64,000 nucleotides of DNA from positions 62,001-126,000 of IMG/VR virus record IMGVR_UViG_3300025133_000029; one strand, written 5' to 3'. The notes beneath the pieces were generated by a model, which was not told the origin of the DNA, searched no databases, and saw only the letters and a program-made list of their open reading frames with translations. Positions 1 through 64,000 of the stretch are shown piece after piece; position 1 is the stretch's first letter; every line of letters begins with the position of its first letter. This DNA comes from a virus. The position numbers and the translations under genes are program-made.

Positions 1-35
1 TTGATATAGATATTTTAAGGGACCGGGGAGAGAAT

Positions 36-1028
36 ATGAAAAAAATAGTATTGATTTGGGAGAGAAACTCTGAAGAAGACTTGGAGTATAATAGAGAAAT
101 AATTGAAGGAATACAGTTGTCCGGAGATATTTTAGGGGTGTCTGTGGACGTTTTTGAACTGAATCCTGTATATCGTTTTTATGGTAACGATATACCTGAT
201 TCCGCATATCCAAATGTCCCAGAATATGATGACATGGTTCTGGGGTTTTGGATTGGGTTTATACCAAAGCGAGAACATTATCAGAGTGTTTATGACTTTC
301 TAAAGTCCAGAAATGTTGTTCTTGTGAACACCCCAATCGAGCATCTGCGGGGGATAGAGTTTGATTTGGAGAGTTATAATTCTTTGGGATTTAGAACACC
401 TCTGAGTGTCGAGGTTCGCGATAAAGAAACGGGCCTAGATGCTGCGGAAAGAGATCTAGGTTTTCCTGTATTTGTCAAAGGAAGAGTGCAGTCCCTGAAG
501 CAGCGGGGTCCGAGTGCTTGTATAGCCTATGACAAAAAAGAGCTAGCGGATATTCTGGATGTGTATATAGAGGCAGGAATGCAAGCAGGTTTGTGCGATT
601 TGATTCGCGATGGATTGATTTTACGTCGTTATCATCCCTTGGTTTCAGGGAGAAAAACGGACTATGGTTTTCCACAGGGGCGAGAGTTTAGGGTCCTTGT
701 GTTCAAAGGAATGGTTGTTGGTAGAGGTTATTATTGGCGGAATTTAGATCCACCTCATTCTGAAATATCAGATGATGAGAAGAAACAAATTGATCGGCTG
801 GCGGAGATGGCTTATCAGGCTTTTGATATTTCTTATATGTCTGTAGACATTGCCCAAAAGGCGGGTAATATGGAGTGGATTCTTGTCGAAGTTGGTGATG
901 CTCAGTTCTCGGGGATAAACCATATTAATCCTCTGTGGTTGTGGCAGAATATTTTGAGGGCTCTTCTGGGAATATCGTGTGGAACGGTTATTCAAGAAAT
1001 ATCCTCGTTTGCCTCTATGACATTCTAG
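36..1028 (+). CDS. ATP-grasp domain protein
   Basis: Predicted ATP-dependent ligase of the ATP-grasp fold, 330 aa, the size of the single-unit ATP-grasp proteins common in large phages. Residues 1-110 form a variable pre-domain. The nucleotide-binding lobe carries FPVFVKGR (143-150, candidate ATP-contacting Lys) and GREFRVLVFKG (215-225). The metal-binding end carries SVDIAQ (269-274) and WILVEVGDAQFSG (281-293). Such enzymes join a carboxylate to an amine through an acyl-phosphate; the substrate cannot be read from sequence. The start follows a GGGGAG SD. It heads a plus-strand run that continues into the proline-rich and ThyX-like genes. The fold is seen with good confidence; substrate and pathway are unknown. 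Confidence 0.75.
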   Translation: MKKIVLIWERNSEEDLEYNREIIEGIQLSGDILGVSVDVFELNPVYRFYGNDIPDSAYPNVPEYDDMVLGFWIGFIPKREHYQSVYDFLKSRNVVLVNTPIEHLRGIEFDLESYNSLGFRTPLSVEVRDKETGLDAAERDLGFPVFVKGRVQSLKQRGPSACIAYDKKELADILDVYIEAGMQAGLCDLIRDGLILRRYHPLVSGRKTDYGFPQGREFRVLVFKGMVVGRGYYWRNLDPPHSEISDDEKKQIDRLAEMAYQAFDISYMSVDIAQKAGNMEWILVEVGDAQFSGINHINPLWLWQNILRALLGISCGTVIQEISSFASMTF

Positions 1029-1084
1029 TTTTTAGCAGGGTAGTACTCAGGCGAGGTTTTTTTTTAGAAGGAGTTCTAATTCTC

Positions 1085-1669
1085 TTGAGTAAATTGCCTA
1101 GTCCGCCGTTGCCGAATGTTCCTCCTCCGCAAAAAAAAGTGTCCCCTGGCATTGTCACAGAAGATCCCAGTAATCAAATAAACTTCTTTTCTCCCCCCCC
1201 TTCGGTTTCTTTGTCTCCACCCTCTTCGCCCCCTCCGGCTCCACCCTCTTCTCCTCCTCCACCACTTCGAGTAGTTCCGCAACCACCACTATCCAGTTCA
1301 GAGGTGGTGTTTTCTCCTCCTTCTCTTGAGGGAACGAATCTTGGCTTCATAAGTCCTACACAACCCATGCCAGTTGTTCCTTTACCAGAGTCTGTTTTAC
1401 AGGAGAGACGAAAGAAGGAGATAGAGGCAACTATAGGAAGAAAAAGAGGTCGGGCTAAGTTTGTTTCCCCACATGAGTTCAGGATGGTTTATCGGTATCC
1501 TGAAGGAAGTAGATTTTCTAAAGTTTCTCATTTACATGATAAGGATTGTCGTATACTTATAAAGCGAACAGCAGAAGATCCACAGTGTGAGTCAGGCAGG
1601 TGTTGGGTGGAGTTTAAAGATGGTCTTCATGTTTGTGTTCCACGAAGTCGCATTTTCACAAAAGAGTAA
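1085..1669 (+). CDS. Proline-rich N-terminus protein, unknown
   Basis: 194 aa from a TTG start placed 12 nt after an AAGGAG SD at 1068-1072; longer in-frame starts overlap the ATP-grasp gene and lack an SD. The first ~110 residues are low-complexity Pro/Ser (runs such as LPSPPLPNVPPP and SPPPAPPSSPPPP), probably disordered. The C-terminal ~75 residues are basic and folded-looking, with three cysteines (DKDCRIL, PQCESGRC). Two other genes here (3341 and 27381) also begin with a Pro-rich segment, so this looks like a local N-terminal extension type. Function not recognised. Confidence 0.7.
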   Translation: MSKLPSPPLPNVPPPQKKVSPGIVTEDPSNQINFFSPPPSVSLSPPSSPPPAPPSSPPPPLRVVPQPPLSSSEVVFSPPSLEGTNLGFISPTQPMPVVPLPESVLQERRKKEIEATIGRKRGRAKFVSPHEFRMVYRYPEGSRFSKVSHLHDKDCRILIKRTAEDPQCESGRCWVEFKDGLHVCVPRSRIFTKE

Positions 1670-1694
1670 AATACAGTGAGTGCAGGGAGTTATT

Positions 1695-3317
1695 ATGTCT
1701 TATATCTGTATTGTTGATGATTTGCCCCCAGAGATCATTTCAATGCTTCAGGCTTTCTATAGCCGTAGCCCAAAGTCTATTCGTATTCGCTTAGAGGAGT
1801 TGGGCTATATCCCCAATAGGGACGAATGGATTATAAGTGTATTATCGGAGTGGATTGGGGATTTATTGGGCAACGAAGGGAGAAACGAAGAAAACGCCAA
1901 AGATTTTGAGAGATTCGAGGGCATTATAGAAGAATTTCGGGGAGCAGATAAGAGGGGCATTCAAGAGAAGTTGGAGATGTTCTATGTGAATTATGGGCAC
2001 AAATCTATTGGCGATTGTGGGTATTTCACAATTTTCATAGAGGATGTATCGATACTGGCAGCGAAGGTTATTCAGGATAATCCTCTATACTCTGGACAGG
2101 AAGCTTCGACTCGGTATATGGACTTCTCTGTTAGTCGAGCGCATTCGAGTAACTTACATTGCAATCCTTATGGATCAAGGGAGTCGGGTCATGATGTTTG
2201 GCAGAGAGCGAATGATCTACTTGACGGTTGGTTCTCTTTATATACGGACACTGTGCTAGAGTTGGAAAAAGGTTTGTACAAGAACCTCGATCGTCCATCG
2301 GAGATCTCGGAAAGTAGGTGGGGACGGGCTATTAAGGCGCGATCTTTTGATATAGCAAGATCGTTATTGCCGATAGGCACGAGGACGAATTTATCTTGGA
2401 CTACAAACTTACGCCAAGCCGCTGATCATTGTGTCAGGATGTGGCAGCATCCATCTTCAGAGATTCAGTTTTTGGCTACACAAATCATGCAAACTATGCG
2501 GATAAAGTATCCTCATAGTTTTCGAAAAGATTGGATAGATCGTGTTCCCATGACAGGAGGACAGGAGCTATCATTTGAACAAAAAATGCAGATGAATTTC
2601 TGGAGAAGTTCTGATACCGATAAAATGATGTGGGGGAGTGAGGATTGTAAGGGATCCCCTGGTTCTCTCTTTCAAGTGGTAACTGGAGAAGGGTCTAGAA
2701 GTAAGTTACTGGGTTTTTCTTCTCTGTATGATATTAGTGGTGCAGAGAAGATGATAGAAACGATGGGATTAAGAAACAGAAATAGGTTTTTTGAAATCCC
2801 AAGAATATTTGATCGCTTTGGAAGCTTGTCGGCTCTTTTTGATTTAGATTTTGGATCCTTTAGAGATATACAGAGACACCGTCCTTGTTATCTCCCCATT
2901 CCTTTAGTTGAGAATGTCACATCGTTGCATTCTTGGTATTTAGAACAGATGGAAGGTTTGCTTTCTGGTGTGGTCTATGGCGAGTTTCGGGCGAGATGTG
3001 GGGAACTCCTGCAGGAAATACCAGAGCAGAAGCGTTTTGATGATGAAGACTTGGTTCGCCAAATGTATTTATCTCCATTGGGAGCATCTTCTGTCTCTCC
3101 ACTCGTTGCTTCTTTGAAAGGGTGGGTGTATATATCGGAGATTCGAACAACGAAGCATGTACATCCTACTTTGCGGGAAGTAGCTATTTTGATGTTTCGA
3201 TTTATTGAAAGATTACATCCAGATTTGGCAAGAGGGATGTTTTGTGATTTGTCGGATGATGAGATGTCTATTCGACGCGGAGATCAAGACATTTTTGAAA
3301 AAGGCACCGTTTTATAG
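1695..3317 (+). CDS. thyX: Double-length ThyX-like FAD-dependent thymidylate synthase
   Basis: 540 aa, about twice a usual ThyX subunit. ThyX makes dTMP from dUMP using FAD and methylenetetrahydrofolate. The N half has HKSIGD (102-107) and QEASTRYMDF (135-144), matching the His start and the S-x-R-Y end of the ThyX signature, but the RHR that should lie between them is missing. The C half has DIQRHRPC (RHR about 394-396) but no S-x-R-Y tail. Both halves keep the C-terminal ThyX pattern (WTTNLRQAADH; YISEIRTTKHVHPTLREVA). This suggests a fused duplication in which the halves carry complementary parts of one active site. Start: ATG 5 nt after GGGAG; an upstream in-frame GTG is poorly placed. 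dTMP synthase activity is inferred. Confidence 0.75.
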   Translation: MSYICIVDDLPPEIISMLQAFYSRSPKSIRIRLEELGYIPNRDEWIISVLSEWIGDLLGNEGRNEENAKDFERFEGIIEEFRGADKRGIQEKLEMFYVNYGHKSIGDCGYFTIFIEDVSILAAKVIQDNPLYSGQEASTRYMDFSVSRAHSSNLHCNPYGSRESGHDVWQRANDLLDGWFSLYTDTVLELEKGLYKNLDRPSEISESRWGRAIKARSFDIARSLLPIGTRTNLSWTTNLRQAADHCVRMWQHPSSEIQFLATQIMQTMRIKYPHSFRKDWIDRVPMTGGQELSFEQKMQMNFWRSSDTDKMMWGSEDCKGSPGSLFQVVTGEGSRSKLLGFSSLYDISGAEKMIETMGLRNRNRFFEIPRIFDRFGSLSALFDLDFGSFRDIQRHRPCYLPIPLVENVTSLHSWYLEQMEGLLSGVVYGEFRARCGELLQEIPEQKRFDDEDLVRQMYLSPLGASSVSPLVASLKGWVYISEIRTTKHVHPTLREVAILMFRFIERLHPDLARGMFCDLSDDEMSIRRGDQDIFEKGTVL

Positions 3318-3340
3318 TTTTTTATTAGAGGAGTGTTGTT

Positions 3341-3745
3341 ATGAGTAAGATAGGGGCGGTTCCCAATCCACTTTCTGTTCCAGTTCCATCGGTTCCCAAG
3401 AACATGATTAAAAGGAGGAGAGGGGAAGAAGAGACAGTGGTAAGTATAGATGGGAAGTTACTAAGCTCGAGTTTAATAAAAAATTCGACTGAATTGGTAA
3501 AGATTCGGATTGCTCTTGTTATGGATGAATATGGCAATTGGAGTGCTTCGGGGTGGAATCCGAAGGAGGGGGGCGAGGGTCCAGAGGCGATGCTGGACAT
3601 TGCGCATGATGGTGACTTTGTGGATCCGGATGGATATACGAATCGTGTTTTGTTCCCGTTTTGGGTTGAGGTTATGGTTCCTATCCCACAGCCCCGGGTT
3701 TTAGAGGGAGCTTCGATTATTCCGGCAAGGAGACCCACTGAGTAG
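3341..3745 (+). CDS. Small protein with Pro/Val-rich N-terminus, unknown
   Basis: 134 aa, start after an AGAGGAG SD, 23 nt downstream of the ThyX-like gene, so probably co-transcribed. The N-terminus (VPNPLSVPVPSVPKN) is proline-rich, followed by a basic patch (KRRRGEEE) and a mostly beta-strand body with a Gly/Glu loop. No family recognised. An antisense open frame of similar length covers the same bases but has no SD and opposes the operon, so the plus frame is preferred. Confidence 0.65.
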   Translation: MSKIGAVPNPLSVPVPSVPKNMIKRRRGEEETVVSIDGKLLSSSLIKNSTELVKIRIALVMDEYGNWSASGWNPKEGGEGPEAMLDIAHDGDFVDPDGYTNRVLFPFWVEVMVPIPQPRVLEGASIIPARRPTE

Positions 3746-3780
3746 TTTTTTTATATTTTTATAAATGAGGATTCAATAGA

Positions 3781-3954
3781 TTGAAGAAGAAAATATCTTG
3801 GATGTGGGACAATATGAAAAATGCTGCAACAGTGACGATACTATCTGGTATTTATGTTAAAAATATAGATGCAGATCAGCTTGGTGTGTTGTGTACGGTT
3901 TGGATTGTTTTTATTATTCTTAGTTTGATTTTCTCTACAAATAAGGACTCTTGA
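3781..3954 (+). CDS. Small single-span membrane protein
   Basis: 57 aa from a TTG start 10 nt after GAGG. The first half is polar and Lys-rich (KKKISWMWDNMKN); residues about 37-52 (LCTVWIVFIILSLIFS) form one hydrophobic segment, followed by a short polar tail. It ends 4 nt before the next start, which supports a real, coupled gene. Function unknown. Confidence 0.5.
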   Translation: MKKKISWMWDNMKNAATVTILSGIYVKNIDADQLGVLCTVWIVFIILSLIFSTNKDS

Positions 3955-3958
3955 AGAT

Positions 3959-4789
3959 ATGAGAAAAGTGGGTGTCTTTGTTGATGTTAATTTCTTGAAT
4001 AACTCTGGTGGTTTCGGCATGAATTATGATGTACTCCGAAACTTTGCAATACGCGACGGTGGAGTACTTTCTAATTTATTTGCCTATATGAATTATAACC
4101 AGTTCAGGGCGGAAGAAGAAGAGGCGTACCATCGTCGGCAGAGGGATTTTGAAGATCGTCTTCGTGATTTTGGTTTTACTGTTACTTCTCTTCTTTACAA
4201 TGAGGTTTTTTCTCGAACAGATGGGAATTCTTTTTTGCAGTCAACATCTGAAGTGCGAATGGCAATGGATGTTTTGGTAGCATCCGAATATCTAGATACT
4301 GTTGTTATTGTTTCTGGGAGCGATGTTTTCTATAGTCTCTTTTCGATTTTGCGTAATAAGGGATGTAGGGTTGAGGTTATTGGATTCAAAAATGTTTCGG
4401 AAGCAGTACGATGTGGAAGTGACTTTTTTATATCTGGGTATTTGATTCCGAATCTTCTTTCACCACATGATTCAGATGGTATCCGTGAGGATTCTCGTAG
4501 GAAGTGGGGTTTTCCCGGATTCAGGACTCGTGGTATTTGTTATTCTTTTAATCAAGAGAAGAAGTTTGGGTTTATTCGATTCTTACGATCGTTGGACAAA
4601 CTTTGGATTGTCGATGCTCGAAATCCCGAGTCTCCTTGGGGAACGGCATTTATTCATCTCACGGAGTTACCAAACTCAGTGAACTTCGAGGATTTGCCGA
4701 GTCGGGATAAAATTTTTGAGTTTACTTTATGGGAGTCAGACAAGGGATTTCAGTCAAAAGAAGTTGTGCAGGTCCACGAGTTTCGTTAA
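3959..4789 (+). CDS. NYN-domain predicted RNase fused to cold-shock-like domain
   Basis: 276 aa. Residues 1-160 match the NYN/LabA-type PIN-like nuclease pattern: VGVFVDVNFLN (Asp9), MAMDVLVA (Asp104) and VIVSGSDVF (119-122) give the expected acidic metal-binding centre. Residues 190-275 look like a cold-shock OB fold: RGICYSFNQEKKFGFI corresponds to the RNP1-type G-x-V-x-x-F-N-x-x-K-x-x-G-F-I motif, followed by a WGTAFIHL strand. The fusion suggests an RNA-cleaving or RNA-processing protein with its own nucleic-acid-binding module. It follows the small membrane protein by 4 nt and is closed by the palindromic terminator at 4811. RNase activity is inferred from family. Confidence 0.7.
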   Translation: MRKVGVFVDVNFLNNSGGFGMNYDVLRNFAIRDGGVLSNLFAYMNYNQFRAEEEEAYHRRQRDFEDRLRDFGFTVTSLLYNEVFSRTDGNSFLQSTSEVRMAMDVLVASEYLDTVVIVSGSDVFYSLFSILRNKGCRVEVIGFKNVSEAVRCGSDFFISGYLIPNLLSPHDSDGIREDSRRKWGFPGFRTRGICYSFNQEKKFGFIRFLRSLDKLWIVDARNPESPWGTAFIHLTELPNSVNFEDLPSRDKIFEFTLWESDKGFQSKEVVQVHEFR

Positions 4790-4810
4790 TTTTCAACATG
4801 TCCAAATACT

Positions 4811-4856
4811 AAAAAAAAGGGAAATCTTTAGAATCTAAAGATTTCCCTTTTTTTTT
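4811..4856 (+). terminator. 45-bp perfect palindrome / intrinsic terminator (palindrome copy 1)
   Basis: The 17-bp core (4825-4841, centre A) is extended by AAA/TTT, GGG/CCC and eight A/eight T into an uninterrupted 45-bp palindrome. On either strand it gives a GC-clamped hairpin followed by a T run, i.e. a bidirectional terminator, 21 nt after the NYN-CSD stop. Confidence 0.85.
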
Positions 4857-4895
4857 ATTTAATCGGGTTTTTATATTTTGTTTACGGGGTTACTA

Positions 4896-4934
4896 ATGGC
4901 AAAAACGAATAGGAAAGAGAGAAAGTTGAAATGA
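4896..4934 (+). CDS. Possible 12-aa leader peptide
   Basis: ATG to TGA encodes MAKTNRKERKLK, with the stop overlapping the nicotinamidase start as ATGA. A short basic leader with a 4-nt overlap would allow translational coupling. The SD (ACGGGG) is weak and the length is too small to prove coding. Confidence 0.3.
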   Translation: MAKTNRKERKLK

Positions 4935-5887
4935 AAATCCATGGCCTGATAATTGATCCTCAGATTTCCTTTTCTTGGCCCGGTCTGCAGGAACTCACGG
5001 GGAAGAATCCAGATGATATTCTTCCACCAGAAGTTCGACCCCATATGGGGGATATGTATGATCGTCTTTTGAATAGGGGTGAGTTATATGTGGACGGAGC
5101 CCATGAGGATATGCTGCGATTGGCAGCGATGTTGGATCGTTTGCGCGATAGGTTGGATGATGTTCATGTCACGCTCGATTCGCATCGGTTTGTGGATCAG
5201 GCGCATCCTTCTTGGTGGAGGCGTACTAGTGATGGATCCCCGCCCCCCCACTATACGATATTGGGGATAAATAACGATCGTGTCGTTCGGATGGATCCAC
5301 AGAGCGATGGATCGCTTGTTCCTACGGGAGATGAATTTACTACGCGCATCCCCTCTTTTATGTACAAAGGAGGGCCAACCAAGAAAGGGAGCAAAGGATA
5401 CCTGGAGGCGCTGGCGAGTAACGGTCGCTATCCCCATGTCGTGTGGCCAGTGCATTGTATGATCGGCACAATGGGCCACTTGGTTCACCCTGCGGTTATG
5501 GCAGCGCTACTGCGATGGGAAGAGCAGTTTTGTTCTGTGGACTATGTGACGAAAGGATCCAACCCACAGACGGAGCATTATTCTGGAGTGCAGGCAGAGG
5601 TTGTGGACCCCAGCGACCCCTCGACGCAGATCAATATGGAGTTGATACGGACTCTGGAAGAGGCCGATATTGTCTTTCTGGCGGGAGAAGCTCGATCCCA
5701 TTGCTTGGCAAACACGGCGAGAGATATTGTCGCAAAATTCTCAGATCCGAGCTATGTCAAGAAGCTCTATCTGATCGAAGATTGCACCTCTGATGTTCCG
5801 GGGTTTGAACATCTGGGCGAAAAGTTTGTTCAAGATATGGTGGGGTTGGGAATGAATGTTTCTAACTCATTAGATTTCTTGGCCTAG
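4931..5887 (+). CDS. Nicotinamidase-like cysteine hydrolase
   Basis: 318 aa isochorismatase-fold hydrolase, most like nicotinamidase (PncA), which deamidates nicotinamide to nicotinate for NAD salvage. The catalytic triad is visible: Asp9 in LIIDPQ, Lys208 in VTKGSNPQ, Cys258 in ARSHCLA. Metal ligands fit LDSHRFVDQAH (Asp83, His85, His92). VWPVHCMIGTMG resembles the P-x-H-C-x-x-G-T-x-G segment typical of nicotinamidases. It is longer than bacterial PncA (~210 aa) because of insertions around residues 20-70 and 100-165. It lies between the palindromic terminator and the first vWA gene. Activity is strongly suggested by motifs; its role in infection (NAD repletion) is inference. Confidence 0.8.
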   Translation: MKIHGLIIDPQISFSWPGLQELTGKNPDDILPPEVRPHMGDMYDRLLNRGELYVDGAHEDMLRLAAMLDRLRDRLDDVHVTLDSHRFVDQAHPSWWRRTSDGSPPPHYTILGINNDRVVRMDPQSDGSLVPTGDEFTTRIPSFMYKGGPTKKGSKGYLEALASNGRYPHVVWPVHCMIGTMGHLVHPAVMAALLRWEEQFCSVDYVTKGSNPQTEHYSGVQAEVVDPSDPSTQINMELIRTLEEADIVFLAGEARSHCLANTARDIVAKFSDPSYVKKLYLIEDCTSDVPGFEHLGEKFVQDMVGLGMNVSNSLDFLA

Positions 5888-5946
5888 ACATTGTTTGGGT
5901 CGATAAGTCTGAAGTAGTTCTTTTTACAAATATGGAGAGCGATTAA

Positions 5947-6687
5947 ATGCCTCGAATTACAGACGAGACAATGGAAGACCATCAGATGGGTGGTTCGAAC
6001 TATTCTTTTTCGGCGAAGAGGATAGACGACTTGGGAGCCTCAGAGTACACCCTCGCCTTTATCGCGGTGGACGTGACGGGATCGTTGCAAGGACAGGAAG
6101 CAAACCTCGAGAAGATGTTGAAGCTTTGTGTCGCGGCTTGCCGTAGAAACCCAAGAGCAGACAACATGATGCTTCGTGTTGTTTTGTTCTCCAGTCAGTT
6201 TCACGGGTATCTGGAGGAAATTCATGGTTTCCGACCTTTGCCCGAAATCAAGGAAGATGATTATACCGGGGTCATCGATTGCAGGGGGGGGACGCCACTG
6301 TACGAGGCGGCTTATACCAACCTGACCGCTTTGCAGCAATTCGCAAAAGATCTTTCGGACAACGACTTTTTTGTCAACGGCATCGGCTTTGTTTTGACCG
6401 ATGGCGAAGACAATATGTCCAAGGTCACTCGGACTATGGTGAAGGATTCGATCGGCGATCTGGTCAAGAGCGAGGATCTGGAGTCCTTTCGCCCAATCTT
6501 GATCGGCTTCGGGCAATCCACATGGCTGCGAAAATTTCAAAATGAAGCAGGCTTCGATCAGTTCGTCGATGCAGGGAGCGCGAGTGAGTCGACGTTGGCG
6601 AAGGTGGCAGACTTTGTGTCTCAGTCTTTGTCTTCTGCCTCGCAGTCTCTGGGAACTGGCGGTCCATCCGTTGCCCTGACTTTCTAG
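5947..6687 (+). CDS. vWA domain protein, TerY-like
   Basis: 246 aa, essentially one von Willebrand A domain. The MIDAS metal site is complete: DVTGS (42-46), Thr116 in RGGTPLYEA, and Asp152 in VLTDGED. The compact form resembles TerY of the vWA/PP2C/kinase (TerY-P) cassettes, where the vWA protein is thought to be a scaffold or phosphorylation target. The C-terminal ~25 residues are Ser/Gly-rich. A second vWA gene, a PP2C phosphatase and a kinase follow on the same strand. Base composition and codon use are visibly more GC-rich than the flanking genes, suggesting high expression. Start: ATG after GGAGAG. Confidence 0.8.
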   Translation: MPRITDETMEDHQMGGSNYSFSAKRIDDLGASEYTLAFIAVDVTGSLQGQEANLEKMLKLCVAACRRNPRADNMMLRVVLFSSQFHGYLEEIHGFRPLPEIKEDDYTGVIDCRGGTPLYEAAYTNLTALQQFAKDLSDNDFFVNGIGFVLTDGEDNMSKVTRTMVKDSIGDLVKSEDLESFRPILIGFGQSTWLRKFQNEAGFDQFVDAGSASESTLAKVADFVSQSLSSASQSLGTGGPSVALTF

Positions 6688-6702
6688 GGGCTTAGTTGAT
6701 AT

Positions 6703-6731
6703 GAGAAATCTTTAGACTCTAAAGATTTCTC
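6703..6731. repeat. Dispersed palindrome copy 2
   Basis: Perfect core at 6709-6725 (centre C), extended to 29 bp by AAA/TTT and GAG/CTC. It lies 15 nt after the first vWA stop. A separate terminator follows at 6740, so here the palindrome is not itself the terminator. Confidence 0.9.
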
Positions 6732-6739
6732 TGCTTGTT

Positions 6740-6776
6740 CGCGATTGTGGTGATTTCCGCAGTCGCGTTTTTTTTT
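6740..6776 (+). terminator. Intrinsic terminator after first vWA gene
   Basis: Eight-base stem CGCGATTG / CAGTCGCG (one G-T wobble), 12-nt loop that can pair further (GG/CC), then eight or more T. It separates the two vWA genes into distinct transcripts or makes their read-through conditional. Confidence 0.8.
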
Positions 6777-6898
6777 GGTTTTTTTACATGTCGTATGACA
6801 CAAAAAGACACACAAGTTGGCTAGTCTTTTTGGGAGTCGAGAAGGGTTTTGTTCTTTCTTGACTAGTGGCTCTTTTTCTAGATAGGAGAGAAAATCTG

Positions 6899-9436
6899 AT
6901 GAGTACCACACAGCCCTTTAATCCTGATTGCAAGTTTATTATGTATGACTTTGCGGCTCGTCCCAAAGCTTACTTCGTCGCGGAGGAGTTGGATGTGAAG
7001 CCACCCGACCCTGGGGAGACAACAATGCGGGATGCGGCACATCACGTCATTGTTGTGGATCGATCAGGATCGATGTGGGGGGAGATGAAGTCGTTGAAAA
7101 ACACACTCCTGAAGCTTCTCACTCTTCAGGAGTATCGGGACAAGGCGCTCAAGGTGTCTTTGATTTCTTATTCGGGAGTTCGCGATCTGACTCTCCACTT
7201 TGAGAAGGTGGATGTCGCGGACATTATGGAGATGGACTCTCCATACCAAAAAGAAATCAAAAGCATCCGGGTCACGGGCTTGACTTGTATCAGTCAGGCG
7301 ATGCAAATGGCAGAGGGCTTAGTCGAGGATGGAGAGTTGACGTGTATCACTCTTCACACAGACGGCTACGCCAACGATCACTCCCCACGAGATGAAAGGA
7401 GAAAGTTGCGGGAGATCTGCAACCGACTGAAGGAACGCAACTGCTTCCTCAACACGATTGCATACTCGCGGTATAGCGACTTCCCGCTTATGGCGGAACT
7501 GGCGAACATGGTTTCGGGTTCTTGTGTGAAGGCACAGAGCGCAGCGGATGTGTATGACAGCTTGTATCAAACATCTTCTCTCTTGGCTCAAAGCGCTCCC
7601 CCGACGTTGGTCTTTCCTGATGGAAACGATTTCGAGCAGCAAGTGTATGTGGAGTGGGGGGGGAGAAAGGTCATCGGAAGCAACGGTGAGCTTGTTATCA
7701 GGGGTGTAGACTCCTGCGGTGATGTTAAGCTCTATCGCTATCAAGAGGTGTCTCAAAAAGAGTATGAATACTCGGATGCCTTCGACTGCCTCACGGGCTG
7801 GACGGATGACATCTTCCCGATATTGGCTTTTGTGCGATATTGTATTGCGTCGGGCCAACTGAATCGAGCGAAGTTTCTTTTGTTTTCGACTCTGAATATG
7901 ACGCTCTCTGATCGTCATGCAGCAGCGTTGGACAGTGAAAGGATTGCGGCGTTCGCCACAGACGTTGATGCGGCTCTCTTTGACAACTCGATGCCCGACA
8001 ATCACATCTTCGCGGACGAGATGGCCCCGAGTGACATGGTTTCGATTTTGGAGCTTGCAGAGCTTCTGAGTGAATACTCGGACGCCATCGAAATCAACAA
8101 AGAAGCGCTCTTCGAAGTGTACAACAAGAGAAGCGTGAAGCGTGTTCCGGGGAAGATTGACCCGTTGGGGAAATATATCCCGCCTCGCTTCAAGCTTCGC
8201 CCAAAGAACTCCAGTGATGAGTATTTCTCGATTCGGGGTGTGGAGTGCAACGAGTCGTCGGCCACCATTAATCTTCTCTTCTCGTATGAAGCGGATCTTG
8301 TGGAACAGGATGCGGGAGAGAATATCGTGGGGGTTGTCGAGGAGGTTTCCAGTGTTCGTTTGAACAATTTGCGCGATTATCGAAACTATACGCTGGTGGG
8401 CGACGGTCTACTGGCGGTACCGCATCTGCAGGTGAGGTTTCGATCCAAGAAAGCCTTTGCGGCTCTCGAGAGAGCGGGTCTGGTGGATGGTCCATGGAAT
8501 CCATCGGAAGATTACATTCTGGACTTGGAACATCTTCCACTGGTCGATTTCCAGGATGCAAGCTTCGACAGTCTCTCGGGCGAGTTTGAACGGATGGCCA
8601 AGCTCAAAATGCTCGCCAAGATGCTAGAGGCAGCTTTGAAGGGTCAGTCTGATCTGTACACGCCCGAGCAGATCGCAGCTCTCGACAGTCACCACCTCAA
8701 GCCATCGCTTTTCTATTCGGGTCCTTCGATCTACAAGTATGTCAAAGATGGCCTGACGCGGGAAGCGGCACTGAGCCAGGGGGTTCTTGATACGAGAGTG
8801 AAGCACAAGGTTCTCTTTGGCACAGAGGACACGTTGTCTCTCGATAAGATTCCGAGTGCCAACGCCTTCCTCCGGGCCTATTTCACAGTGACCGATGCGA
8901 AGGGGCAGTTGGTTGACAAGCCCACGGTGCAGGATGCCTTGGCCCCTAATGCGATGGTGGGTTGGAAGGTCTTGAGTTCGCGCAAAAAGGTGACGCGGCT
9001 CGACGATATGTTGAAGCCACTCGCCGCCTCCTTCTTTGGCATTGACACGCCCTACGAAGTGTTGTCGGTTCTTCGAAGCAGCAGCCTGAATCATCTCACA
9101 GATGACTTCGAAGACTTTAGCAATCGAGACGAATCGACAATCCTGGATGACCTTGTTGAGTTTTTGACTCAAATGAAGCGAGACGTCAAAGGGGTTATCG
9201 ATCGAGTCTACCGCGACAAGATTTGCCCCATTGTGTTTTACATCGGAGCCACTGGTTTGCTCCCCGATAACTATGATGTCCCGGCTATGGGGAAAGTGGA
9301 GCTTGGGGAAGTTTGCCCCAATATCAAAACGGGCAAAAAGGAAGAGGACGCCATCTTCTTCAAAGTAGATGATGTTCTTCTCACGGTCTACACGGAAGTA
9401 GCCGAGTTCTCCAGGGAACAAGCCGCCTCGAATTAG
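6899..9436 (+). CDS. Large vWA domain protein
   Basis: 845 aa. The vWA domain occupies about residues 45-240 with a complete MIDAS: DRSGS (54-58), Thr129 in GLTCISQA and Asp155 in LHTDGYAND. The remaining ~600 residues are soluble and mixed alpha/beta and were not recognised. No signal peptide or membrane span. The chosen ATG has AGGAG 10 nt upstream; an in-frame ATG at 6866 lacks an SD. Codon use is more GC-rich than flanking genes. Its place between TerY-like vWA, PP2C and kinase genes suggests it is part of the same phosphorylation system, perhaps its effector or substrate platform. Confidence 0.8.
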   Translation: MSTTQPFNPDCKFIMYDFAARPKAYFVAEELDVKPPDPGETTMRDAAHHVIVVDRSGSMWGEMKSLKNTLLKLLTLQEYRDKALKVSLISYSGVRDLTLHFEKVDVADIMEMDSPYQKEIKSIRVTGLTCISQAMQMAEGLVEDGELTCITLHTDGYANDHSPRDERRKLREICNRLKERNCFLNTIAYSRYSDFPLMAELANMVSGSCVKAQSAADVYDSLYQTSSLLAQSAPPTLVFPDGNDFEQQVYVEWGGRKVIGSNGELVIRGVDSCGDVKLYRYQEVSQKEYEYSDAFDCLTGWTDDIFPILAFVRYCIASGQLNRAKFLLFSTLNMTLSDRHAAALDSERIAAFATDVDAALFDNSMPDNHIFADEMAPSDMVSILELAELLSEYSDAIEINKEALFEVYNKRSVKRVPGKIDPLGKYIPPRFKLRPKNSSDEYFSIRGVECNESSATINLLFSYEADLVEQDAGENIVGVVEEVSSVRLNNLRDYRNYTLVGDGLLAVPHLQVRFRSKKAFAALERAGLVDGPWNPSEDYILDLEHLPLVDFQDASFDSLSGEFERMAKLKMLAKMLEAALKGQSDLYTPEQIAALDSHHLKPSLFYSGPSIYKYVKDGLTREAALSQGVLDTRVKHKVLFGTEDTLSLDKIPSANAFLRAYFTVTDAKGQLVDKPTVQDALAPNAMVGWKVLSSRKKVTRLDDMLKPLAASFFGIDTPYEVLSVLRSSSLNHLTDDFEDFSNRDESTILDDLVEFLTQMKRDVKGVIDRVYRDKICPIVFYIGATGLLPDNYDVPAMGKVELGEVCPNIKTGKKEEDAIFFKVDDVLLTVYTEVAEFSREQAASN

Positions 9437-9495
9437 ATCCGATTTTTCTATTTCGGGTTTTGTTGAGCGGGTAAGTCTTTTACTTTAGAGATGTA

Positions 9496-9530
9496 AAATC
9501 TTTAGAGTCTAAAGATTTGCCCGTTTTTTT
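9496..9530 (+). terminator. Palindrome copy 3 with T run (terminator-like)
   Basis: Perfect core 9499-9515 (centre G), AAA/TTT extension to 9496-9518, then four bases and eight T. A weak outer CGGG/CCCG clamp (about 9476 and 9520) could close it. The T run touches the SD of the PP2C gene, so it may act as an attenuator. Confidence 0.7.
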
Positions 9531-9541
9531 TGGAGTTGCAA

Positions 9542-10498
9542 ATGGCAGTGGTGCGTGATGTAGATAGTTTTTTTCGCCGAGGTTCTACACATAAGATTTG
9601 TGAAGATTATGCGTGGAGTGGTTTCTTCAATCGCGGAGGCGGGGCTGATGATATAGGAAGATCTTTAGTGGTCGTTTCCGATGGATGCTCTACTTCCCCC
9701 TTTACAGATTTTGGTGCTAGGTTATTGGTAAGATCTCTTATGAATAGAGTCGCTTCTTGGGGTGAATATATAAATATGGAGTGGCTTATTGAACAAGCCC
9801 ATGGGCTTGTTCTGTCCATGAAGATGCCTTCCGATTGTTTGAATGCGACTTTGCTTTATGCTCTTGAAAATAATAAAGGCGATATAAATGTGGGGATTTC
9901 GGGTGATGGCATGGTTCTGGCGAAGTTGCGCTATTCGGGCGAGTGGAAGTGGTTAGATGTTTCTTTTTCTGGAAACTGTCCTGCCTATCTTCATTACCTT
10001 GCCCACTATGAACACTTGAAAGGATTTGCGAATGTAGTTGTCGGTAATCTGCCGACAACTAATGGAGATGAAGACCTGTCAACGCCCCTGGGAGTAAGGT
10101 ATTGCAAAGGGACATTAGTCGAAGAGATCGATTCAATCCCAGAGGTTGAAGATGTTCTCTGCGTTTTTCGTGAATCAGATGAAGGAGATTTCGCAGATTT
10201 TCAAGATCGTTACTCATTGTCTTTCACTCTTGATTCGGATAGGTACTCCTCTGTTTTGATAGCGACAGATGGATTGTCTAGTTTTTTCACATCTGGATTA
10301 ACTAGAGATAATTTACAATCTCTTTTTGAGGACTTGGTTATCAGACAAGTAACAAAGATAAGGAGTTTTCGAGGTGAGTTTCTTCAACGCCGAATGCGCA
10401 AGTTTATTGATAAATATTGTGTGGATCGTCTAATAACGCACAGTGATGATGTTGCCATTGCGGGGTTATTTATGCCCAAAGGAAAAAGTAATGTCTAA
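9542..10498 (+). CDS. PP2C-family Ser/Thr phosphatase
   Basis: 318 aa metal-dependent protein phosphatase of the PP2C-like type. Motifs: CEDYAW (20-25, first metal Asp), VVVSDGCS (43-50, the DG metal motif), GISGDGMV, LIATDGLSSF (about 239-248), HSDDVAIAG (about 301-309, final metal Asp pair). The short form without membrane or sensor domains is that of the PP2C in TerY-P cassettes, where it counteracts the neighbouring kinase. ATG is 6 nt after GGAG, immediately behind the hairpin/T run at 9496. Its end overlaps the next start by 8 nt. Confidence 0.85.
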   Translation: MAVVRDVDSFFRRGSTHKICEDYAWSGFFNRGGGADDIGRSLVVVSDGCSTSPFTDFGARLLVRSLMNRVASWGEYINMEWLIEQAHGLVLSMKMPSDCLNATLLYALENNKGDINVGISGDGMVLAKLRYSGEWKWLDVSFSGNCPAYLHYLAHYEHLKGFANVVVGNLPTTNGDEDLSTPLGVRYCKGTLVEEIDSIPEVEDVLCVFRESDEGDFADFQDRYSLSFTLDSDRYSSVLIATDGLSSFFTSGLTRDNLQSLFEDLVIRQVTKIRSFRGEFLQRRMRKFIDKYCVDRLITHSDDVAIAGLFMPKGKSNV

Positions 10499-10955
10499 AG
10501 AAAGATCTATTGTTTCGAAGAGGTGTTTTTTTCGGTTCAGTAGTGTATGGGGTGCGACAGCTACGGACTTGGACACTTTTATCAATCATTGGATCGCGTT
10601 GCGAGATGCAATAGTTTCTGAACAAGGAAAAGATTACCCAGACACTCCGAGTCCGTATTTAGAAAATGAGATTTATTTCTGTCCCGATAGTGCAGAGTGT
10701 CCAGAATGCGGAACAAACTCAGAGCCGATGTTGATTACAGCCTACGACAGGTTAGAAACGGATGAAGAGTTCGAGAATCGTGTGGGGGTAGAGGAAGTAG
10801 AAAAACAAACAAGAGCATTAGTAGAGAAGGAGAGATTGAAACGAGATCTTGCATCAGCTTCGCAACTTCTTTTGAGCCATGGCTATGAAGTCATAGTGCC
10901 TTTTGTCGAATCAAAAGATGTGGCTTGTATAGTAAATGATTCGGACGAATCTTGA
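10491..10955 (+). CDS. Small Cys-motif protein inside kinase/phosphatase cassette
   Basis: 154 aa; ATG overlaps the PP2C stop by 8 nt and has AAGGA upstream, so translation is likely coupled. CPDSAECPECG gives a C-x6-C-x2-C set that may bind zinc with another ligand. The C-terminal half (about 90-135) is charged and helical, coiled-coil-like. Not recognised. Its place between phosphatase and kinase suggests an adaptor or substrate of that pair (inference). Confidence 0.65.
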   Translation: MSKERSIVSKRCFFRFSSVWGATATDLDTFINHWIALRDAIVSEQGKDYPDTPSPYLENEIYFCPDSAECPECGTNSEPMLITAYDRLETDEEFENRVGVEEVEKQTRALVEKERLKRDLASASQLLLSHGYEVIVPFVESKDVACIVNDSDES

Positions 10956-10976
10956 ATATTATGGAGACTTAGACAG

Positions 10977-12734
10977 TTGCGGATTTATTTAGAAGGTGGT
11001 GGATATATAAATTTAAATCAAAGTCACTATGTCGGAGGAGGTGGCGAGGGTGATGTTTATACAAAGAATGGAGTTGCGTATAAAATTTATCACAATCCTA
11101 TAAAAATGATTCCATTGGGAAAAGTGACAGAATTATCAGTTTTGCGTAATTCGTGTTTCATAAAGCCCGAATCAATTATTTTCGATAAAAAGAAAAACCC
11201 TTTGGGATATGCTATGCGCTTTGTACAGGGCGGGATACCCTTATGTTCTATTTTTCCTCCGTCTTATAGAAAAAGGCATTCTATCACTCACGATCAGATC
11301 TATGAGCTTATTGGAGAATTGAGTGTGGGGATTTCGCTTGCGCACAAAGAAGGGATTATTTTAGTTGATCTCAATGAAATGAATTTCCTGGTGTCGCCTG
11401 ATTTCTCGTCTGTTTGGTTTATTGACGCAGACAGCTATCAGACCCCTTCTTTTCCAGGCACTGCTATCATGGAGTCGATCCGCGATTGGAGCAGCAATGT
11501 TTTTACAGAGCTATCGGATTGGTTTAGTTTTGCGGTGATTTCTTTTCAGATGTTTACGGGCATTCATCCTTTTAGAGGTAAATATAAGGGACCTAAAGAG
11601 CAATATAGAAAGAAATTGCCCTCTGACACAGAAGGGGATGATTTTGCGATAACAAGGCGGCGCATGAAGGATAATATCTCTGTTTTCGATCCAGATGTGG
11701 GAGTTCCACGAGTGGCGTATCCCTTTGATGTTATACCTGATGATTTTCTTGATTGGTATAAGAAGATTTTTGTTAGAGGTGAGCGCCTTCTACCGCCAAC
11801 ATTAGTAGGGGATGTGATTTTTATTGCTCCTCAAATAACGAATCTGGAAAGCACCGACAGGCTTGTCGTCCAGCTGTGGCATTCTTTTGGAAAAGATATT
11901 TTAGATATCGTTCAGGATTCTTTGGGCAATAGATCCTTTATAAAGTTACCGGGTGAGGTTTTCGAAGAAAGACGATTTATTCATGCCCACACTTGCGGCC
12001 AAGTGGCATTGACTAGGAGTGGTTGTCCTATCGAAGTATTCCTATATAAGGATGATGGATTAAATAAAATTAGAATTTCTATTTTGAGCAATGATCTGAC
12101 GTTTACAGATGGGGATAGGATTAAATATTTGGATGTCGCGGCAGAATCTATTTCTGTCTATGAAGGAAATGCTTATGCAAAGTGCGGCAGTTCAATTATT
12201 CGCATCGACTGCGCTGCCGGGAAGATCCCAATCTTCCCACATGTTACTGACGTGCTCCCACATGCTTCTTATTTATTTAGTGGAGGAGTTCTGCAGAATC
12301 TTCTTGGTTCGGCTTACGTTTCTTTGTTTGTGAATATAAAGGAAACGCACCAAATAAGATTGGGAGAATTGGATGGCTATCAAATCATCGAAGCCAAATT
12401 TGATAGAAGAGTGCTTATTGTTAGGGCAAACAAGGACGGAAAGCTGAATCGCCTTGTCTTTAGATTCGCAGATGATTTCTCAGATTATGATGTTCGTTTG
12501 GTAAAAGATATTGCGAATGTGGGGATTAATTTTGTTGTTTTAGATTCAGGTGTTTGTGTTTTGATGGACGAAGAAGAGAACATCGAAGTTTTTCGTTCGA
12601 AACCGGGAAAGATACAGGTTATGAAAGTTGAAGATGATTCTTTGGGTGGGGATATGAGATTGATTCGATGGGGAGGGAAGTTGGGATTTACTAGGGGTAG
12701 CGGTCTCTATACTTTGTCTATGAAGTCAATTTGA
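10977..12734 (+). CDS. Protein kinase of vWA/PP2C/kinase triad type
   Basis: 585 aa from a TTG start with GGAG 11 nt upstream. Residues 1-290 form a protein kinase domain: glycine loop GGGGEGDVY (20-28), VAYK Lys36, catalytic loop VDLNEMNFLV (Asp about 132, Asn about 137), and FIDADSYQ in the DFG place. SDWFSFAVISFQMFTGIHPF matches the helix-F region typical of kinases in TerY-P triads. The C-terminal ~295 residues are beta-rich with repeating strands, possibly a propeller-like sensor or substrate-binding module; they lack the Zn-ribbon or helix-hairpin-helix tail seen in some bacterial members. It ends the plus-strand cassette. Catalytic residues look intact; targets unknown. Confidence 0.8.
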   Translation: MRIYLEGGGYINLNQSHYVGGGGEGDVYTKNGVAYKIYHNPIKMIPLGKVTELSVLRNSCFIKPESIIFDKKKNPLGYAMRFVQGGIPLCSIFPPSYRKRHSITHDQIYELIGELSVGISLAHKEGIILVDLNEMNFLVSPDFSSVWFIDADSYQTPSFPGTAIMESIRDWSSNVFTELSDWFSFAVISFQMFTGIHPFRGKYKGPKEQYRKKLPSDTEGDDFAITRRRMKDNISVFDPDVGVPRVAYPFDVIPDDFLDWYKKIFVRGERLLPPTLVGDVIFIAPQITNLESTDRLVVQLWHSFGKDILDIVQDSLGNRSFIKLPGEVFEERRFIHAHTCGQVALTRSGCPIEVFLYKDDGLNKIRISILSNDLTFTDGDRIKYLDVAAESISVYEGNAYAKCGSSIIRIDCAAGKIPIFPHVTDVLPHASYLFSGGVLQNLLGSAYVSLFVNIKETHQIRLGELDGYQIIEAKFDRRVLIVRANKDGKLNRLVFRFADDFSDYDVRLVKDIANVGINFVVLDSGVCVLMDEEENIEVFRSKPGKIQVMKVEDDSLGGDMRLIRWGGKLGFTRGSGLYTLSMKSI

Positions 12735-12757
12735 TCATGGTTGCGTATGTGTGATTT

Positions 12758-13747
12758 TTATTTGGCATCTAGCCGCAGGCGGATGAGGGTGGCGTCCGCG
12801 GGTGCCCCTGTGTTTTTAAAGTTACTAAAGCTAATCACGGCGTTAGTTTGTTCCACGCCGAGGAGGAGATCGCCACTTTTGTCATAGGTTATATGGCCGT
12901 GGAGATTCATGTCTTCGATATTGGGCCAGCCACCCGAGTAGGTGCCTGAGCGGAAGAAGATTCCTCGTTTGGTTTGTTCGATGCACATTACGTCGTCGGT
13001 AAGGTGTAAACCACTGCTGGTGAAGCCATTTGCCCCACCTGCGGACCCGTGGTAGATCCCCCATTGATCGTTGTTACCACCATCATGTCGGAAGATGCTA
13101 CCGGCCATGAGTTCGCCGCCGACGCCACCTTGCCGTTCCAACATCATCATAAAAGAGTCCCAGTTGTTGACCGGAACAAAGGAGAAGTGGGACCAGATCC
13201 GTAGCAGATTATTGGCGGCGTTATAACTGGGCCAGAGCGAAGAGATCAAGGCGTAGAGGTGGGGAGAACTGCGGTTCCCATAATCATAGGTCCCGGTGGC
13301 GGTATCCCATACAATTCCTGTTGAACCATCTATATCTAGAGCAGTGGCGTTGTTCAGATCTTCGGCTTGCCATGTTTTACCGTCGATGGTGACAGCCCCG
13401 GAGGCAGCTGGGCTCAGAAGATCCTTAATGTCTAAAGCGGGAAGCGCAGAGAAGTCCACACTGTATTTTGTATTCCATCCAGGAGGAATTGGCGTTGGTG
13501 GCGTTACTAACCATCTGCCGGGATCCATCGCCGCTATTGCCCCTGGTCGGATTACGGTTAGACCGTCGTCTGTAGCGGTGGAACTGTCTTCGTAGTGAAA
13601 CAATTGGTTTAAAGACTCAACATAAATCAATTGTTTATCTTTTTGTCCCGTCACTAAACGAAGTGCAGCAGCGTCGACTGCGCCATCGTGAAGGTCGTCG
13701 CTACCGCCGCTCCCTTGTAGTGTTCCATCTATGTAGATAGGCGACAT
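12758..13747 (-). CDS. Fibre / receptor-binding-type protein with lectin-like domain
   Basis: 329 aa on the minus strand, alone among plus-strand genes. The N-terminus (GAVDAAALRLVTG, then ATDDGLTVIRP and PGRWLV) matches a module common in phage fibre and head-fibre proteins. About residues 150-329 are beta-rich and Gly/Trp-containing (LLRIWSHFSFVPVNNW, GTYSGGWPNIEDM), like a concanavalin-type jelly roll. The chosen ATG has an AGAGAG SD; the frame is open 28 codons further but without a better start. GC content is higher than the adjacent gap. Probably a virion adhesin; the fold is by pattern only. Confidence 0.6.
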   Translation of the reverse strand: MSPIYIDGTLQGSGGSDDLHDGAVDAAALRLVTGQKDKQLIYVESLNQLFHYEDSSTATDDGLTVIRPGAIAAMDPGRWLVTPPTPIPPGWNTKYSVDFSALPALDIKDLLSPAASGAVTIDGKTWQAEDLNNATALDIDGSTGIVWDTATGTYDYGNRSSPHLYALISSLWPSYNAANNLLRIWSHFSFVPVNNWDSFMMMLERQGGVGGELMAGSIFRHDGGNNDQWGIYHGSAGGANGFTSSGLHLTDDVMCIEQTKRGIFFRSGTYSGGWPNIEDMNLHGHITYDKSGDLLLGVEQTNAVISFSNFKNTGAPADATLIRLRLDAK

Positions 13748-13865
13748 GTTCGACTCTCTTTTTGCTATGACGTCGTAGGTAATGTTCTCACATGATTGCT
13801 TTGGACAATATGGGAGCGCACCACCTACCACGCAGTGCTGAAAAAACTAAAACTACTCGTCAATG

Positions 13866-13978
13866 AGACTATCACAAAACCTATTGCAGCACAACGATTG
13901 ACCAGATTACTGTGATTGCCTATTCTACGGCCCTCTACTAGGAAAGTGACTGGGAGTTGGTTGTTTTTGTGATAGTAT
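13866..13978. promoter_or_regulatory. Divergent extended -10 promoter pair (inverted repeat)
   Basis: ACTATCACAAAA (13868-13879) and TTTTGTGATAGT (13965-13976) are perfect inverted copies, 85 nt apart. Read outward each gives TTTTGTGATAGTnT, containing TG-A-TAGTnT like an extended -10. The leftward copy has TTGTGC at a 17-nt spacing and points at the fibre gene; the rightward copy points at the gap and the DHH gene. Confidence 0.4.
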
Positions 13979-14215
13979 TTTTTCTAGTGGCAGATATTGT
14001 TTTTCTGAACTTGCTTTTATATCCTCTTTAAAAAAAGATAGAAGAGCAGGCACCAAGGGGAGAGTGCTTAGTTAGTAATATCTTGTCGTGATTATATTGC
14101 TCTCTAATTTTTTCCACATGGTTTCGGTTTGGCTTTTTCATTATAGAAGGTGGTTACCCTAAAGGTATTGCCAAGAAATATAGAGAAGTGAAAACGGTAT
14201 TGTCTTGATGTCTGT

Positions 14216-14252
14216 AGCCCTTTCGACTTTGGTTAAGAGGGCTTTTCTTTTG
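14216..14252 (+). terminator. Candidate terminator in intergenic gap
   Basis: AGCCCT (14216-14221) pairs with AGGGCT (14238-14243), 16-nt loop with partial inner pairing, followed by TTTTCTTTTG. It lies upstream of the DHH gene with no ORF before it, so it would end a short RNA begun near 13985. Confidence 0.4.
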
Positions 14253-14274
14253 TTGTTTATGAGTTGTGTTTATT

Positions 14275-14291
14275 TCTTTAGACTCTAAAGA
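14275..14291. repeat. Dispersed palindrome copy 4
   Basis: Perfect 17-bp core (centre C) with no flanking symmetry, 131 nt before the DHH phosphoesterase start. Confidence 0.9.
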
Positions 14292-14422
14292 TTTTTAAAA
14301 TGTCTTTTTGACATCTTTTCTTTTTCTTCGCGAAAATCGATGAGTGTCTCACCTTGGCCCTGTGTTTATCTTTTATAGTGTATAAGATTCTTATGGAGTC
14401 ATCATAAAATACGAGGTTTTTG

Positions 14423-15532
14423 ATGAGTAATAAAGAAGATGTGATGCTTCGGTATCAAAAGATGGTAGAGGTCTTACGAAAAAATCCTGGCAAATATGTG
14501 TTTTTGATTGCGCAAGTGGATCCAGATGCTTTGGGATCCACCGTGGCTTTGAAGGAGTTATTAGAATATGTCACTTCTGAGTTCGAAGATGTCGGTGATG
14601 CGAAATGGTCGTTTTCATGTTGTTATGCAGGAGGAATAGGGCATCCGCAGAATCGATGTATTTTTACAAAATATAATCTTGGTACAAGTATTCGTCTATT
14701 AGAGGAATCTTTACCTCTCATTATTTCTTCCCATGCCAATGAGGTGAAATATATTTTGGTTGATTCTTCGGATATGTTGGATCAACGACTCCCCGAATTT
14801 CTCCGTGAGGAACGTCCACTCATTATTGTGGATCATCATCGTGGCTCCACTCTCGAGGATGGGGATGACGTTATGTATTGGATTGAGGACTTGGGTTCTG
14901 CCAGTACAATGGTTTTTGAATTAATGCATGAAGGGGCAAACTTTTTTGATGACATCTTACGGAATCGACCAGAAAGACGTGAGCAGCTTGCGGATCTTTT
15001 GGCTTTAGGGATTTATATAGATACGCATGATATGCGAACTGGATCCAGGCGTGATCTGGCGGCATTCAATTTACTGGGGGAGTGGAGAAGTAATATTCAT
15101 GTGGCAACGGATTATCCCCTGCCTCCTAGTTATTTTGCCAACTTGCGGACAGCGTTGGAGACGATGCGACGTGAGGATCATATACTGGTGGCTAATTTGG
15201 GAGTTATTGAATCGCGATGCGCGGACGACATCGCGGTTATCTCGGATGAGCTTATTCGGATGGAGGGGGTATCGCTGGTACTAACGTGGGCTGTTGTGGA
15301 TGGGAAGGTTAGAATAAGCGCTCGTGGGACGAATCTAAGTAACCCATTGGACGAGTGGCTAGCCAGTCGCTTTGGGGAGCGCAGTGGGGCTAAAATCACC
15401 CCTACAGGTAAAGGTGAAGGGGGTGCGTTGCTAGATGTGGGGATGGATTTTTGGGTAACGGCAGATACAACAAACGAGCTAGTGTCGTTGGTGGGCAAGC
15501 GAATATGTTCGTTAGCCTTCGGAAGTGATTGA
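14423..15532 (+). CDS. DHH-DHHA1 phosphoesterase (NrnA-like)
   Basis: 369 aa. DHH domain: QVDPDALGS (32-39, metal Asp pair), a conserved Asp in LVDSSD, IVDHHRGS (135-142, the DHH signature) and DTHD (about 199-202). DHHA1 domain near residues 290-340: RISARGTN followed by the GKGEGGALLDVG glycine-rich substrate motif. NrnA-type enzymes degrade 2-5 nt RNAs, pAp or linear dinucleotides with Mn2+. Likely a cytosolic nucleotide-recycling enzyme; action on a signalling nucleotide is possible but unproven. ATG is 6 nt after GAGGT. It converges on infC, with 4 nt between the stops. Confidence 0.8.
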   Translation: MSNKEDVMLRYQKMVEVLRKNPGKYVFLIAQVDPDALGSTVALKELLEYVTSEFEDVGDAKWSFSCCYAGGIGHPQNRCIFTKYNLGTSIRLLEESLPLIISSHANEVKYILVDSSDMLDQRLPEFLREERPLIIVDHHRGSTLEDGDDVMYWIEDLGSASTMVFELMHEGANFFDDILRNRPERREQLADLLALGIYIDTHDMRTGSRRDLAAFNLLGEWRSNIHVATDYPLPPSYFANLRTALETMRREDHILVANLGVIESRCADDIAVISDELIRMEGVSLVLTWAVVDGKVRISARGTNLSNPLDEWLASRFGERSGAKITPTGKGEGGALLDVGMDFWVTADTTNELVSLVGKRICSLAFGSD

Positions 15533-15536
15533 GATT

Positions 15537-16034
15537 TCAGGAGGGGGGACTGAGCTTCATAAGGATGCTACGACCCTGACGGAGAGGGTTTTGGTCCACG
15601 GAGCAGGAGAGGGAACTCTTGAAGCGCTCGAGCAGTCTCATCCCAATCTCAGGGTGGCTGGCTTCTCTTCCGCGGAATTGAAGGACCACCTTTACTTGGT
15701 GTCCTTGATTGAGAAACTCTTGTGCGCGTCGTATTTTTGTCTCGAAGTCGTGATCCCCAATCTTGGGTCTCATCTTTATTTCTTTGACAGTTGTTCTTTT
15801 TTGCCGATTTTCTTTTCTTCGCTTCTTTTGTTCATATTGCAGCTTTCCATAGTCGACAATTCGGCAAACCGGAGGATCTGCATCGGGAGACACCTCGACT
15901 AAATCCAGATCCGAAGCTTCGGCAGTTCGGAGCGCTTGTGCCAAAGGAAAGGTTCCTAGTTGAGCGCCTTCCTGATCGATAAGCCTGACCACTCGTGATG
16001 TTATTTGGTCGTTGATTCGTAATTGTTTTTTAAT
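15537..16034 (-). CDS. infC: Translation initiation factor IF3, AUU start
   Basis: 165 aa homologue of bacterial IF3 (~180 aa), which binds the 30S subunit and controls start-codon selection. N domain: RINDQI, VVRLIDQEGAQLG, DLDLVEVSPDADPPVCRI, DYGKL; then a Lys-rich linker (KKRRKENRQKR) and the C domain (KEIKMRP, GDHDFETKIRRAQEFL, VKVVLQFRGRE). The frame is closed by TAG just upstream and has no ATG or TTG; a GTG at 15992 would delete the conserved INDQI segment. An ATT at 16034-16032 lies exactly 8 nt after a GAGGAG SD, and AUU is the classical infC start. Both domains are intact. Lone minus-strand gene between plus-strand genes. Confidence 0.9.
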   Translation of the reverse strand: MKKQLRINDQITSRVVRLIDQEGAQLGTFPLAQALRTAEASDLDLVEVSPDADPPVCRIVDYGKLQYEQKKRRKENRQKRTTVKEIKMRPKIGDHDFETKIRRAQEFLNQGHQVKVVLQFRGREASHPEIGMRLLERFKSSLSCSVDQNPLRQGRSILMKLSPPS

Positions 16035-16061
16035 TGTTCTATCTCCTCTGTGTGTTTGTTT

Positions 16062-16093
16062 CTATCGAATAGACTCTTTTGGTGATTCGATAG
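16062..16093. promoter_or_regulatory. 9-bp inverted repeat upstream of infC
   Basis: CTATCGAAT (16062-16070) and ATTCGATAG (16085-16093), perfect arms, 14-nt spacer. In an infC transcript this is a hairpin 13 nt before the SD; in DNA it covers the -35 area of the opposite promoter. Either an operator or an RNA control element. Confidence 0.5.
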
Positions 16094-16106
16094 TTCGTTC
16101 TATAAT
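16079..16106 (+). promoter_or_regulatory. Candidate sigma70-type promoter
   Basis: Perfect TATAAT at 16101-16106 with TTGGTG at a 16-nt spacing (16079-16084). It fits transcription of the gene at 16152, with a leader of about 40 nt. Confidence 0.5.
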
Positions 16107-16151
16107 AATGAAGTACTTCCCAAGATAGCGAAATGAATAAGGGGTTTGGAA

Positions 16152-16397
16152 ATGTCCACTTTGATGTCTTCCTCGATTCGCCAGAGTTTTATCGATGCTC
16201 TCTCTAAAACAATAAAAGAAAAAGATGTGCTAGATGCAGTGCTAGAGGCTTTCGATTCTTGTGTAAATGGGGATTCGATACAGGCGCTCGTAAAAGAATC
16301 GTGCTCTTGTTCATATGAGTATGAGCAGCAGGTAGAAGAGATTATGATACTTCGAGCCGAGAATAGAGAACTTCGGCGTCACGCAAAAATACCATAA
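16152..16397 (+). CDS. Small helical protein, unknown
   Basis: 81 aa; ATG 7 nt after AAGGGG. Mostly helical and acidic, with three cysteines (DSCVNG, ESCSCSYEYE) and a C-terminal heptad-like stretch (VEEIMILRAENRELRR) suggesting a coiled coil. No family recognised. It sits behind the TATAAT promoter, divergent from infC. Confidence 0.6.
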   Translation: MSTLMSSSIRQSFIDALSKTIKEKDVLDAVLEAFDSCVNGDSIQALVKESCSCSYEYEQQVEEIMILRAENRELRRHAKIP

Positions 16398-16460
16398 TTG
16401 CTTGATAGATAATTTGCCACAAGTGTCCTGTATCAGAGAGAATTAGTTATTCGCTTTTGC

Positions 16461-16481
16461 GATCTTTAGAATCTAAAGATC
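16461..16481. repeat. Dispersed palindrome copy 5
   Basis: Perfect core (16463-16479, centre A) extended by GA/TC to 21 bp. It lies 64 nt after one stop and 25 nt before the next ATG. Confidence 0.9.
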
Positions 16482-16505
16482 CTGTATTTTTATTCGAGAA
16501 ATATT

Positions 16506-16619
16506 ATGTGGTTTTTTGCAGTTTCCGGCGAGATCAATATGTGGGCAGTCGCGGGAATTCTTTCGTTTTTTATTGCTATTATCGTGCATCTTATTGAGGA
16601 TGATGACTTGGGGAGTTAG
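16506..16619 (+). CDS. Small membrane peptide
   Basis: 37 aa with a central hydrophobic segment (MWAVAGILSFFIAIIVHLI) and an acidic tail (EDDDLGS). The stop precedes the next ATG by 3 nt and the end of the frame supplies that gene's GGGAG SD, which argues for a real coupled gene. The SD for this ORF is weak; ATG 16539 is an alternative start. Confidence 0.4.
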   Translation: MWFFAVSGEINMWAVAGILSFFIAIIVHLIEDDDLGS

Positions 16620-16622
16620 GGC

Positions 16623-17267
16623 ATGCGAAAAGTAGAATCGGGTTCCAGGTTTCCTGGTGGATTTAAACCAGACTTATATGATCGGACTTTTGGGGAAAAG
16701 GATCTGGTTTGGTACCAAGCAAATAAAAACAGATTTGCGGTTTGGACTATTTGTGTATTGGTGGGGTTGGCTATATTTGCTTTTGGGAAGTATTCGACAG
16801 TGGTTCAGGTGAAAGCAGCTTCTGTTATGTTTGGATATCCAGGACTCAGTCCGATCTACACTCGCTTCTATATCATCTTGTCTGCTTTTGTTGTTTGTGT
16901 GATCTCTTCTATCTTTTGGATAAGGTCGGGCTGGGTCTTTATAGGACTTTGGTTTGATCGCTTCTCTCACAAGTTTCTATACGATGATGGGATGAAGAGA
17001 GTGGGAGAGTTCCTCTCCACACATCCTCATCTTGGATTGGTTGAGTTGTGGAGAAAGGGTGAGAAAGGACTCTTGTTTGTTTATGATCACAATATGTTTA
17101 GCGGAAGCCACGAGGAAACAATCGGCCTGCTGAACGATCTGTATAAACCCTTCTTCTTAGATTGTTTTTATTGGGCAGAAGATCTTGAGTTCGTTGACTA
17201 CGAGGAGAAGAGGGTAGGGAACGAGTTGATCTGGGTAAACCGAGGGTGGTCGGGCTTCGAGAGCTAA
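16623..17267 (+). CDS. Two-span membrane protein, unknown
   Basis: 214 aa. Two hydrophobic segments, about residues 38-55 (VWTICVLVGLAIFAFG) and 82-102 (FYIILSAFVVCVISSIFWI), with a short loop between them. A cytosolic-looking C-terminal domain of ~105 residues is rich in aromatics (LDCFYWAEDLEFVDYEE). Start follows GGGAG. First of three consecutive unknown genes with membrane or charged features; a membrane-associated function such as exclusion is possible but unproven. Confidence 0.6.
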   Translation: MRKVESGSRFPGGFKPDLYDRTFGEKDLVWYQANKNRFAVWTICVLVGLAIFAFGKYSTVVQVKAASVMFGYPGLSPIYTRFYIILSAFVVCVISSIFWIRSGWVFIGLWFDRFSHKFLYDDGMKRVGEFLSTHPHLGLVELWRKGEKGLLFVYDHNMFSGSHEETIGLLNDLYKPFFLDCFYWAEDLEFVDYEEKRVGNELIWVNRGWSGFES

Positions 17268-17329
17268 ACGGATTATTCCTCTTTTCTGATATTTGGTAAA
17301 TGCTCTCTTTATTACACTGATGTTAGTTG

Positions 17330-17356
17330 GCGAGACTTGCAGGTTCTCGCTTTTTT
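17330..17356 (+). terminator. Intrinsic terminator just before next RBS
   Basis: GCGAGA (17330-17335) pairs with TCTCGC (17345-17350), 9-nt loop, then six T. Only 26 nt separate it from the next ATG, leaving little room for an independent promoter. Confidence 0.8.
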
Positions 17357-17381
17357 ATTATGCATCAGGAGTGATAGGAAC

Positions 17382-18263
17382 ATGACCTTGAGAAGTAACA
17401 TAACGTTAAACAAGAGAGTCCTTCCCAGTGGAAACCCGATTTACATGCGTCCTCTAATGATACACAACGAGGCTGAGATTGGATGCATCCATGATGCAAC
17501 TGCCTTTCGGTATCTGGCAGATGGAGGGGTGTCGGGGGGTAGGATCTGGGCAGGCGATCTCCCTGATCCAAGTACGGAGAGTAAAGAGACTCGACATCTG
17601 GAGGTAGTTGATTCTAGGAAGGTGTCTTTTGGCAGCCTTCCTTGTTTCTCTGTGACTAAGGGTGGTCGTGTCTGGGATGGGGTTGTTGATTCAGAGACGA
17701 GTGTTTCTGTCTTCTTCTTGCCTTTAAAAGTGTATCGGATCGTGTTGGACTGTTTTTTTGATTACAGAAAGAAACATCAATATCTGCAGAAGTTTTTCGG
17801 CGCAATCGATGGATTTGCACCACCACTGACCTTTCCAGGAGAAGGCTTTGGCAACGGAGGAGGAGACTTTGGATCGGAATGTCTGTCTTACCTTATGGAG
17901 GAGATGGAGGAGCGTGAGGAAAGAAACGCTCGACTCGGAGTTCACGCGGGTGGGTATTCCGCTTTTGAATATTTCCTGGATGTATTCTTTGGAGGCAAGA
18001 AGAAAACGGCTGCTCGGGAAACCCTCCTAGAAAAGCTTCGAATCATTATCGAGAACCCAATCCCCATTCTCAGGATCGAGAAGTCTGGTCAGAGGGCGTC
18101 TACGGCGTATAATGTGAGTGCAGTCATTTCGCCTGAAGACTATGTGGGTGCATGGGCAGAAGATCTCACAGATATGTACAAGGCTATTCCTTTTGTTGGG
18201 GAAGGCATTCCAAGAGAAGCGCTTGAAGAGTGTTTTATCGAGAGCTATCCCAGAGAGCTTTAA
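17382..18263 (+). CDS. Unknown protein, 293 aa
   Basis: ATG 11 nt after AGGAG; earlier in-frame starts lie before the terminator at 17330. Soluble, no membrane segment. Noted features: a Gly-rich stretch (FPGEGFGNGGGDFGSE, about 161-176), an acidic helix (MEEMEEREER) and a basic patch (GGKKKTAARETLLEKLR). No catalytic signature recognised. It is followed by a membrane protein after 33 nt. Confidence 0.6.
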   Translation: MTLRSNITLNKRVLPSGNPIYMRPLMIHNEAEIGCIHDATAFRYLADGGVSGGRIWAGDLPDPSTESKETRHLEVVDSRKVSFGSLPCFSVTKGGRVWDGVVDSETSVSVFFLPLKVYRIVLDCFFDYRKKHQYLQKFFGAIDGFAPPLTFPGEGFGNGGGDFGSECLSYLMEEMEEREERNARLGVHAGGYSAFEYFLDVFFGGKKKTAARETLLEKLRIIIENPIPILRIEKSGQRASTAYNVSAVISPEDYVGAWAEDLTDMYKAIPFVGEGIPREALEECFIESYPREL

Positions 18264-18296
18264 TTCTGGTTACATAAAGGAAGGTAAAGAGAGAAG

Positions 18297-19004
18297 ATGA
18301 CCGATAGAGCAAAAAAGACTTTCCATGAGAATCTCCGCAAATTAGAAGAGTGCTACTCCGAAAAGGAACTCCCCGCAAGTTGGAAAGACGGCCTACTTTG
18401 GAAGCTGGAGAAGACCAACCTGGATATTTCGGCGATGAAATCTCGGATACGTTATTATTTTTTCTTGGGTATTTTTCTGACTGCCTCGTTCTATCTTTGC
18501 CGCGAGGTGGGTTTATTTCAACACGACCTTTTTAACTTTACATCTTTACTATTCCTAATTATATCCGGATTATTTGCGGTTATAGAGGTTATCTATAGCT
18601 CAAATGTTTTCTTAAAGAGAAACAATCGTATCTTGATTCTATCGAAAGGTAGGGATCTGTTCCTGGAGTGGGTGGATGTTTTTCTTCCCACAGATTGCTA
18701 TCTGATCTATCGAAAAAACGACGCTCTTGTCTTCTTGTTAAACCCTGAGAAGATGGTGTATCAAAGCGGGGGCGAAGAGGTGAGGGCAAATCAGATATGT
18801 CGATTCAGGGGTGTTTTAGAGGACTTTTTTCTGTTGGATCCGCAAAGCTCATTCAACAGATATAGTGATCTCCGCCTTTGCTTTCCCTGGTTGGAGCGTT
18901 GTGAGATTGCTTTGGTTTCATCTCTAGATATTAGATCGGTAAGGATAAGGTCTGAAGGTTTGGGGAAAGAGGTTTTGTGGGATGCGGCGGTAAAAAAAGC
19001 CTGA
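18297..19004 (+). CDS. Two-span membrane protein, unknown
   Basis: 235 aa; SD AGAGAGAAG before ATG. Hydrophobic segments at about residues 54-70 (YYFFLGIFLTASFYL) and 82-100 (LLFLIISGLFAVIEVIY), then a ~130-residue soluble C-terminal domain. Overall plan resembles the gene at 16623 (two spans plus C-terminal soluble domain), though direct sequence similarity is not obvious. Palindrome copy 6 begins 2 nt after the stop. Confidence 0.6.
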   Translation: MTDRAKKTFHENLRKLEECYSEKELPASWKDGLLWKLEKTNLDISAMKSRIRYYFFLGIFLTASFYLCREVGLFQHDLFNFTSLLFLIISGLFAVIEVIYSSNVFLKRNNRILILSKGRDLFLEWVDVFLPTDCYLIYRKNDALVFLLNPEKMVYQSGGEEVRANQICRFRGVLEDFFLLDPQSSFNRYSDLRLCFPWLERCEIALVSSLDIRSVRIRSEGLGKEVLWDAAVKKA

Positions 19005-19006
19005 GC

Positions 19007-19027
19007 AATCTTTAGAGTCTAAAGATT
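19007..19027. repeat. Dispersed palindrome copy 6
   Basis: Perfect core 19009-19025 (centre G) extended by AA/TT, directly after a stop codon and 38 nt before the next start. Confidence 0.9.
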
Positions 19028-19065
19028 TAGTATGAAAAAAAACGAAAGATAGGTGAATGTGTAAG

Positions 19066-20007
19066 ATGGAAAACAACGGAAAGCCTTGGAGAGTAGGATT
19101 ATTGGATACGTTCAGAAGCAATAAAGAAGCTCGGCTATGGGCTTCGATTATGAACAAAATTAGACAATGCTTTGGGTGTTATGGATTTTATCCGTCCAGT
19201 TTTATTTGTTCTTCTGTTTTCTTGGAGGAAGTTTCTAAAATACTTGGTTTCTTGCCGAGTGGTATTGAGTTCGAATACCAAGAACACCATGGCCTGTCTC
19301 TGCTCATTGTGATTGATAATGGGGTGCCGTATGGTTCATTTGATGTTGTGGATGAGTCATATTTGGAGGGGATGCGGATCGCCCCTCTTTTGTTTAAGTC
19401 TCGTCAGCTAGCCAACAACACAATAAATGAACGATTTGATACAAGAGTAGCTTTGGGGGAGTGTTGGGAGGAACTTCATAGTTCGATGCGTCGTCGCTAT
19501 TTTTTCTGGGCGCGTGAATTATGGATTCTTCTGCAAAGAACAGAGGGAGGGGTTTCTTCTTACATGGGGGAAGAGACCGATAGTGATGAGGATAGCAATA
19601 TGGAACCGGGTGGCCGAGATTTTGTCTTCGAGCGTCGTAGAACGTTACCGACTGGAATCATTTGTAAGAAGATTGTTGAATACATTGCGCAGGAGCATTG
19701 GAAGGATTTGCTCGTGGAGTTGGACCTTTCTAAAATGAAGGGTCCATTTTCTGCAGATGAGTTCAAACAGGTCACAAAAAGATCACAGTGGAAGTCAGGC
19801 ACAGAGATTTTTATATTTTCCGATAAAGCTAAACAACGGGAGTGGGATATCCTTGGGTCGGTAAACACAACGATGGATTTCATGGTGAATGTAATAGAGG
19901 CTCAAGATTCACTGACTGTTGTTGTGGGCAGTATTTTTGGTGGAATTGCTCCCCAATTGTTAAGTTGGTTAAAGGATTTGGATGGAATTAAATACGTGGA
20001 GAGATGA
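19066..20007 (+). CDS. Unknown protein, 313 aa
   Basis: ATG 9 nt after AGGTGA; an ATG at 19057 is too close to that SD. Soluble alpha/beta protein with an acidic central insert (EETDSDEDSNMEPGG, about 168-182). No family recognised. Lies in a plus-strand series after palindrome copy 6. Confidence 0.6.
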   Translation: MENNGKPWRVGLLDTFRSNKEARLWASIMNKIRQCFGCYGFYPSSFICSSVFLEEVSKILGFLPSGIEFEYQEHHGLSLLIVIDNGVPYGSFDVVDESYLEGMRIAPLLFKSRQLANNTINERFDTRVALGECWEELHSSMRRRYFFWARELWILLQRTEGGVSSYMGEETDSDEDSNMEPGGRDFVFERRRTLPTGIICKKIVEYIAQEHWKDLLVELDLSKMKGPFSADEFKQVTKRSQWKSGTEIFIFSDKAKQREWDILGSVNTTMDFMVNVIEAQDSLTVVVGSIFGGIAPQLLSWLKDLDGIKYVER

Positions 20008-20035
20008 TCTTCAACTTTTCTTGAGGTAATAATAG

Positions 20036-20272
20036 ATGAGTCGTTCATATAATTTTGGAACATGCACGATCAATATTCCAGACGGTATGAGAGTTCGGTG
20101 CCTTCAGCATCGGTGGGAATCGAGGGGTAGTTCTGTTGTAGTGGACAGAAACCCAGGAGGCACAGATTCAACAGGAGATCAACACTACAACTTGGAGCGT
20201 TGTTCTTTTTGCGGAGCCGAGCGAAGAAGTGGTGTCTTTTTCATGTCTGGTGCTTCGACCTCAACAGACTAA
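20036..20272 (+). CDS. Small zinc-ribbon-like protein
   Basis: 78 aa, start after TTGAGGTAATAATAG. Two cysteines near the middle (GTCTINI, RVRCLQHRW) and a C-terminal LERCSFCGAERR (C-x2-C) suggest a one-site zinc ribbon with a His ligand (LQHRW or DQHYN). Function unknown. Confidence 0.55.
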   Translation: MSRSYNFGTCTINIPDGMRVRCLQHRWESRGSSVVVDRNPGGTDSTGDQHYNLERCSFCGAERRSGVFFMSGASTSTD

Positions 20273-20292
20273 AGGAACAAAAGGTTACTCGT

Positions 20293-21279
20293 TTGCCAAA
20301 GAAAATTGAAGAGTTGTTTAACTCAGTAAGAAACAAGCCAAACTATGTAGATGAAAAAGAAGAAAGAAATTGGGTGGATTCACTATTTATAAGTGGAGGT
20401 AGTAAAGTGTTTCGTTTTATGGAAGATGTTAGGGAAATGTGCTTATCTGGTTCATGCGATGATGCGATGAAGGTTGAAAAAGATATAGCAAAGGGAATAG
20501 ATACCGATACGGGTGATAAGGAAGGAGAAGATCTCTTCTTTCCCGAAGAGGTGGGGCAACTTCTTTATCAAAGAGACCCTCGTGAGCTAATCTCTTCTTA
20601 TCCGGACTTGCCCAGAGTGGTTCCAAACTTTTCAGTAAATACTATGTCTGGGATTAGTGAGGGGAGGCATGTTTGGACTGCGTGTCTAGATCTTATGGAG
20701 TGGTCACTAACGAGCAGTTGTGTACCAAAGAGGGATGTGGGGACGTTGGATTGTTTAATGGGGATAACACCCCATTACGAGGCGGCTTGGCAGGATTTTA
20801 GAAATTGGCCGTTAGCAAAAAGTACGGACAGAAATGATCCCCTTCGTTGGGGAAATAGACCATTACTTCTTATGTCTATTGTAGTTCTTCGCTATAATGG
20901 GGAGTACTTTCTATATGTTTGCCATTCATCATTGCGGGGGATGAGTTCGGACAGACAAAGAGCATCAAAGAGGGGATTGTTTCTCTGGAACTTTATATGT
21001 CACAACATGCATTGGTGGCTACCAAAGAGTATTGGGGGAGGGGGGTTGGCGGTTTGCTATTCGGTGACAAGAGATCCTCTAGAGAGGGAGAATGTTGCTA
21101 AACTTGGGACTTTGATGGGGGTGTATGGAGGGGTAGATGCTTGTATCATTGGAAATAGTGGGACTGTATTAATGCATCATCCTAATGATTTTGAATTAGA
21201 TGATCATTTAGGATTAGAGTTATTGCCATTAAGGAATTCTGATGGGGTTAGATCGTCTTTGAAGATTTTTGAGTCATAA
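20293..21279 (+). CDS. Unknown protein, 328 aa
   Basis: TTG start 8 nt after AAAGG, just past the zinc-ribbon gene; the open frame extends upstream but overlaps that gene. The first 130 residues are charged and helical; residues 150-328 are aromatic-rich with several Trp/Cys/His (HNMHWWLPKSIGGGG, VLMHHPNDFELDDH). No recognised family. Converges on the gene at 21289. Confidence 0.55.
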   Translation: MPKKIEELFNSVRNKPNYVDEKEERNWVDSLFISGGSKVFRFMEDVREMCLSGSCDDAMKVEKDIAKGIDTDTGDKEGEDLFFPEEVGQLLYQRDPRELISSYPDLPRVVPNFSVNTMSGISEGRHVWTACLDLMEWSLTSSCVPKRDVGTLDCLMGITPHYEAAWQDFRNWPLAKSTDRNDPLRWGNRPLLLMSIVVLRYNGEYFLYVCHSSLRGMSSDRQRASKRGLFLWNFICHNMHWWLPKSIGGGGLAVCYSVTRDPLERENVAKLGTLMGVYGGVDACIIGNSGTVLMHHPNDFELDDHLGLELLPLRNSDGVRSSLKIFES

Positions 21280-21288
21280 GAAAAAGGT

Positions 21289-21729
21289 CTAGGGGATATT
21301 CTCTATTTTTGTTTTCTCCATTAGATCTTTGGATGAATGCAGAAGATTATCTATTGTTTTATCCTCTACTTTTATAAGTTCCGCAGATAGTTTTTTTTTG
21401 TTTCTTTGAGATTTTTTTTCAAGATCGGCTATTTGTTTATTTATTTGCTTTCTTTTTTCTTTGCGACCTGCTTCTGTTTTTTTTATAAGAGCAAGTTTGT
21501 GTTTATTGACGGCTATATTTTTTTCATATCTGGCTTGGTCTCTCTGAGCTTTTAGCCACTTGGTACTAACCCGAAGTTTGTATACGGTTCTTTTATATCG
21601 TCGAATCACAAACTGTTGTACGGATATGATAGCGAGAGTGGCGGCTAAACCCCAGACAAGTATTTTTACCCAAATTTTCTCTGAGTACCCACTTGCGATT
21701 TTGCCAAAAAAGTTTTTTACTTTTTCCAT
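21289..21729 (-). CDS. Membrane-anchored coiled-coil protein
   Basis: 146 aa. N-terminal hydrophobic segment at about residues 24-42 (KILVWGLAATLAIISVQQ) followed by a long Lys-rich coiled coil to the C-terminus (repeats such as NKHKLALIKKTEAGRKEKRKQ). The shape (one TM plus extended helix) resembles inner-membrane spanin-type or tape-like accessory proteins, but no lysis neighbour is seen. It lies 9 nt downstream of the ParB-methyltransferase stop. Confidence 0.6.
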   Translation of the reverse strand: MEKVKNFFGKIASGYSEKIWVKILVWGLAATLAIISVQQFVIRRYKRTVYKLRVSTKWLKAQRDQARYEKNIAVNKHKLALIKKTEAGRKEKRKQINKQIADLEKKSQRNKKKLSAELIKVEDKTIDNLLHSSKDLMEKTKIENIP

Positions 21730-21738
21730 AATCGTCTT

Positions 21739-23157
21739 CTAGTTTTTTTGTGTTTTTGGCACCGGGACAATTGGAATGGACTCTGCTTTAGAATCTTTAG
21801 AGTCTAAAGATTCTTCTTCCAGAATCTTTCCTTGCTCGTCGAATTCTATATCGACGGGTGTTATATCGGATAATTCTCCAGATATGAGGTGTGGCTCAAT
21901 TCCAACTCGTTTCATTCTGTCGAGAATAATGGCTCCATATCCAGGATCAAGCTCTATCCCATATCCTCGGCGACCCGTGCTTTCTGCGGCGATAAGAGAA
22001 GTGCCGCTTCCCAAGAAAGCATCGTATACAGAATCTCCGGGGTTTGTGTGGTTTTCTATAGGTCGGCGCATGCATTCTATTGGTTTTTGTGTTCCATGAC
22101 CTGTTTGTTCGTCGAGTTCGTCATTTCCTCCTCCAAAGGCAGCCAGATTTCTTATTTCCCAAACATTTGATTGTTTTCTTCCTCCCTGCCAATTTGCGCT
22201 CTTTCCCTTTCTTACTGCATACCAAGCCATCTCATATTGTTGGTGGTAGTGACTTCTTGAGAATGCAAAGTGTTGCTTTTTCCAAACAACCATTGTTCTT
22301 GGTATAAAGTTGCAGTCTCGCAGTCCATCCATAATAACATCGGTAAATATGGCGGCGTGCCATACATAGGCAACATCTCCGGGAAAGAGTTTATATGCAT
22401 CTCGCCAGTCTGCTATGTGGTCATTAGCGACTTTTCCAGTAGATCGAACATTTCCTCGCATTGTGTCAGCTTCATTTCTCCATCCCGGATCATAGTTCAC
22501 TCCGTAGGGAGGGTCGGTAACCATAAGGAGTGGAACTTCACCACCAAAGAGAGTACTTACGGCTTGAGGATCTGTTGAAGATCCGATCATGAGTCTATGG
22601 TCACCGCATTGCCAGAGTTGTCCTAGTTGAGTTTTCCATTCGCGTTGCATGTCCTCTCTGGGGTCAAAGTCTTGTCTGTTTTCTTCATCACGGACATTGT
22701 TTTTCTTTTGATCGATTTTGACGCCTTGAAGGATTTCTCGGAGGTCTTCGGTTTTGAAACCTGTTCCTCTTAGTTTTATTGCGCTTTGTTTTACGTTCTC
22801 GAGTATTTCTGAAAGTATTTTATTGTCGTACGTTGCGATGTCAGATGTGCGGTTATCGGCGAGGAGTATTCGGAGAGCTTGGTCATCATCTACGTCTATA
22901 AATATAACGGGGACTTTAGTTTCTCCTTCTTCCAGGAGAGCTTTGTATCTGTGGTTTCCAACAAGGATGAAATTTGTTGTTTTTTGAACAATCAATACGC
23001 CATAGAAACCATTAACTTGAAGGCTTTCGCGTATGAGGTCGATGTTTCCTTTTCTTGGGTTTCTTGGGTGAGTAAACACTGAATCAATGGGAACTTCTTC
23101 AATAGAAGATCCATCATTCAGGAAGTGTATTTTTTGTTCTTGCTTGATTTCTTCCAT
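21739..23157 (-). CDS. ParB-domain / DNA methyltransferase fusion
   Basis: 472 aa. Residues 15-145 are a ParB/Srx-like domain (IEEVPIDSVFTHPRNPRKG, LIVQKTTNFILVGNHRYKAL, LLADNRT). From ~175 comes an amino-methyltransferase of beta order: DPPY (215-218, motif IV) first, then NPGDSVYDAFLGSGTS (about residue 370, AdoMet motif I). It probably methylates adenine-N6 or cytosine-N4; this architecture is common in phages. The ParB-like part may act in DNA binding or have lost its own activity. No restriction partner is adjacent, consistent with self-protection or regulation. Palindrome copy 7 lies in the coding end and encodes ESLDSKDSK. Confidence 0.85.
   Translation of the reverse strand: MEEIKQEQKIHFLNDGSSIEEVPIDSVFTHPRNPRKGNIDLIRESLQVNGFYGVLIVQKTTNFILVGNHRYKALLEEGETKVPVIFIDVDDDQALRILLADNRTSDIATYDNKILSEILENVKQSAIKLRGTGFKTEDLREILQGVKIDQKKNNVRDEENRQDFDPREDMQREWKTQLGQLWQCGDHRLMIGSSTDPQAVSTLFGGEVPLLMVTDPPYGVNYDPGWRNEADTMRGNVRSTGKVANDHIADWRDAYKLFPGDVAYVWHAAIFTDVIMDGLRDCNFIPRTMVVWKKQHFAFSRSHYHQQYEMAWYAVRKGKSANWQGGRKQSNVWEIRNLAAFGGGNDELDEQTGHGTQKPIECMRRPIENHTNPGDSVYDAFLGSGTSLIAAESTGRRGYGIELDPGYGAIILDRMKRVGIEPHLISGELSDITPVDIEFDEQGKILEEESLDSKDSKAESIPIVPVPKTQKN
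21790..21814. repeat. Dispersed palindrome copy 7 (inside methyltransferase gene)
   Basis: 25-bp perfect palindrome (core 21794-21810, centre G) within the C-terminal, probably unstructured, tail of the methyltransferase reading frame. Confidence 0.9.
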
Positions 23158-23205
23158 GGGTTTTTCCTTCTGTTGTTTTTTTGGCGAAATAAAGCGAGGA
23201 GTGTT

Positions 23206-23658
23206 TTATTGTGGGAACTTTATCTCTGGTGTATCCGGAGCTTGATTTGTCTCTTTTGGTTCACTGGATTGTGAGAGACCTTTGGTCGCTTTGTGAATCT
23301 CGCCAACAACTTTTGTTTGTATGAATTGGATAGCACTTTCACTGACATCACCGTCAGGGTATACCAAATATAATTGTCTTGCCATCAATAATTTTTGTTG
23401 GGCACGAATTACAGAAAGACCAGATGCGGATGCTAAGTCTTCGGCGTTGTAGATTGTATGTTCCCAGAGAGCATTCCATAATTCATTGTCTGACATGGTT
23501 GCGCCATTTTTTATTTCATTTGGGGGATCCCATTTTACACCGATACGACGCCATGCGAGGATTAGATTCAAGAGTGAGTCGTCACCAATGAGAGAGTGTG
23601 CATTTTCAATACTGTCTTTGACAATAAATGAGCGGAGGAGTGTTGATGGATGAGCCAT
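23206..23658 (-). CDS. Small HTH-like protein, unknown
   Basis: 150 aa; ATG after AAGGAATAATA. The middle (YNAEDLASASGLSVIRAQQKL) has the spacing of a helix-turn-helix, followed by a variable tail ending in Pro/Lys. In a head-gene neighbourhood it could be a packaging or regulatory protein, but there is no firm family match. A strong terminator lies 18 nt upstream of its start. Confidence 0.55.
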   Translation of the reverse strand: MAHPSTLLRSFIVKDSIENAHSLIGDDSLLNLILAWRRIGVKWDPPNEIKNGATMSDNELWNALWEHTIYNAEDLASASGLSVIRAQQKLLMARQLYLVYPDGDVSESAIQFIQTKVVGEIHKATKGLSQSSEPKETNQAPDTPEIKFPQ

Positions 23659-23675
23659 TATTATTCCTTGTACGC

Positions 23676-23718
23676 AAAAAAAAAGGGCCATGACGTTAAT
23701 TCGCCATGGCCCTTTCGA
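23676..23718 (-). terminator. Strong intrinsic terminator (minus strand)
   Basis: AAAGGGCCATG / CATGGCCCTTT, 11-bp stem with a 12-nt loop; on the minus strand it is followed by a run of T (A run at 23676-23684 in plus). It ends the 24189/23755 transcript but sits just before the RBS of the gene ending at 23206. Confidence 0.85.
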
Positions 23719-23754
23719 TAATAGTCTTTTTTTGAGTCTATTGACTCATTTTTT

Positions 23755-24186
23755 TTAGAAGAGTCCGGAAGATGCCATCGATTGACGAGCGAGTCGATAG
23801 TCATTTTCTATAGCGGTTCTGAGCAGGAGAGCCTCATCGTTGGACAGTGGAGCTTTTACGCGAACAACGCTCTCGGGCAGATTTTGGAATTTAAATCCAA
23901 GAACAGAAGACATTGCGAGGGCCTCAAACTCAGTTAGGGCGATGCCAAGGTTTGATTTCCGAAGAGCTTCCTGAACGATTCCTTTGGCGTATCCTATATC
24001 AATAGCTCCATTTGGATATCGACGCCACAGTCCATGTCCAATGTTTCTGCTCTCTTGTGAGGGAACAATGCTTCCAGTTGGTCTGTTTTCAAAAGGCCAA
24101 TTGCTTGTTCTTCTTCTCAGATGAAGAGGTATGGCAGATGGTCTGGGTGATTTCATAAGTATGGATGCGTTGTGTGAGGTTTGCAT
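23755..24186 (-). CDS. Unknown protein, 143 aa
   Basis: 143 aa, 2 nt after the 998-aa gene on the same strand, so likely coupled. The N-terminal ~60 residues are basic and Pro/Ser/Arg-rich (RPSAIPLHLRRRTSNW), the rest helical. Resembles a small virion or assembly protein by context only. Confidence 0.55.
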   Translation of the reverse strand: MQTSHNASILMKSPRPSAIPLHLRRRTSNWPFENRPTGSIVPSQESRNIGHGLWRRYPNGAIDIGYAKGIVQEALRKSNLGIALTEFEALAMSSVLGFKFQNLPESVVRVKAPLSNDEALLLRTAIENDYRLARQSMASSGLF

Positions 24187-24188
24187 GA

Positions 24189-27185
24189 TTAAATTTCTCC
24201 TCCCATAGCAGGTGCGGCTCCTTCATCAGAGCCACCCATGCTATCTATCATTTTAGCGAGTTCGTTGTTGGTTTCTTGTAGTTTTGCAAGGTTGTCTGTG
24301 TCCGGGTGAAGTTTGTCCCCCATGGCTTTCTCGAGGTCTTGTATGGCTTTTTCGAGTTCGAAGCTAGTAGAACTCGAAACTGTGTATGGGTGACTGGCGT
24401 CTGTGACTTGTCCCTCTGGTCTTTCGCTAAAGATGGGGACGGCGACCTGTGAAAGTTCGCTTATGGCGGGAATGCTTTTGTGCAAGCTCTTTTGAGCCGA
24501 ATCCAACTCACGAAGTTCTTTTGCTTGCCAAAGCAAACATTTTCTTTGCAAGAGAAAATACTTGCCTTGAACATCACGAAGTTCTTCTCGGAGGGTTTGT
24601 CTTTTATTTTTATCTGGATCTATAACTGTTCCATAGTTCCAGTTCGTGTCAGTAAGATCGTAGAGTTTTGCTTCGATTTCTTGTTCTTCTGCGAGGATTT
24701 CCATGCTTTGTGCTTGAAATGGAGTTCCTGAGAAGAAATCAATCCTCTCTCGGAGATTTTCGTGGAGCCATGCTTTGCTAATATCCACATTGCCGGGGAT
24801 TGATTTTCCGAGATTTTCTTCGAATTGGACACTTTTTTGGGTCTTGTCGTTTCGACGGCATTCAGCGGCTTTGAAGCGCATGGCCTGTGCTTGCAGTTTT
24901 AGGATGTCGACTTCGCACTTCTTTTCGTCTTCGTCTAGTTTTTTTCTCTTTTTCTCATCGGGGTCATGTTTATTTCCAGCTTCCCATTTTATGGGTCGAA
25001 GCGCTCGGCGTTTTGCGATTAGCTCTTTGAGCTTCGCGCAGAGTTCAATTGATTTTGCGTAGTAGGGTGTCCCATAAAAGTCTTCGTAGATATGGGTGTC
25101 ATCCCCCACCGCAATACTCATTGGTATTCCAAAGCCCTTGGAAAAGTCTTGTTCTAAGAGACCCATGGCCTGATCAAGAGCGTTGGGATAAAGTTGGGCT
25201 TCAAGCTCTAAAATGGATCGTTCCAATGCTTTGTTCATTGTTTGGGCCTCTGGGTTATATTCGAAGGAGTCCTGATATCCTTCGTATGGGTGTTGGTAAC
25301 TTGGGTCTCTTCTTGATAGCGCATGTCCGACGCCTTCATCCCATTCTTTGTTTTCTTTTTGGCGATCAAGGTGTTGAGCGGCGGCACGGTCGTATTTGTC
25401 GCGATATCCACCCATTCGTGCCAATGCAGTGCCCGTTCCTTCAGCCCATTCTTTGTCTTCTTTTTGGCGATCAAGGTGTTGAGCGGCGGCACGATCGTAT
25501 TTGTCGTGATATCCACCCATTTGTGCTAATGCAGTGCCTGTTCCTTCAGCCCATTCTTTTTGTCTATCTTTGTGTCGAAGTTGGGCAGCAGCGGCTCTTT
25601 CGTGTTTGTTTCGAAAGATGTCAGCCGCGGTGTCTTTGATAGCGGTAGCTGCTTGCCCAGGGGCTTGTGCTGCTTGTCCTACTTTGTCTATTGGTCTGAG
25701 GGCGGCGTGGGCTAATTGGGCTATAAATTCTCCACCTGTTGGATCATTTGCAGCACCACCTGCATTGAATCCAAGAACAGCTGGTGATGTTGGTGAGAGT
25801 CCCGCTACTCCTCCGATCCCTGCATATTCTTGGAAGGGGTTGGGTTTAGCGGGAAGATTGGGAGTTTGTTCTTTGCCAAGTCCAGCAGATCCTTCCCGCC
25901 GCTGCTGTCCAACTTGGCGAGAGAATTTCTCTGGGTTTTTTGGAGCCGTCGTTGTTTTAGGCGGGGCAGACGGTGCTGAAGATCCTTGTGGGGGTGCGGA
26001 ACTGGAAGTTGAGGGTGTTGAGGGTGTTGAGGGTGTTGAGGAGCTAGGTCCAAAAGGTGTTTGGTTTTGTTGGGGGCTTTGGTTTTGTCCTTGGCTTTCT
26101 TGGGGACGGGGAGTGTTGTTGGGTGAAAACTTTGCATCGAAAGAAGAACCAGATCTTTGGTTTCCTGCGGCTTGCTTAACCTTCTCATCACTAAACGAGT
26201 AGTTTCGAACTTGGTTTGGGTTTGATCCTGTATATGTGTTGTTTTGGCCTGCGTTACCTGTGGATGTCCCTCCATTCGTAGCGTTATTGGATGTTCCTCC
26301 ACCGACAGATGTAGTGGAGGACGGCTGGGGAGCGGGGGGGCTGGTTGCACTACCACCTTGCGGCGAGGATGCTGGTGGTGTGCTTGTGGAATTACCAGCG
26401 CCCCCCATTGCCTTTCCCAGCACACCATTCCAGCTCTTCATTGTATCTTCTCCCGGCATGGCGAGAGGTGAAGGAAGACCTTGCGCAGCTGCAGGGCTGG
26501 CGGGTGTAATATTAGGAATAGCTCCAGGGTTAGCTCCGGGGACGGGTGGGGCCATTGGAGGTGCGGGAATTCCATGAGGATTGCTTCCTCCCATTCTTGG
26601 TCCACCAAGGGGCATGGGGGAGGGGGGAGGGGTAAGTGTGGGCATGGCGTCTTCCGGAGCAGAAGATGGTCCGGGGAGAGGTGGCGGGGGAGAAAGCATT
26701 GTGCTTTGGATATTGCCACGAGTGGGGGGTGTTCCCCAACCACCTAGAGGTGGATTGTTTGTTTCGTTTTGGGGTTCGATCTCATCTTCTTGGGGTTCGA
26801 TCTCATTTTCTTGGGATGGAGGGCTTGGAGGAAAGGCATTCATGCTTTGGGGCATGTTAGGAGGAGCGGAGTCGAATCCAGGTGCCTGTCCTCTGCCGGG
26901 AGGCTTCGCAGGCATTGGGGGCTGTATCATAGGCGGGTTGGCTTTGTGGAGATTTCTCATCTCGGCAGGAAAGATGGTATGACTTCTGACGAAAGGAACA
27001 CCTCGAGAAGTCACGTTATTTCCAGAGGGTAGAAAGGAGACAGACTGTTGGGGGAAATATTGCCCAACGGGAGCGTGGTTGTGTTGCACTCCTTGCACTA
27101 TTCCTGCGTGAGTGGTTCTCCTTTGAAATCGCGAAGGGTTGCCAGGGAGAAGTTGTCCTGGCAATGGTTGTTTGGGGTGACTCAT
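24189..27185 (-). CDS. Large proline-rich protein with 35-aa repeats (putative virion protein)
   Basis: 998 aa. Residues 1-480 are disordered-looking and rich in Pro, Gly, Ser, Gln and Asn (SPPSQENEIEPQEDEIEPQ). Residues about 510-615 hold three tandem 35-aa repeats built on RAAAQHLDRQ and KEWAEGTGTALA. From ~640 the protein is helical and charged, with coiled-coil-like stretches. Lys-Ser pairs recur (YAKSI, QKSV, GKSI, HKSI), as in the head proteins further right. No enzyme motif seen. Size, composition and context suggest a structural or ejected internal protein. The start lies 29 nt downstream of palindrome copy 8. Confidence 0.6.
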   Translation of the reverse strand: MSHPKQPLPGQLLPGNPSRFQRRTTHAGIVQGVQHNHAPVGQYFPQQSVSFLPSGNNVTSRGVPFVRSHTIFPAEMRNLHKANPPMIQPPMPAKPPGRGQAPGFDSAPPNMPQSMNAFPPSPPSQENEIEPQEDEIEPQNETNNPPLGGWGTPPTRGNIQSTMLSPPPPLPGPSSAPEDAMPTLTPPPSPMPLGGPRMGGSNPHGIPAPPMAPPVPGANPGAIPNITPASPAAAQGLPSPLAMPGEDTMKSWNGVLGKAMGGAGNSTSTPPASSPQGGSATSPPAPQPSSTTSVGGGTSNNATNGGTSTGNAGQNNTYTGSNPNQVRNYSFSDEKVKQAAGNQRSGSSFDAKFSPNNTPRPQESQGQNQSPQQNQTPFGPSSSTPSTPSTPSTSSSAPPQGSSAPSAPPKTTTAPKNPEKFSRQVGQQRREGSAGLGKEQTPNLPAKPNPFQEYAGIGGVAGLSPTSPAVLGFNAGGAANDPTGGEFIAQLAHAALRPIDKVGQAAQAPGQAATAIKDTAADIFRNKHERAAAAQLRHKDRQKEWAEGTGTALAQMGGYHDKYDRAAAQHLDRQKEDKEWAEGTGTALARMGGYRDKYDRAAAQHLDRQKENKEWDEGVGHALSRRDPSYQHPYEGYQDSFEYNPEAQTMNKALERSILELEAQLYPNALDQAMGLLEQDFSKGFGIPMSIAVGDDTHIYEDFYGTPYYAKSIELCAKLKELIAKRRALRPIKWEAGNKHDPDEKKRKKLDEDEKKCEVDILKLQAQAMRFKAAECRRNDKTQKSVQFEENLGKSIPGNVDISKAWLHENLRERIDFFSGTPFQAQSMEILAEEQEIEAKLYDLTDTNWNYGTVIDPDKNKRQTLREELRDVQGKYFLLQRKCLLWQAKELRELDSAQKSLHKSIPAISELSQVAVPIFSERPEGQVTDASHPYTVSSSTSFELEKAIQDLEKAMGDKLHPDTDNLAKLQETNNELAKMIDSMGGSDEGAAPAMGGEI
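25341..25655. repeat. Three tandem 105-bp repeats
   Basis: Period exactly 105 nt (35 codons), units starting near 25341, 25446 and 25551. The first two are nearly identical; the third, which is the N-terminal unit of the protein, has diverged. They lie inside the 998-aa gene. Confidence 0.85.
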
Positions 27186-27213
27186 TTTTATTTTCCTCGA
27201 ATGTGTATGAAAA

Positions 27214-27232
27214 ATCTTTAGAATCTAAAGAT
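27214..27232. repeat. Dispersed palindrome copy 8
   Basis: Perfect core 27215-27231 (centre A), one extra A/T pair, in the divergent gap between the 998-aa gene and the gene at 27381. Confidence 0.9.
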
Positions 27233-27380
27233 CTTTCTACGGTGTTTTGTAAGCCCAGGTTAATAGCCCAGGTGAATGAGTGTCAAGCGTGAGTTTTGTA
27301 TAAATGATGGATAATTCGTTTTTCGAGTGATGTTTGTGTTGTTATTTTGTGTGCTTTCTTTATAGGTGTTTTATTTAGAT

Positions 27381-28520
27381 ATGAACAAGAAAACATTGCC
27401 ATCTCCTCCTCTCCCATCTCCACCACAGCCTCCCTCGGTGTCTTCGCGCGGTGTTCTGCCAAGTCCTCCCCTGCCTTCTCCACCATTACCACCAATTGTG
27501 CCTTTTGTTCCACCCTCTCCTCCTGTTTCGAATGTGGGTGGTATGGGAGTTTTCTTTAAGGTTCCTCGAGGTGTTGAAGTCGATGATGCTCCTGTTGGTG
27601 GTGATCGTGTTTTGTTTTCTCCACAAGTGAACGAGGTTCCTGTGGAGAAGTTGGGATTGGCTCCTATCCCTCCAAAGCCATCGCCACCGAGTCCCATTGA
27701 TTTGGTTTCTTTGGATAGGGGTTCTCCAGAGCCTAAAGGCTTTGCGACCCTACCAAGGCCATCGCAAGATGGAGATAGTGGGGTGGCGGGACATTTCACT
27801 TTCCCGGTTGGGGGAGGAAGAGTTGAGGTCGCACCCAAACAAGAGGATTCGTATGTAGTTGAAGAGTATGTGAGTTTGAGCGAGCAGATAAAGAGAAGTC
27901 TTGTTTCCTTTGATGGAGATAAGACAATGATGATTCTAGGAAATCGTCTAGATTCTGAATCAACCTCTTCTCATATTTTGAACATGCTTAGGGGGAGTGG
28001 TTTCCCCCCTACTCCAACACCTTATTTCCCCTCTGATATGACGTACAAGCCATCTCATCACGAAGCCTTATTGTCTCTTCTTGGTGTCACTAATTTATTG
28101 ATCGTCTGTATCTGTTCTCCGAAGAATAGAGATCTTGGTAAGTTTCGAGTGACTTCAAGATTCTCTTCAACCCCTTTTCCACCAGATCATATTTCAAAAC
28201 ATGGGATGGCTTGTTACCACAAGGCATTTGAATTGAACGTCCCTCGCATATGGGTGGACTTGGACAAGGATCCGATCGCAGCAAGGAATTATGTAGAGGA
28301 TTCTATTTCTTTGTGTCTGAGTCTAGAGGAGATGGTTTCGGATATACCATTTACGCAGCAGCACCCTCTTGCGCCACAGACTTTGTCTCGTCTGTATCAC
28401 AATCCTGATTTGGGATCTTTTACAATTCTTGTGGTGGGACCATCGATAGAGCATATGGGGGGAGAGGAGGCTTTGAACCCTGTGGTGGGTGGGATACTGG
28501 GGGCGTGTCTTCCTTTCTAG
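27381..28520 (+). CDS. Proline-rich N-terminus protein, unknown alpha/beta C domain
   Basis: 379 aa. Residues 1-60 are Pro/Ser repeats (LPSPPLPSPP twice), very like the start of the protein at 1085. Residues 60-160 are still Pro-rich. The C-terminal ~220 residues form an alpha/beta domain (DKTMMILGNRL, LLIVCICSPKN, RIWVDLDKDPIAARNYV) with the feel of a Rossmann-like or nucleotide-handling fold, but not assigned. SD AGGTG about 12 nt before ATG. The 3' end overlaps the convergent gene at 28517 by 4 nt. Confidence 0.6.
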   Translation: MNKKTLPSPPLPSPPQPPSVSSRGVLPSPPLPSPPLPPIVPFVPPSPPVSNVGGMGVFFKVPRGVEVDDAPVGGDRVLFSPQVNEVPVEKLGLAPIPPKPSPPSPIDLVSLDRGSPEPKGFATLPRPSQDGDSGVAGHFTFPVGGGRVEVAPKQEDSYVVEEYVSLSEQIKRSLVSFDGDKTMMILGNRLDSESTSSHILNMLRGSGFPPTPTPYFPSDMTYKPSHHEALLSLLGVTNLLIVCICSPKNRDLGKFRVTSRFSSTPFPPDHISKHGMACYHKAFELNVPRIWVDLDKDPIAARNYVEDSISLCLSLEEMVSDIPFTQQHPLAPQTLSRLYHNPDLGSFTILVVGPSIEHMGGEEALNPVVGGILGACLPF

Positions 28521-28897
28521 TCTTCGTTGTCGGGGAGCATGTTGTTGTTCCCTCTTCGTTCGACCTTCGCTCCTTGTATGGCATCAACGACGGGGGCAAG
28601 AATGGGGTAGCTCCGACGATCGGAGAGGACACCGTTTTGACTGATTCCGTGTGGGTCACAAAAAACGGTGCCATCTCTGTAGAGCATTAGAGATCGAACG
28701 TCGAGTTCTTCTGGGTATCTTTGTGCGCGAGATAGCCCGAATGGATCGTTGAGGTCGACAACATATCCATCCGGGAGACCGATAGAGGAACGGCACTGCA
28801 GCAAGACTCTGTCGTCTTCCAACACAATTGCAACCCAATCCCTACCTAGTGGGATTGCGTTTCCTATATTGGGTGGTGGTTCTTTTTCTTTGGGCAT
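28517..28897 (-). CDS. Unknown protein, 126 aa
   Basis: 126 aa, beta-rich, with a central repeating pattern (DDRVLLQCRSS, DGYVVDLNDP, YRDGTVFCDPHG). Preceded by palindrome copy 9 and convergent with 27381. No family recognised. Confidence 0.55.
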   Translation of the reverse strand: MPKEKEPPPNIGNAIPLGRDWVAIVLEDDRVLLQCRSSIGLPDGYVVDLNDPFGLSRAQRYPEELDVRSLMLYRDGTVFCDPHGISQNGVLSDRRSYPILAPVVDAIQGAKVERRGNNNMLPDNED

Positions 28898-28917
28898 GAG
28901 GCAATCTTTGTGAGTTG

Positions 28918-28942
28918 AAAATCTTTAGAGTCTAAAGATTTT
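28918..28942. repeat. Dispersed palindrome copy 9
   Basis: Perfect core 28922-28938 (centre G) extended to 25 bp by four A/T pairs. It lies exactly between two minus-strand genes, 20 nt before a start; on the plus strand a T run follows. Confidence 0.9.
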
Positions 28943-28945
28943 TAT

Positions 28946-29452
28946 TTAGATGCCGCCTTGATGTCTTCGATCACGAGAAACAACGATTCGCCCAATCATG
29001 GGAAGAGTTGCTCCGAGTGTGATTATTTTGAGAATGTCTCCTTGGGGGAGATGTATGTTGTCGGTGAGCATGACATACTGATCTGTGTTGGCGAGGGTGA
29101 CAATCAGTTGTGGGGTCTTGGAGTTTTTTCGGAAGACGAATATCCCACTGCCAGCACCACGCGCCACAGGCTCTAGCCCACCAATTGTTTCAAAGGCGAT
29201 GGATTCGATGATGACGTTGCCACCAAACATCCATCGGCCACCTTGGGTGGGTCCAGTAGCTCCTCCAGGTGTTCCTTGGGCGGCATTGGGAGTGGCTCCC
29301 GTAAACTGCGAGGTAGGAACGTGTTGCGAGATCCACTGGATGTCGGTTCTGGTCGAAAAAGGAATGGGGAGGGGTTGGAACTGTTGTTCGACAACAGGGT
29401 TTCTGTAGTTACTGCTTCGTTGCTTTGAGGTGTATTGATTATCTATGGGCAT
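28946..29452 (-). CDS. Putative virion/decoration protein
   Basis: 168 aa. A disordered Gln/Pro/Gly N-terminal half leads into a beta-sandwich-like C-terminal half (NVIIESIAFETIGG, GIFVFRKN, PQLIVTLANTDQYVML). The style matches small capsid-surface or tail proteins of large phages. No enzymatic signature. Follows the HTH gene at 29502 on the same strand. Confidence 0.5.
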   Translation of the reverse strand: MPIDNQYTSKQRSSNYRNPVVEQQFQPLPIPFSTRTDIQWISQHVPTSQFTGATPNAAQGTPGGATGPTQGGRWMFGGNVIIESIAFETIGGLEPVARGAGSGIFVFRKNSKTPQLIVTLANTDQYVMLTDNIHLPQGDILKIITLGATLPMIGRIVVSRDRRHQGGI

Positions 29453-29501
29453 GATCCTGTCCTTCGCTAGTAGAGAGCATTTTGTTTCACTTCAAGATAC
29501 G

Positions 29502-30212
29502 TTACTTATCTTTATCTGTGAAAGTATCTTCTGGATCAAGAGAGAATGGTCGTGTGTGTGGCATTGGCATTGGGGATTCATCATTTTCTTGATCGATGAA
29601 TCCGGGTTGTCCCTTTTGAACTGCGGGTTCTATATAGTGTATGTCTCTACCGCGCATAGCAAGAAGTTGTTCTGATTTCATCCCAACTCGTAAGGATAGA
29701 ATTTGAGTTGCGACAGCTTCCAGATTCTCTTCACTGAGTTCGGCGTGGAGGTGAGCATGTCTTACTTCACCCTCATGCTTAACCGAATGTTCGATCCGCT
29801 GTGGGGTTTGGTGGATGGCATTGCAGTCTTGGAGGATTTTTGTTTCTCTCAGACGAAGCTCCGATATGAATTTGAGACACCTGATCCGGTCACTTACCTT
29901 ATTAGCACTTTGGAAGTCTGTCCATGCCTCTTCTCTCATTTGAGCAAATTCGGATCTAATCTCTCCCAGGTATGCGTTCTGGTCTATAGATTCTACGCTT
30001 TGAGAGGCAGAGTCTCGATAAGCTTTTATGTAATTGTAAACAGTCTTTCGCGAGACATTTAGTATTTGAGCAACCTGACTAACTGTGTACCCACGAAGCC
30101 TCATTTGGTAGGCTTGCCATATCTTCTCTTTTTTAGACTCTTCGTCTGGGTTGTACTCGACAATTGTAATAGGAAGCCCATCACTTCCACGTTTAATCAT
30201 CTCGTTGCTCAT
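29502..30212 (-). CDS. HTH protein, small-terminase-like
   Basis: 236 aa. The N-terminal ~75 residues carry a clear helix-turn-helix (GYTVSQVAQILNVSRKTVYN, about 39-58). A long helical middle (EIRSEFAQMREEAWTDFQ) and a polar tail follow. This three-part plan, next to head genes, fits a small terminase subunit that recognises DNA for packaging. It could equally be a transcription regulator. No large terminase is visible in this window, which lowers confidence. Confidence 0.5.
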   Translation of the reverse strand: MSNEMIKRGSDGLPITIVEYNPDEESKKEKIWQAYQMRLRGYTVSQVAQILNVSRKTVYNYIKAYRDSASQSVESIDQNAYLGEIRSEFAQMREEAWTDFQSANKVSDRIRCLKFISELRLRETKILQDCNAIHQTPQRIEHSVKHEGEVRHAHLHAELSEENLEAVATQILSLRVGMKSEQLLAMRGRDIHYIEPAVQKGQPGFIDQENDESPMPMPHTRPFSLDPEDTFTDKDK

Positions 30213-30531
30213 ATAAACCGTTCCTCTATTTATGTAGAAAATCCACTACGGATTATTTTTCTAGGAGAATTATATCAATAAACTTCATGTTTGATAAACA
30301 AAAATCTTTAGACTCTAAAGTTTTTTATGTTTGGGGCTTGAGTTTTTTTTATATGAGAGTATCTTGTTTTTTCCGCATCTCCGAGGAGCAGAGGTTTTTT
30401 AGTATGATCTCGGAGTTCTGCTCTATTTCTTTCTAGTAATTGGCGTAAATGCTTGGCTTTCTACAGGAAAGAAGATCAATTTTTTATTATTGCGAGGTGC
30501 CCTTGTCGTCTAATCATTAAGGAGATTGAGT
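30213..30531. other. 319-nt regulatory gap before parB
   Basis: Divergent region between the HTH gene and parB. It holds palindrome copy 10 (30305), two overlapping mutually exclusive 7-bp hairpins (30379-30423), and a possible 23-codon leader (30449-30520) whose stop overlaps the parB SD (AAGGAG at 30519-30524). Confidence 0.5.
30302..30324. repeat. Dispersed palindrome copy 10 (one mismatch)
   Basis: Left half perfect, centre C, right half TCTAAAGT (last base changed). A run of T follows on the plus strand. Confidence 0.8.
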
Positions 30532-31884
30532 ATGACGGTACAGAACGAAACCGAAGAAATTGTCCAGACCAACACCGAAGAAGAAGAAGTCGAAGAGACC
30601 GGAACCAAGGCGAAGAAGAAAGGCTCTTCCAAGAAGAAGTCCGGAGCGAAGAAGAAAAAAACTGGTGGCAAAAAGAAAGCCGCTTCCTCCAAAAAGGGAG
30701 GGGGCAAGAAAAAAGCTGCGGCTAAGGCAAAAACCGTTGAGCCTGTGGTGGTTGTTCCTCCAGAAGAAGGAGCCGATGAGTCTCAGCAAGAGGGCGAAGT
30801 GATCGAGGCGGTTCGGGAGCTTGAGTCTCGAAACATGGATCCTCGGTTGATTACCTACCCGCAGCGATTCAAGAACTCTCGGATGAAGCCAGACCCTATC
30901 CACCTTCGCGATCTCAAGGCCAGCGTCAAGCGAAACGGGATCCTGACCCCTCTCATCGTCTGGGAGATTCCTGACGAATCTCAGGAGTCCGGTTTTCGCC
31001 ACGACATCATCTCGGGGTTCAGCCGCTTCAAGGTCATCAATGACTTGATCGCGGAAAATGAACTCAGCTTCTCGGAAATCCCCATCAGAATCTATCGCGG
31101 CAACATCGCGGGTGCGGCAGAGATCAACTTTGCCGAGAACCTGCAGCGCAAAGATCTCTCGCCCTTTGAAATCTGTATGTATCTTCAGTACATGCGAGAG
31201 GAAGTGGACATCAAAAGCACCGACCTCGCCTTGATCGTAGGCAAGTCTGAGGCATGGGTTTCGGTCGCTCTGAAGTTCATGGACAACGCGATCGGTGAGC
31301 TTCAGAAGGTCGTCGAAGAAGGAAAGATGTCCTACTCCTTGGCTCTCGATGTCTCTGGCTTCGAGCCGCATGTGCAAGGAAACTGGGTTGACGCCTACCG
31401 AAAGACTCTCGCCACGAGCGGAAAGAAAAGCGCGGTGCGGGAGGCCAAAAAGAAAGCAGGGAAGGCTAAGAAGAAAAAGAAAAAGCCTTCGGACGCTTAC
31501 CTTCCCCCCGAGACAGTCGTTGCCACGTTCAACTCCTATTACGATATGGAACTGGACACCTATGACGACTTGGTCAAGTCCTACCTCTTCGGCTTGATGG
31601 CAGGCATGGCCCACTGCCTGGGCTATGACGTCAACCTGACCCAAATCGAGAGACCGGACATCGGAAACATCAACGTCAAAGATCTCCCCCTCCTTCAGGC
31701 GACAGAGGACGATGGAGAGGGCGAAGGTGAAGGCGAGTCGGCAGAAAGCACCTCCGAAGGTGAGTCGGCAGAAGAGTCCACTGAGGTCGTTACCGAAGAA
31801 GAGACGACGGAAGAAGGCACCGAAGCCGAAGCCGAGTCGACAGAAGAATCTACCGAAGCCGAAGCCGAAGGCGAAGAAGAGTAG
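30532..31884 (+). CDS. ParB-like DNA-binding protein with basic and acidic tails
   Basis: 450 aa; ATG 7 nt after AAGGAG. Residues 26-66 are a histone-H1-like Lys/Gly/Ala run (KKKGSSKKKSGAKKKK). Residues ~85-200 form the ParB N domain (LKASVKRNGILTPLIVWE, DIISGFSRFKVI, NFAENLQRKDLSPFE = box II). Residues ~200-260 contain the ParB HTH (STDLALIVGKSEAWVSVAL). A second Lys cluster and a ~55-residue Glu/Thr/Ser tail end the protein. ParB proteins bind palindromic sites and spread on DNA as CTP-dependent clamps. No ParA is nearby. The gene is GC-rich and codon-biased, so probably abundant. Likely function: genome organisation, segregation or packaging; the dispersed palindrome is the obvious candidate site. 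Confidence 0.8.
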   Translation: MTVQNETEEIVQTNTEEEEVEETGTKAKKKGSSKKKSGAKKKKTGGKKKAASSKKGGGKKKAAAKAKTVEPVVVVPPEEGADESQQEGEVIEAVRELESRNMDPRLITYPQRFKNSRMKPDPIHLRDLKASVKRNGILTPLIVWEIPDESQESGFRHDIISGFSRFKVINDLIAENELSFSEIPIRIYRGNIAGAAEINFAENLQRKDLSPFEICMYLQYMREEVDIKSTDLALIVGKSEAWVSVALKFMDNAIGELQKVVEEGKMSYSLALDVSGFEPHVQGNWVDAYRKTLATSGKKSAVREAKKKAGKAKKKKKKPSDAYLPPETVVATFNSYYDMELDTYDDLVKSYLFGLMAGMAHCLGYDVNLTQIERPDIGNINVKDLPLLQATEDDGEGEGEGESAESTSEGESAEESTEVVTEEETTEEGTEAEAESTEESTEAEAEGEEE

Positions 31885-31928
31885 AATCCCGCATCGAGGT
31901 TCTTTCTTCCCCACTCACACCCCTCCTT

Positions 31929-32450
31929 CTATCCTTCCTCTTCCCGTTTTCTCGGGATATCCCCCAACCACATCTTGATCTGATATTGTGATTCGCCGAC
32001 GTGCTTTGCATCAGCCGGATTCAAGAACTCTTGTGAGAGTCGAAGTTTGTTCGGTGCCTCTTCCAGGTTGAATGCAAAGTGATAATATCTTTCACTGGAG
32101 AGTCGACCCTTGGGAAAGCCATAGGATCTTTCTAATTTTCGAATATGGTCTGGATCCAAAACACCAACAAGAGCAATGAGTCTCTCATTGCGTAGATCTA
32201 TATCAGAGATTTCATCTGCGGTAAGCTTCTCTCTGTATCCATACCAAATTGGATATTTGTTTGTCATACACTCAGCAATGCGCCACTCCTCACCGCTGAT
32301 GCTTCGTGATTCGCGCATCGCGACTTCAAGAGATTCGCGGCAAGCAGCGCTCTCAGCCACTCGAGCGCGTTGTCGTTCCTCTTGCTCTGCTCTTCTTCTT
32401 GCCTTACGCCGTTCTCTGTTTTTATTCTTCTTCTTTTTGCCTTTTCTCAT
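31929..32450 (-). CDS. Unknown protein with basic N-terminus
   Basis: 173 aa. The first 30 residues are almost entirely Lys/Arg (KGKKKKNKNRERRKARRR), probably nucleic-acid binding; the rest is helical with a YHFAFNLEE segment. Converges on parB with 44 nt between. Follows the gene at 32457 by 6 nt, so co-transcribed. Confidence 0.55.
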   Translation of the reverse strand: MRKGKKKKNKNRERRKARRRAEQEERQRARVAESAACRESLEVAMRESRSISGEEWRIAECMTNKYPIWYGYREKLTADEISDIDLRNERLIALVGVLDPDHIRKLERSYGFPKGRLSSERYYHFAFNLEEAPNKLRLSQEFLNPADAKHVGESQYQIKMWLGDIPRKREEEG

Positions 32451-32456
32451 TTCGCA

Positions 32457-32972
32457 TCACTCTTCTGGGTTTTCTTTTTTCGAGCTTTTCTTCTTTTTGC
32501 TTTTCTTCTTGGTAGGTGGTGTGGGGGCAGCAGGCGTTTCTTCTATTGGACTATCTTCAGATGACTCATCTGCTTTGGGAATTTCTGCTACCGAGTCGCC
32601 GGGTGAGAGTTTTTGCTTATTGGCTCGATGGAAGACTCGGACTTCTTGTGAGAGGTTCTTTACTTGCTCTTGGAGTTGGAGGATCAATTCTTTTGATGCG
32701 TCTTGCCCGTCTGTTAAGGAGGCAATTTGTCTGCTTTTCTCGGATACTGTTGCTTGGAGGTCATCTGTCTGTGAGCGCAGAGCCTTTCTCGCGAGTTTGT
32801 TGTCATAAAGAAGCCCACAGACATAGGTCCACAAACCTTTCAATCGTCGTAGCTGCTCTATTCTGTCTTCATCTTTTGTGCCGACAATATACTCTTCCAG
32901 GGCACTAAAGACTTCCTTACCTTCATCAATGTAATTAATGGGATCGTCTATCTGAAGTTCTTTGTCGGACAT
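32457..32972 (-). CDS. Coiled-coil protein with Lys-rich tail
   Basis: 171 aa. Residues ~60-120 form a coiled coil (LRSQTDDLQATVSEKSRQI, LQLQEQVKNLSQEV); the tail is Pro-rich and then Lys-rich (KKKSKKKKSSKKE), similar in style to the ParB N-tail. No family recognised. Divergent from 33072 across palindrome copy 11. Confidence 0.55.
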   Translation of the reverse strand: MSDKELQIDDPINYIDEGKEVFSALEEYIVGTKDEDRIEQLRRLKGLWTYVCGLLYDNKLARKALRSQTDDLQATVSEKSRQIASLTDGQDASKELILQLQEQVKNLSQEVRVFHRANKQKLSPGDSVAEIPKADESSEDSPIEETPAAPTPPTKKKSKKKKSSKKENPEE

Positions 32973-33013
32973 CTTGTGTTATCCTCTTTTTGTTACATTT
33001 TTATGGACTAAAA

Positions 33014-33030
33014 TCTTTAGAGTCTAAAGA
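33014..33030. repeat. Dispersed palindrome copy 11
   Basis: Perfect 17-bp core (centre G), in the 99-nt gap between divergent genes, 41 nt from each start. Confidence 0.9.
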
Positions 33031-33071
33031 AGTCAAAATTCGATATTCTTTATAACATGAGGTTTGTATAG

Positions 33072-33752
33072 ATGAGAAGTGATTCGTGGTGGAAGGGCTT
33101 TGTCCTTGGAGCAATTATTGGTTTCTCTCTTTGGTTTGTTTTTCAGAATATTGCCAGGGGAGAAAAGACAAAGATTCCATGTGTCTATAAAAACGCGAGA
33201 GGGCAATTTCGATTCAATAAAGAGAAGAGATCTTGCATACAATACACAAGGACAGATGAGGTCGCTGCGCAAAAAAGACTCATCGTCCTAAAAAATTATA
33301 TTGAAAAAAAAGAACCCATATGGCGAGAGAAAGAGAAGAGGTATAAGCAACTCGAAGGATCTTATAAGAAGAGCGAGAAAGAAAGGGATAATGAAAGAAA
33401 GCTTTTCAGAGAGATAATCGAGAGCAAAGACAAGCAGGTTGGTGTTTGGCGAAAGGCTTTCTTGGATGTTAAGAAGCTGGCCGCACCACCAGAAAAGAGA
33501 TTCTGGGAGAATCCGTGGTTTTGGTCAACGGCTATTATTGTGGTTGGGTTAGGGGCAGGGGTGATTGCGTGGTTGAGCAGAGGAGGGGATTCTGGTGGGC
33601 AAAACGTTAGAATATCGCCCCAGAAAGGGCCACAGTCGGGTCTTCTTTATGGCTATCGAGCAAGGGCTAGGGTGAGGGTAGGCGGGGGCATATATCGGCG
33701 CAAAACGGGAGTTTCGGGCGGGAGTAATTTCTTAGTGTTACGCGCTCGATAG
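33072..33752 (+). CDS. Two-span membrane protein with periplasmic coiled coil
   Basis: 226 aa. N-terminal TM (about 9-26, GFVLGAIIGFSLWFVFQN), a charged coiled coil (about 75-135), a second TM (about 153-171, FWSTAIIVVGLGAGVIAWL) and a Gly/Arg-rich tail. The first half resembles an inner-membrane spanin, but the second span does not. ATG after TGAGG. Function unknown. Confidence 0.55.
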   Translation: MRSDSWWKGFVLGAIIGFSLWFVFQNIARGEKTKIPCVYKNARGQFRFNKEKRSCIQYTRTDEVAAQKRLIVLKNYIEKKEPIWREKEKRYKQLEGSYKKSEKERDNERKLFREIIESKDKQVGVWRKAFLDVKKLAAPPEKRFWENPWFWSTAIIVVGLGAGVIAWLSRGGDSGGQNVRISPQKGPQSGLLYGYRARARVRVGGGIYRRKTGVSGGSNFLVLRAR

Positions 33753-33756
33753 AAGA

Positions 33757-34425
33757 TTACCACTCTGCATCTTCTTCCATCTCATCGAGGATTTTTGACA
33801 AGTCTTCAGGGTTTTTGGTTAGGATAGGAGGTGTAGCGGGGCTTTGTTCTTCTTCGTGGAACCACTCGCTCTCTAATTCTTGTAAGTCCTCTTGGTAGAC
33901 AGGGGCGAGTTCTTTGTGTTTTTTCTCCAGTTCTTTTTTTGTGCTTTCGAGTGGGTCTATCTTTTGTGGTTCGGGCAAAGGGGGAGTTGAGCTTGGGGCG
34001 GGAAGGATAGATCCTCCAGACATAGCAGATGGAGAGGATTTATCGCGAAGACTTTGGATGTTTTGAATGGTGCAGGGGTCATACTCCCATCCCGGTTCTG
34101 CGAGTCTTCTTTTTATCTCGCGAAGAGCTTCAAACTGTGTGGTACTACCACCCGTAGGCCCATCAGGCTGTCCGGGTAAAATGAATTGTGAGCCGACGAC
34201 TCCTGTGAGTGTCGTGGTTGTTCCACCTGTTCCTTTTGCTTCAAAAAAAAGATTGTTTTGAGCATGTATAAGGGTTACTCTCCAGTTGCTCCCCTTTTTT
34301 GCTTCAGATTCTGCGAATTGGACACTCATTGGGTGGGATGCACCACGAGCCGCAGACCTCGAAGGTTTCCTTGATCTTATCCTGTGTATGTGGGGGACGC
34401 GGTGATGTGTTTTTGTTTGTGACAA
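33757..34425 (-). CDS. Unknown protein, 222 aa
   Basis: 222 aa; N-terminus basic (His/Arg-rich), middle Gly/Thr-rich (GTGGTTTTLTGVVGSQF), C-terminal half acidic and helical with Pro-rich linkers. The style is that of an assembly or decoration protein. MSVQF 32 codons in is an alternative start. Stops 4 nt from the convergent gene at 33072. Confidence 0.5.
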   Translation of the reverse strand: MSQTKTHHRVPHIHRIRSRKPSRSAARGASHPMSVQFAESEAKKGSNWRVTLIHAQNNLFFEAKGTGGTTTTLTGVVGSQFILPGQPDGPTGGSTTQFEALREIKRRLAEPGWEYDPCTIQNIQSLRDKSSPSAMSGGSILPAPSSTPPLPEPQKIDPLESTKKELEKKHKELAPVYQEDLQELESEWFHEEEQSPATPPILTKNPEDLSKILDEMEEDAEW

Positions 34426-34594
34426 AAGTATGTCCCTTATGTAAATAAAAAAAACAGGACCAGAGAGAAGAATAACAAAAACGACATCTTCAACAAGAAC
34501 ATCTTTTCTTTGTTATTATGGTTGAAGTATGATGACCAACAAAGAGTCTCATTCTCTAGTCTTCTTTTAGAAAAACATTTAGGAGTAAAAAAAA

Positions 34595-35287
34595 ATGAAA
34601 AGTCCTTTCGAAGACAAAAATCCTTTGGAGTCTCAATTAGAGGGATCTTCCCCATTACCCCCTATGGGAATGGGAGAAGAGCAACCTGCAGGCCCTAAGC
34701 CCTACGACAGGTCGGCAGCGGAAGCGTATTTGGCAAAGCTGCCAAGAGATCCAGAAGATCCTCGAGCTGATATGTATCTGGACACAAATGAACACGGCGA
34801 ATATGACGATACTGGTTATTTGCCGTGGTCCATGTCTCCGCAAGAGTTGGCGGACTACGAACACACTCTCAACTCTCCAGTAGTAGAAGGTTCGAGATAT
34901 GAGGATCTTGTTTCTGCTTCCAGTAAGGGGACGGAGGTAGACGAGATTAAGAATCGACAACTAAGCCCTGATGGAAGTAACGTTCCTCATATGGATGATT
35001 ATTTGTCTATGGATATAGGAAGTCCCATCCACCAAACGGAGCTGCCTCTTTATTCAATGGAAGATGTGCAGCAAGATTATGCAGATTTCTATAATGAACC
35101 TCCTGAAGTACAACAAAAACTCGAGCACCTACTGGCTAGCGCACGAAATAGCATGCTTGAGCAACAAATTTCTAATGCGAACTCAGTGAGGTCATTCTAT
35201 AGTCGTCTTCGTGGTGCGCCTACAAGGGATCCAGAACCACAAGAACCTATACAAAGCACTGCGTTAGAAGACGATACCGAATTTTAG
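34595..35287 (+). CDS. Putative head-region protein, 230 aa
   Basis: 230 aa; ATG after TAGGAGTAAAAAAAA. Acidic, Pro/Ser-rich and largely disordered, with a helical stretch (PPEVQQKLEHLLASARNSML, about 168-187). It precedes the 1647-aa gene by 29 nt and likely shares its transcript, opening the plus-strand head operon. Function unknown. Confidence 0.55.
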   Translation: MKSPFEDKNPLESQLEGSSPLPPMGMGEEQPAGPKPYDRSAAEAYLAKLPRDPEDPRADMYLDTNEHGEYDDTGYLPWSMSPQELADYEHTLNSPVVEGSRYEDLVSASSKGTEVDEIKNRQLSPDGSNVPHMDDYLSMDIGSPIHQTELPLYSMEDVQQDYADFYNEPPEVQQKLEHLLASARNSMLEQQISNANSVRSFYSRLRGAPTRDPEPQEPIQSTALEDDTEF

Positions 35288-35316
35288 AAAAAAAGTGTCA
35301 CTCGGAGATAGAGTCT

Positions 35317-38300
35317 ATGTCGGGAAAGATGAACTTGACCTTTGATGAAAGCGGTCAACTGAAAAGTGTGAATATCTCTGGTGATATTCCTCCAGATGCT
35401 CAAGAACACGTCAAGCGAGCTTTGGGCTGGGAAGGGATGGAGGAAGAAGGATCTTTAGACGCTAAAGATTTGAATCATCCGACAACACCTCCGGGTGATA
35501 AACAAGACTTTGGGATGGAGACAGGAGATCCATCTTTGGATCAATCGCATGAGGAGCATGGTTCATTTCCTCACTCCGCTCCACCGAGTCTGGATCCTCC
35601 TCCTCCTCAAGAGGATCCCGCGAATCATCCTCTGGAGACAGCTAATCCAAGAGCATCCGGTAATTCCTCTATGGGTCCTTTGCCGGTTATGCAGGATGCA
35701 GGGATGGCAGGAGGGCCAGTAAATCCTCCCGATCCAGATTCCTTTATGACAACACCACCTCCGGAACTATCAGCTGGAACAGTTCGAGATTTGTATGGTC
35801 CGAGTCCGGGGTCAGCAGAAGACGGGTTTCATGTGGCTCCTCCTGGTGAGAATGAACCAATCCTCAATCAAATGGTTCAAGATCAGCAGATGGAAGAGAT
35901 GGGTGCTTCCCCGGAGGCAGTCGTTGATATTCCGAGGGGGATTTCTCAGGAGCAATTTGCTCAACTGCCTCCTGAAGAACAGGAGGAATATCATGCTCTC
36001 CTGAGTCGTATGAACGATGCTATTGATGGGCACCAACATCAAACATTTCGTACATTGATAGGTCGTGTGCAAGAATTACAGCGGAAGATGAAGTCCTTTG
36101 CGCCAGAGCCCATGCAAGAGATGCCAGAAGTTCCGCCACCGCAGTATGCCAAGTCGGTGTCGGGGTATGATGTTTCTTATTATCTTGGAAGAGAAGGAAG
36201 TCTGCGAAAATCAGACGAAGATTCTCCGATGAGTGCAGACGGTCCGAATTTGAGATCGGCGGTTTCTTTGTCTACACCTTCTAGCAAGATGGATTCACCG
36301 GGGTCCGAAGGATCTGGTGGAGGCTTGTCTTCAGGAGAGTCGACATCTTCCTCGACTGCCTCCCCCGGTTCCTCGGTGAAGCAGAGTTCACTCTTCTCGT
36401 CTGGATCAGGATCAAATAAATCTCCTGGTCTTGGGTCCTCCTCGAGTTCAGATGAACCCGACTTGTCATCTTTTCCGGTTAGGCATGTGGCTCCGGGTAA
36501 ATTTCAAGAAAGCCAAGACAGTGGCGATAGTGCGTCTGTAGAAAGTACTGGATCGAGTGGGGTTTTCGGGGGTAGTAATGATGATGATGTTGATATCTCT
36601 TCGTTTCCAGTTCGGCATGTAGCGCCGAGCGGTCCCAGCGGAGGGAGCGGTGTGGATGATGGGAGAGAGCGGACAAACCTGCAGGCTCCTGCAGATGTTT
36701 TCGGTCGTCATTTGGATTCAAAAGGGGATCTTCATTCAAGAGGATCTCTCCATAGAATGAAACATCCAAAGTTTCATCATAGTCAGTCTCATGCTCGCTT
36801 AGTAAGTACGGGGAGCAGTCATCCCCACGAAGATCATGGTCAGATGGAGAATTATCTTCACGATCTTCTTAATCATCCCGATCATGCGGAGAGTTCCACG
36901 AAACTTCGCGAACTTCGTGAGAAGTATGGAGAGGATTTTACTCCTTACGTCATGTCTTGGTTTGAGCACAAGCACCACTATGACCCGGAGCATCCGGAGC
37001 AAAATAGGGGTTCAAGAGCTTCTCGTGGTTCTGATGGCATTGTACCAATGATACAAGGGAAGTCCCATAATGGGCAGGGAGCACATATGTTCCAGTTCCA
37101 AGAGGGACCACACCCAGTTCATCATGGTTATGGGGGACCAGCCGCGACGGCAACTGGTCTAACGCAGGCTAAATGGCAGGATCGAGATGCTCGTGGGGCT
37201 TGGCACCAAGCCATTGCACGAACTCATTCGAACGAAGAAAACAATCACCCCAGCAACGTTGATTTTGAATTTCAGGGTGTGCCTCACACAGTTCAAATTC
37301 ATCCGGACCTATATGAGGATGTTGCTTCTGGTGAGATTTCGCCCCTCATGGCTTATCATCGAACGATGGAGATTTTAAGGGCGGAGAGTCCCGAGAAGCT
37401 ACGTTGGGGGATAAAGGACAGAGAGAATCCAGATAGATATCATGCTTATGAGCAGCAAGGGATGTCTGCGGGAGGAAAAACCAAGAGAATCGCAAATGGC
37501 CTAGCTGCGGATCAAGGGCACTACTTAGATGTCTTGGGACACGATGGTTCCTTACATGGGGAGCAATTACCCAACTGGGGAGATGATTTCAGTAGACAAC
37601 AGCATTGGTTCTTTCATACCACTCAAGATGGATTTCTAGGTGGTATGAGTGACGAAGATGTTGATCTGGGAAGAATATTTGGTAAAGATAACCAATCCCT
37701 TCAAGATGGATTTTTGAAAGCTGCTCGTAGAGAAGGCAAAAAAGGACTTCATGGTAAGTTGAGTCCTTCGGGGTATAACCAGCGTCATTATTTGTATCAC
37801 AGTGAGGATGATGATGCTCATCTGGGCGCGAGGTCGAAGGCTGCATTGCAGAGTGGTCGTTCTCATGTGGAGACATTCCGAAATGAAGACGGATCTCCAC
37901 GAGCATCGTTGTTTCGGAGAGAGATTGGTCCCGATGCGAGTGATACTCGTCCAAGTTCACAGCCGTATGTTTTGGTGGAGCATAGTACGGATGATAAAGG
38001 AAATCCGACACCAGGAAATAAGTGGTTTACCGCAGGAAAGGAAGGACAGGATCGTGTTTACTTTGGAACGGAGCATGGTGCTCGTCACGCGATAGATTTA
38101 TTTGATCGGGTGAAGCGTGGTCAGCAGCATCCTAATGGGATTCATCAAGCGTATGCAGATTTGCAACTGCGAGAGAAGTGCCATCCCGCAATACGTGAAC
38201 AAATGGAACAACAATTTCCCTTGCTTTCGCGTATTCAATTTGGGGAGTTGCCTTATCAAGCAGTAGAGAAAGAAGTTCGACTTGGAACAGGCAAAGGTGG

Positions 38301-40260
38301 TGCGGATAAAACGTACCGAATGAGGTCGTTGAATCCTGTTATTACGGATGAAGAGTTCTGGGGAGACTACGAGTCTGTTCTGGCCACACGCGGGTCGCTG
38401 CGCCCTGAAGGGGAACAAGGTCAAGGATCTTTGCGTGCTCGTTTTGCTAATTCTGGCATGGTGGGTGAGATGTTCCCCATGATAGATAAAGCGATACGAG
38501 AAACGAAGAATGCATGGGGACAGTTTGATGCTAAACATTGGCGTCACGATGCAAATGGAAATGTTGATTCCGACTACCAGCAAATGTTCATCGAGGCGGT
38601 CAGGGCAATCAGAGGAAAGTTTTTGACTGTTCGGCAAGGGGCGATGAACCAAGGAGGTTTTGTTCCAAACCAGGGGCCAACACAGGCAGCGCATCGTGGT
38701 AAAGGTGAAAGGGGGAAAGATTATGCTCCTCCAGGACGTCGGTGGGGAGCGGAGTGGAATGCGGGGCAGGGTAATTCCTTTATTGGATCCTATATCAGCA
38801 CGCTCTTGCGATCTCAGGGTGGTCCTTTATCTAACTATTATCGTGACTATGTTGACCATGGTGCTAGCATTCCAGAAGATGTTTGGAAGAAAGAATTCCT
38901 GGATGATTGGAAGCAAACTCAGGTAGATCAGTGGAATGTGGAGATTGGCCCATTTATACCCGAAGAGGAGCAGAGGAGTTTATTTAATGAGTTCGTAAAA
39001 GACTTGCGGGGTATTGGGAATAGAAGTCAGGCCAGAGAGTTTTATCGAAGAAACCGTGGATGGGCGATGTATCCACAGTATAGGAAGAAGATAGGGCAGG
39101 GTGATCTGAGTGAGCGAACGGGTGTTGGGCATGGGGCAGATTATGCTTCTCAGGGGAGGCGTGAGGAGATCGCAGATGCGACGAGTGCTAGCATGGGGAT
39201 GCTCAACCCAGAAGAAGCGATGATGGAGAAAGAGAGATTGGGGGGGAGTTATGCAGATAACTTATTATCGCTTGCCCCTGAATCTTCGGATTCGGAATCT
39301 GGTGTTGGGGGTCTTGATGCTTTAGCAGCTTTTGATCAAGGTGGAGAGGTGTCGGAAGAGGAACAGCGTTTTCATGACAGCATGGCTCGTATAAAAGGTG
39401 AAAAGAACGATCCTTCAAAGGAACTGTCAATCAAGGCAGGAGCGTATGTTCGGAGAAATGTCAACGCAGAGATGGATGCGTTGGTAAAGAATCACCCTGA
39501 GTTAACACAGGGGGTAGATTTGGACGAAGATGGTGATCATAACTTTCTTGACAACCATATCTATTGGCCCATCTATGATGCTTATCAGGCAATAATGACG
39601 GAGAAGGTGCTAAGGGCATCGGGGAAAGTGGTTAACAACGAAAATCTAATATCTCTGGGAAGCAGAATATTGGCTCGTTACATTTATGATCAGCATGGTG
39701 GTGAGATTGACTCCTTTGATCGAGAAGACATACAGCGCCTTGCAGAGATGAGTCGAAAGTATATTGAGCCTCTTGTGGAGAATCAAGAGCTTATGCAGGC
39801 TTTGACTAGCCATGGAAAGGCATCAACTCGAAAAAGTCTCTCTGGTTTAGATGCGGGACATATTTTGGCAACGAAACGACTGATACAGCAGAAGCGGAAT
39901 AGTGTTGTGAAGTCCATATTGGATGCGGTTGCTCCTGAAAACGACATCAAGCGACTGGTTCTCTTGCGTCTCATTAAGTCACTCCGAAGTGGTGAGTTAC
40001 TCAAGAGCCGTGGAGAAAGTTTAGTTGAATTGACGAGTCGATATCACCCAAAGATTTCAGAGTTTGTGGATTCAACGACTCCTCAAGAGTCGCTTCGACA
40101 TGTATTGTCTTGGTATGCAGAGTTTCGCCATCATGAATTGTTCAAGGGTCTACTGGATCATGTTCAAGCGGAAATACGCTTAGATGAGGCGGATGCGCTT
40201 CACAAGTCTGCGAAATTGAGGTTCGTATCTGCGTTTTATAATCCCTTACAGAGTAATTAG
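35317..40260 (+). CDS. Very large putative virion protein, 1647 aa
   Basis: 1647 aa. Residues 1-470 are disordered-looking and rich in Pro, Ser, Gly and Asp, with a duplicated decapeptide (SSFPVRHVAP at about 385 and 428). The middle (~500-1250) is His/Gly/Asp-rich and soluble; the last ~250 residues are helical. Lys-Ser pairs are frequent (YAKSVS, LRKSDE, TRKSLS, VVKSIL, LHKSAK). It lies immediately before protease, scaffold and capsid genes, so an internal head protein, ejected protein or portal-associated protein is likely; no portal, peptidase or polymerase signature was recognised. Degenerate palindrome copy 12 lies within its codons. Start has GGAGATAGAGTCT upstream. Confidence 0.65.
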   Translation: MSGKMNLTFDESGQLKSVNISGDIPPDAQEHVKRALGWEGMEEEGSLDAKDLNHPTTPPGDKQDFGMETGDPSLDQSHEEHGSFPHSAPPSLDPPPPQEDPANHPLETANPRASGNSSMGPLPVMQDAGMAGGPVNPPDPDSFMTTPPPELSAGTVRDLYGPSPGSAEDGFHVAPPGENEPILNQMVQDQQMEEMGASPEAVVDIPRGISQEQFAQLPPEEQEEYHALLSRMNDAIDGHQHQTFRTLIGRVQELQRKMKSFAPEPMQEMPEVPPPQYAKSVSGYDVSYYLGREGSLRKSDEDSPMSADGPNLRSAVSLSTPSSKMDSPGSEGSGGGLSSGESTSSSTASPGSSVKQSSLFSSGSGSNKSPGLGSSSSSDEPDLSSFPVRHVAPGKFQESQDSGDSASVESTGSSGVFGGSNDDDVDISSFPVRHVAPSGPSGGSGVDDGRERTNLQAPADVFGRHLDSKGDLHSRGSLHRMKHPKFHHSQSHARLVSTGSSHPHEDHGQMENYLHDLLNHPDHAESSTKLRELREKYGEDFTPYVMSWFEHKHHYDPEHPEQNRGSRASRGSDGIVPMIQGKSHNGQGAHMFQFQEGPHPVHHGYGGPAATATGLTQAKWQDRDARGAWHQAIARTHSNEENNHPSNVDFEFQGVPHTVQIHPDLYEDVASGEISPLMAYHRTMEILRAESPEKLRWGIKDRENPDRYHAYEQQGMSAGGKTKRIANGLAADQGHYLDVLGHDGSLHGEQLPNWGDDFSRQQHWFFHTTQDGFLGGMSDEDVDLGRIFGKDNQSLQDGFLKAARREGKKGLHGKLSPSGYNQRHYLYHSEDDDAHLGARSKAALQSGRSHVETFRNEDGSPRASLFRREIGPDASDTRPSSQPYVLVEHSTDDKGNPTPGNKWFTAGKEGQDRVYFGTEHGARHAIDLFDRVKRGQQHPNGIHQAYADLQLREKCHPAIREQMEQQFPLLSRIQFGELPYQAVEKEVRLGTGKGGADKTYRMRSLNPVITDEEFWGDYESVLATRGSLRPEGEQGQGSLRARFANSGMVGEMFPMIDKAIRETKNAWGQFDAKHWRHDANGNVDSDYQQMFIEAVRAIRGKFLTVRQGAMNQGGFVPNQGPTQAAHRGKGERGKDYAPPGRRWGAEWNAGQGNSFIGSYISTLLRSQGGPLSNYYRDYVDHGASIPEDVWKKEFLDDWKQTQVDQWNVEIGPFIPEEEQRSLFNEFVKDLRGIGNRSQAREFYRRNRGWAMYPQYRKKIGQGDLSERTGVGHGADYASQGRREEIADATSASMGMLNPEEAMMEKERLGGSYADNLLSLAPESSDSESGVGGLDALAAFDQGGEVSEEEQRFHDSMARIKGEKNDPSKELSIKAGAYVRRNVNAEMDALVKNHPELTQGVDLDEDGDHNFLDNHIYWPIYDAYQAIMTEKVLRASGKVVNNENLISLGSRILARYIYDQHGGEIDSFDREDIQRLAEMSRKYIEPLVENQELMQALTSHGKASTRKSLSGLDAGHILATKRLIQQKRNSVVKSILDAVAPENDIKRLVLLRLIKSLRSGELLKSRGESLVELTSRYHPKISEFVDSTTPQESLRHVLSWYAEFRHHELFKGLLDHVQAEIRLDEADALHKSAKLRFVSAFYNPLQSN
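35452..35468. repeat. Degenerate palindrome copy 12 (inside 1647-aa gene)
   Basis: Left half perfect, centre C, right half GCTAAAGA (one mismatch). Encodes SLDAKD, the same peptide type as copy 7. Confidence 0.7.
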
Positions 40261-40294
40261 TTTTATAGAGGAGAAGAGTGTCTGGTTTTCTTCG

Positions 40295-40315
40295 AATCTT
40301 TAGAGTCTAAAGATT
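40295..40315. repeat. Dispersed palindrome copy 13
   Basis: Perfect core 40297-40313 (centre G) plus AA/TT, 34 nt after the 1647-aa stop; paired with copy 14, core-to-core offset 57 nt. Confidence 0.9.
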
Positions 40316-40352
40316 TCCTGATATGTTGATGGTGTGTCAATTGTCTTTATGG

Positions 40353-40371
40353 ATCTTTAGACTCTAAAGAT
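40353..40371. repeat. Dispersed palindrome copy 14
   Basis: Perfect core 40354-40370 (centre C) plus A/T, 23 nt before the next ATG. Confidence 0.9.
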
Positions 40372-40394
40372 TTTCTTATTATTTGGATGGTGTA

Positions 40395-40691
40395 ATGAGT
40401 GAAATGCGAGAACTCCGATGTTCAAAGTGCGGCAATCGTATGTTGCGCAAATCGGGCAAGGACGGGCGTTGGAGGTTGAGCAGTTTGGTTATTACTATGG
40501 ATAACCAGGGGATGGATTTTACTATCATATGTAAGGATTGTCGGTCAGAGGAGAAGGTCCCTGTGCGATTACAAATGGCTCTCCCGCCGACCATCCCTGG
40601 TAATCCTCTTGCTCCTCAAGAAGAGGATCGACCCAACACACCACTTACTTTTAAAGAGCAGAAAAAAACAAGCGGTGAAGCAATAGATTGA
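40395..40691 (+). CDS. Com-like zinc-ribbon protein
   Basis: 98 aa. LRCSKCGNRMLRKSG and CKDCRSEEKVPVR give two C-x2-C pairs ~32 residues apart, as in small Com-like zinc ribbons of phages. In phage Mu, Com activates translation of the mom DNA-modification gene; that role cannot be assumed here. The tail is Pro-rich. The SD is weak (GGATGGTG). Sits between the palindrome pair and the candidate ncRNA. Confidence 0.65.
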   Translation: MSEMRELRCSKCGNRMLRKSGKDGRWRLSSLVITMDNQGMDFTIICKDCRSEEKVPVRLQMALPPTIPGNPLAPQEEDRPNTPLTFKEQKKTSGEAID

Positions 40692-40714
40692 AATTGTGTT
40701 TTTTGTAAAAAAAC

Positions 40715-40744
40715 TTGACACGGATTTCATTTTGTTTGTAGTTT
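40715..40744 (+). promoter_or_regulatory. Candidate promoter
   Basis: TTGACA at 40715-40720 with TAGTTT at an 18-nt spacing (40739-40744). A perfect -35 and a weak -10; it would start a transcript near 40751. Confidence 0.5.
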
Positions 40745-40749
40745 GAAAA

Positions 40750-40873
40750 GCACAGTTCTTCTTCGGACTTATTTTGGTTCATTTGAAATAAGTGTGAAGT
40801 GGTTCAAAGAAATGTATGCAAAGAATGTGTTTTGCATGGAAGGGAGAGTGCCCTACGGTCCTCTCCCTTTTTG
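40750..40873 (+). ncRNA. Candidate three-hairpin non-coding RNA / leader
   Basis: Between the TTGACA promoter and a terminator are three consecutive perfect inverted repeats: ACTTATTT/AAATAAGT (40767-40774, 40786-40793), ATGCAAA/TTTGCAT (40816-40822, 40831-40837) and the terminator stem (40840-40870). No ORF lies within. It is either a ~120-nt small RNA or an attenuated leader of the protease-scaffold-capsid operon. Confidence 0.45.
40840..40872 (+). terminator. Intrinsic terminator / attenuator before protease gene
   Basis: AAGGGAGAG / CTCTCCCTT, 9 bp, 12-nt loop, five T. Ends 37 nt before the protease start. Confidence 0.8.
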
Positions 40874-40909
40874 CATTTAAAGTGCAGAGTTTCTTCAATG
40901 AGATGAAAA

Positions 40910-41860
40910 ATGCTTCCTTTTATACGACCCGCACAAGAAAAACAATATGACTATGGCACTCTAATAGACCCGTGGGACTTGCTTTCTAAAGCGATGCCTG
41001 ATGGACAGTTGGGTGATTTTGGTTTTGCCATAAAGGGCATGGCTCGAAAAGAGGAGAGCACTGGATTCCAGCGGAGGTGGATTCGCGGTGTTGCATCAAC
41101 ACCGGATCTTGACTTGCAGGAAGAAACTATTATCCAGAAAGGCTTAGATCTTAGATATTTTCGTCAGTATGGTTTTTTCAATGATGACCATAAGCCGGGA
41201 AATAATAACAAGGTCGGAGAACCCACAGTCGCTACACTTAAGACCGTAAAGAACAAGTCAGGGAAGTCTCTTCTTGGTTTGTGGACAGAGGGTTTTATTT
41301 GGGCAAAAGGACATCATCCTGGCGCAGACCATATATGGGAATTAGCGAAGGCGATGGAGATGAGCGGGTCTCGTCGTCAAATGGCATTCTCTATACAGGG
41401 GAAAGTCCTTCTTAGAGACGGTGGAAGAGTTCTAAAAGCTTGGGTTCAGGATATTGCCATTACACCAAGTCCCATTAATCCTGAGACATGGTTGGAGCTT
41501 GCTCCACAGTTAGCCAAGTCTTTGGACACACCACATGATAGAGATGTTATTTGTAAAAGCATTTCTATAGATCCAGATGCATTTGATGATTCTCCCTCTG
41601 TTGATCTTGGGGAAGCAATGGAGAGTCATAAGGCATTGAGTGTAGCAGGAGGTAGTATCCTGGTGCCTCAGTCATTAGAGGGTACTCGTAACGCAACGTT
41701 TCGATCCTATCCTCCTGGTCATCCCCAAAACAACGAAGCTCCTAGTGAACTTAATAAGAGTTTGGTTTTTGCTTTCAACGAATTTCGTCGTCGCAACTAC
41801 AATGAGCATCGTGCATGGCAGTTGGCTCAAGCCGCAGTGGCTAGAACCATGTTTCTTTAG
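40910..41860 (+). CDS. Prohead protease (HK97/XkdF-like)
   Basis: 316 aa. RGVASTPDLDLQEE (60-73) is the conserved start of phage prohead proteases. His94 in FNDDHKPG and Ser161 in MAFSIQGK correspond to the His/Ser catalytic residues, and IAITPSPINPET (183-194) matches the usual strand after the Ser. Such proteases cut scaffold and capsid precursors during head maturation. The C-terminal ~120 residues are variable and may be a scaffold-like extension with several Lys-Ser pairs. The SD is weak. It is followed by scaffold and capsid genes. Confidence 0.8.
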   Translation: MLPFIRPAQEKQYDYGTLIDPWDLLSKAMPDGQLGDFGFAIKGMARKEESTGFQRRWIRGVASTPDLDLQEETIIQKGLDLRYFRQYGFFNDDHKPGNNNKVGEPTVATLKTVKNKSGKSLLGLWTEGFIWAKGHHPGADHIWELAKAMEMSGSRRQMAFSIQGKVLLRDGGRVLKAWVQDIAITPSPINPETWLELAPQLAKSLDTPHDRDVICKSISIDPDAFDDSPSVDLGEAMESHKALSVAGGSILVPQSLEGTRNATFRSYPPGHPQNNEAPSELNKSLVFAFNEFRRRNYNEHRAWQLAQAAVARTMFL

Positions 41861-41895
41861 TGTATCTCCCCAACCTCACAAGAGGAGAATTTGAG

Positions 41896-43023
41896 ATGTC
41901 CCAACAACCAAACTCGAACACAGCACTCTTGCACAGCATCGATCATCTCGATGACCTGCTGTCCAAGTCCCAGATTGTTACGGGTGGAAATTCCGAACGC
42001 CGAGAATGGGCTGGTTCCCAGCATACGGATGAGAAAACCCCATCCCCGGCTCCTGATGGCACAAGCTATCAACCTGACAAACCTATCGCTCACAAGTCCA
42101 TCGCGGAAATGTCGAATGAAGAGATCCAATCTTTTCTGGAGCTTCGCAAATCTGGACTCCCCAATGTTCGCGCAGCCGAAGCAGAGATTGAGCGCCTTCC
42201 TGGTGTTCACAAGTCTATCTGTGGCGATTGTGTTGGTGTTGGTCAGGACGTGATGCGCAAATCCCGATGTGGAAATTGCGCAGGACACGGTATTGTCTTT
42301 GCTTACCCAGATGCGATGACGGGTCAGCAAGCTATGGCTATCGCAGACAAGTATAACTGTGGTCCCAATAGCATTTCCAAGAGCCAACCTTCCAATGAAG
42401 GTGGTGCTCGAGCGCAAGATCCAGATGCATCCTCGGTTCCTAAGACCATGACTGACTATAACCCCGATAAAAAGGGTGAGACCAGTCAAGATGTGGCAAA
42501 GGGTGGCGGCGAGTGTGACGAAGATCTTCTCCCAGAAGAAGGCGAAGAGTGGATGAAGTCTCTCCGGACTATCCAGAAGGGTCTCCATGCAGCGCTTGCC
42601 AGCTTGAAAGAGCAGGGCGCTCGTTTGGCCCATGTGGAGCAGCTTGCCACAGCGAGTGGGCGAACGACCTCCAATATGGCCAAGAGTTTCTCTGGCTACC
42701 AAGGCAATCCCGATCAGTCTCGTGTTCCCGCTCGTGGTCCCATGGCGCAAGGCCACGGTCTGCAGATAAACCCGCAAGATGTCCAGGTTCTCAACAAGAG
42801 CCAGGGTCCTGGTCTGCAACAGCAGCCCCAGGAAATCTCCCGTGATCAGTGGACAGAGATGAAGAAGTCGGCTACGGCTCTCGTCTATGAAGGCAAACTC
42901 GACCCTGGTGTTGTTTTGCGAATGGACACCGATCAGATGCCTACCCCTGAAATCATGCAAATGATTCAAGAGCGTATGCATGCAGGTCGCCAACAAGCCC
43001 CACAACAGAATTACTACCAGTAG
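41896..43023 (+). CDS. Scaffold-like head protein with DnaJ-type Cys pair
   Basis: 375 aa; ATG after GAGGAG; an ATG at 41860 overlaps the protease stop but is less well placed. CGDCVGVG (109-116) and CGNCAGHG (125-132) are two C-x2-C-x-G-x-G half-sites as in DnaJ zinc modules, likely one Zn site. The rest is polar and Gln/Pro-rich with a helical segment (LRTIQKGLHAALASLKEQ). Ten of its 21 lysines are followed by Ser, an unusual pattern that could mark protease sites. By position between protease and capsid it is the likely scaffold. Codon use is GC-rich, matching the capsid gene. Confidence 0.65.
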   Translation: MSQQPNSNTALLHSIDHLDDLLSKSQIVTGGNSERREWAGSQHTDEKTPSPAPDGTSYQPDKPIAHKSIAEMSNEEIQSFLELRKSGLPNVRAAEAEIERLPGVHKSICGDCVGVGQDVMRKSRCGNCAGHGIVFAYPDAMTGQQAMAIADKYNCGPNSISKSQPSNEGGARAQDPDASSVPKTMTDYNPDKKGETSQDVAKGGGECDEDLLPEEGEEWMKSLRTIQKGLHAALASLKEQGARLAHVEQLATASGRTTSNMAKSFSGYQGNPDQSRVPARGPMAQGHGLQINPQDVQVLNKSQGPGLQQQPQEISRDQWTEMKKSATALVYEGKLDPGVVLRMDTDQMPTPEIMQMIQERMHAGRQQAPQQNYYQ

Positions 43024-43085
43024 TCTCTCTTAGCGTTGCCGCGCTCAGAGAATAAAAAGGCAGGTTTACTTTTCATGAAATGGAA

Positions 43086-43103
43086 TCTTTAGAACTCAAA
43101 AGA
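43086..43103. repeat. Degenerate palindrome copy 15
   Basis: Left half perfect, two-base centre AC, right half TCAAAAGA. Lies 44 bp from intact copy 16, like the pair at 40297/40354. Confidence 0.6.
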
Positions 43104-43127
43104 TCTTCTGGCAAACACAAAGTCAAA

Positions 43128-43148
43128 AATCTTTAGATTCTAAAGATT
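43128..43148. repeat. Dispersed palindrome copy 16
   Basis: Perfect core 43130-43146, the only copy with centre T, 66 nt before the capsid start. Confidence 0.9.
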
Positions 43149-43213
43149 CTAAAAGAAGACGTAGCCTCCTTTTGTCTCTTTAGAAACTCCCTCTTCACTT
43201 AGGAGAAGAAAAG

Positions 43214-44704
43214 ATGTACCCACCCGTCAGTCTTTCTCAATATAACGAGATGGGCTTGCATGGTTTTGGACATGGAACTCGACAGCAAGTCGACGAACTG
43301 AACAAAGCCCTCTCCGCAGGCTACGTCACAGATCGGACCAACATGACAGGCGGCAACGCACTTCGTGTCGAGTCTTTGGAAGAATCTTTGAAGGTTCTCA
43401 CCTTCACCGATCGCCACCTTAAGCTCTGGCCCAAAATCCACAAGAGCCCCGCGTACTCCACTGTAGAAGAATACAATCAGCTTACGAGCTATGGGAATGA
43501 TTTCTACGGTCCCTTCATTGGAGAGGGACAAACTCCTCAGTCGAATGACTCCAACTTCCAGCGTAAAACTGCGCTCGTGAAGTTCATGGGCACGACCCGA
43601 GAAGTTTCACACCAAGCCACTCTCGTCCATCCAGCACACGGTGACTTGATTGCGCTCGAGAACCAGAACGGAATCATGTGGCTCCTTCGCCAGATTGAAG
43701 TCTTCTTGTTCAAAGGAAATCGAAACCTCGCCTTCAGTGGTGAGAGTGTGATGTTCGATGGGCTCGATCAACTGATCGATTCGAGCAACTATCTCGACGT
43801 TGAGGGTTCCCCTCTTCAAGAGAGCGACTTCGAAGAAGCCAGCAACCTGCTCGCCGAAAACTACGCCTTCCCCACTGACGCCTTCCTCGGCTTCCGTCCC
43901 ATGTCGGACCTCGTGAAGACCTTCTATCCCCGCCATCGTGTGCAGCTTCCTTCCCCCACGGATGGTCGCATTGGACAAGCCGTAACAAGCATGTCCACAC
44001 AAGCGGGTGTGTTGAACTTCAACGCAGACGTCTTCATCCAACGACCTGAGACTGCTCCCGACACTGTTCGCGGTCCCTCCACTATGGTCCCCACCGCTCC
44101 TGCAGGATTCTCGACCCTCGCGGTTACCGTTTCGACAGACGGTGAATTCGATAAGAGCCAGGGTGCCGACGACGCCGTTTATGGATACAAGGTCTCGGCC
44201 TGTAACCAGTATGGCGAATCCGTGGCCTCTGTTGCCGCGATTACCCCCACCCTCACGGGCGCAAACGCAGAGGCGGGGCACGTCATCACCTTCGTCATCA
44301 AAAACGCCGCAGCGCTCACCAATCCTCCCGAATACTTTAACGTGTATCGGACCCTCGCTCTGACTGCGACGACAACCTTGTCCGACGTTCAAGCTCTCTC
44401 CGCTCTCGCGTTCTCTCGTATTCTTCAGGTCCGCGCACGATCCCAGGCCGCAAACGGTTTGACTCCTGCCTCTCCTGGTGTTGAGACAGACAAGAACCAA
44501 TTCATGCCATTCACGGAGATGGCCTACGTTGGAGAGCTTTCTCCGCAGGTGATAACTTGTCGCCAATTGGCTCCTCTGATGAAGATCGACCTTGCCCTCC
44601 AAGGACCCGTCTATCGTTGGATGATCTTGGCGTACATGGTCCCGATTCTCTTCGCTCCGCTGAAGTTCATGAGAATTCTGAACATCGGTAGATTGGGTAG
44701 CTAG
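43214..44704 (+). CDS. Major capsid protein
   Basis: 496 aa; start after TAGGAGAAG. The N-terminal 200 residues look like an HK97-type capsid N-arm and P domain (LRVESLEESLKVLTFTDRHLKLWPKI, in parts; then YGNDFYGPFIGEG). About residues 290-400 contain an Ig/FN3-like insertion (AGFSTLAVTVSTDGEF, VYGYKVSACNQYGES, PPEYFNVYRTL), common on capsid exteriors. The C-terminus returns to an A-domain-like segment ending ILNIGRLGS. Position after protease and scaffold, GC-rich biased codons and a strong terminator directly downstream all fit the most expressed late gene. Confidence 0.8.
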   Translation: MYPPVSLSQYNEMGLHGFGHGTRQQVDELNKALSAGYVTDRTNMTGGNALRVESLEESLKVLTFTDRHLKLWPKIHKSPAYSTVEEYNQLTSYGNDFYGPFIGEGQTPQSNDSNFQRKTALVKFMGTTREVSHQATLVHPAHGDLIALENQNGIMWLLRQIEVFLFKGNRNLAFSGESVMFDGLDQLIDSSNYLDVEGSPLQESDFEEASNLLAENYAFPTDAFLGFRPMSDLVKTFYPRHRVQLPSPTDGRIGQAVTSMSTQAGVLNFNADVFIQRPETAPDTVRGPSTMVPTAPAGFSTLAVTVSTDGEFDKSQGADDAVYGYKVSACNQYGESVASVAAITPTLTGANAEAGHVITFVIKNAAALTNPPEYFNVYRTLALTATTTLSDVQALSALAFSRILQVRARSQAANGLTPASPGVETDKNQFMPFTEMAYVGELSPQVITCRQLAPLMKIDLALQGPVYRWMILAYMVPILFAPLKFMRILNIGRLGS

Positions 44705-44747
44705 GTAAAAGCTTTCCCAATCTAGGGACTCTCGTAAGAGTTCTCTA

Positions 44748-44785
44748 AAAGCCTCCCCTGATATTAGTCGGGGGAGGCTTTTTTG
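44748..44785 (+). terminator. Strong terminator after capsid gene
   Basis: AAAGCCTCCCC / GGGGAGGCTTT, 11-bp stem with a 12-nt loop, then T run. A smaller hairpin (ACTCT/AGAGT, 44728-44741) precedes it. Confidence 0.9.
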
Positions 44786-44849
44786 TTCGTGGGAATGAAA
44801 ATCATGGCATTATATATGAACGGTTTTTCTATAAGAAGCGGGGCTTAGC

Positions 44850-45227
44850 GTGATTGATTTATATGATCCAGACTATTTTCAACCTTTCCCCGTGTTGTTA
44901 TCTGTTGAGTTGTTGTCTATTCCTGGTGATTCGGAAGAGAAACAAGAAGGTGATGTCGAGTATTGGAAGTTATCTGTGGGGTGGGTGGATCGTGTGTATA
45001 CGTATACGATGAGGGTGGAGTATCTAGATTTTGATGGGACTGTTGGGGGATGTTCTTCGGGGTGTAATTGTATTGTTGAGGATTATTGGAAGAGAGGGTT
45101 GAGAGGGGCGTGGTCGACGATGGAGTCGGCTTTGATTTTTGTGGCATCGAGGGTGTGTAGAGGGGTGATAGACTTGCCTGTATTGATTAATCCTCAGTGG
45201 AGTTTTTGGAGTTTCAAGGTTTCTTAG
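44850..45227 (+). CDS. Unknown protein, 125 aa
   Basis: 125 aa from a GTG start with a modest SD (AAGCGGGG). Acidic, aromatic-rich, with CSSGCNCIVEDYW (three Cys close together). Not recognised. It overlaps the convergent gene ending at 45214 by 14 nt. Confidence 0.5.
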   Translation: MIDLYDPDYFQPFPVLLSVELLSIPGDSEEKQEGDVEYWKLSVGWVDRVYTYTMRVEYLDFDGTVGGCSSGCNCIVEDYWKRGLRGAWSTMESALIFVASRVCRGVIDLPVLINPQWSFWSFKVS

Positions 45228-45495
45228 TGGAGTTTTGAAGAATAAGTTCAAGGAGAGAGTTAGTGTCGGCCACATAGGCAGAAATAACATATTGAGGTGG
45301 AATGTTGTCAGAGAGCGATCCATCTCTATACCAAATACCATTACATCGTTTCCATTCGATGTTCTCATGAATGATTGTATATGTTCGGTGTGAGGCTTTT
45401 CCCGAAAAGGAACCACTCGGTTTTCTTTTCGAGGTGGAGTCTGTGATTCGATGCTTGGACATTGTTGTGGAGTCTGTGATTCGATGCTTGGACAT
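45214..45495 (-). CDS. Small protein with duplicated start segment
   Basis: 93 aa. The N-terminus is a tandem 11-aa duplication (MSKHRITDSTT then MSKHRITDSTS), so two possible ATGs exist (45495 and 45462); neither has a good SD. The C-terminal ~70 residues (IHENIEWKRCNGIWYRDG) look folded. Starts 10 nt after the gene at 45506, suggesting coupling. Function unknown. Confidence 0.45.
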   Translation of the reverse strand: MSKHRITDSTTMSKHRITDSTSKRKPSGSFSGKASHRTYTIIHENIEWKRCNGIWYRDGSLSDNIPPQYVISAYVADTNSLLELILQNSTKKP

Positions 45496-45499
45496 TGTT
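45434..45499. repeat. 33-bp perfect tandem duplication
   Basis: Two identical 33-bp units (45434-45466, 45467-45499) at the 5' end of the minus-strand gene, duplicating its start codon in frame. Confidence 0.95.
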
Positions 45500-45505
45500 G
45501 TGGTT

Positions 45506-45688
45506 TTATTTCTTTTTGTATTTACGGGGCCAGTATTTTTCTTTAGTGCTTCCGAGTTCTTTTTGTAGGTAGAGATAGTATGTATATTCTGGGTCCAAAT
45601 TATCGAGGGTAGTTTGGCCTCCAAAAATGGTGTCAGGATCCACGGATTTCCTAACGTTTTCTATGTCTTCTATGGTTTTGTCTTTCAT
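45506..45688 (-). CDS. Small protein, 60 aa
   Basis: 60 aa; ATG 9 nt after AAGGA. Charged and helical with a YTYYLYLQKEL aromatic stretch and a basic end (KEKYWPRKYKKK). Three nucleotides after the gene at 45692. Unknown. Confidence 0.5.
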   Translation of the reverse strand: MKDKTIEDIENVRKSVDPDTIFGGQTTLDNLDPEYTYYLYLQKELGSTKEKYWPRKYKKK

Positions 45689-45691
45689 TGC

Positions 45692-46267
45692 TTACATTCC
45701 TTGTTGTTCTGATTCGATGCGAAGTTTCTCGAGATGGTCTTGTAGGTTTGAGAAGGATCTCCATCCAGCCTCTGTGAGGTCCCTCCCGTAGACTTCGCCC
45801 CTTGGCTTTATGGGTTGCCATCCTTCGTCACAGAATAGCCTGAAGTGCCATGTTATTGGTCTGTTTGGCGTTAGGCTCATAAGGACTTCGTATGGGTCAC
45901 GTCCATCTATATTCATGGGAGGTTCGGACCAGACCCACTTTGCGTAATTTCCATAGAAAGCCTTTACCCACTTTTCAGAGAGGGGAAAGTTATGTGGTGC
46001 AGGATCCATGGTTTGGGGATCGAAGTAGCTTAGAGAGAGGTGGTAGCATCTTTCGTAGTCGGGGTTTTTCCACCATCCACTGCTATGGTATCCGATGTCT
46101 CTTGTGAAGACGAGGCATGTTCCGGTTCTATTGCAGAGTCGTCTGGAGCTTTGGATAATTCGTCGGTTTGCGGGTCCTGGATGTCCGTTATAAGTAAACC
46201 GTTGTGAGTACAGTCGAAGTTCGTGAATTAGAAGTGGGTCGACTTCTTGGGATCTTATAATGTGCAT
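45692..46267 (-). CDS. Unknown protein, 191 aa
   Basis: 191 aa; Trp/Tyr/His-rich (YHSSGWWKNPDYERCYHLSL, FYGNYAKWVWSEPPM), suggesting a compact fold. No family recognised. Start lies 17 nt downstream of palindrome copy 17; likely first gene of the 46267-45214 transcript. Confidence 0.55.
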   Translation of the reverse strand: MHIIRSQEVDPLLIHELRLYSQRFTYNGHPGPANRRIIQSSRRLCNRTGTCLVFTRDIGYHSSGWWKNPDYERCYHLSLSYFDPQTMDPAPHNFPLSEKWVKAFYGNYAKWVWSEPPMNIDGRDPYEVLMSLTPNRPITWHFRLFCDEGWQPIKPRGEVYGRDLTEAGWRSFSNLQDHLEKLRIESEQQGM

Positions 46268-46283
46268 AAAATGCTCCCTCGCG

Positions 46284-46304
46284 AATCTTTAGAGTCTAAA
46301 GATT
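46284..46304. repeat. Dispersed palindrome copy 17
   Basis: Perfect core 46286-46302 (centre G) plus AA/TT, between two minus-strand genes and 17 nt before the start at 46267. Confidence 0.9.
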
Positions 46305-46321
46305 GAGAAAATGGATAGTTT

Positions 46322-46702
46322 TTATTCTTCAGTTTCTTCTTGTAGTTCTTTGCATCCGCAGCATTCGATTAGTTGAATATGCAGTGTGCCATCTCTGTCT
46401 ACAGAGATTTTGGCGTCGAGTATTTGTTCTCTCCTTGTTTTGGTTTGTGCTTCGATGAGACCTTCTGGGGCATTCTCTTCGAGTGGTACGTAGCCTGCTT
46501 CATATCCCCATAGACGATTGAGTTGCATGTTTAGCTCTCGACGTACTTGGGGTGTTATGGCTAAAGAGAGACCCGTGCTATACCCTTTGGAGCATTCGCT
46601 TAAAAGGATGTAGCCCTTCTTCCATCTTCTTTTTGATTTCCTGTTATATTTCTTCCATAGCGCGGCTATTTCGGGATGATTTAGATCGGGTAGTTCTCTC
46701 AT
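46322..46702 (-). CDS. Unknown protein, 126 aa
   Basis: 126 aa. Basic N-terminal third (WKKYNRKSKRRWKKGY), beta strand with DRDGTLHIQLIECCGCKEL near the C-terminus (C-C-x-C). One nucleotide after the gene at 46704, so translationally linked. Unknown. Confidence 0.55.
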   Translation of the reverse strand: MRELPDLNHPEIAALWKKYNRKSKRRWKKGYILLSECSKGYSTGLSLAITPQVRRELNMQLNRLWGYEAGYVPLEENAPEGLIEAQTKTRREQILDAKISVDRDGTLHIQLIECCGCKELQEETEE

Positions 46703-46703
46703 T

Positions 46704-47048
46704 TTACTCTTGACCCTGTTGAGCCCATCGTGGTTGAGGCCATCGTGAAAAAAGTCTTATTTGTGGGTCACTGAAGGTTACTATGGTAAATGGCCGATCG
46801 TATCCCTTCACCCTGGCATACTGCTCCAGGCCCAACTCACTCCGCTGGATGTGGTCACTAATGGGGCGGTCACCGAGATATTTTCCAACAAGATCGAGCG
46901 CCCTTCTTATGGAGAAAGAGGTTAGTACTTTTTTTGGGATCTCACCTCTATATTTCCTGCCATCTTTCCACCACGCTCCATCCCAGTGAGTCCAAAGGTT
47001 TCCCTCGAATTGGAAGAAGAATCGTCCGTCAAAATAGCCGTGGAACAT
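46704..47048 (-). CDS. Unknown protein, 114 aa
   Basis: 114 aa from the ATG at 47048, chosen because AGAGGA lies 10 nt upstream, directly after the stop of the gene at 47065; longer starts lack an SD and overlap that gene. Beta/aromatic N-terminus (MFHGYFDGRFFFQFEG, LWTHWDGAWWKDG). Unknown function. Confidence 0.5.
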   Translation of the reverse strand: MFHGYFDGRFFFQFEGNLWTHWDGAWWKDGRKYRGEIPKKVLTSFSIRRALDLVGKYLGDRPISDHIQRSELGLEQYARVKGYDRPFTIVTFSDPQIRLFSRWPQPRWAQQGQE

Positions 47049-47064
47049 AACGAGTCCATCCTCT

Positions 47065-47394
47065 TTACATGGGAATAAGGGAACCATCATCTTGTTCAAC
47101 AAAAAAGACAACCAACGCGGGAGTTGTCTCTCCGTCCCAAGGGAAGTCTGCTTGGATGCAGAGTCGCGCTTCTTTTGAGTGTGACTCTGCATCTATTTTT
47201 TCTTTTATAGAATGACATTCTTGGATGGCTTCTTCGCGAGAATCAAATCCGTTAGTGTGGTGTCCTTTTGACTTGTGACGAATGGGCTTATCTGCAGATG
47301 GAGGTCCAGGAAGGGGAGACTCTCTAAAGATTATAGGGTGAAAGCGATTTGTTGTGGTGTTGTGAAGGTTTCCAACAATCGGGTTAAGAAGCAT
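47065..47394 (-). CDS. Unknown protein, 109 aa
   Basis: 109 aa; His/Pro-rich N-terminal half (RHKSKGHHTNG) and a C-terminal alpha/beta segment (REEAIQECHSIKEK, TPALVVFFVEQDDG). Unknown. Confidence 0.5.
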   Translation of the reverse strand: MLLNPIVGNLHNTTTNRFHPIIFRESPLPGPPSADKPIRHKSKGHHTNGFDSREEAIQECHSIKEKIDAESHSKEARLCIQADFPWDGETTPALVVFFVEQDDGSLIPM

Positions 47395-47450
47395 TCGCTA
47401 TTCTCCAAATTGAGAAAGTTTCCTGTGTTTCAGTTGGTTTTTTGAATATT

Positions 47451-47822
47451 TTAGGTGGGGTCTTCTTCGTCGTATTCGGGGGTTTCATTGTGCAGGAATT
47501 CTTCCATTCCAGTTTCAAGGATTCGCCCTATTTTCATCAAACCTATCTCTATTGATTCTCCAATTTTATTACCTGCGTATTTGAAGACAGATTGTCCAAG
47601 ACTTCCCATAGTGAAAGCTCTTGCGATTTTAGCAAGAGGGTTAGTTGCGGCAGTGTCAGATCGCCCCAGGCTTTGATTGATGCTTTCGGCTAATCCATCG
47701 ACAGAGGATGCCATTTTTACCCCGACTTTTTCAACAGCATCGGCCAGCAAGGCAATCGCATAAGCTTCTTGGGATGTCACATGGGGTCCGGACTCTTGTA
47801 GTTTTTCAAGATTACTCTTCAT
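47451..47822 (-). CDS. Small helical protein, 123 aa
   Basis: 123 aa from ATG 47822 (8 nt after GAGG), overlapping the upstream gene by 11 nt; longer starts overlap more. Helical and Ala/Gly-rich (AIALLADAVEKVGVKM, GLAESINQSLG) with an acidic end. Unknown. Confidence 0.5.
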   Translation of the reverse strand: MKSNLEKLQESGPHVTSQEAYAIALLADAVEKVGVKMASSVDGLAESINQSLGRSDTAATNPLAKIARAFTMGSLGQSVFKYAGNKIGESIEIGLMKIGRILETGMEEFLHNETPEYDEEDPT

Positions 47823-48087
47823 TCTTCTTCTTTCCTCGGGTGTAACGAAAACGAGGGATGGGATTGTCAAGAATATCTTGGACCCACTGTGGGCGTTTTC
47901 GTCTTTGTTGGAGTTCTTCTTTTTCGGAGAGAGTTATCCAGAACAACTTCTCTACTTCTGGCATTTTGTCCCATTCTTTTTCCCATATTTTATGGGGTAT
48001 GCCTTTTATTCCTTTGTGTGGGTTTGCTTTGGCAAAGTTGATTTGGTGTTCTATAAAACAAAATTTGGCTTTTGTTTCATTTTCCAT
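47812..48087 (-). CDS. Small basic protein, 91 aa
   Basis: 91 aa, Lys/Trp/Pro-rich (GIKGIPHKIWEKEWDKMPE). Ends in an Arg/Lys-rich tail. Coupled to the gene at 47822. Unknown. Confidence 0.5.
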   Translation of the reverse strand: MENETKAKFCFIEHQINFAKANPHKGIKGIPHKIWEKEWDKMPEVEKLFWITLSEKEELQQRRKRPQWVQDILDNPIPRFRYTRGKKKNEE

Positions 48088-48129
48088 GGATTGAGTGTTC
48101 TCTTTATTTGAAGATGTGGAGAGTGGGTT

Positions 48130-48972
48130 TTACTTTTGGTCTCGAATCCATTTTCTGTGTCTAGATGTGTTGCATGATGTGGATGTTCCATATCTGAGGG
48201 ATCGGAGGGCAACACTCCTAGTCGTTCCGCAAACACACATACATCGTATATAGCGGCGTCCCTTTTTTTTTCTCTTTAGTTCTCGGACAACAGTCCATTG
48301 ACCAATAACTGTTCCTTCTTCAATAAGGACTCGACGGCTTCTTCGACATCCGCAGGATGCGGGATATCTTCTAGTATTTTCGATGCTCTGGAGCTGCTGA
48401 ATTTGTGCGGCACTCTTGGTAAGTGTTGTGCCGCATTCGCAAGTACAGTTCCACAGGAGTTCATCCGAGTCGAAAACTCTTTCGTTGATTGTGAGCAGCC
48501 CGAAAACAGTTCCACAGTATTCCCTGGCGTTATGGTGTTCCTGGCATTCTCCGCAAGAGCGGGAGAGTCCCTGTCTTAGATTGCCAAGCCCAACGCCTTT
48601 CTCTTTTCCGCATGAACATCTGCATAAAAAATACCGCATGTTTTTTTTCTTTTCTATTTCTTCAATAACTGTCCAATGGTTATAGGAGTCCCCTGGGGAA
48701 ATTGTTAATTTTTCTTTATTGCCTTGGCCTTTTATGCACCCACAAGACTGTGTTCTTCCATTGCGAAGGTTGGAGTGTATCACTTCTGTGCTATTGCCAC
48801 ATTCACAAACACAAACGGCATAATACCGCCGCTGTACTTGTTTTGGTGAACAATACCTAGAGATGCCGACTTGAGTGACGGTGAGCATGTTTATTTTTTG
48901 CCCCAAGATTTCTAAGTGGCTTGGGAGTGGTTCTCTTTCTTCTCGTTCTTGCCAAGCAATGTCTTCTGTCAT
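48130..48972 (-). CDS. Four-unit zinc-ribbon DNA-binding-type protein
   Basis: 280 aa. Four repeats each start C-x-C-x-C-G and end S-C-G-C or similar ~20-30 residues later (CVCECGNSTEV; CRCSCGKEK; CTCECGTTL; CMCVCGTTR). Each is probably a small zinc-binding unit of the kind attached to phage HNH and homing-type endonucleases. No nuclease domain is present, so it may be a stand-alone DNA-binding protein or a nuclease remnant. The last unit has lost the closing CGC (SCNTS). ATG 48972 follows the upstream stop by 5 nt. Confidence 0.6.
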   Translation of the reverse strand: MTEDIAWQEREEREPLPSHLEILGQKINMLTVTQVGISRYCSPKQVQRRYYAVCVCECGNSTEVIHSNLRNGRTQSCGCIKGQGNKEKLTISPGDSYNHWTVIEEIEKKKNMRYFLCRCSCGKEKGVGLGNLRQGLSRSCGECQEHHNAREYCGTVFGLLTINERVFDSDELLWNCTCECGTTLTKSAAQIQQLQSIENTRRYPASCGCRRSRRVLIEEGTVIGQWTVVRELKRKKKGRRYIRCMCVCGTTRSVALRSLRYGTSTSCNTSRHRKWIRDQK

Positions 48973-48977
48973 TGTCT

Positions 48978-49931
48978 TTATTCGCTCCTTCCATGGATGA
49001 CTGGACCTTTGCCTTGGACCCACAGAAGTAATTCTTCGATGCTATACCAGCCGGATTTTGGTTCATACCCTTTCTCTCTAGCGAACTCTGGTGGTTGATG
49101 ACATCCTGAAACTCGACTTCTTAGGGTGGATGGATTGAGCCAAAAAACAAGCTCTTTCTTCTTGTCGTTTTTAAATCTTCCCGCTAAGGCGTAGTATCGA
49201 AGTCCAGCATCGTCGACTGTTTTGTGTATGCCAGACTCTTCGATTGCATCTTCTAATATTTCTTGCTCCCTTTGTTCTTCTCGAGCTTTTTCCCAATGTT
49301 CTTGGGGGATTCTGTCTGCTATGAATATTCCAAGAGATCCATTTGCAAAAGCAGGCATTGCAGCTTTTAGGATGTAGAAGACTGCATTCCTTGCAAGAAT
49401 CTCTTCGTATAATTTCTTCAGGTAGGGAATATTGTCCTCTCCTACAACAATCTGAGCGGATCGATCATCCCAAGAGCAATGTATTGATGAAGTTACTTCT
49501 TCTGCTCCATTCTTGCTCCATCGAGACCATTTGATTCTATCGAGGTTGTAGTGGTGTAGGTGTCTTTCAAATCTTTTTGTTTCGTCATCTCCATCTTTCT
49601 CAAGATGTTCTCTGATAAATGGATAATTTATGTTGAGGATGGCAAAACTTACTATTATTGGTTCGTTCGATTTGCGAGTTGGTGGTGAGATGGTGTGTAG
49701 ATCTACGTTGTCAAACCTCTCGAAGAAAAGATTATTGGATTGTGTGATTCTTCGAGACTCGAGCGTTTTGTCGGGATCATCTATTCCCAAGGCATAGTTT
49801 AGAGTCTCACATGAAAATTCATGCTCGGCAGTAAAATCCCAACCCAGAGTAATGCCTGTGAAAAGTTTTTCTTCCGGGTATTTATCGTCCTCCAGGAATA
49901 TGAGTTCTCTTTCTCGTTCTCCGTACTTCAT
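48978..49931 (-). CDS. Unknown protein, 317 aa
   Basis: 317 aa, soluble. Acidic N-terminus; middle with helices; a long Glu/Gln helix (HWEKAREEQREQEILEDAIE, about 216-235). No recognised motif. Start after AGGAATTCCT-type spacing at 49931; follows 49941 by 9 nt. Confidence 0.55.
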   Translation of the reverse strand: MKYGERERELIFLEDDKYPEEKLFTGITLGWDFTAEHEFSCETLNYALGIDDPDKTLESRRITQSNNLFFERFDNVDLHTISPPTRKSNEPIIVSFAILNINYPFIREHLEKDGDDETKRFERHLHHYNLDRIKWSRWSKNGAEEVTSSIHCSWDDRSAQIVVGEDNIPYLKKLYEEILARNAVFYILKAAMPAFANGSLGIFIADRIPQEHWEKAREEQREQEILEDAIEESGIHKTVDDAGLRYYALAGRFKNDKKKELVFWLNPSTLRSRVSGCHQPPEFAREKGYEPKSGWYSIEELLLWVQGKGPVIHGRSE

Positions 49932-49940
49932 AGGAATCTC

Positions 49941-50252
49941 CTAAAATAAATCTTCTTCGAGAAATAAAGTTTCTTCGAGTACGTCTTTTTGCCGCAACCG
50001 AACCACCCGCTGCCGAAGGACGGTGAGTAGCTTTTGCCTTTCTTTCTTTTTGTCTTTTCTTTGAAGACCCCTTTTTTCTATTAGTCTTATAAAAATATCG
50101 ACGGTCGCGTTGAGGCTTTCGTGACGAACGCTATCATTTTGATCGGAGAAGGAGATTTCCTCCGGAGAGATGGTTGGACTTAGGAATCCTCCTAACATCT
50201 CTCTTACAATATCTCTCACTTGTTGTTTGCTATCGTTTTCTTTCGATGACAT
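49941..50252 (-). CDS. Small charged helical protein, 103 aa
   Basis: 103 aa, strongly charged, C-terminal half helical and basic then acidic (KGLQRKDKKKERQKLLTVL, EETLFLEEDLF in parts). First gene of the minus-strand series running to 45214; divergent from 50330. Unknown. Confidence 0.5.
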   Translation of the reverse strand: MSSKENDSKQQVRDIVREMLGGFLSPTISPEEISFSDQNDSVRHESLNATVDIFIRLIEKRGLQRKDKKKERQKLLTVLRQRVVRLRQKDVLEETLFLEEDLF

Positions 50253-50329
50253 GATTTCGTCTCTTGTTCTGTTGTAGTGTCTTATAGTCAGGTGCTAAAG
50301 CATTTACCTGTTGGGAGTGATTAAGTTAG

Positions 50330-50773
50330 ATGTATATAGAATACAAATTTCTAAAAATACCTGAAAAATATTTAGATGCAGTAAGTGCGATGATTGCAGA
50401 GTATTTATTTGGTTGGACTGATTTGGAGGAAGTAATTGTTTTTGACGATGAGGTTATCTGGTATGGAGTTGACGTATCAACGGGGCTAAGGTCTCCTGTT
50501 CACAGCTATCATAATGTGACTGATATTCGAGTTTTTATCTTAGAGATGGCTAAGAAGGGATTGGAAGTTGATATAGGATCGTGTTTGTATTTATATCCAG
50601 AGCGATTTAGGTATTTGAGTACGGTGACGAAAATAAGAAAAAAAACAAAAGGTCCTGTAATCTTAGCAGAGCGATATGGGGATGTTTTGACTTTGACACT
50701 ACTAGAAGCTATTTTATGTTCTCTGGGTCACGAAAATGAGTTGGAAACACTGCGGCGAAATTATAACCTTTAG
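50330..50773 (+). CDS. ABA-sandwich-like small phage protein
   Basis: 147 aa. IAEYLFGW near residues 22-29 and a later SYHNVTDIRVFILEMAKKG match the plan of the phage ABA-sandwich family (M/A-x-x-L-x-GW start, then a helix after a His/Asp turn), also seen in the gene at 52663. Function of the family is unknown. The stop codon lies inside palindrome copy 18. Confidence 0.55.
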   Translation: MYIEYKFLKIPEKYLDAVSAMIAEYLFGWTDLEEVIVFDDEVIWYGVDVSTGLRSPVHSYHNVTDIRVFILEMAKKGLEVDIGSCLYLYPERFRYLSTVTKIRKKTKGPVILAERYGDVLTLTLLEAILCSLGHENELETLRRNYNL

Positions 50774-50783
50774 AGTCTAAAGA
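50767..50783. repeat. Palindrome copy 18 (one mismatch) over a stop codon
   Basis: Left half CCTTTAGA (first base changed), centre G, right half perfect. The TAG of the upstream gene is part of the left arm. Confidence 0.8.
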
Positions 50784-50870
50784 TTTACGATAGAGTGATG
50801 GTGTTGAATTACAAGAGTCGAGGTAGACGAGGAACGGTCTTTTAAGTTTTACAATTTAGGAGATTTGTTC

Positions 50871-51098
50871 ATGAAAAAGAAGAACAGAATTAGTTTACGT
50901 AGAGCTTTTGGTGAGGATGAGTATGGCGAGCTAATGCTTCCCAGAAAGATGTCGGGGGTGAGGATTTCTCGACTTTTTTTTGGTGAGTGGATGGGTTGCT
51001 CGTTTTGCTTTCCGCATGGCAGAGATACAATCAATAACAGAAGGAAAAAGCCACTAAGGAGTTGGAAGGGGTACAGGAGAACACAGTGGAAGAGTTAG
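50871..51098 (+). CDS. Small basic protein, 75 aa
   Basis: 75 aa; ATG 8 nt after AGGAG. Basic ends (MKKKNRISLRR; RKKPLRSWKGYRRTQWKS) around CSFCFPHG (C-x2-C plus His), perhaps a small metal-binding or nucleic-acid-binding protein. Unknown. Confidence 0.55.
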   Translation: MKKKNRISLRRAFGEDEYGELMLPRKMSGVRISRLFFGEWMGCSFCFPHGRDTINNRRKKPLRSWKGYRRTQWKS

Positions 51099-51179
51099 TA
51101 TTTCTTTTTCCTGTGTATCTCATATAGGGTGTTTTTTTGGGTTAGATTGTAATAGAAAGACACTTTATGGAGAAAGAGA

Positions 51180-51452
51180 ATGCTTTACAAGGTAAGTGAT
51201 GGTTCGGTGAGTTACCATGTCTTTGCGGCTATGGATGAGATGGTTCTGGGGGTGTTGCAAGAGGGTGCAGATCTATCTGATGAGGAGATGGAGGGGTTCT
51301 CGATTGAACGACACTATCCAAATGATGTTGTCGTTACTGTTTCTTTTGAGGGAGGGGTGTGCGATCCCGTCCATCTGGCTGCCGAGCAATGGGTTGCCTT
51401 ATGGGAGAGCTTCTTGGGGAAAGGTTCTGCTATCTTGTCTTGTTCAGAGTGA
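51180..51452 (+). CDS. Small acidic protein, 90 aa
   Basis: 90 aa; ATG 9 nt after GGAG. Acidic, with an alpha/beta outline (VSYHVFAAMDEMVLGVLQEG). 14 nt before the nucleotidyltransferase gene, so likely same transcript. Unknown. Confidence 0.5.
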   Translation: MLYKVSDGSVSYHVFAAMDEMVLGVLQEGADLSDEEMEGFSIERHYPNDVVVTVSFEGGVCDPVHLAAEQWVALWESFLGKGSAILSCSE

Positions 51453-51466
51453 TAGGGGTTTATAAA

Positions 51467-52687
51467 ATGATAATAGATGAAGTTGTACAGAATTTATGTT
51501 TTTTGACTCTTCATGGTTCAAGAGCTTATGGAACATCTCGTCCTGATTCAGATTGGGATGTTCGTGGAGTCGCCATAAGTTCGATGGATTGGCATCTGGG
51601 TTCAAGGAAATGGGAGCAGACTCAAGAAAATCATCCTCGAGTGAAACATTTATTGGGTGAGAGATTCCCATCTGCTCTCGAACATCCCGATCCTTTGGAT
51701 TGCGAGATAAGGTGTTTGAGAAAATTTGTATCTTTGGCATCGGATTGCAATCCAAACGTTCTGGATGTTCTCTTTGCGGATCCAAAAGATTGGATTTTTG
51801 CAACGCGCCCATGGATAAACCTTTATGAAGAGAGACATCGCTTTCTTTCTCTTAGAGTCCAGCATACTTATACAGGGTATGCCGTATCGCAACTGAAGCG
51901 AATTGTTCGTCATAGGGGGTGGTTACTTAATCCACCGTCTAAAAAACCAACGAGAGAGGGGTTTGGTCTTCCTCCACATAAGAAATTAGTAAACAAGGAA
52001 CTGAGTGATCTTGTGGAGTCTTTGTTATCAAAAAAAATAAATGAGTGGAGACTAGATCAGTGGTTTGAATCGATGCCCGAAGAGGTGAGGGATTCTTTTC
52101 GTGAAGATTTGTCTGCTTATTTTGAGATGGTTCACGGTCGTCATATGGATGGGCATAAAGAGCATGAGCGGTATCAGGCTTCGCAAGCGGTGGGTTTGCC
52201 GGATCATTTATTTGAGGAGATTGAGAGAGAGAGAAGATTCCCCAATGCTATGAAACAATGGAAGCAATATCAAAGTTGGAAAAAAAACAGAAACCCAGAA
52301 AGAGCGAAACTAGAAGAAGAGTTTGGGTATGACTCCAAACACGCGAGTCATTTGGTGCGACTCCTCCTAAGTGCTCAAGAAATATTGAGTACGGGAACAC
52401 TGAGTGTTCGGCATCCCTATGCAGAATTACTGAAAGAAGTACGTTCTGGTGAGTGGGAATATGATCAACTAATTGAGGAGGCAGAGAATCATAAGGAAGC
52501 AATTAAGGAATTGGTAAGAGAAAACCCAAAGAATCTTCCGAAGTCTACGGATAAATATTCTATTGGAATGATCTCAACAGAAATTATATTGGAAGCAAAT
52601 GGATATGTCCCAATGGGAAGTGGATTGGATGAAATTTTCCCTTATCCAAACTTGGCAGGGATCTATCCAAACTTAGGAGGGGATTGA
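51467..52687 (+). CDS. RlaP-like predicted nucleotidyltransferase
   Basis: 406 aa from ATG 51467 (AGGGG upstream); longer frames overlap the preceding gene. HGSRAYGTSRPDSDWD (16-31) is the G-S-x-A-x-G...S-D-x-D core of the polymerase-beta-type nucleotidyltransferase fold, followed by VRGVAIS as in the RlaP/YcgL family. These add nucleotides to RNA ends or other acceptors and often occur with RNA ligases in phages. The rest is helical (YTGYAVSQLKRIVRH, DSKHASHLVRLLLSAQEIL), also typical of the family. The 3' end overlaps the convergent gene at 52663 by 25 nt. Confidence 0.75.
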   Translation: MIIDEVVQNLCFLTLHGSRAYGTSRPDSDWDVRGVAISSMDWHLGSRKWEQTQENHPRVKHLLGERFPSALEHPDPLDCEIRCLRKFVSLASDCNPNVLDVLFADPKDWIFATRPWINLYEERHRFLSLRVQHTYTGYAVSQLKRIVRHRGWLLNPPSKKPTREGFGLPPHKKLVNKELSDLVESLLSKKINEWRLDQWFESMPEEVRDSFREDLSAYFEMVHGRHMDGHKEHERYQASQAVGLPDHLFEEIERERRFPNAMKQWKQYQSWKKNRNPERAKLEEEFGYDSKHASHLVRLLLSAQEILSTGTLSVRHPYAELLKEVRSGEWEYDQLIEEAENHKEAIKELVRENPKNLPKSTDKYSIGMISTEIILEANGYVPMGSGLDEIFPYPNLAGIYPNLGGD

Positions 52688-53175
52688 TTCGAGATCATCA
52701 AGAGTGACGGGGCGGGGAGATGGGGAGAGGGGCTTTCGGAGGGTGTGGGTTCCTGGATGGGGTCATCTATGGCGTTTTGAAAGGCTTTGGCTACGAGAAG
52801 GGGGATGTTGTCGTAGGAGTCGTTATCGGAAGCGGACCATCTTCCAATATCATAACCTTGGGCGGGGTGTTTCTCTACGATAGTCACAGAGCTTAGATCT
52901 GCGTGAACAACATCAATGGAAACTTCAAAGAGTCGCTCTGGGTGTTTCATTATTGTTTTTATTATATGGAGAAGCCAGTATCCGCCCCTGTCTGTATAGG
53001 CAGGGACAACACTGCTTATCATTGTTGGAGAAGATGGCCTTGTACCCGTTGGTATTTCGCCCGACCATCGGATTTGGTTCCATCCAAAAAGATGCTCTGC
53101 CAGGAAGGCGTCGGCCTTTCTCTTTGCCATATATGAACTTCCCACGTTTTTTTCTTTGCGTTTTTCTTCGGGCAT
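52663..53175 (-). CDS. ABA-sandwich-like protein, 170 aa
   Basis: 170 aa. AEHLFGWNQIRW near residues 29-40, GGYWLLHIIKTIMKHPE in the middle and a C-terminal PLLVAKAFQNAI match the phage ABA-sandwich pattern (compare 50330). A Pro/Ser-rich tail. Start after GAGGGAT; MAKRK 15 codons later is an alternative. Unknown function. Confidence 0.55.
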   Translation of the reverse strand: MPEEKRKEKNVGSSYMAKRKADAFLAEHLFGWNQIRWSGEIPTGTRPSSPTMISSVVPAYTDRGGYWLLHIIKTIMKHPERLFEVSIDVVHADLSSVTIVEKHPAQGYDIGRWSASDNDSYDNIPLLVAKAFQNAIDDPIQEPTPSESPSPHLPAPSLLMISNQSPPKFG

Positions 53176-53181
53176 GATGTC

Positions 53182-53811
53182 TTATCCCTCGGAGGGGTTG
53201 GTTGGGATTTGCTCATACTTTCTGTAGTGCTTCAGTCTCTTGAGCTTTATCTTGCTTTTTCTTTTTTTCTCCACACCATCCACAGTGACTTTGCATATAG
53301 CTTCTTCTTCTGGTGTGACCTCTTCGACGATGAGAATGCGTCCTGGACGCCGGGGGTCTTTATCTCTGAATCGGCATCCAACCCATGATTGACTTACTGT
53401 GATGTGTCCCTCTGCTTCACTAGTGTCGGAGTGGGATTGTTGTTTCTCTGTTTCCACATGGGAGCACATTTCTTCTTGTTCGTCTTCGGTTGACTTTGGG
53501 ATGGGTATATTCTGTTCTCTACAGAGATTCAGAATAAGAGAGAGGCGAGCTAATCTTAGAGCGCGATTGAGTCTTTCTCTGGGTATGAGAACTAAATCTT
53601 CCCATCGAATTGGGGCGCTATCCTTGCCTAACCATGCGATGCGATGCGTGTGATCGGTTCTTTTGATAAGTCCTGTTGTATGTGGCTTACTTTTTCTAAA
53701 GACGTGGTCGCCGGGAGAGAATAAGATTTTCCCTCTTGAGGCCAATTTGGATCTCACCTCTTCGGAAAGACCACCTCCATCACGACCCGCAGCCTCAGAT
53801 GCGTTTGACAT
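53182..53811 (-). CDS. Protein with two SH3-like strands, unknown
   Basis: 209 aa. Two segments look like small beta-barrels: FSPGDHVFRKS...HRIAWLGKD (about 31-65) and VGCRFRDKDPRRPGRILIV (about 143-161), the second followed by a basic KRKSKIKLKRLKHYRK stretch. Possibly nucleic-acid binding. Six nucleotides before 53175. Unknown. Confidence 0.5.
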   Translation of the reverse strand: MSNASEAAGRDGGGLSEEVRSKLASRGKILFSPGDHVFRKSKPHTTGLIKRTDHTHRIAWLGKDSAPIRWEDLVLIPRERLNRALRLARLSLILNLCREQNIPIPKSTEDEQEEMCSHVETEKQQSHSDTSEAEGHITVSQSWVGCRFRDKDPRRPGRILIVEEVTPEEEAICKVTVDGVEKKRKSKIKLKRLKHYRKYEQIPTNPSEG

Positions 53812-53845
53812 TTTTTTATCTCCAAAACATTCTACTTGTGTTCTT

Positions 53846-53868
53846 AGATCTTTAGACTCTAAAGATCT
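53846..53868. repeat. Dispersed palindrome copy 19
   Basis: Perfect core 53849-53865 (centre C) extended by AGA/TCT to 23 bp, 35 nt before the start at 53811. Confidence 0.9.
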
Positions 53869-53987
53869 TCTTTTTTTGGTCGAAGAGCTTCAAGAGGTTC
53901 AAGACACATACTGGAAAATAACATTCTTTTTCTTTCTTCGAGTAACTCGATTATTTTCCTCCTTTCTTCTTCTTTTTTAGTAGAAAG

Positions 53988-54737
53988 TTAAATGGGCATA
54001 ATGTGTGTCCACATGCCAATAGGAAGTTTTTCAATGAGCTTATCTGCGGCGGTTGAGGCATCTAAATTTATGGCATTGCCCAGAGGAACGAGTATTTCAA
54101 ATGCGGCGTCTTTCAATTCTTGTGGCAATAAAACCCATTTATTAGAGACTGCTACTTCTTTCAAAAGGTTATAGGCAAGAACAGACATTTCCCCCACAGC
54201 ATCTTGCTGCGCCAGGAGAATGGACCTTCTTATGTTGTCCTTCATTGAGATTGGCGGGGTTGTTGGAGAATCTTTGTCTTCTTCTGGTGTGTGATTGTTT
54301 TTCTTGGGAGCAGGAGTTACTTCTTCATCTGATTCGGTATTAGTTCGAACATCGTCAAGGGCTTCGGAGAGAAACTGCATCTGTTCTCCGAGAAGTTGGA
54401 ATGTTCGAAAAAACTCCCACTGTTCTTTTATATAGTTTCCTGCTTCCATGTATAGACTGGCTACATATTTACGAAGAAGATACATAGCATGGTGGAAACT
54501 TCTTACTTTGATAAGCCAATCTTCTTCGGCTTCTGGAGGAGCAAAAACTCTTTCGATTAAATCTACTTGCCAGTCCGCGTTTTGGAAAAACCTCTTCGTG
54601 GGAAGACCCCAAACACGCTCGTTCACTCTGTGTATGAGTTCGAGATGTTCGATAATAGCATCCGCAACAATCGCGAGATCTTTATCTCTGTCGCGACCGT
54701 CTAGATCTTCTTTAGTTATTCTGGTGAGGTCATTCAT
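53988..54737 (-). CDS. Unknown helical protein, 249 aa
   Basis: 249 aa from ATG 54737, overlapping the upstream gene by 8 nt. Mostly helical (LAIVADAIIEHLELIHRVNE), with an acidic Pro/Thr linker near residue 150 (TPEEDKDSPTTPP). No recognised family. Confidence 0.5.
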   Translation of the reverse strand: MNDLTRITKEDLDGRDRDKDLAIVADAIIEHLELIHRVNERVWGLPTKRFFQNADWQVDLIERVFAPPEAEEDWLIKVRSFHHAMYLLRKYVASLYMEAGNYIKEQWEFFRTFQLLGEQMQFLSEALDDVRTNTESDEEVTPAPKKNNHTPEEDKDSPTTPPISMKDNIRRSILLAQQDAVGEMSVLAYNLLKEVAVSNKWVLLPQELKDAAFEILVPLGNAINLDASTAADKLIEKLPIGMWTHIMPI

Positions 54738-55026
54738 TCTTGTTTTTTTCCTTTTTGCATCTAGCAATGGCTTTTAGGACTTTTGGGGTACATGGAACAT
54801 AAGTGTATCCATGTGGGGGTGAGGAGGAAAAGCAGATGTCTGTTCTTTTGTCTTGCCAGTAGTAGTTATGGCCACAAGCTTTTCTTATGCGATTTTCTTC
54901 TTGTGTTATCCCGGAGAGGCTTGATAAGAGATAAGCAAAAGACACAATAAAAATACAAGCGATAACAACGAAGGCTACTGCTTTTAAAATTGTTTGTGCG
55001 GTCGACATTGTTTTGCTTTCTTGCAT
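54730..55026 (-). CDS. Small membrane protein with extracytoplasmic Cys domain
   Basis: 98 aa. One hydrophobic segment (about 16-36, AVAFVVIACIFIVSFAYLL) then a short domain with three Cys (KACGHNYYW, DICFSSS, VPCTP) that could form disulphides outside the cytoplasm, and a Lys-rich end. MSTAQ six codons in is an alternative start. Coupled to 55031 (4 nt). Confidence 0.5.
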   Translation of the reverse strand: MQESKTMSTAQTILKAVAFVVIACIFIVSFAYLLSSLSGITQEENRIRKACGHNYYWQDKRTDICFSSSPPHGYTYVPCTPKVLKAIARCKKEKNKNE

Positions 55027-55030
55027 ACTT

Positions 55031-55210
55031 TTACCAATCTTCGGGAAAGAAACAGGAGATGAGGAGAAATCCGCAAATAAAGGTCGCGGTATTCCAATTA
55101 TGTTTATAGAACCCTATTGTGAGAGTAAGCCAGAAGAGGGCGGCGATGGCGCGTTGTGAACGATAAGAGAGAAGGGCAGCCGAGAGTCCGATGGCAGCTA
55201 TGGTAAACAT
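55031..55210 (-). CDS. Small two-span membrane protein
   Basis: 59 aa from ATG 55210, chosen for AAGGA 6-7 nt upstream (a start at 55237 is possible). Almost wholly hydrophobic: FTIAAIGLSAALLSY, then IAALFWLTLTIGFYK and TFICGFLLISCFF. First gene behind the TATAAT promoter at 55260. Unknown. Confidence 0.5.
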   Translation of the reverse strand: MFTIAAIGLSAALLSYRSQRAIAALFWLTLTIGFYKHNWNTATFICGFLLISCFFPEDW

Positions 55211-55259
55211 ATACGTTCCTTTTTTGTTAGGGGGCATAAAGGTACCTTACGACATCGAC

Positions 55260-55288
55260 ATTATAGATTAGAGCATTTACGTTCTAAT
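55260..55288 (-). promoter_or_regulatory. Promoter -10 with overlapping inverted repeat
   Basis: On the minus strand TATAAT (plus 55260-55265) faces the gene at 55210. An ATTAGA/TCTAAT inverted repeat (55267-55288, 10-nt spacer) fills the spacer and -35 area, so an operator is plausible. The -35 is poor. Confidence 0.45.
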
Positions 55289-55346
55289 ATTATCAAAAGG
55301 AGAGGGGGGAAAGAGGGAGTGAGGGAGAGAGGTGGGAGGGTAAGTT

Positions 55347-55880
55347 CTATTGCTCGGCCCATTGTTCAATGGGGCCGTATCCGGCGAATTCTTCCTCCTC
55401 GGGTTCCCTCTTTGCTTGGTTTGTGGGGAAATCTTCTTCTGAGCAAACAGTCTCCAAGAGATCTTCGTTTAGAGTTTCCATTGCGAGACCGAGATTTCCA
55501 CCTGGAACCATATAGGTTGCGTAATAGATAACAGGAACTCTGATGCAGTGGTTTGTTTCTTCCAGAACCATTTTCTCTGCAACAGAGGGGTAGTTGTCTT
55601 TGATCTTCTTTTGTAGTTGCTGAGATGGTACTTTTGACCAGAACTCGACAACTTCTTGGAGGGTTGGGTGGCGCATAATGGTATCGGATGAGATAGAGTC
55701 ATTTTTTCCACTACTCAACCAGTGGCCTGTTATGTTTCGACCTCGAGTATTGGGTGATGCTCCAAACCCGCCAGTAACAAACATAGCGCAGTGAAAGATG
55801 CTACGGGGTAGCGTTTTAAATGATTCGGGTCCGATGATAACAATCTGATTGGTGATATCACAACGAAGGGGGTTGCTCAT
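55347..55880 (-). CDS. Unknown protein, 177 aa
   Basis: 177 aa; mixed alpha/beta with IVIIGPESFKTLPRS at the start, GGFGASPNTRG in the middle and an acidic tail (EPEEEEFAGYG). Ten nucleotides after 55891. Unknown. Confidence 0.5.
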   Translation of the reverse strand: MSNPLRCDITNQIVIIGPESFKTLPRSIFHCAMFVTGGFGASPNTRGRNITGHWLSSGKNDSISSDTIMRHPTLQEVVEFWSKVPSQQLQKKIKDNYPSVAEKMVLEETNHCIRVPVIYYATYMVPGGNLGLAMETLNEDLLETVCSEEDFPTNQAKREPEEEEFAGYGPIEQWAEQ

Positions 55881-55890
55881 GCTTGTTCTC

Positions 55891-56796
55891 CTAAACAGGT
55901 TCTTCGAAGATTGTGTCTTCTAGTTTATCCCTCCATGAGGCGAGATTGTTTTCTAATAACTTTTCTCGAAGATATAGGGAGCTAAGAAGTGATTTGCGGT
56001 GATTCAAAAGTATTTCAAGTTTTTGCTTAAAAACTTTTTCGATCTTCTGTATTACTTCAAGGCGATATTTGTGAATCATGCATCCTATAATAGTTCCAGA
56101 AGTTCTTGTATCGAAAAATACCAAGTCGGACCAGCGAGACCGTGCGATATTTCCAAGGGCAATTGTTTTTACGGAAGCGTAAGCTTCTATAAGGAATCCT
56201 AGAAAGACCTCTCTTGTTGTTCCTGCTCTTCTGAGATTCTCTATATCCCATGCAGCTTGTGTTTGTGTAATGTTTGTATATGGAAGAACTAAACTAACAA
56301 TAAGACGAACGAACAGATGTATGGTTAGGCAATATGCGTTTCTAATAGTGCGGTCTTGTGAACGAAGGTCTTCGGGGGACTGAAGGAACACTTCTGGGTT
56401 TTGGCGTTCCATGAGACAAATAAGACCATTAGATGCAGTATTTCGGATGAGGTGCTCGTTGTATCGAAGATACCCTAGTATGCCTATTTCACCGTAAGGA
56501 TATAGTGTTTCTTCCAGAAGGCTTCTGCCTGCGGTGAGCGTCTTAGATAGGTTTGAATAGAAACTACGGTTCATGTTGAATTCATGAACAAGGTCTCTGC
56601 CGATTTTCTCTGCCATGTCGAATAAGAATCCGAGGAATACTTTTCTGGTCACAGTCTGATGACAGAGTTTACTGACGAGATCTTCTCGGCGATTCTGTAA
56701 TTCGGTAAAGAGTTCTGTTTGGATTTCCAGGAGTCCATTCGAAGAATGTATACCTCGCGCTGTTAGGGTTTGAGCAAACTTTACATATTCTTGCAT
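55891..56796 (-). CDS. Helical protein with internal repeat, 301 aa
   Basis: 301 aa, almost all helical. A repeated stretch, TVTRKVFLGFLFDMA and GTTREVFLGFLIEAY (about residues 48 and 192), shows the protein is an internal duplication of ~145 residues. Arg/Leu-rich coiled C-terminus. No family recognised. Confidence 0.5.
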   Translation of the reverse strand: MQEYVKFAQTLTARGIHSSNGLLEIQTELFTELQNRREDLVSKLCHQTVTRKVFLGFLFDMAEKIGRDLVHEFNMNRSFYSNLSKTLTAGRSLLEETLYPYGEIGILGYLRYNEHLIRNTASNGLICLMERQNPEVFLQSPEDLRSQDRTIRNAYCLTIHLFVRLIVSLVLPYTNITQTQAAWDIENLRRAGTTREVFLGFLIEAYASVKTIALGNIARSRWSDLVFFDTRTSGTIIGCMIHKYRLEVIQKIEKVFKQKLEILLNHRKSLLSSLYLREKLLENNLASWRDKLEDTIFEEPV

Positions 56797-56824
56797 CGTG
56801 ATTTTCTTTTTTTACAGGGGAGGG

Positions 56825-57019
56825 TTATTTGCCAACCTGGGTTATAATTGCTCTCTTGGCATCCCATTTGTGTGTAAAGTATCGGGAGTAGAGTACAAAG
56901 TAGTCAACCGGGCATCGTGGGTCTGACACCCATTCGCGAATGGTTTTGGTTTCCCCCCATGCGGTGATAGTGAGTGTGTTTCTTTTGGATGGAGTAGTGA
57001 TTGCTTCCTCGGCGCTCAT
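56825..57019 (-). CDS. Phage HTH-repeat protein, possibly 5'-incomplete
   Basis: 64 aa from ATG 57019. ITAWGETKTIREWVSDPRC...WDAKRAIIT matches the small phage HTH unit (W-G-x-x-K-x-x-x-E-W...R-C...W-x-x-x-x-A-x-x-T) also found twice in the gene at 57264. The first residues, SAEEAITTPS, are the end of another such unit, and the frame continues upstream with SITGLTILRRIQKG, the matching middle of that unit, but without ATG, GTG or TTG. So the true start is either non-AUG, produced by frameshift from the gene at 57055, or the 5' end has been lost. Confidence 0.5.
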   Translation of the reverse strand: MSAEEAITTPSKRNTLTITAWGETKTIREWVSDPRCPVDYFVLYSRYFTHKWDAKRAIITQVGK

Positions 57020-57054
57020 TCCTTTTTGTATGCGTCGGAGGATCGTAAGTCCTG

Positions 57055-57234
57055 TTATTGAGCAGTGTCGAGTTCTATGCCCGTAAGGTTTGCAATCCTT
57101 ACATCGTGTCCAGCCTGCTCTAGAGCATATGCTATCGCGAAAGCGGATTCAGGATCTGCGAGAGCCATTTTTACATCAAATGGATCGAACTCGGGGTCTG
57201 GCTTGAAAAGGATTTGGAGCAGAGATTTCGACAT
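57055..57234 (-). CDS. Small protein, 59 aa
   Basis: 59 aa, beginning MSKSLLQILF; good SD (AAGGAAGATAGAAA before ATG). Ends in an alpha/beta-like segment (FAIAYALEQAGHDVRIANL). Its last ~30 codons overlap, in another frame, the upstream extension of the HTH gene at 56825. Unknown. Confidence 0.55.
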   Translation of the reverse strand: MSKSLLQILFKPDPEFDPFDVKMALADPESAFAIAYALEQAGHDVRIANLTGIELDTAQ

Positions 57235-57263
57235 TTTTCTATCTTCCTTTGTGATGGATCGAT

Positions 57264-58118
57264 CTAGTCACGAGGAGGATGTGTTTGGTTTGTTTCCCTT
57301 TGTCCTCCAATGGGAGTGGAAACAGCTTCCTCGGGCGTCCAACCCAAAACGCGCACACGCTGTCGGATAGCAGAGTTGTTGGATTTGCAGCGTTCGTCTT
57401 CTTCCCACTCAGAGAATTTTTTTTCTTCTCCCCATGCCGTGAGGGTTTGACAGGTTGTTTTTTGGGGCTTAGGCTTTTTTCTTGGCATTATGCGAAGGGA
57501 GGTGGTCATTGCTTCTTCAATGCCCCAACCATTGCGAACTCGGCTTTTCAGTGTCCCAAGCCGCACAATGCACCTGGGATCTCTGCTCCAGTCTGTGATT
57601 GTTTTCTTTGTGCCGAAAGCATAACGTAGGTAGGGGACAAGGTGAGGAGGGTACCCATAGTCTTCTTCGGGTTCCTCTTCTTTAGGACCTGCTTCCTCTT
57701 CGAGGGTTTTAGGTTTTTTTTCGGAGTTTTCTTTTGTTCTTCCGAGGTATTCATCAAGGAACTCGAAGAGATGGGGGTCGAGGGTTCGGCGAAGGTCTTC
57801 TAGGCGCTGATCTATCTGTTGTGATGAAAGGAAGTGCGGATTGTATTTTTTCCCTGCAGGAACTTTCATCCTGATACAGATGTAATCCGATTCTTCTTCG
57901 TATTCAATCGTCACGTTTTCCCACCCACGCTCCATATACCAGCTTGTGATGATCACGATTTCTTTGTCAGTCACTTCAAGGATGTTCGAAAGTTGAATTC
58001 GGATAGCTGCTTGTCCTATATAGTCTCGCGCAAGATGATAGTCTATGGTTGCGGCTATATAGTAGCATTGGTTGAGGACAGACGGATATTCGAGTGCTTC
58101 TTCTGGCGATAAAGGCAT
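57264..58118 (-). CDS. Protein with two phage HTH repeats
   Basis: 284 aa. Residues 1-150 are an acidic alpha/beta region ending in a Glu/Lys linker. Two tandem HTH units follow: YAFGTKKTITDWSRDPRC...GWGIEEAMTTS (about 168-210) and TAWGEEKKFSEWEEDERC...GWTPEEAVSTP (about 228-270). Such units recur in phage DNA-binding and homing-type proteins. No nuclease domain seen. Divergent from 58281 across palindrome copy 20. Confidence 0.6.
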   Translation of the reverse strand: MPLSPEEALEYPSVLNQCYYIAATIDYHLARDYIGQAAIRIQLSNILEVTDKEIVIITSWYMERGWENVTIEYEEESDYICIRMKVPAGKKYNPHFLSSQQIDQRLEDLRRTLDPHLFEFLDEYLGRTKENSEKKPKTLEEEAGPKEEEPEEDYGYPPHLVPYLRYAFGTKKTITDWSRDPRCIVRLGTLKSRVRNGWGIEEAMTTSLRIMPRKKPKPQKTTCQTLTAWGEEKKFSEWEEDERCKSNNSAIRQRVRVLGWTPEEAVSTPIGGQRETNQTHPPRD

Positions 58119-58202
58119 GGTGGCCTCCTTTGTGGTTTTGTAGCCATATTTATTTCTTCGCTAACAAAAGAAGCAAACCATTTACCCTTTAATTATAAGA
58201 AG

Positions 58203-58221
58203 ATCTTTAGACTCTAAAGAT
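58203..58221. repeat. Dispersed palindrome copy 20
   Basis: Perfect core 58204-58220 (centre C) plus A/T, between divergent genes (85 nt and 60 nt from the starts). Confidence 0.9.
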
Positions 58222-58280
58222 TCTGATATTTCTACACTGAGTTGTTATTGTCTTATAAAATAAATAAGGAGATTTATTAT

Positions 58281-58925
58281 ATGTCTTTATCAAAAGATGA
58301 AGCTTTGGGTATGGCGAGATTGGCTATAAGGGGTTGGGGTGATCGTGCATCCCTTATAGGACCAATAGAAATAGAAGAAAATGATAATGGCTTGGAAGCA
58401 GTTGAGGATTGTTTCCTACGGATGTGTTCGGATAATTATTTATCTGGCAAGAGTTTACCCACTCTGATGTTTTTCTTATTTGAAGATCTTCGGCCCGAGA
58501 AGAACGATAAGTATATATTAGCTCTTGATATAAAAGACTTATATCGAACAAAAAAGAGTCAAATGCTTATGGTGGCAATTGCGAGAATGGTAAGGAAACA
58601 TTTGCGAGCAAGCTTCACATGTTTGTCTAAGACTTCGAATGCAGTTTACTACCAGAATGATCGCGAGGGTGTCGATTGTTCAACTGAAGATATGGAAACA
58701 TATAGTGAGACAAAAAATATCCCGAAATCGATAGAGGTTGTCTCTATGACCTTTGATTTTAGAGACAAGGACACACCTCCACGTTTGGTTTTATTTAAGA
58801 TCTCTGACAGTGGACTTGTGGATTTAGAGAGTCGAGATGAAATCTTTGGCCCATTCGATGTGAAGTTAAGTGAGAACGCTAGAATTGCAAGACTCTTCCT
58901 GGACCAGAAAAGAATCACAAACTAA
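58281..58925 (+). CDS. Unknown protein, 214 aa
   Basis: 214 aa; ATG 9 nt after AAGGAG. Soluble, acidic alpha/beta (PTLMFFLFEDLRPEKNDKYI, MLMVAIARMVRKHLRASF). Converges on the gene at 58931 with 5 nt between. Unknown. Confidence 0.5.
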   Translation: MSLSKDEALGMARLAIRGWGDRASLIGPIEIEENDNGLEAVEDCFLRMCSDNYLSGKSLPTLMFFLFEDLRPEKNDKYILALDIKDLYRTKKSQMLMVAIARMVRKHLRASFTCLSKTSNAVYYQNDREGVDCSTEDMETYSETKNIPKSIEVVSMTFDFRDKDTPPRLVLFKISDSGLVDLESRDEIFGPFDVKLSENARIARLFLDQKRITN

Positions 58926-58930
58926 TCTGC

Positions 58931-60727
58931 CTACGACTTCATCTCTTTTTGAATCTCAGATTGATATTTTTTATCGAGTTTCCGTGGCTTCAGTATTTTT
59001 GATCGAACAAGCGCCTGCATGAGGAATTTGAACTCCTCGAGCGACCATTCGGTTATTCCCTTTGTTTCACCATCGGGCAGGTATCTATCTGGTGTGTCGT
59101 ACATGCGGCGAAAAGCACCGATCGCCTGTTGTTTACTTGGGAAGTTGAGAGCCACTTTGTCATCGTAAGGCTCGTCGTCTGTGTGTGGGTCTACAACGTG
59201 AAATACCCAAACCTTCTTTGGAGATTCTTCGTTTCCAAGAAAAACATCCAGGTGGTCTCCATCCGGTGCTATGCCAAGAGTTCCGCGGATATATCCATAA
59301 TCAGCAGGCATCGTTGTTGACCAAGATTTTCCTTGTGGTGATTCTCCTGATCTAGTGTTTCCTTGCGAGGTCTCGATCGAAATTCTCAGACCGTGATCAT
59401 ATTGTCTGGCATCGAGGGCACGTCTTCCTTTGTTTACATTGTCTATGGCCAGTGGGTCATTGTTTTGTGGGATAAAGATGTGTCGCAAGTGATCGATGTA
59501 TTGACGATGGAACTCGATACCTAAGAGGTTAGCAAGAGAGGAGATGGCTTCGATGTGTTGGATGATATAGCTGAAGCCCCAATAACCATCTTGTCGATCA
59601 TAGTGCAATGGAACACCCAGGACGGGACTAAGTAATTCTTCAAACAGTCGAGCTAAACATCTCCGAGGAGCGTCATTGTTGTGCAACCCATCCATGCGCC
59701 GTTTGTAGTGTTGTTGCATTTTATGTTCTGGGGTGAAGTGCAGTGGATGAATTCCGGTGCTTTTATCGGGGACGATGAGATTCCATTCTTGCGATGCTCG
59801 GATAAATTCTCTGACGTTTTTGTCCGCACTGGATGCTCTCTGTCCAAATCCTGTGTGGAAATCGAGCGCTTCCAGGAGGGCATGGGTCAGTGTATTGTTA
59901 GGCTTGTTTTTGTCTGGTTCCAGAATTGCTAAAGTGCGCCAATGAGATCGGTAGTAGCCAATCATCGAGTCGCCGGAGGATTTGTGTGTTTCTACAACAA
60001 GACCAATCCCGTGTCTTGCTAATGCTTCTCTTACACAAAATGCTCGATGGAGCTTGCCCATGTATGCAGTCAGTTGTTGAAACACAGGAAGTGCTAATTC
60101 ATATTGTCCTGCGAGCGGACCATCTTGTGGAGAGAAAAGTATCAAACCCCATCGATCCCATGCTTGTTGGATGTATTGTTCATACATTCGAACCCAAGGA
60201 TGTGCATCGGGATCTACTCCGAAAGACTTATAGTATTCTCTCCAGCCTATCGGGTTGTTTACCAAGTACTCTCTGGCAATAACGGCATCTCGTGTATGCC
60301 CAGAAAGCAGAAAGTGTTGGGGCGTGGTTTTATTCTGTTGGCTTTCTACCTGCGAAAGCATGAACACATAACTGGATGCGTCTTGTATAGCATCTTCGCT
60401 CATGGAGGGATGATTGTCTTCTTCCATGACTTGATGTTGTTGTAGTTCTACCAGAGCAGTAGAGCGAGATGTTTCTTCAGGAGCATCCATCAGAGCTTTG
60501 TATAGAGTTATTCGCTTTTGATGCAGAAAGAGATCTCGTCCACGAGTAGAAAGAGATGCGGCACCAGAACTTAATGTTGGCGCTGCATCTGTCGTCCATA
60601 TTTTTTCTATCTCAAGAGGAGGAGGTGGCGGGAGAGTTCCTTGTGTGTTGGTCCATTGTGGTGACCATGATACCTTTTTCTCACAGGGATGTTTATCGTC
60701 TAGACTGCCAAATGCAAAAGTAAACAT
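58931..60727 (-). CDS. Large protein with C-terminal inorganic-pyrophosphatase-type domain
   Basis: 598 aa. The C-terminal ~140 residues (from about 455) follow the phage InPase module: GKSWSTTMPADYGYIRGT, DGDHLDVFLG, VFHVVDP, DKVALNFPSKQQAI, GITEWSLEEFKFLM. This module is often the tail of large polyvalent or virion-associated phage proteins. The middle has THALLEALDFHTG, resembling a degenerate zincin H-E-x-x-H-A-x-D helix without the His/Glu. N-terminal ~60 residues are Pro-rich. Probably a multi-domain protein; enzymatic activity is uncertain because the metal Asp set should be checked. Confidence 0.65.
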   Translation of the reverse strand: MFTFAFGSLDDKHPCEKKVSWSPQWTNTQGTLPPPPPLEIEKIWTTDAAPTLSSGAASLSTRGRDLFLHQKRITLYKALMDAPEETSRSTALVELQQHQVMEEDNHPSMSEDAIQDASSYVFMLSQVESQQNKTTPQHFLLSGHTRDAVIAREYLVNNPIGWREYYKSFGVDPDAHPWVRMYEQYIQQAWDRWGLILFSPQDGPLAGQYELALPVFQQLTAYMGKLHRAFCVREALARHGIGLVVETHKSSGDSMIGYYRSHWRTLAILEPDKNKPNNTLTHALLEALDFHTGFGQRASSADKNVREFIRASQEWNLIVPDKSTGIHPLHFTPEHKMQQHYKRRMDGLHNNDAPRRCLARLFEELLSPVLGVPLHYDRQDGYWGFSYIIQHIEAISSLANLLGIEFHRQYIDHLRHIFIPQNNDPLAIDNVNKGRRALDARQYDHGLRISIETSQGNTRSGESPQGKSWSTTMPADYGYIRGTLGIAPDGDHLDVFLGNEESPKKVWVFHVVDPHTDDEPYDDKVALNFPSKQQAIGAFRRMYDTPDRYLPDGETKGITEWSLEEFKFLMQALVRSKILKPRKLDKKYQSEIQKEMKS

Positions 60728-60965
60728 GGTGAACTCCGGTGAGTATAAAAGCTATCTTTATCGTAGAGTGAATTTATTTCATACACATCAATCTTGTATC
60801 AGATTATATAGGGTTTGATCGAGAACATGTAAAAAAATAAAAAGGCCCAAGATATAAACCTTGGGCCTTTTTACAAGGAGATAGGAGAGAGAGTGACAAA
60901 AACCTCGATGATCGTAGAGGAATCGTCAAGACAATTAGATCACACAGAGTAGATAATCGTCAAGT
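60728..60965. other. 238-nt gap with terminator
   Basis: Between two minus-strand genes. Contains the bidirectional terminator at 60839-60872; the rest shows no ORF or clear promoter. Confidence 0.5.
60839..60872 (-). terminator. Strong bidirectional terminator
   Basis: AAAAAGGCCCAAG / CTTGGGCCTTTTT, 13-bp stem, 8-nt loop, A and T runs on both sides. It ends the minus-strand transcript from 61880. Confidence 0.9.
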
Positions 60966-61880
60966 TTATGAGTTTGGTATTTGTGTAAAGATATTTGCCG
61001 TGGCTTGGTTTGGTGTGGTGAATACTCTTTTGTACCGTGTCGCGGGAATTCTAATCTGCACCCTAACTCCTCTTGGTAGCTTGAGTGAAAAGAATCCGTT
61101 ACTGTCCGTTTTGACCTTTTGTTCTCTATCTCCCCAGGCAACTCCCATTGTTAGGTTGGGCATGGCGATGAGTCTTCCAAAGACAGGGACATCAGCATAT
61201 GGGGTTGGGGGGTAATTCTCGGGATTCCACACTTGACCTGTCAGTTCAATAATTCCACTTCCAGGGATGCTCGAGGCATCATAGGTTACCTCCACTTTTC
61301 CACTGACTCTCCCACCGGGAGTATCGATATTAATAACCTTGTTTTTTCCCGGAGATATTGCGGTTCCAACGGTGACTTGTATTTGTGAGTCGGTATTGGC
61401 AGTGATGGCAACAATAACACCATCAATGGTAACAGATGTAGCGTTCGCTAAATCCTTCCCATTTAGATTGAGTGTGGCGTTGTGAGCTACTGGATCTGTT
61501 CCAACTCCTGGAGGTGCGTCAGTTTGCAGATTGAGTGTTGGTGGATCTTGAGCAGGATAGGTTGGGAAAGTGGTGACAACGTGTAGTTGATCTTGATATG
61601 TAACAAAGGCTCCAGGCGTTACCGGAGTTATTCGGTATCGAAAAATCCCGGCAGTATCAACATCGCCGATGCTAAATTTCAGGGTATATAGACCTGGAGT
61701 GACAGCGGTTCTATCAATCCAATCGGATATCAGTATTGATTTTGAAGTAAATCCTGGATCTCCTTCTTTTTTTATAGTCACTAGTACTTCGGAATGTAGC
61801 AGGTTATCAACGGGAACATTATTGCTATCGAAAAGTTGTACTGCGTCTTCGGTTGCTACGCTTTTAAGGACTGTGTTCAT
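60966..61880 (-). CDS. IPT/TIG and carboxypeptidase-regulatory-like domain virion protein
   Basis: 304 aa from ATG 61880 (GAGGT upstream). Three beta domains: an N-terminal sandwich (~1-105), an IPT/TIG-like Ig fold (~110-205, ATLNLNGKDLANATSVTIDG, then IDTPGGRVSG), and a C-terminal carboxypeptidase-regulatory-like domain (ELTGQVW...TDSNGFFSLKLPRG). Such chains are typical of phage tail, baseplate or capsid-surface proteins that bind sugars or other proteins. Preceded by palindrome copy 21. Confidence 0.65.
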   Translation of the reverse strand: MNTVLKSVATEDAVQLFDSNNVPVDNLLHSEVLVTIKKEGDPGFTSKSILISDWIDRTAVTPGLYTLKFSIGDVDTAGIFRYRITPVTPGAFVTYQDQLHVVTTFPTYPAQDPPTLNLQTDAPPGVGTDPVAHNATLNLNGKDLANATSVTIDGVIVAITANTDSQIQVTVGTAISPGKNKVINIDTPGGRVSGKVEVTYDASSIPGSGIIELTGQVWNPENYPPTPYADVPVFGRLIAMPNLTMGVAWGDREQKVKTDSNGFFSLKLPRGVRVQIRIPATRYKRVFTTPNQATANIFTQIPNS

Positions 61881-61944
61881 ATTATGGCACCTCTTTTTCA
61901 AAACTTTATACTTTTCCAAGATACAGTGGTCTTGTGAAAGGTAC

Positions 61945-61965
61945 AATCTTTAGAGTCTAAAGATT
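61945..61965. repeat. Dispersed palindrome copy 21
   Basis: Perfect core 61947-61963 (centre G) plus AA/TT, 65 nt before the start at 61880. Confidence 0.9.
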
Positions 61966-62045
61966 ATATAGATGGGGTGGGGAGAGGATTTAGATTAGGA
62001 GTGTGGGGGAGGGGAAGTGGTGGGATTGGGGTGGGGTGTTTGGGC

Positions 62046-62459
62046 TTAGGAGATTCGGTGGAATTCGACTTCGACCCAAAGCTCGAGGATGCCAGCATCG
62101 CCATCGGTCAGTTCGATATCAACAGTATCGACGCCACCTGTAAAGAGGGAGTAGGCAGCGGTTGTGCTCAGGTCGCCAGAATTGACGGACTTGCCAACGG
62201 CAGTGGCACTGGAAAGATCCATGACAGCAGCGAGGGCAGAGTTTGCACCGCTCTTTATATCGAGGGTGTCACCTGCGCCACCGACTCCACCAACGAGGAG
62301 GGCTTTGGCGGATTTGAATTGCAAGACCATTCCAGTGGGAACAGCAACACTGACAGTCCCTGCAGCAGTGAGTTTTTGTACAAACTTAGGATTGTTTGAC
62401 CATGCTCCATTGAGTTGTGGGGCAGAGTTTTCGGCACCTATTTGCGTGGGAAACGACAT
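62046..62459 (-). CDS. Small beta-rich virion protein
   Basis: 137 aa, Gly/Ala/Val/Thr-rich beta pattern (TAAGTVSVAVPTGMVLQFKS, ALLVGGVGGAGDTLDI) without enzyme motifs; like a capsid decoration or tail-tip protein. GC content and codon bias are higher than adjacent unknown genes. Start after AGGAGAAATTCCTT. Confidence 0.55.
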   Translation of the reverse strand: MSFPTQIGAENSAPQLNGAWSNNPKFVQKLTAAGTVSVAVPTGMVLQFKSAKALLVGGVGGAGDTLDIKSGANSALAAVMDLSSATAVGKSVNSGDLSTTAAYSLFTGGVDTVDIELTDGDAGILELWVEVEFHRIS

Positions 62460-62521
62460 AAGGAATTTCTCCTATATTGTGGGGTATATGCTTTGTTTGT
62501 GATGTTTGCGTGTGTAGGGGT

Positions 62522-63130
62522 TTAGGATTTGCGGGTAGAGCGTCGGAAGTGTGCAGAGTTCACGTCAAGAGCTTTGGCGATGTCACTCGGCTCGAGTCGC
62601 ATTTTATCAGTGGGGGATGCGATGAGAGAGACACCGATGGTTCGAACGCCTACTTCCGCATTGTTGAAGGAAACGTAGATGAGGGTTTGTTTGGGGATGA
62701 TGATGTTTGATTTTTTCCCAGTGACGGTATCTCCGATAGCCACTCCATCGATTTGCTTGAGGAACTTGATGGACTTTGCGGGAAAGTTATTGGTAGCAAA
62801 CCCGGTCACGCCGAAAGTTGTCCCTTCGGTGCCAGTTCCCCCAACGACGTCAGCATCAGCTGCAGTTCGTGTATGCAGCTTGATGGTCGTACCCGCTGCG
62901 ATAAGAGCATTGTTCTGAAGGTTTGCGATAGCGATTTGTTTGATATGTACAGGATGCTCGAAGAAGCCAAGGCAGACGTGTTTTTCTTGTCCACTATTTG
63001 TTTCGATTTCACGCATACTGCAAATTTCAGCAACGTTGAGTTGCTCTGTGATCTCACGAACAACATTCGATCCAAGATCATCAATAACGCGAATCTCGTT
63101 TCCAGATCCGGCTCTGCGGTTTCTACCCAT
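62522..63130 (-). CDS. Beta-rich virion protein, 202 aa
   Basis: 202 aa, similar composition to 62046: HIKQIAIANLQNNALIAAGT, VGGTGTEGTTFGVTG, IIIPKQTLIYVSFNN. A short basic N-terminus (MGRNRRAGSG) and C-terminus (HFRRSTRKS). Likely virion surface or tail protein. Start after AGGAGAACAAA. Confidence 0.55.
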   Translation of the reverse strand: MGRNRRAGSGNEIRVIDDLGSNVVREITEQLNVAEICSMREIETNSGQEKHVCLGFFEHPVHIKQIAIANLQNNALIAAGTTIKLHTRTAADADVVGGTGTEGTTFGVTGFATNNFPAKSIKFLKQIDGVAIGDTVTGKKSNIIIPKQTLIYVSFNNAEVGVRTIGVSLIASPTDKMRLEPSDIAKALDVNSAHFRRSTRKS

Positions 63131-63218
63131 TGTTTTGTTCTCCTGTGTTTGCCAATTGAATCTATAAACAAGCCTATAAAAATAATGACTTGCTCGTTAT
63201 TCTTACACGTAGGAGGGT

Positions 63219-63464
63219 ATGCGAAAGATTCTTTTCTGGTCAAGTTATAAAAAAATGTCAGCTTTTTATTTAGTATTACGTTATATTGTATATAGCATTC
63301 TGCGAAGTACCCCCTCACTGATCAGAATGCTGCCCTTGGAAGCCTTTCAGGCAGGTGATTGTTTTATTCTAACGCGAGTTGAGACCCAACCCTTCCCTCC
63401 GGGTTGGAGTTTCCTCCCTCAGAATAGAGATGAGTGGATCCCCACCAAAGAACTCATCTCATAA
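63219..63464 (+). CDS. Small putative membrane/soluble protein, 81 aa
   Basis: 81 aa; AGGAGG lies only 2-4 nt before ATG. N-terminal half hydrophobic (FYLVLRYIVYSIL), C-terminal half looks genuinely coding (FQAGDCFILTRVETQPF). ATG 63327 would give only the second part. Coding status uncertain. Confidence 0.45.
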   Translation: MRKILFWSSYKKMSAFYLVLRYIVYSILRSTPSLIRMLPLEAFQAGDCFILTRVETQPFPPGWSFLPQNRDEWIPTKELIS

Positions 63465-63509
63465 AACGTTCGCCTCCTGGAAGGCTTCTTGTTTTTTGTA
63501 GTTCTTTTC

Positions 63510-63528
63510 TTCTTTAGACTCTAAAGAA
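63510..63528. repeat. Dispersed palindrome copy 22
   Basis: Perfect core 63511-63527 (centre C) plus one T/A pair, between two convergent genes (46 nt and 4 nt from the stops). Confidence 0.9.
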
Positions 63529-63531
63529 ATA

Positions 63532-64000
63532 CTAATCTCCTTTTGTAGTTCGTGACCACTCTCTATACATTTTTCTTTTTTGATGCTCGTATTCGGCTTC
63601 ATCTGAGGAGATGATATTGTAATAATCATCCTCGTTGAAAACTAACCAGCCTAGCTCTCTAAATTCTTCTGGAGGGATGGTAGAGTCAACTTCGGACTCC
63701 TCTATGATAAACCTTCCGTTGTAGAAGATCCCAAAAAACTCTTTCGAGTATGCGAATGTCTTGGAGTCTACCCAGTTTTCAAAATTCCACCCACCTGTCA
63801 CATAATCCACAAGTTCCAAAGGCAGTCCCCCTTCTGGGTTAAAGAAGTTCATTATCCGCAATTCAAACTCCCCTCCCCAAAAGCAACCATCGGCAACGAG
63901 CAGGTTTCCATCTGGGCTTGCGACCATTGACGAGATGCACCAACCGAACCCCTGCAACTTTCCAGCGTGGATTAAACACCAGCGTTGCCGGGTATCGAGG
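63532..64000 (-). CDS. Unknown protein, 5' end cut by window
   Basis: Runs off the right edge: the frame stays open from 63957 to 64000 with coding-like sequence (RQRWCLIHAGKL), so the TTG at 63957 is not the true start. Visible part ~155 aa: WCISSMVASPDGNLLVADG then CFWGGEFELRIMNFF, a beta-rich pattern, with an acidic helix at the end. Family not recognised. Confidence 0.55.
   Translation of the reverse strand, partial: LDTRQRWCLIHAGKLQGFGWCISSMVASPDGNLLVADGCFWGGEFELRIMNFFNPEGGLPLELVDYVTGGWNFENWVDSKTFAYSKEFFGIFYNGRFIIEESEVDSTIPPEEFRELGWLVFNEDDYYNIISSDEAEYEHQKRKMYREWSRTTKGD

Follow-up and report, generated by a model that had tools for sequence, protein, structure and literature searches.

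An infC-like gene with an AUU initiation codon in a tailed phage genome, and the initiation codons of other phage IF3 genes

The IF3 Gene and Its Phage Setting

The window analyzed here is a stretch of 64,000 nt, corresponding to bases 62001–126000 of a virus record of 161,002 bases, and it contains on its reverse strand an open frame whose translation, from 16034 to 15537, reads IKKQLRINDQITSRVVRLIDQEG...LSPPS, i.e., 165 residues followed by a stop codon. The features of the locus are listed in Table 1. The original prediction had recognized a translation initiation factor IF3 with both of its domains, and the domain matches bear this out: IF3_N (PF05198) is matched at 107 bits, IF3_C (PF00707) at 100 bits, and the infC equivalog TIGR00168 at 185 bits for a cut-off of 60; the phage family phrog_9787 matches at 165 bits, and solved IF3 structures are also found among the sequence matches. 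The protein was modeled with AlphaFold2 from an alignment that included 26 relatives (mean pLDDT 90.6). As expected for IF3, the model consists of two alpha/beta domains joined by a helix (residues 62–78); its pTM of 0.53 means that it does not fix how these domains sit relative to each other.

With the E. coli residue numbering taken from the alignment, the protein retains the residues aligned to Y75, R99, K110, R112, R131, R133, R147, and R168; R116 is replaced with E and R129 with Q, two positions that are variable among bacteria too. In most of the other viral IF3 proteins (the 103 viral clusters described below), R99, R112, R147, or R168 is changed, whereas the window protein keeps them all. 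Because these bacterial-type residues are retained, it looks able, judging from the alignment, to bind the 30S subunit as bacterial IF3 does.

Table 1. Features of the infC locus, with positions given in the window.
Feature	Position	Strand	Basis
infC-like gene, IF3, 165 residues plus stop, AUU start	15537..16034	-	Open frame, domain matches, AlphaFold2
AUU start codon	16032..16034	-	Only start-like codon in frame with a Shine-Dalgarno match; aligns with bacterial AUA/AUU/AUC starts
Shine-Dalgarno GAGGAG, 8 nt before AUU	16043..16048	-	Sequence; AGGAG scored by the Shine-Dalgarno scan
In-frame TAG stop closing the frame upstream	16062..16064	-	Sequence
First standard codon of the frame (GTG), not regarded as the start	15990..15992	-	No Shine-Dalgarno match; its use would delete residues 1–14, including RINDQI
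Perfect 9-bp inverted repeat CTATCGAAT / ATTCGATAG, 14-base spacer, 13 nt upstream of GAGGAG	16062..16093	.	Single copy in the window, 0.01 expected by chance

The surroundings of the gene are those of a phage. Among the proteins encoded inside the window are a head maturation protease and a major head protein (phrog_752, E 7e-98); a terminase large subunit family protein, DNA polymerase A, a primase, a helicase, and a RecA family protein are encoded in the flanks. With 43% identity, the capsid protein of Bacillus phage SBSphiC is the nearest to that of the window phage, and SPO1-type phages follow. The huge-phage setting implied by the original prediction does not hold, as the record is 161 kb long and belongs to a tailed phage with an SPO1-like capsid protein. 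We found no close relative of either the IF3 protein or the capsid protein in IMG/VR.

The infC gene stands alone and points left among mostly rightward genes. A DHH-family gene (14420–15532) converges on it, and the ends of the two are 4 bases apart. The gene order infC-rpmI-rplT is typical of bacteria and is not essential to the AUU mechanism; here this order is absent, and neither L35 (rpmI) nor L20 (rplT) nor thrS was found near the window infC. A bacterial misassembly or a host gene adjoining a prophage was considered as the source of the AUU start and rejected, given that rpmI, rplT, and thrS are missing nearby and that phage hallmark genes lie on the contig.

Several other genes of the record deserve mention. 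A run of von Willebrand A, PP2C phosphatase, and protein kinase genes (window 5947–12734) resembles a TerY-phosphatase-kinase triad; a probable RlaP RNA-repair nucleotidyltransferase lies at 51359–52687, and a HAD RNA-repair domain is also encoded in the left flank. The RecA family protein (L016:9455-11539) is 694 residues long; in the flank set that contains it, an intein splicing domain is matched by two proteins, of which this long RecA may be one.

Ten tRNA genes are located at the left end of the contig. One of them, outside the window, is a CAU tRNA (G000:C1:33-108, i.e., L015:33-108) whose anticodon stem is the GGG/CCC stem known from initiator tRNA; three further features, namely C11-G24, an A1-U72 pair, and U73, are atypical for an initiator. 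The same anticodon arm occurs in 7 of 31 viral records, the window record included, in a sample made up of IF3 carriers only; some of the seven, such as L226 and L232, look like full initiator tRNAs. A tRNA-Ile(AAU) was considered as an initiator reading AUU and dropped, its acceptor stem being mispaired and the initiator anticodon stem missing. IF1, S21, and peptide deformylase were searched for in the contig, and none was found.

The AUU Initiation Codon and Its Leader

Nine sense codons (KQTHRGDRT) separate the in-frame TAG from the ATT at 16034–16032, in agreement with the stop codon predicted just upstream, and a reading of the sequence from this stop down to GTG15992 reveals no ATG, GTG, or TTG in frame. 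The assertion that the frame has no AUG at all stands for the part upstream of RINDQI; it fails inside the gene, the sole place where in-frame ATG codons are present, the first at residue 88. The spacer between GAGGAG and ATT, ATAGAACA, is exactly 8 nt long, as had been predicted. Likewise, an AUU start does restore the conserved RINDQI segment: bacterial homologues start with AUU, AUA, or AUC at the same place, as in the aligned starts of Dehalococcoidia (IIKQLRINQM, AUA) and Lentisphaerae (IAKLLKPNDR, AUU, AUC, or AUA).

One could argue that the true start lies elsewhere, at GTG15992 or another site, that the IF3 is shortened, and that the AUU is a coincidence. GTG15992 is indeed the first standard codon of the frame, and N-terminally shortened IF3 proteins do occur, four viral genes (L098, L101, L102, and L103) starting at an ATG some 15 residues beyond the usual position and without the RIN segment. 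We consider this highly improbable for the window gene, as it is the AUU and not GTG15992 that has a properly placed Shine-Dalgarno sequence, and as residues 1–14 match bacterial IF3 residue by residue. ATG is the start chosen in 48 of the 54 scored genes of the contig.

The inverted repeat upstream of the Shine-Dalgarno sequence is either a hairpin of the infC leader or an operator between the divergent genes. In the predicted fold of the leader (z only −1.5), the AUU is unpaired, a hairpin forms at the inverted repeat, and part of GAGGAG is weakly paired with the far 5′ end. A promoter scan upstream of infC gave nothing exceeding chance.

Initiation Codons across Viral and Bacterial IF3 Genes

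We compared the start of the window gene with those of 132 viral IF3 loci from IMG/VR, gathered by alignments and motif fragments and grouped in 103 clusters at 90% identity, and with those of 73 bacterial loci (59 clusters) that were chosen by their likeness to the window IF3, a choice that possibly biases this sample. A standard start was counted when an ATG, GTG, or TTG was available in the part of the frame that follows the upstream stop and precedes the conserved RIN asparagine. Of the 103 viral clusters, 77 have an ATG and 17 a GTG or TTG only; these 94 are an upper bound, since an available ATG need not be the one used. Four further clusters are devoid of the N-terminal segment, and five have no usable standard start. 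Among the bacterial clusters with a Shine-Dalgarno match of at least 5, AUU, AUA, or AUC is the best-supported start in 46 of 47. The comparison with other phage infC starts, which had been proposed as a check, thus shows that the AUU start is an exception among phage IF3 genes and is rare in the viral set. Isolated or named phages fit this picture: an ATG is available in 121Q, XaC1, BF, and the huge phages of the LR756500 series, and a GTG is used by Atu_ph07 and Phosso.

A Shine-Dalgarno match of at least 5 is found at about 5% of random window positions. As the bacterial starts are so uniform and such a match is this infrequent, the AUU start of the window infC is not, on sequence grounds, a product of chance; sequence data could hardly make its assignment any firmer.

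The five viral clusters without a standard start are represented by L096, L109, L131, L213, and L158. In L096, the start would be AUA or AUU, and the neighbors include a dUTPase as well as a protein with a match to head maturation proteases; in L109, it is AUA, with a stop two codons upstream and a terminase on the contig; L131 has CUG after AGGAG and L213 has AUU after AAGGAG. Two terminase models found nothing in L213 and L131, which makes the phage status of these two less certain. L158 (AUA) was rejected as a viral IF3 because it adjoins L35 and L20 and is, therefore, a bacterial locus. In the whole comparison, a single viral locus has L35, L20, or ThrS detected beside infC, against 66 of the 73 bacterial ones. 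Records labeled as phages and showing an AUU, such as Vibrio Va_90-11-286_p16, carry thrS-infC-rpmI-rplT, i.e., host-type DNA, and were not counted. Judged by eye, TnpB-like transposon-associated proteins (L213:3361-4569 and L131:8269-9390) lie by the non-AUG IF3 genes of L213 and L131.

The bacterial IF3 proteins found are at most 52% identical to the window IF3. In a quick tree, the latter is nearest to bacterial sequences, without support, and L109 groups with nine bacterial-type sequences in a set supported at 99%. We infer that phages may have captured the AUU-type infC genes in separate events and that these genes may still work as they do in bacteria.

A Model for IF3-Sensing Translation

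It is common textbook matter that IF3 autoregulation is a feedback loop. The original prediction had taken the AUU codon to be the basis of IF3 self-repression in bacteria, and this is established for E. coli, where IF3 represses infC translation from AUU and where changing AUU to AUG abolishes the autocontrol (Butler 1987, cited in PMC5472188); the repression of AUU by IF3 and infC autocontrol are also treated in PMC9410913.

The model that we find best supported, and which we hold to be probable, is that the phage carries a captured bacterial infC that has kept its IF3-sensing translation and supplies extra IF3 only when free IF3 is scarce. In this view, a tailed phage would have a bacterial-type infC as a unit of one gene, translated from AUU behind a strong Shine-Dalgarno sequence. 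As initiation complexes on AUU are destabilized by IF3, the phage infC should be repressed by the host factor and by the phage factor alike, and most phage IF3 would be produced when free IF3 is in short supply compared with 30S subunits; a possible trigger is a collapse of host infC expression during infection. The AUU would then act as a sensor, topping up IF3 without overshoot. It should be stressed that the repression, its trigger, and its benefit are all inferred from the codon.

The main rival is that the AUU is a relic: the captured infC would simply retain its bacterial codon, not yet replaced, which would lower expression without regulatory benefit. The position of the window IF3 near bacteria and not in a viral clade (without support), the grouping of the AUA-started L109 with bacterial-type sequences, and the use of ATG by large viral groups all speak for it. 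Nevertheless, the protein is far from the bacterial homologues found, yet its frame is intact and its functional residues are conserved, and AUU, AUA, or CUG starts arise independently in at least three other viral IF3 genes; we, therefore, regard a relic as rather unlikely. The low identity to any bacterial IF3 found suggests that the AUU has been kept over a long divergence, an argument that is weaker if the true donor is unsampled, as it may be.

Another possibility is that the phage IF3 shifts start-codon choice in the phage's favor, the AUU merely setting a low expression. Phage IF3 has been proposed to redirect host translation (PMC7162821), and the standard starts of most phage IF3 genes should free them from self-repression. 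We find this improbable here: the phage's own genes mostly start with ATG after an ordinary Shine-Dalgarno sequence, so no start-codon class to be favored is visible, and a self-limiting start is poorly suited to the overproduction of a factor.

A point against the IF3-sensing model is that self-repression is clearly dispensable for most phages, since a standard start is available in 94 of the 103 viral clusters. There may be two regulatory classes of phage IF3 genes, a tentative proposal to which we give slightly less than even chances: most would have exchanged the bacterial AUU, AUA, or AUC for AUG, GUG, or UUG and should thereby escape self-repression, and a minority, including the window phage, would sense free IF3 during infection. 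If most phages did break the loop by a single start-codon change and a few kept it, this would amount to a natural experiment opposing surplus IF3 to a fixed IF3-to-ribosome ratio, and the two classes are directly testable by start-codon swaps. On the practical side, gene callers restricted to ATG, GTG, and TTG, as the standard ones are, will overlook such genes or misplace their starts.

Comparison with Known Systems

Neither phage IF3 nor the AUU of bacterial infC is new in itself. The novelty lies in the start-codon context: a phage infC started by AUU, and the loss of this start in most phages, are absent from the papers searched; our literature search, whose coverage was incomplete, found no paper on phage infC start codons.

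Bacterial infC, which is autoregulated through a non-AUG start, is reported to begin with AUU in E. coli and B. subtilis (PMC1805508) and with ATC in Streptomyces (PMC5472188). The window gene has in common with these both IF3 domains, a non-AUG start at the homologous position, and a Shine-Dalgarno sequence before it; unlike them, it lies in a phage and is not followed by rpmI and rplT. The IF3 proteins of jumbo and huge phages (121Q, CBB, Atu_ph07, Phosso, and LR756500-LR756511; phrog_9787), which had been reported earlier (PMC7162821, PMC5259590), as the original prediction stated for huge phages, belong to the same family and also come from tailed phages. The ones that we inspected start with ATG or GTG, whereas the window IF3 starts with AUU, and many of them differ from bacterial IF3 at the residues aligned to R99, R112, R147, and R168. 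A last parallel is Streptomyces sigR, whose GTC start is repressed by IF3 (PMC5472188): there, an unusual start codon confers sensitivity to IF3, as it would in the window infC. However, sigR is a bacterial gene encoding a sigma factor, and its repression was shown experimentally.
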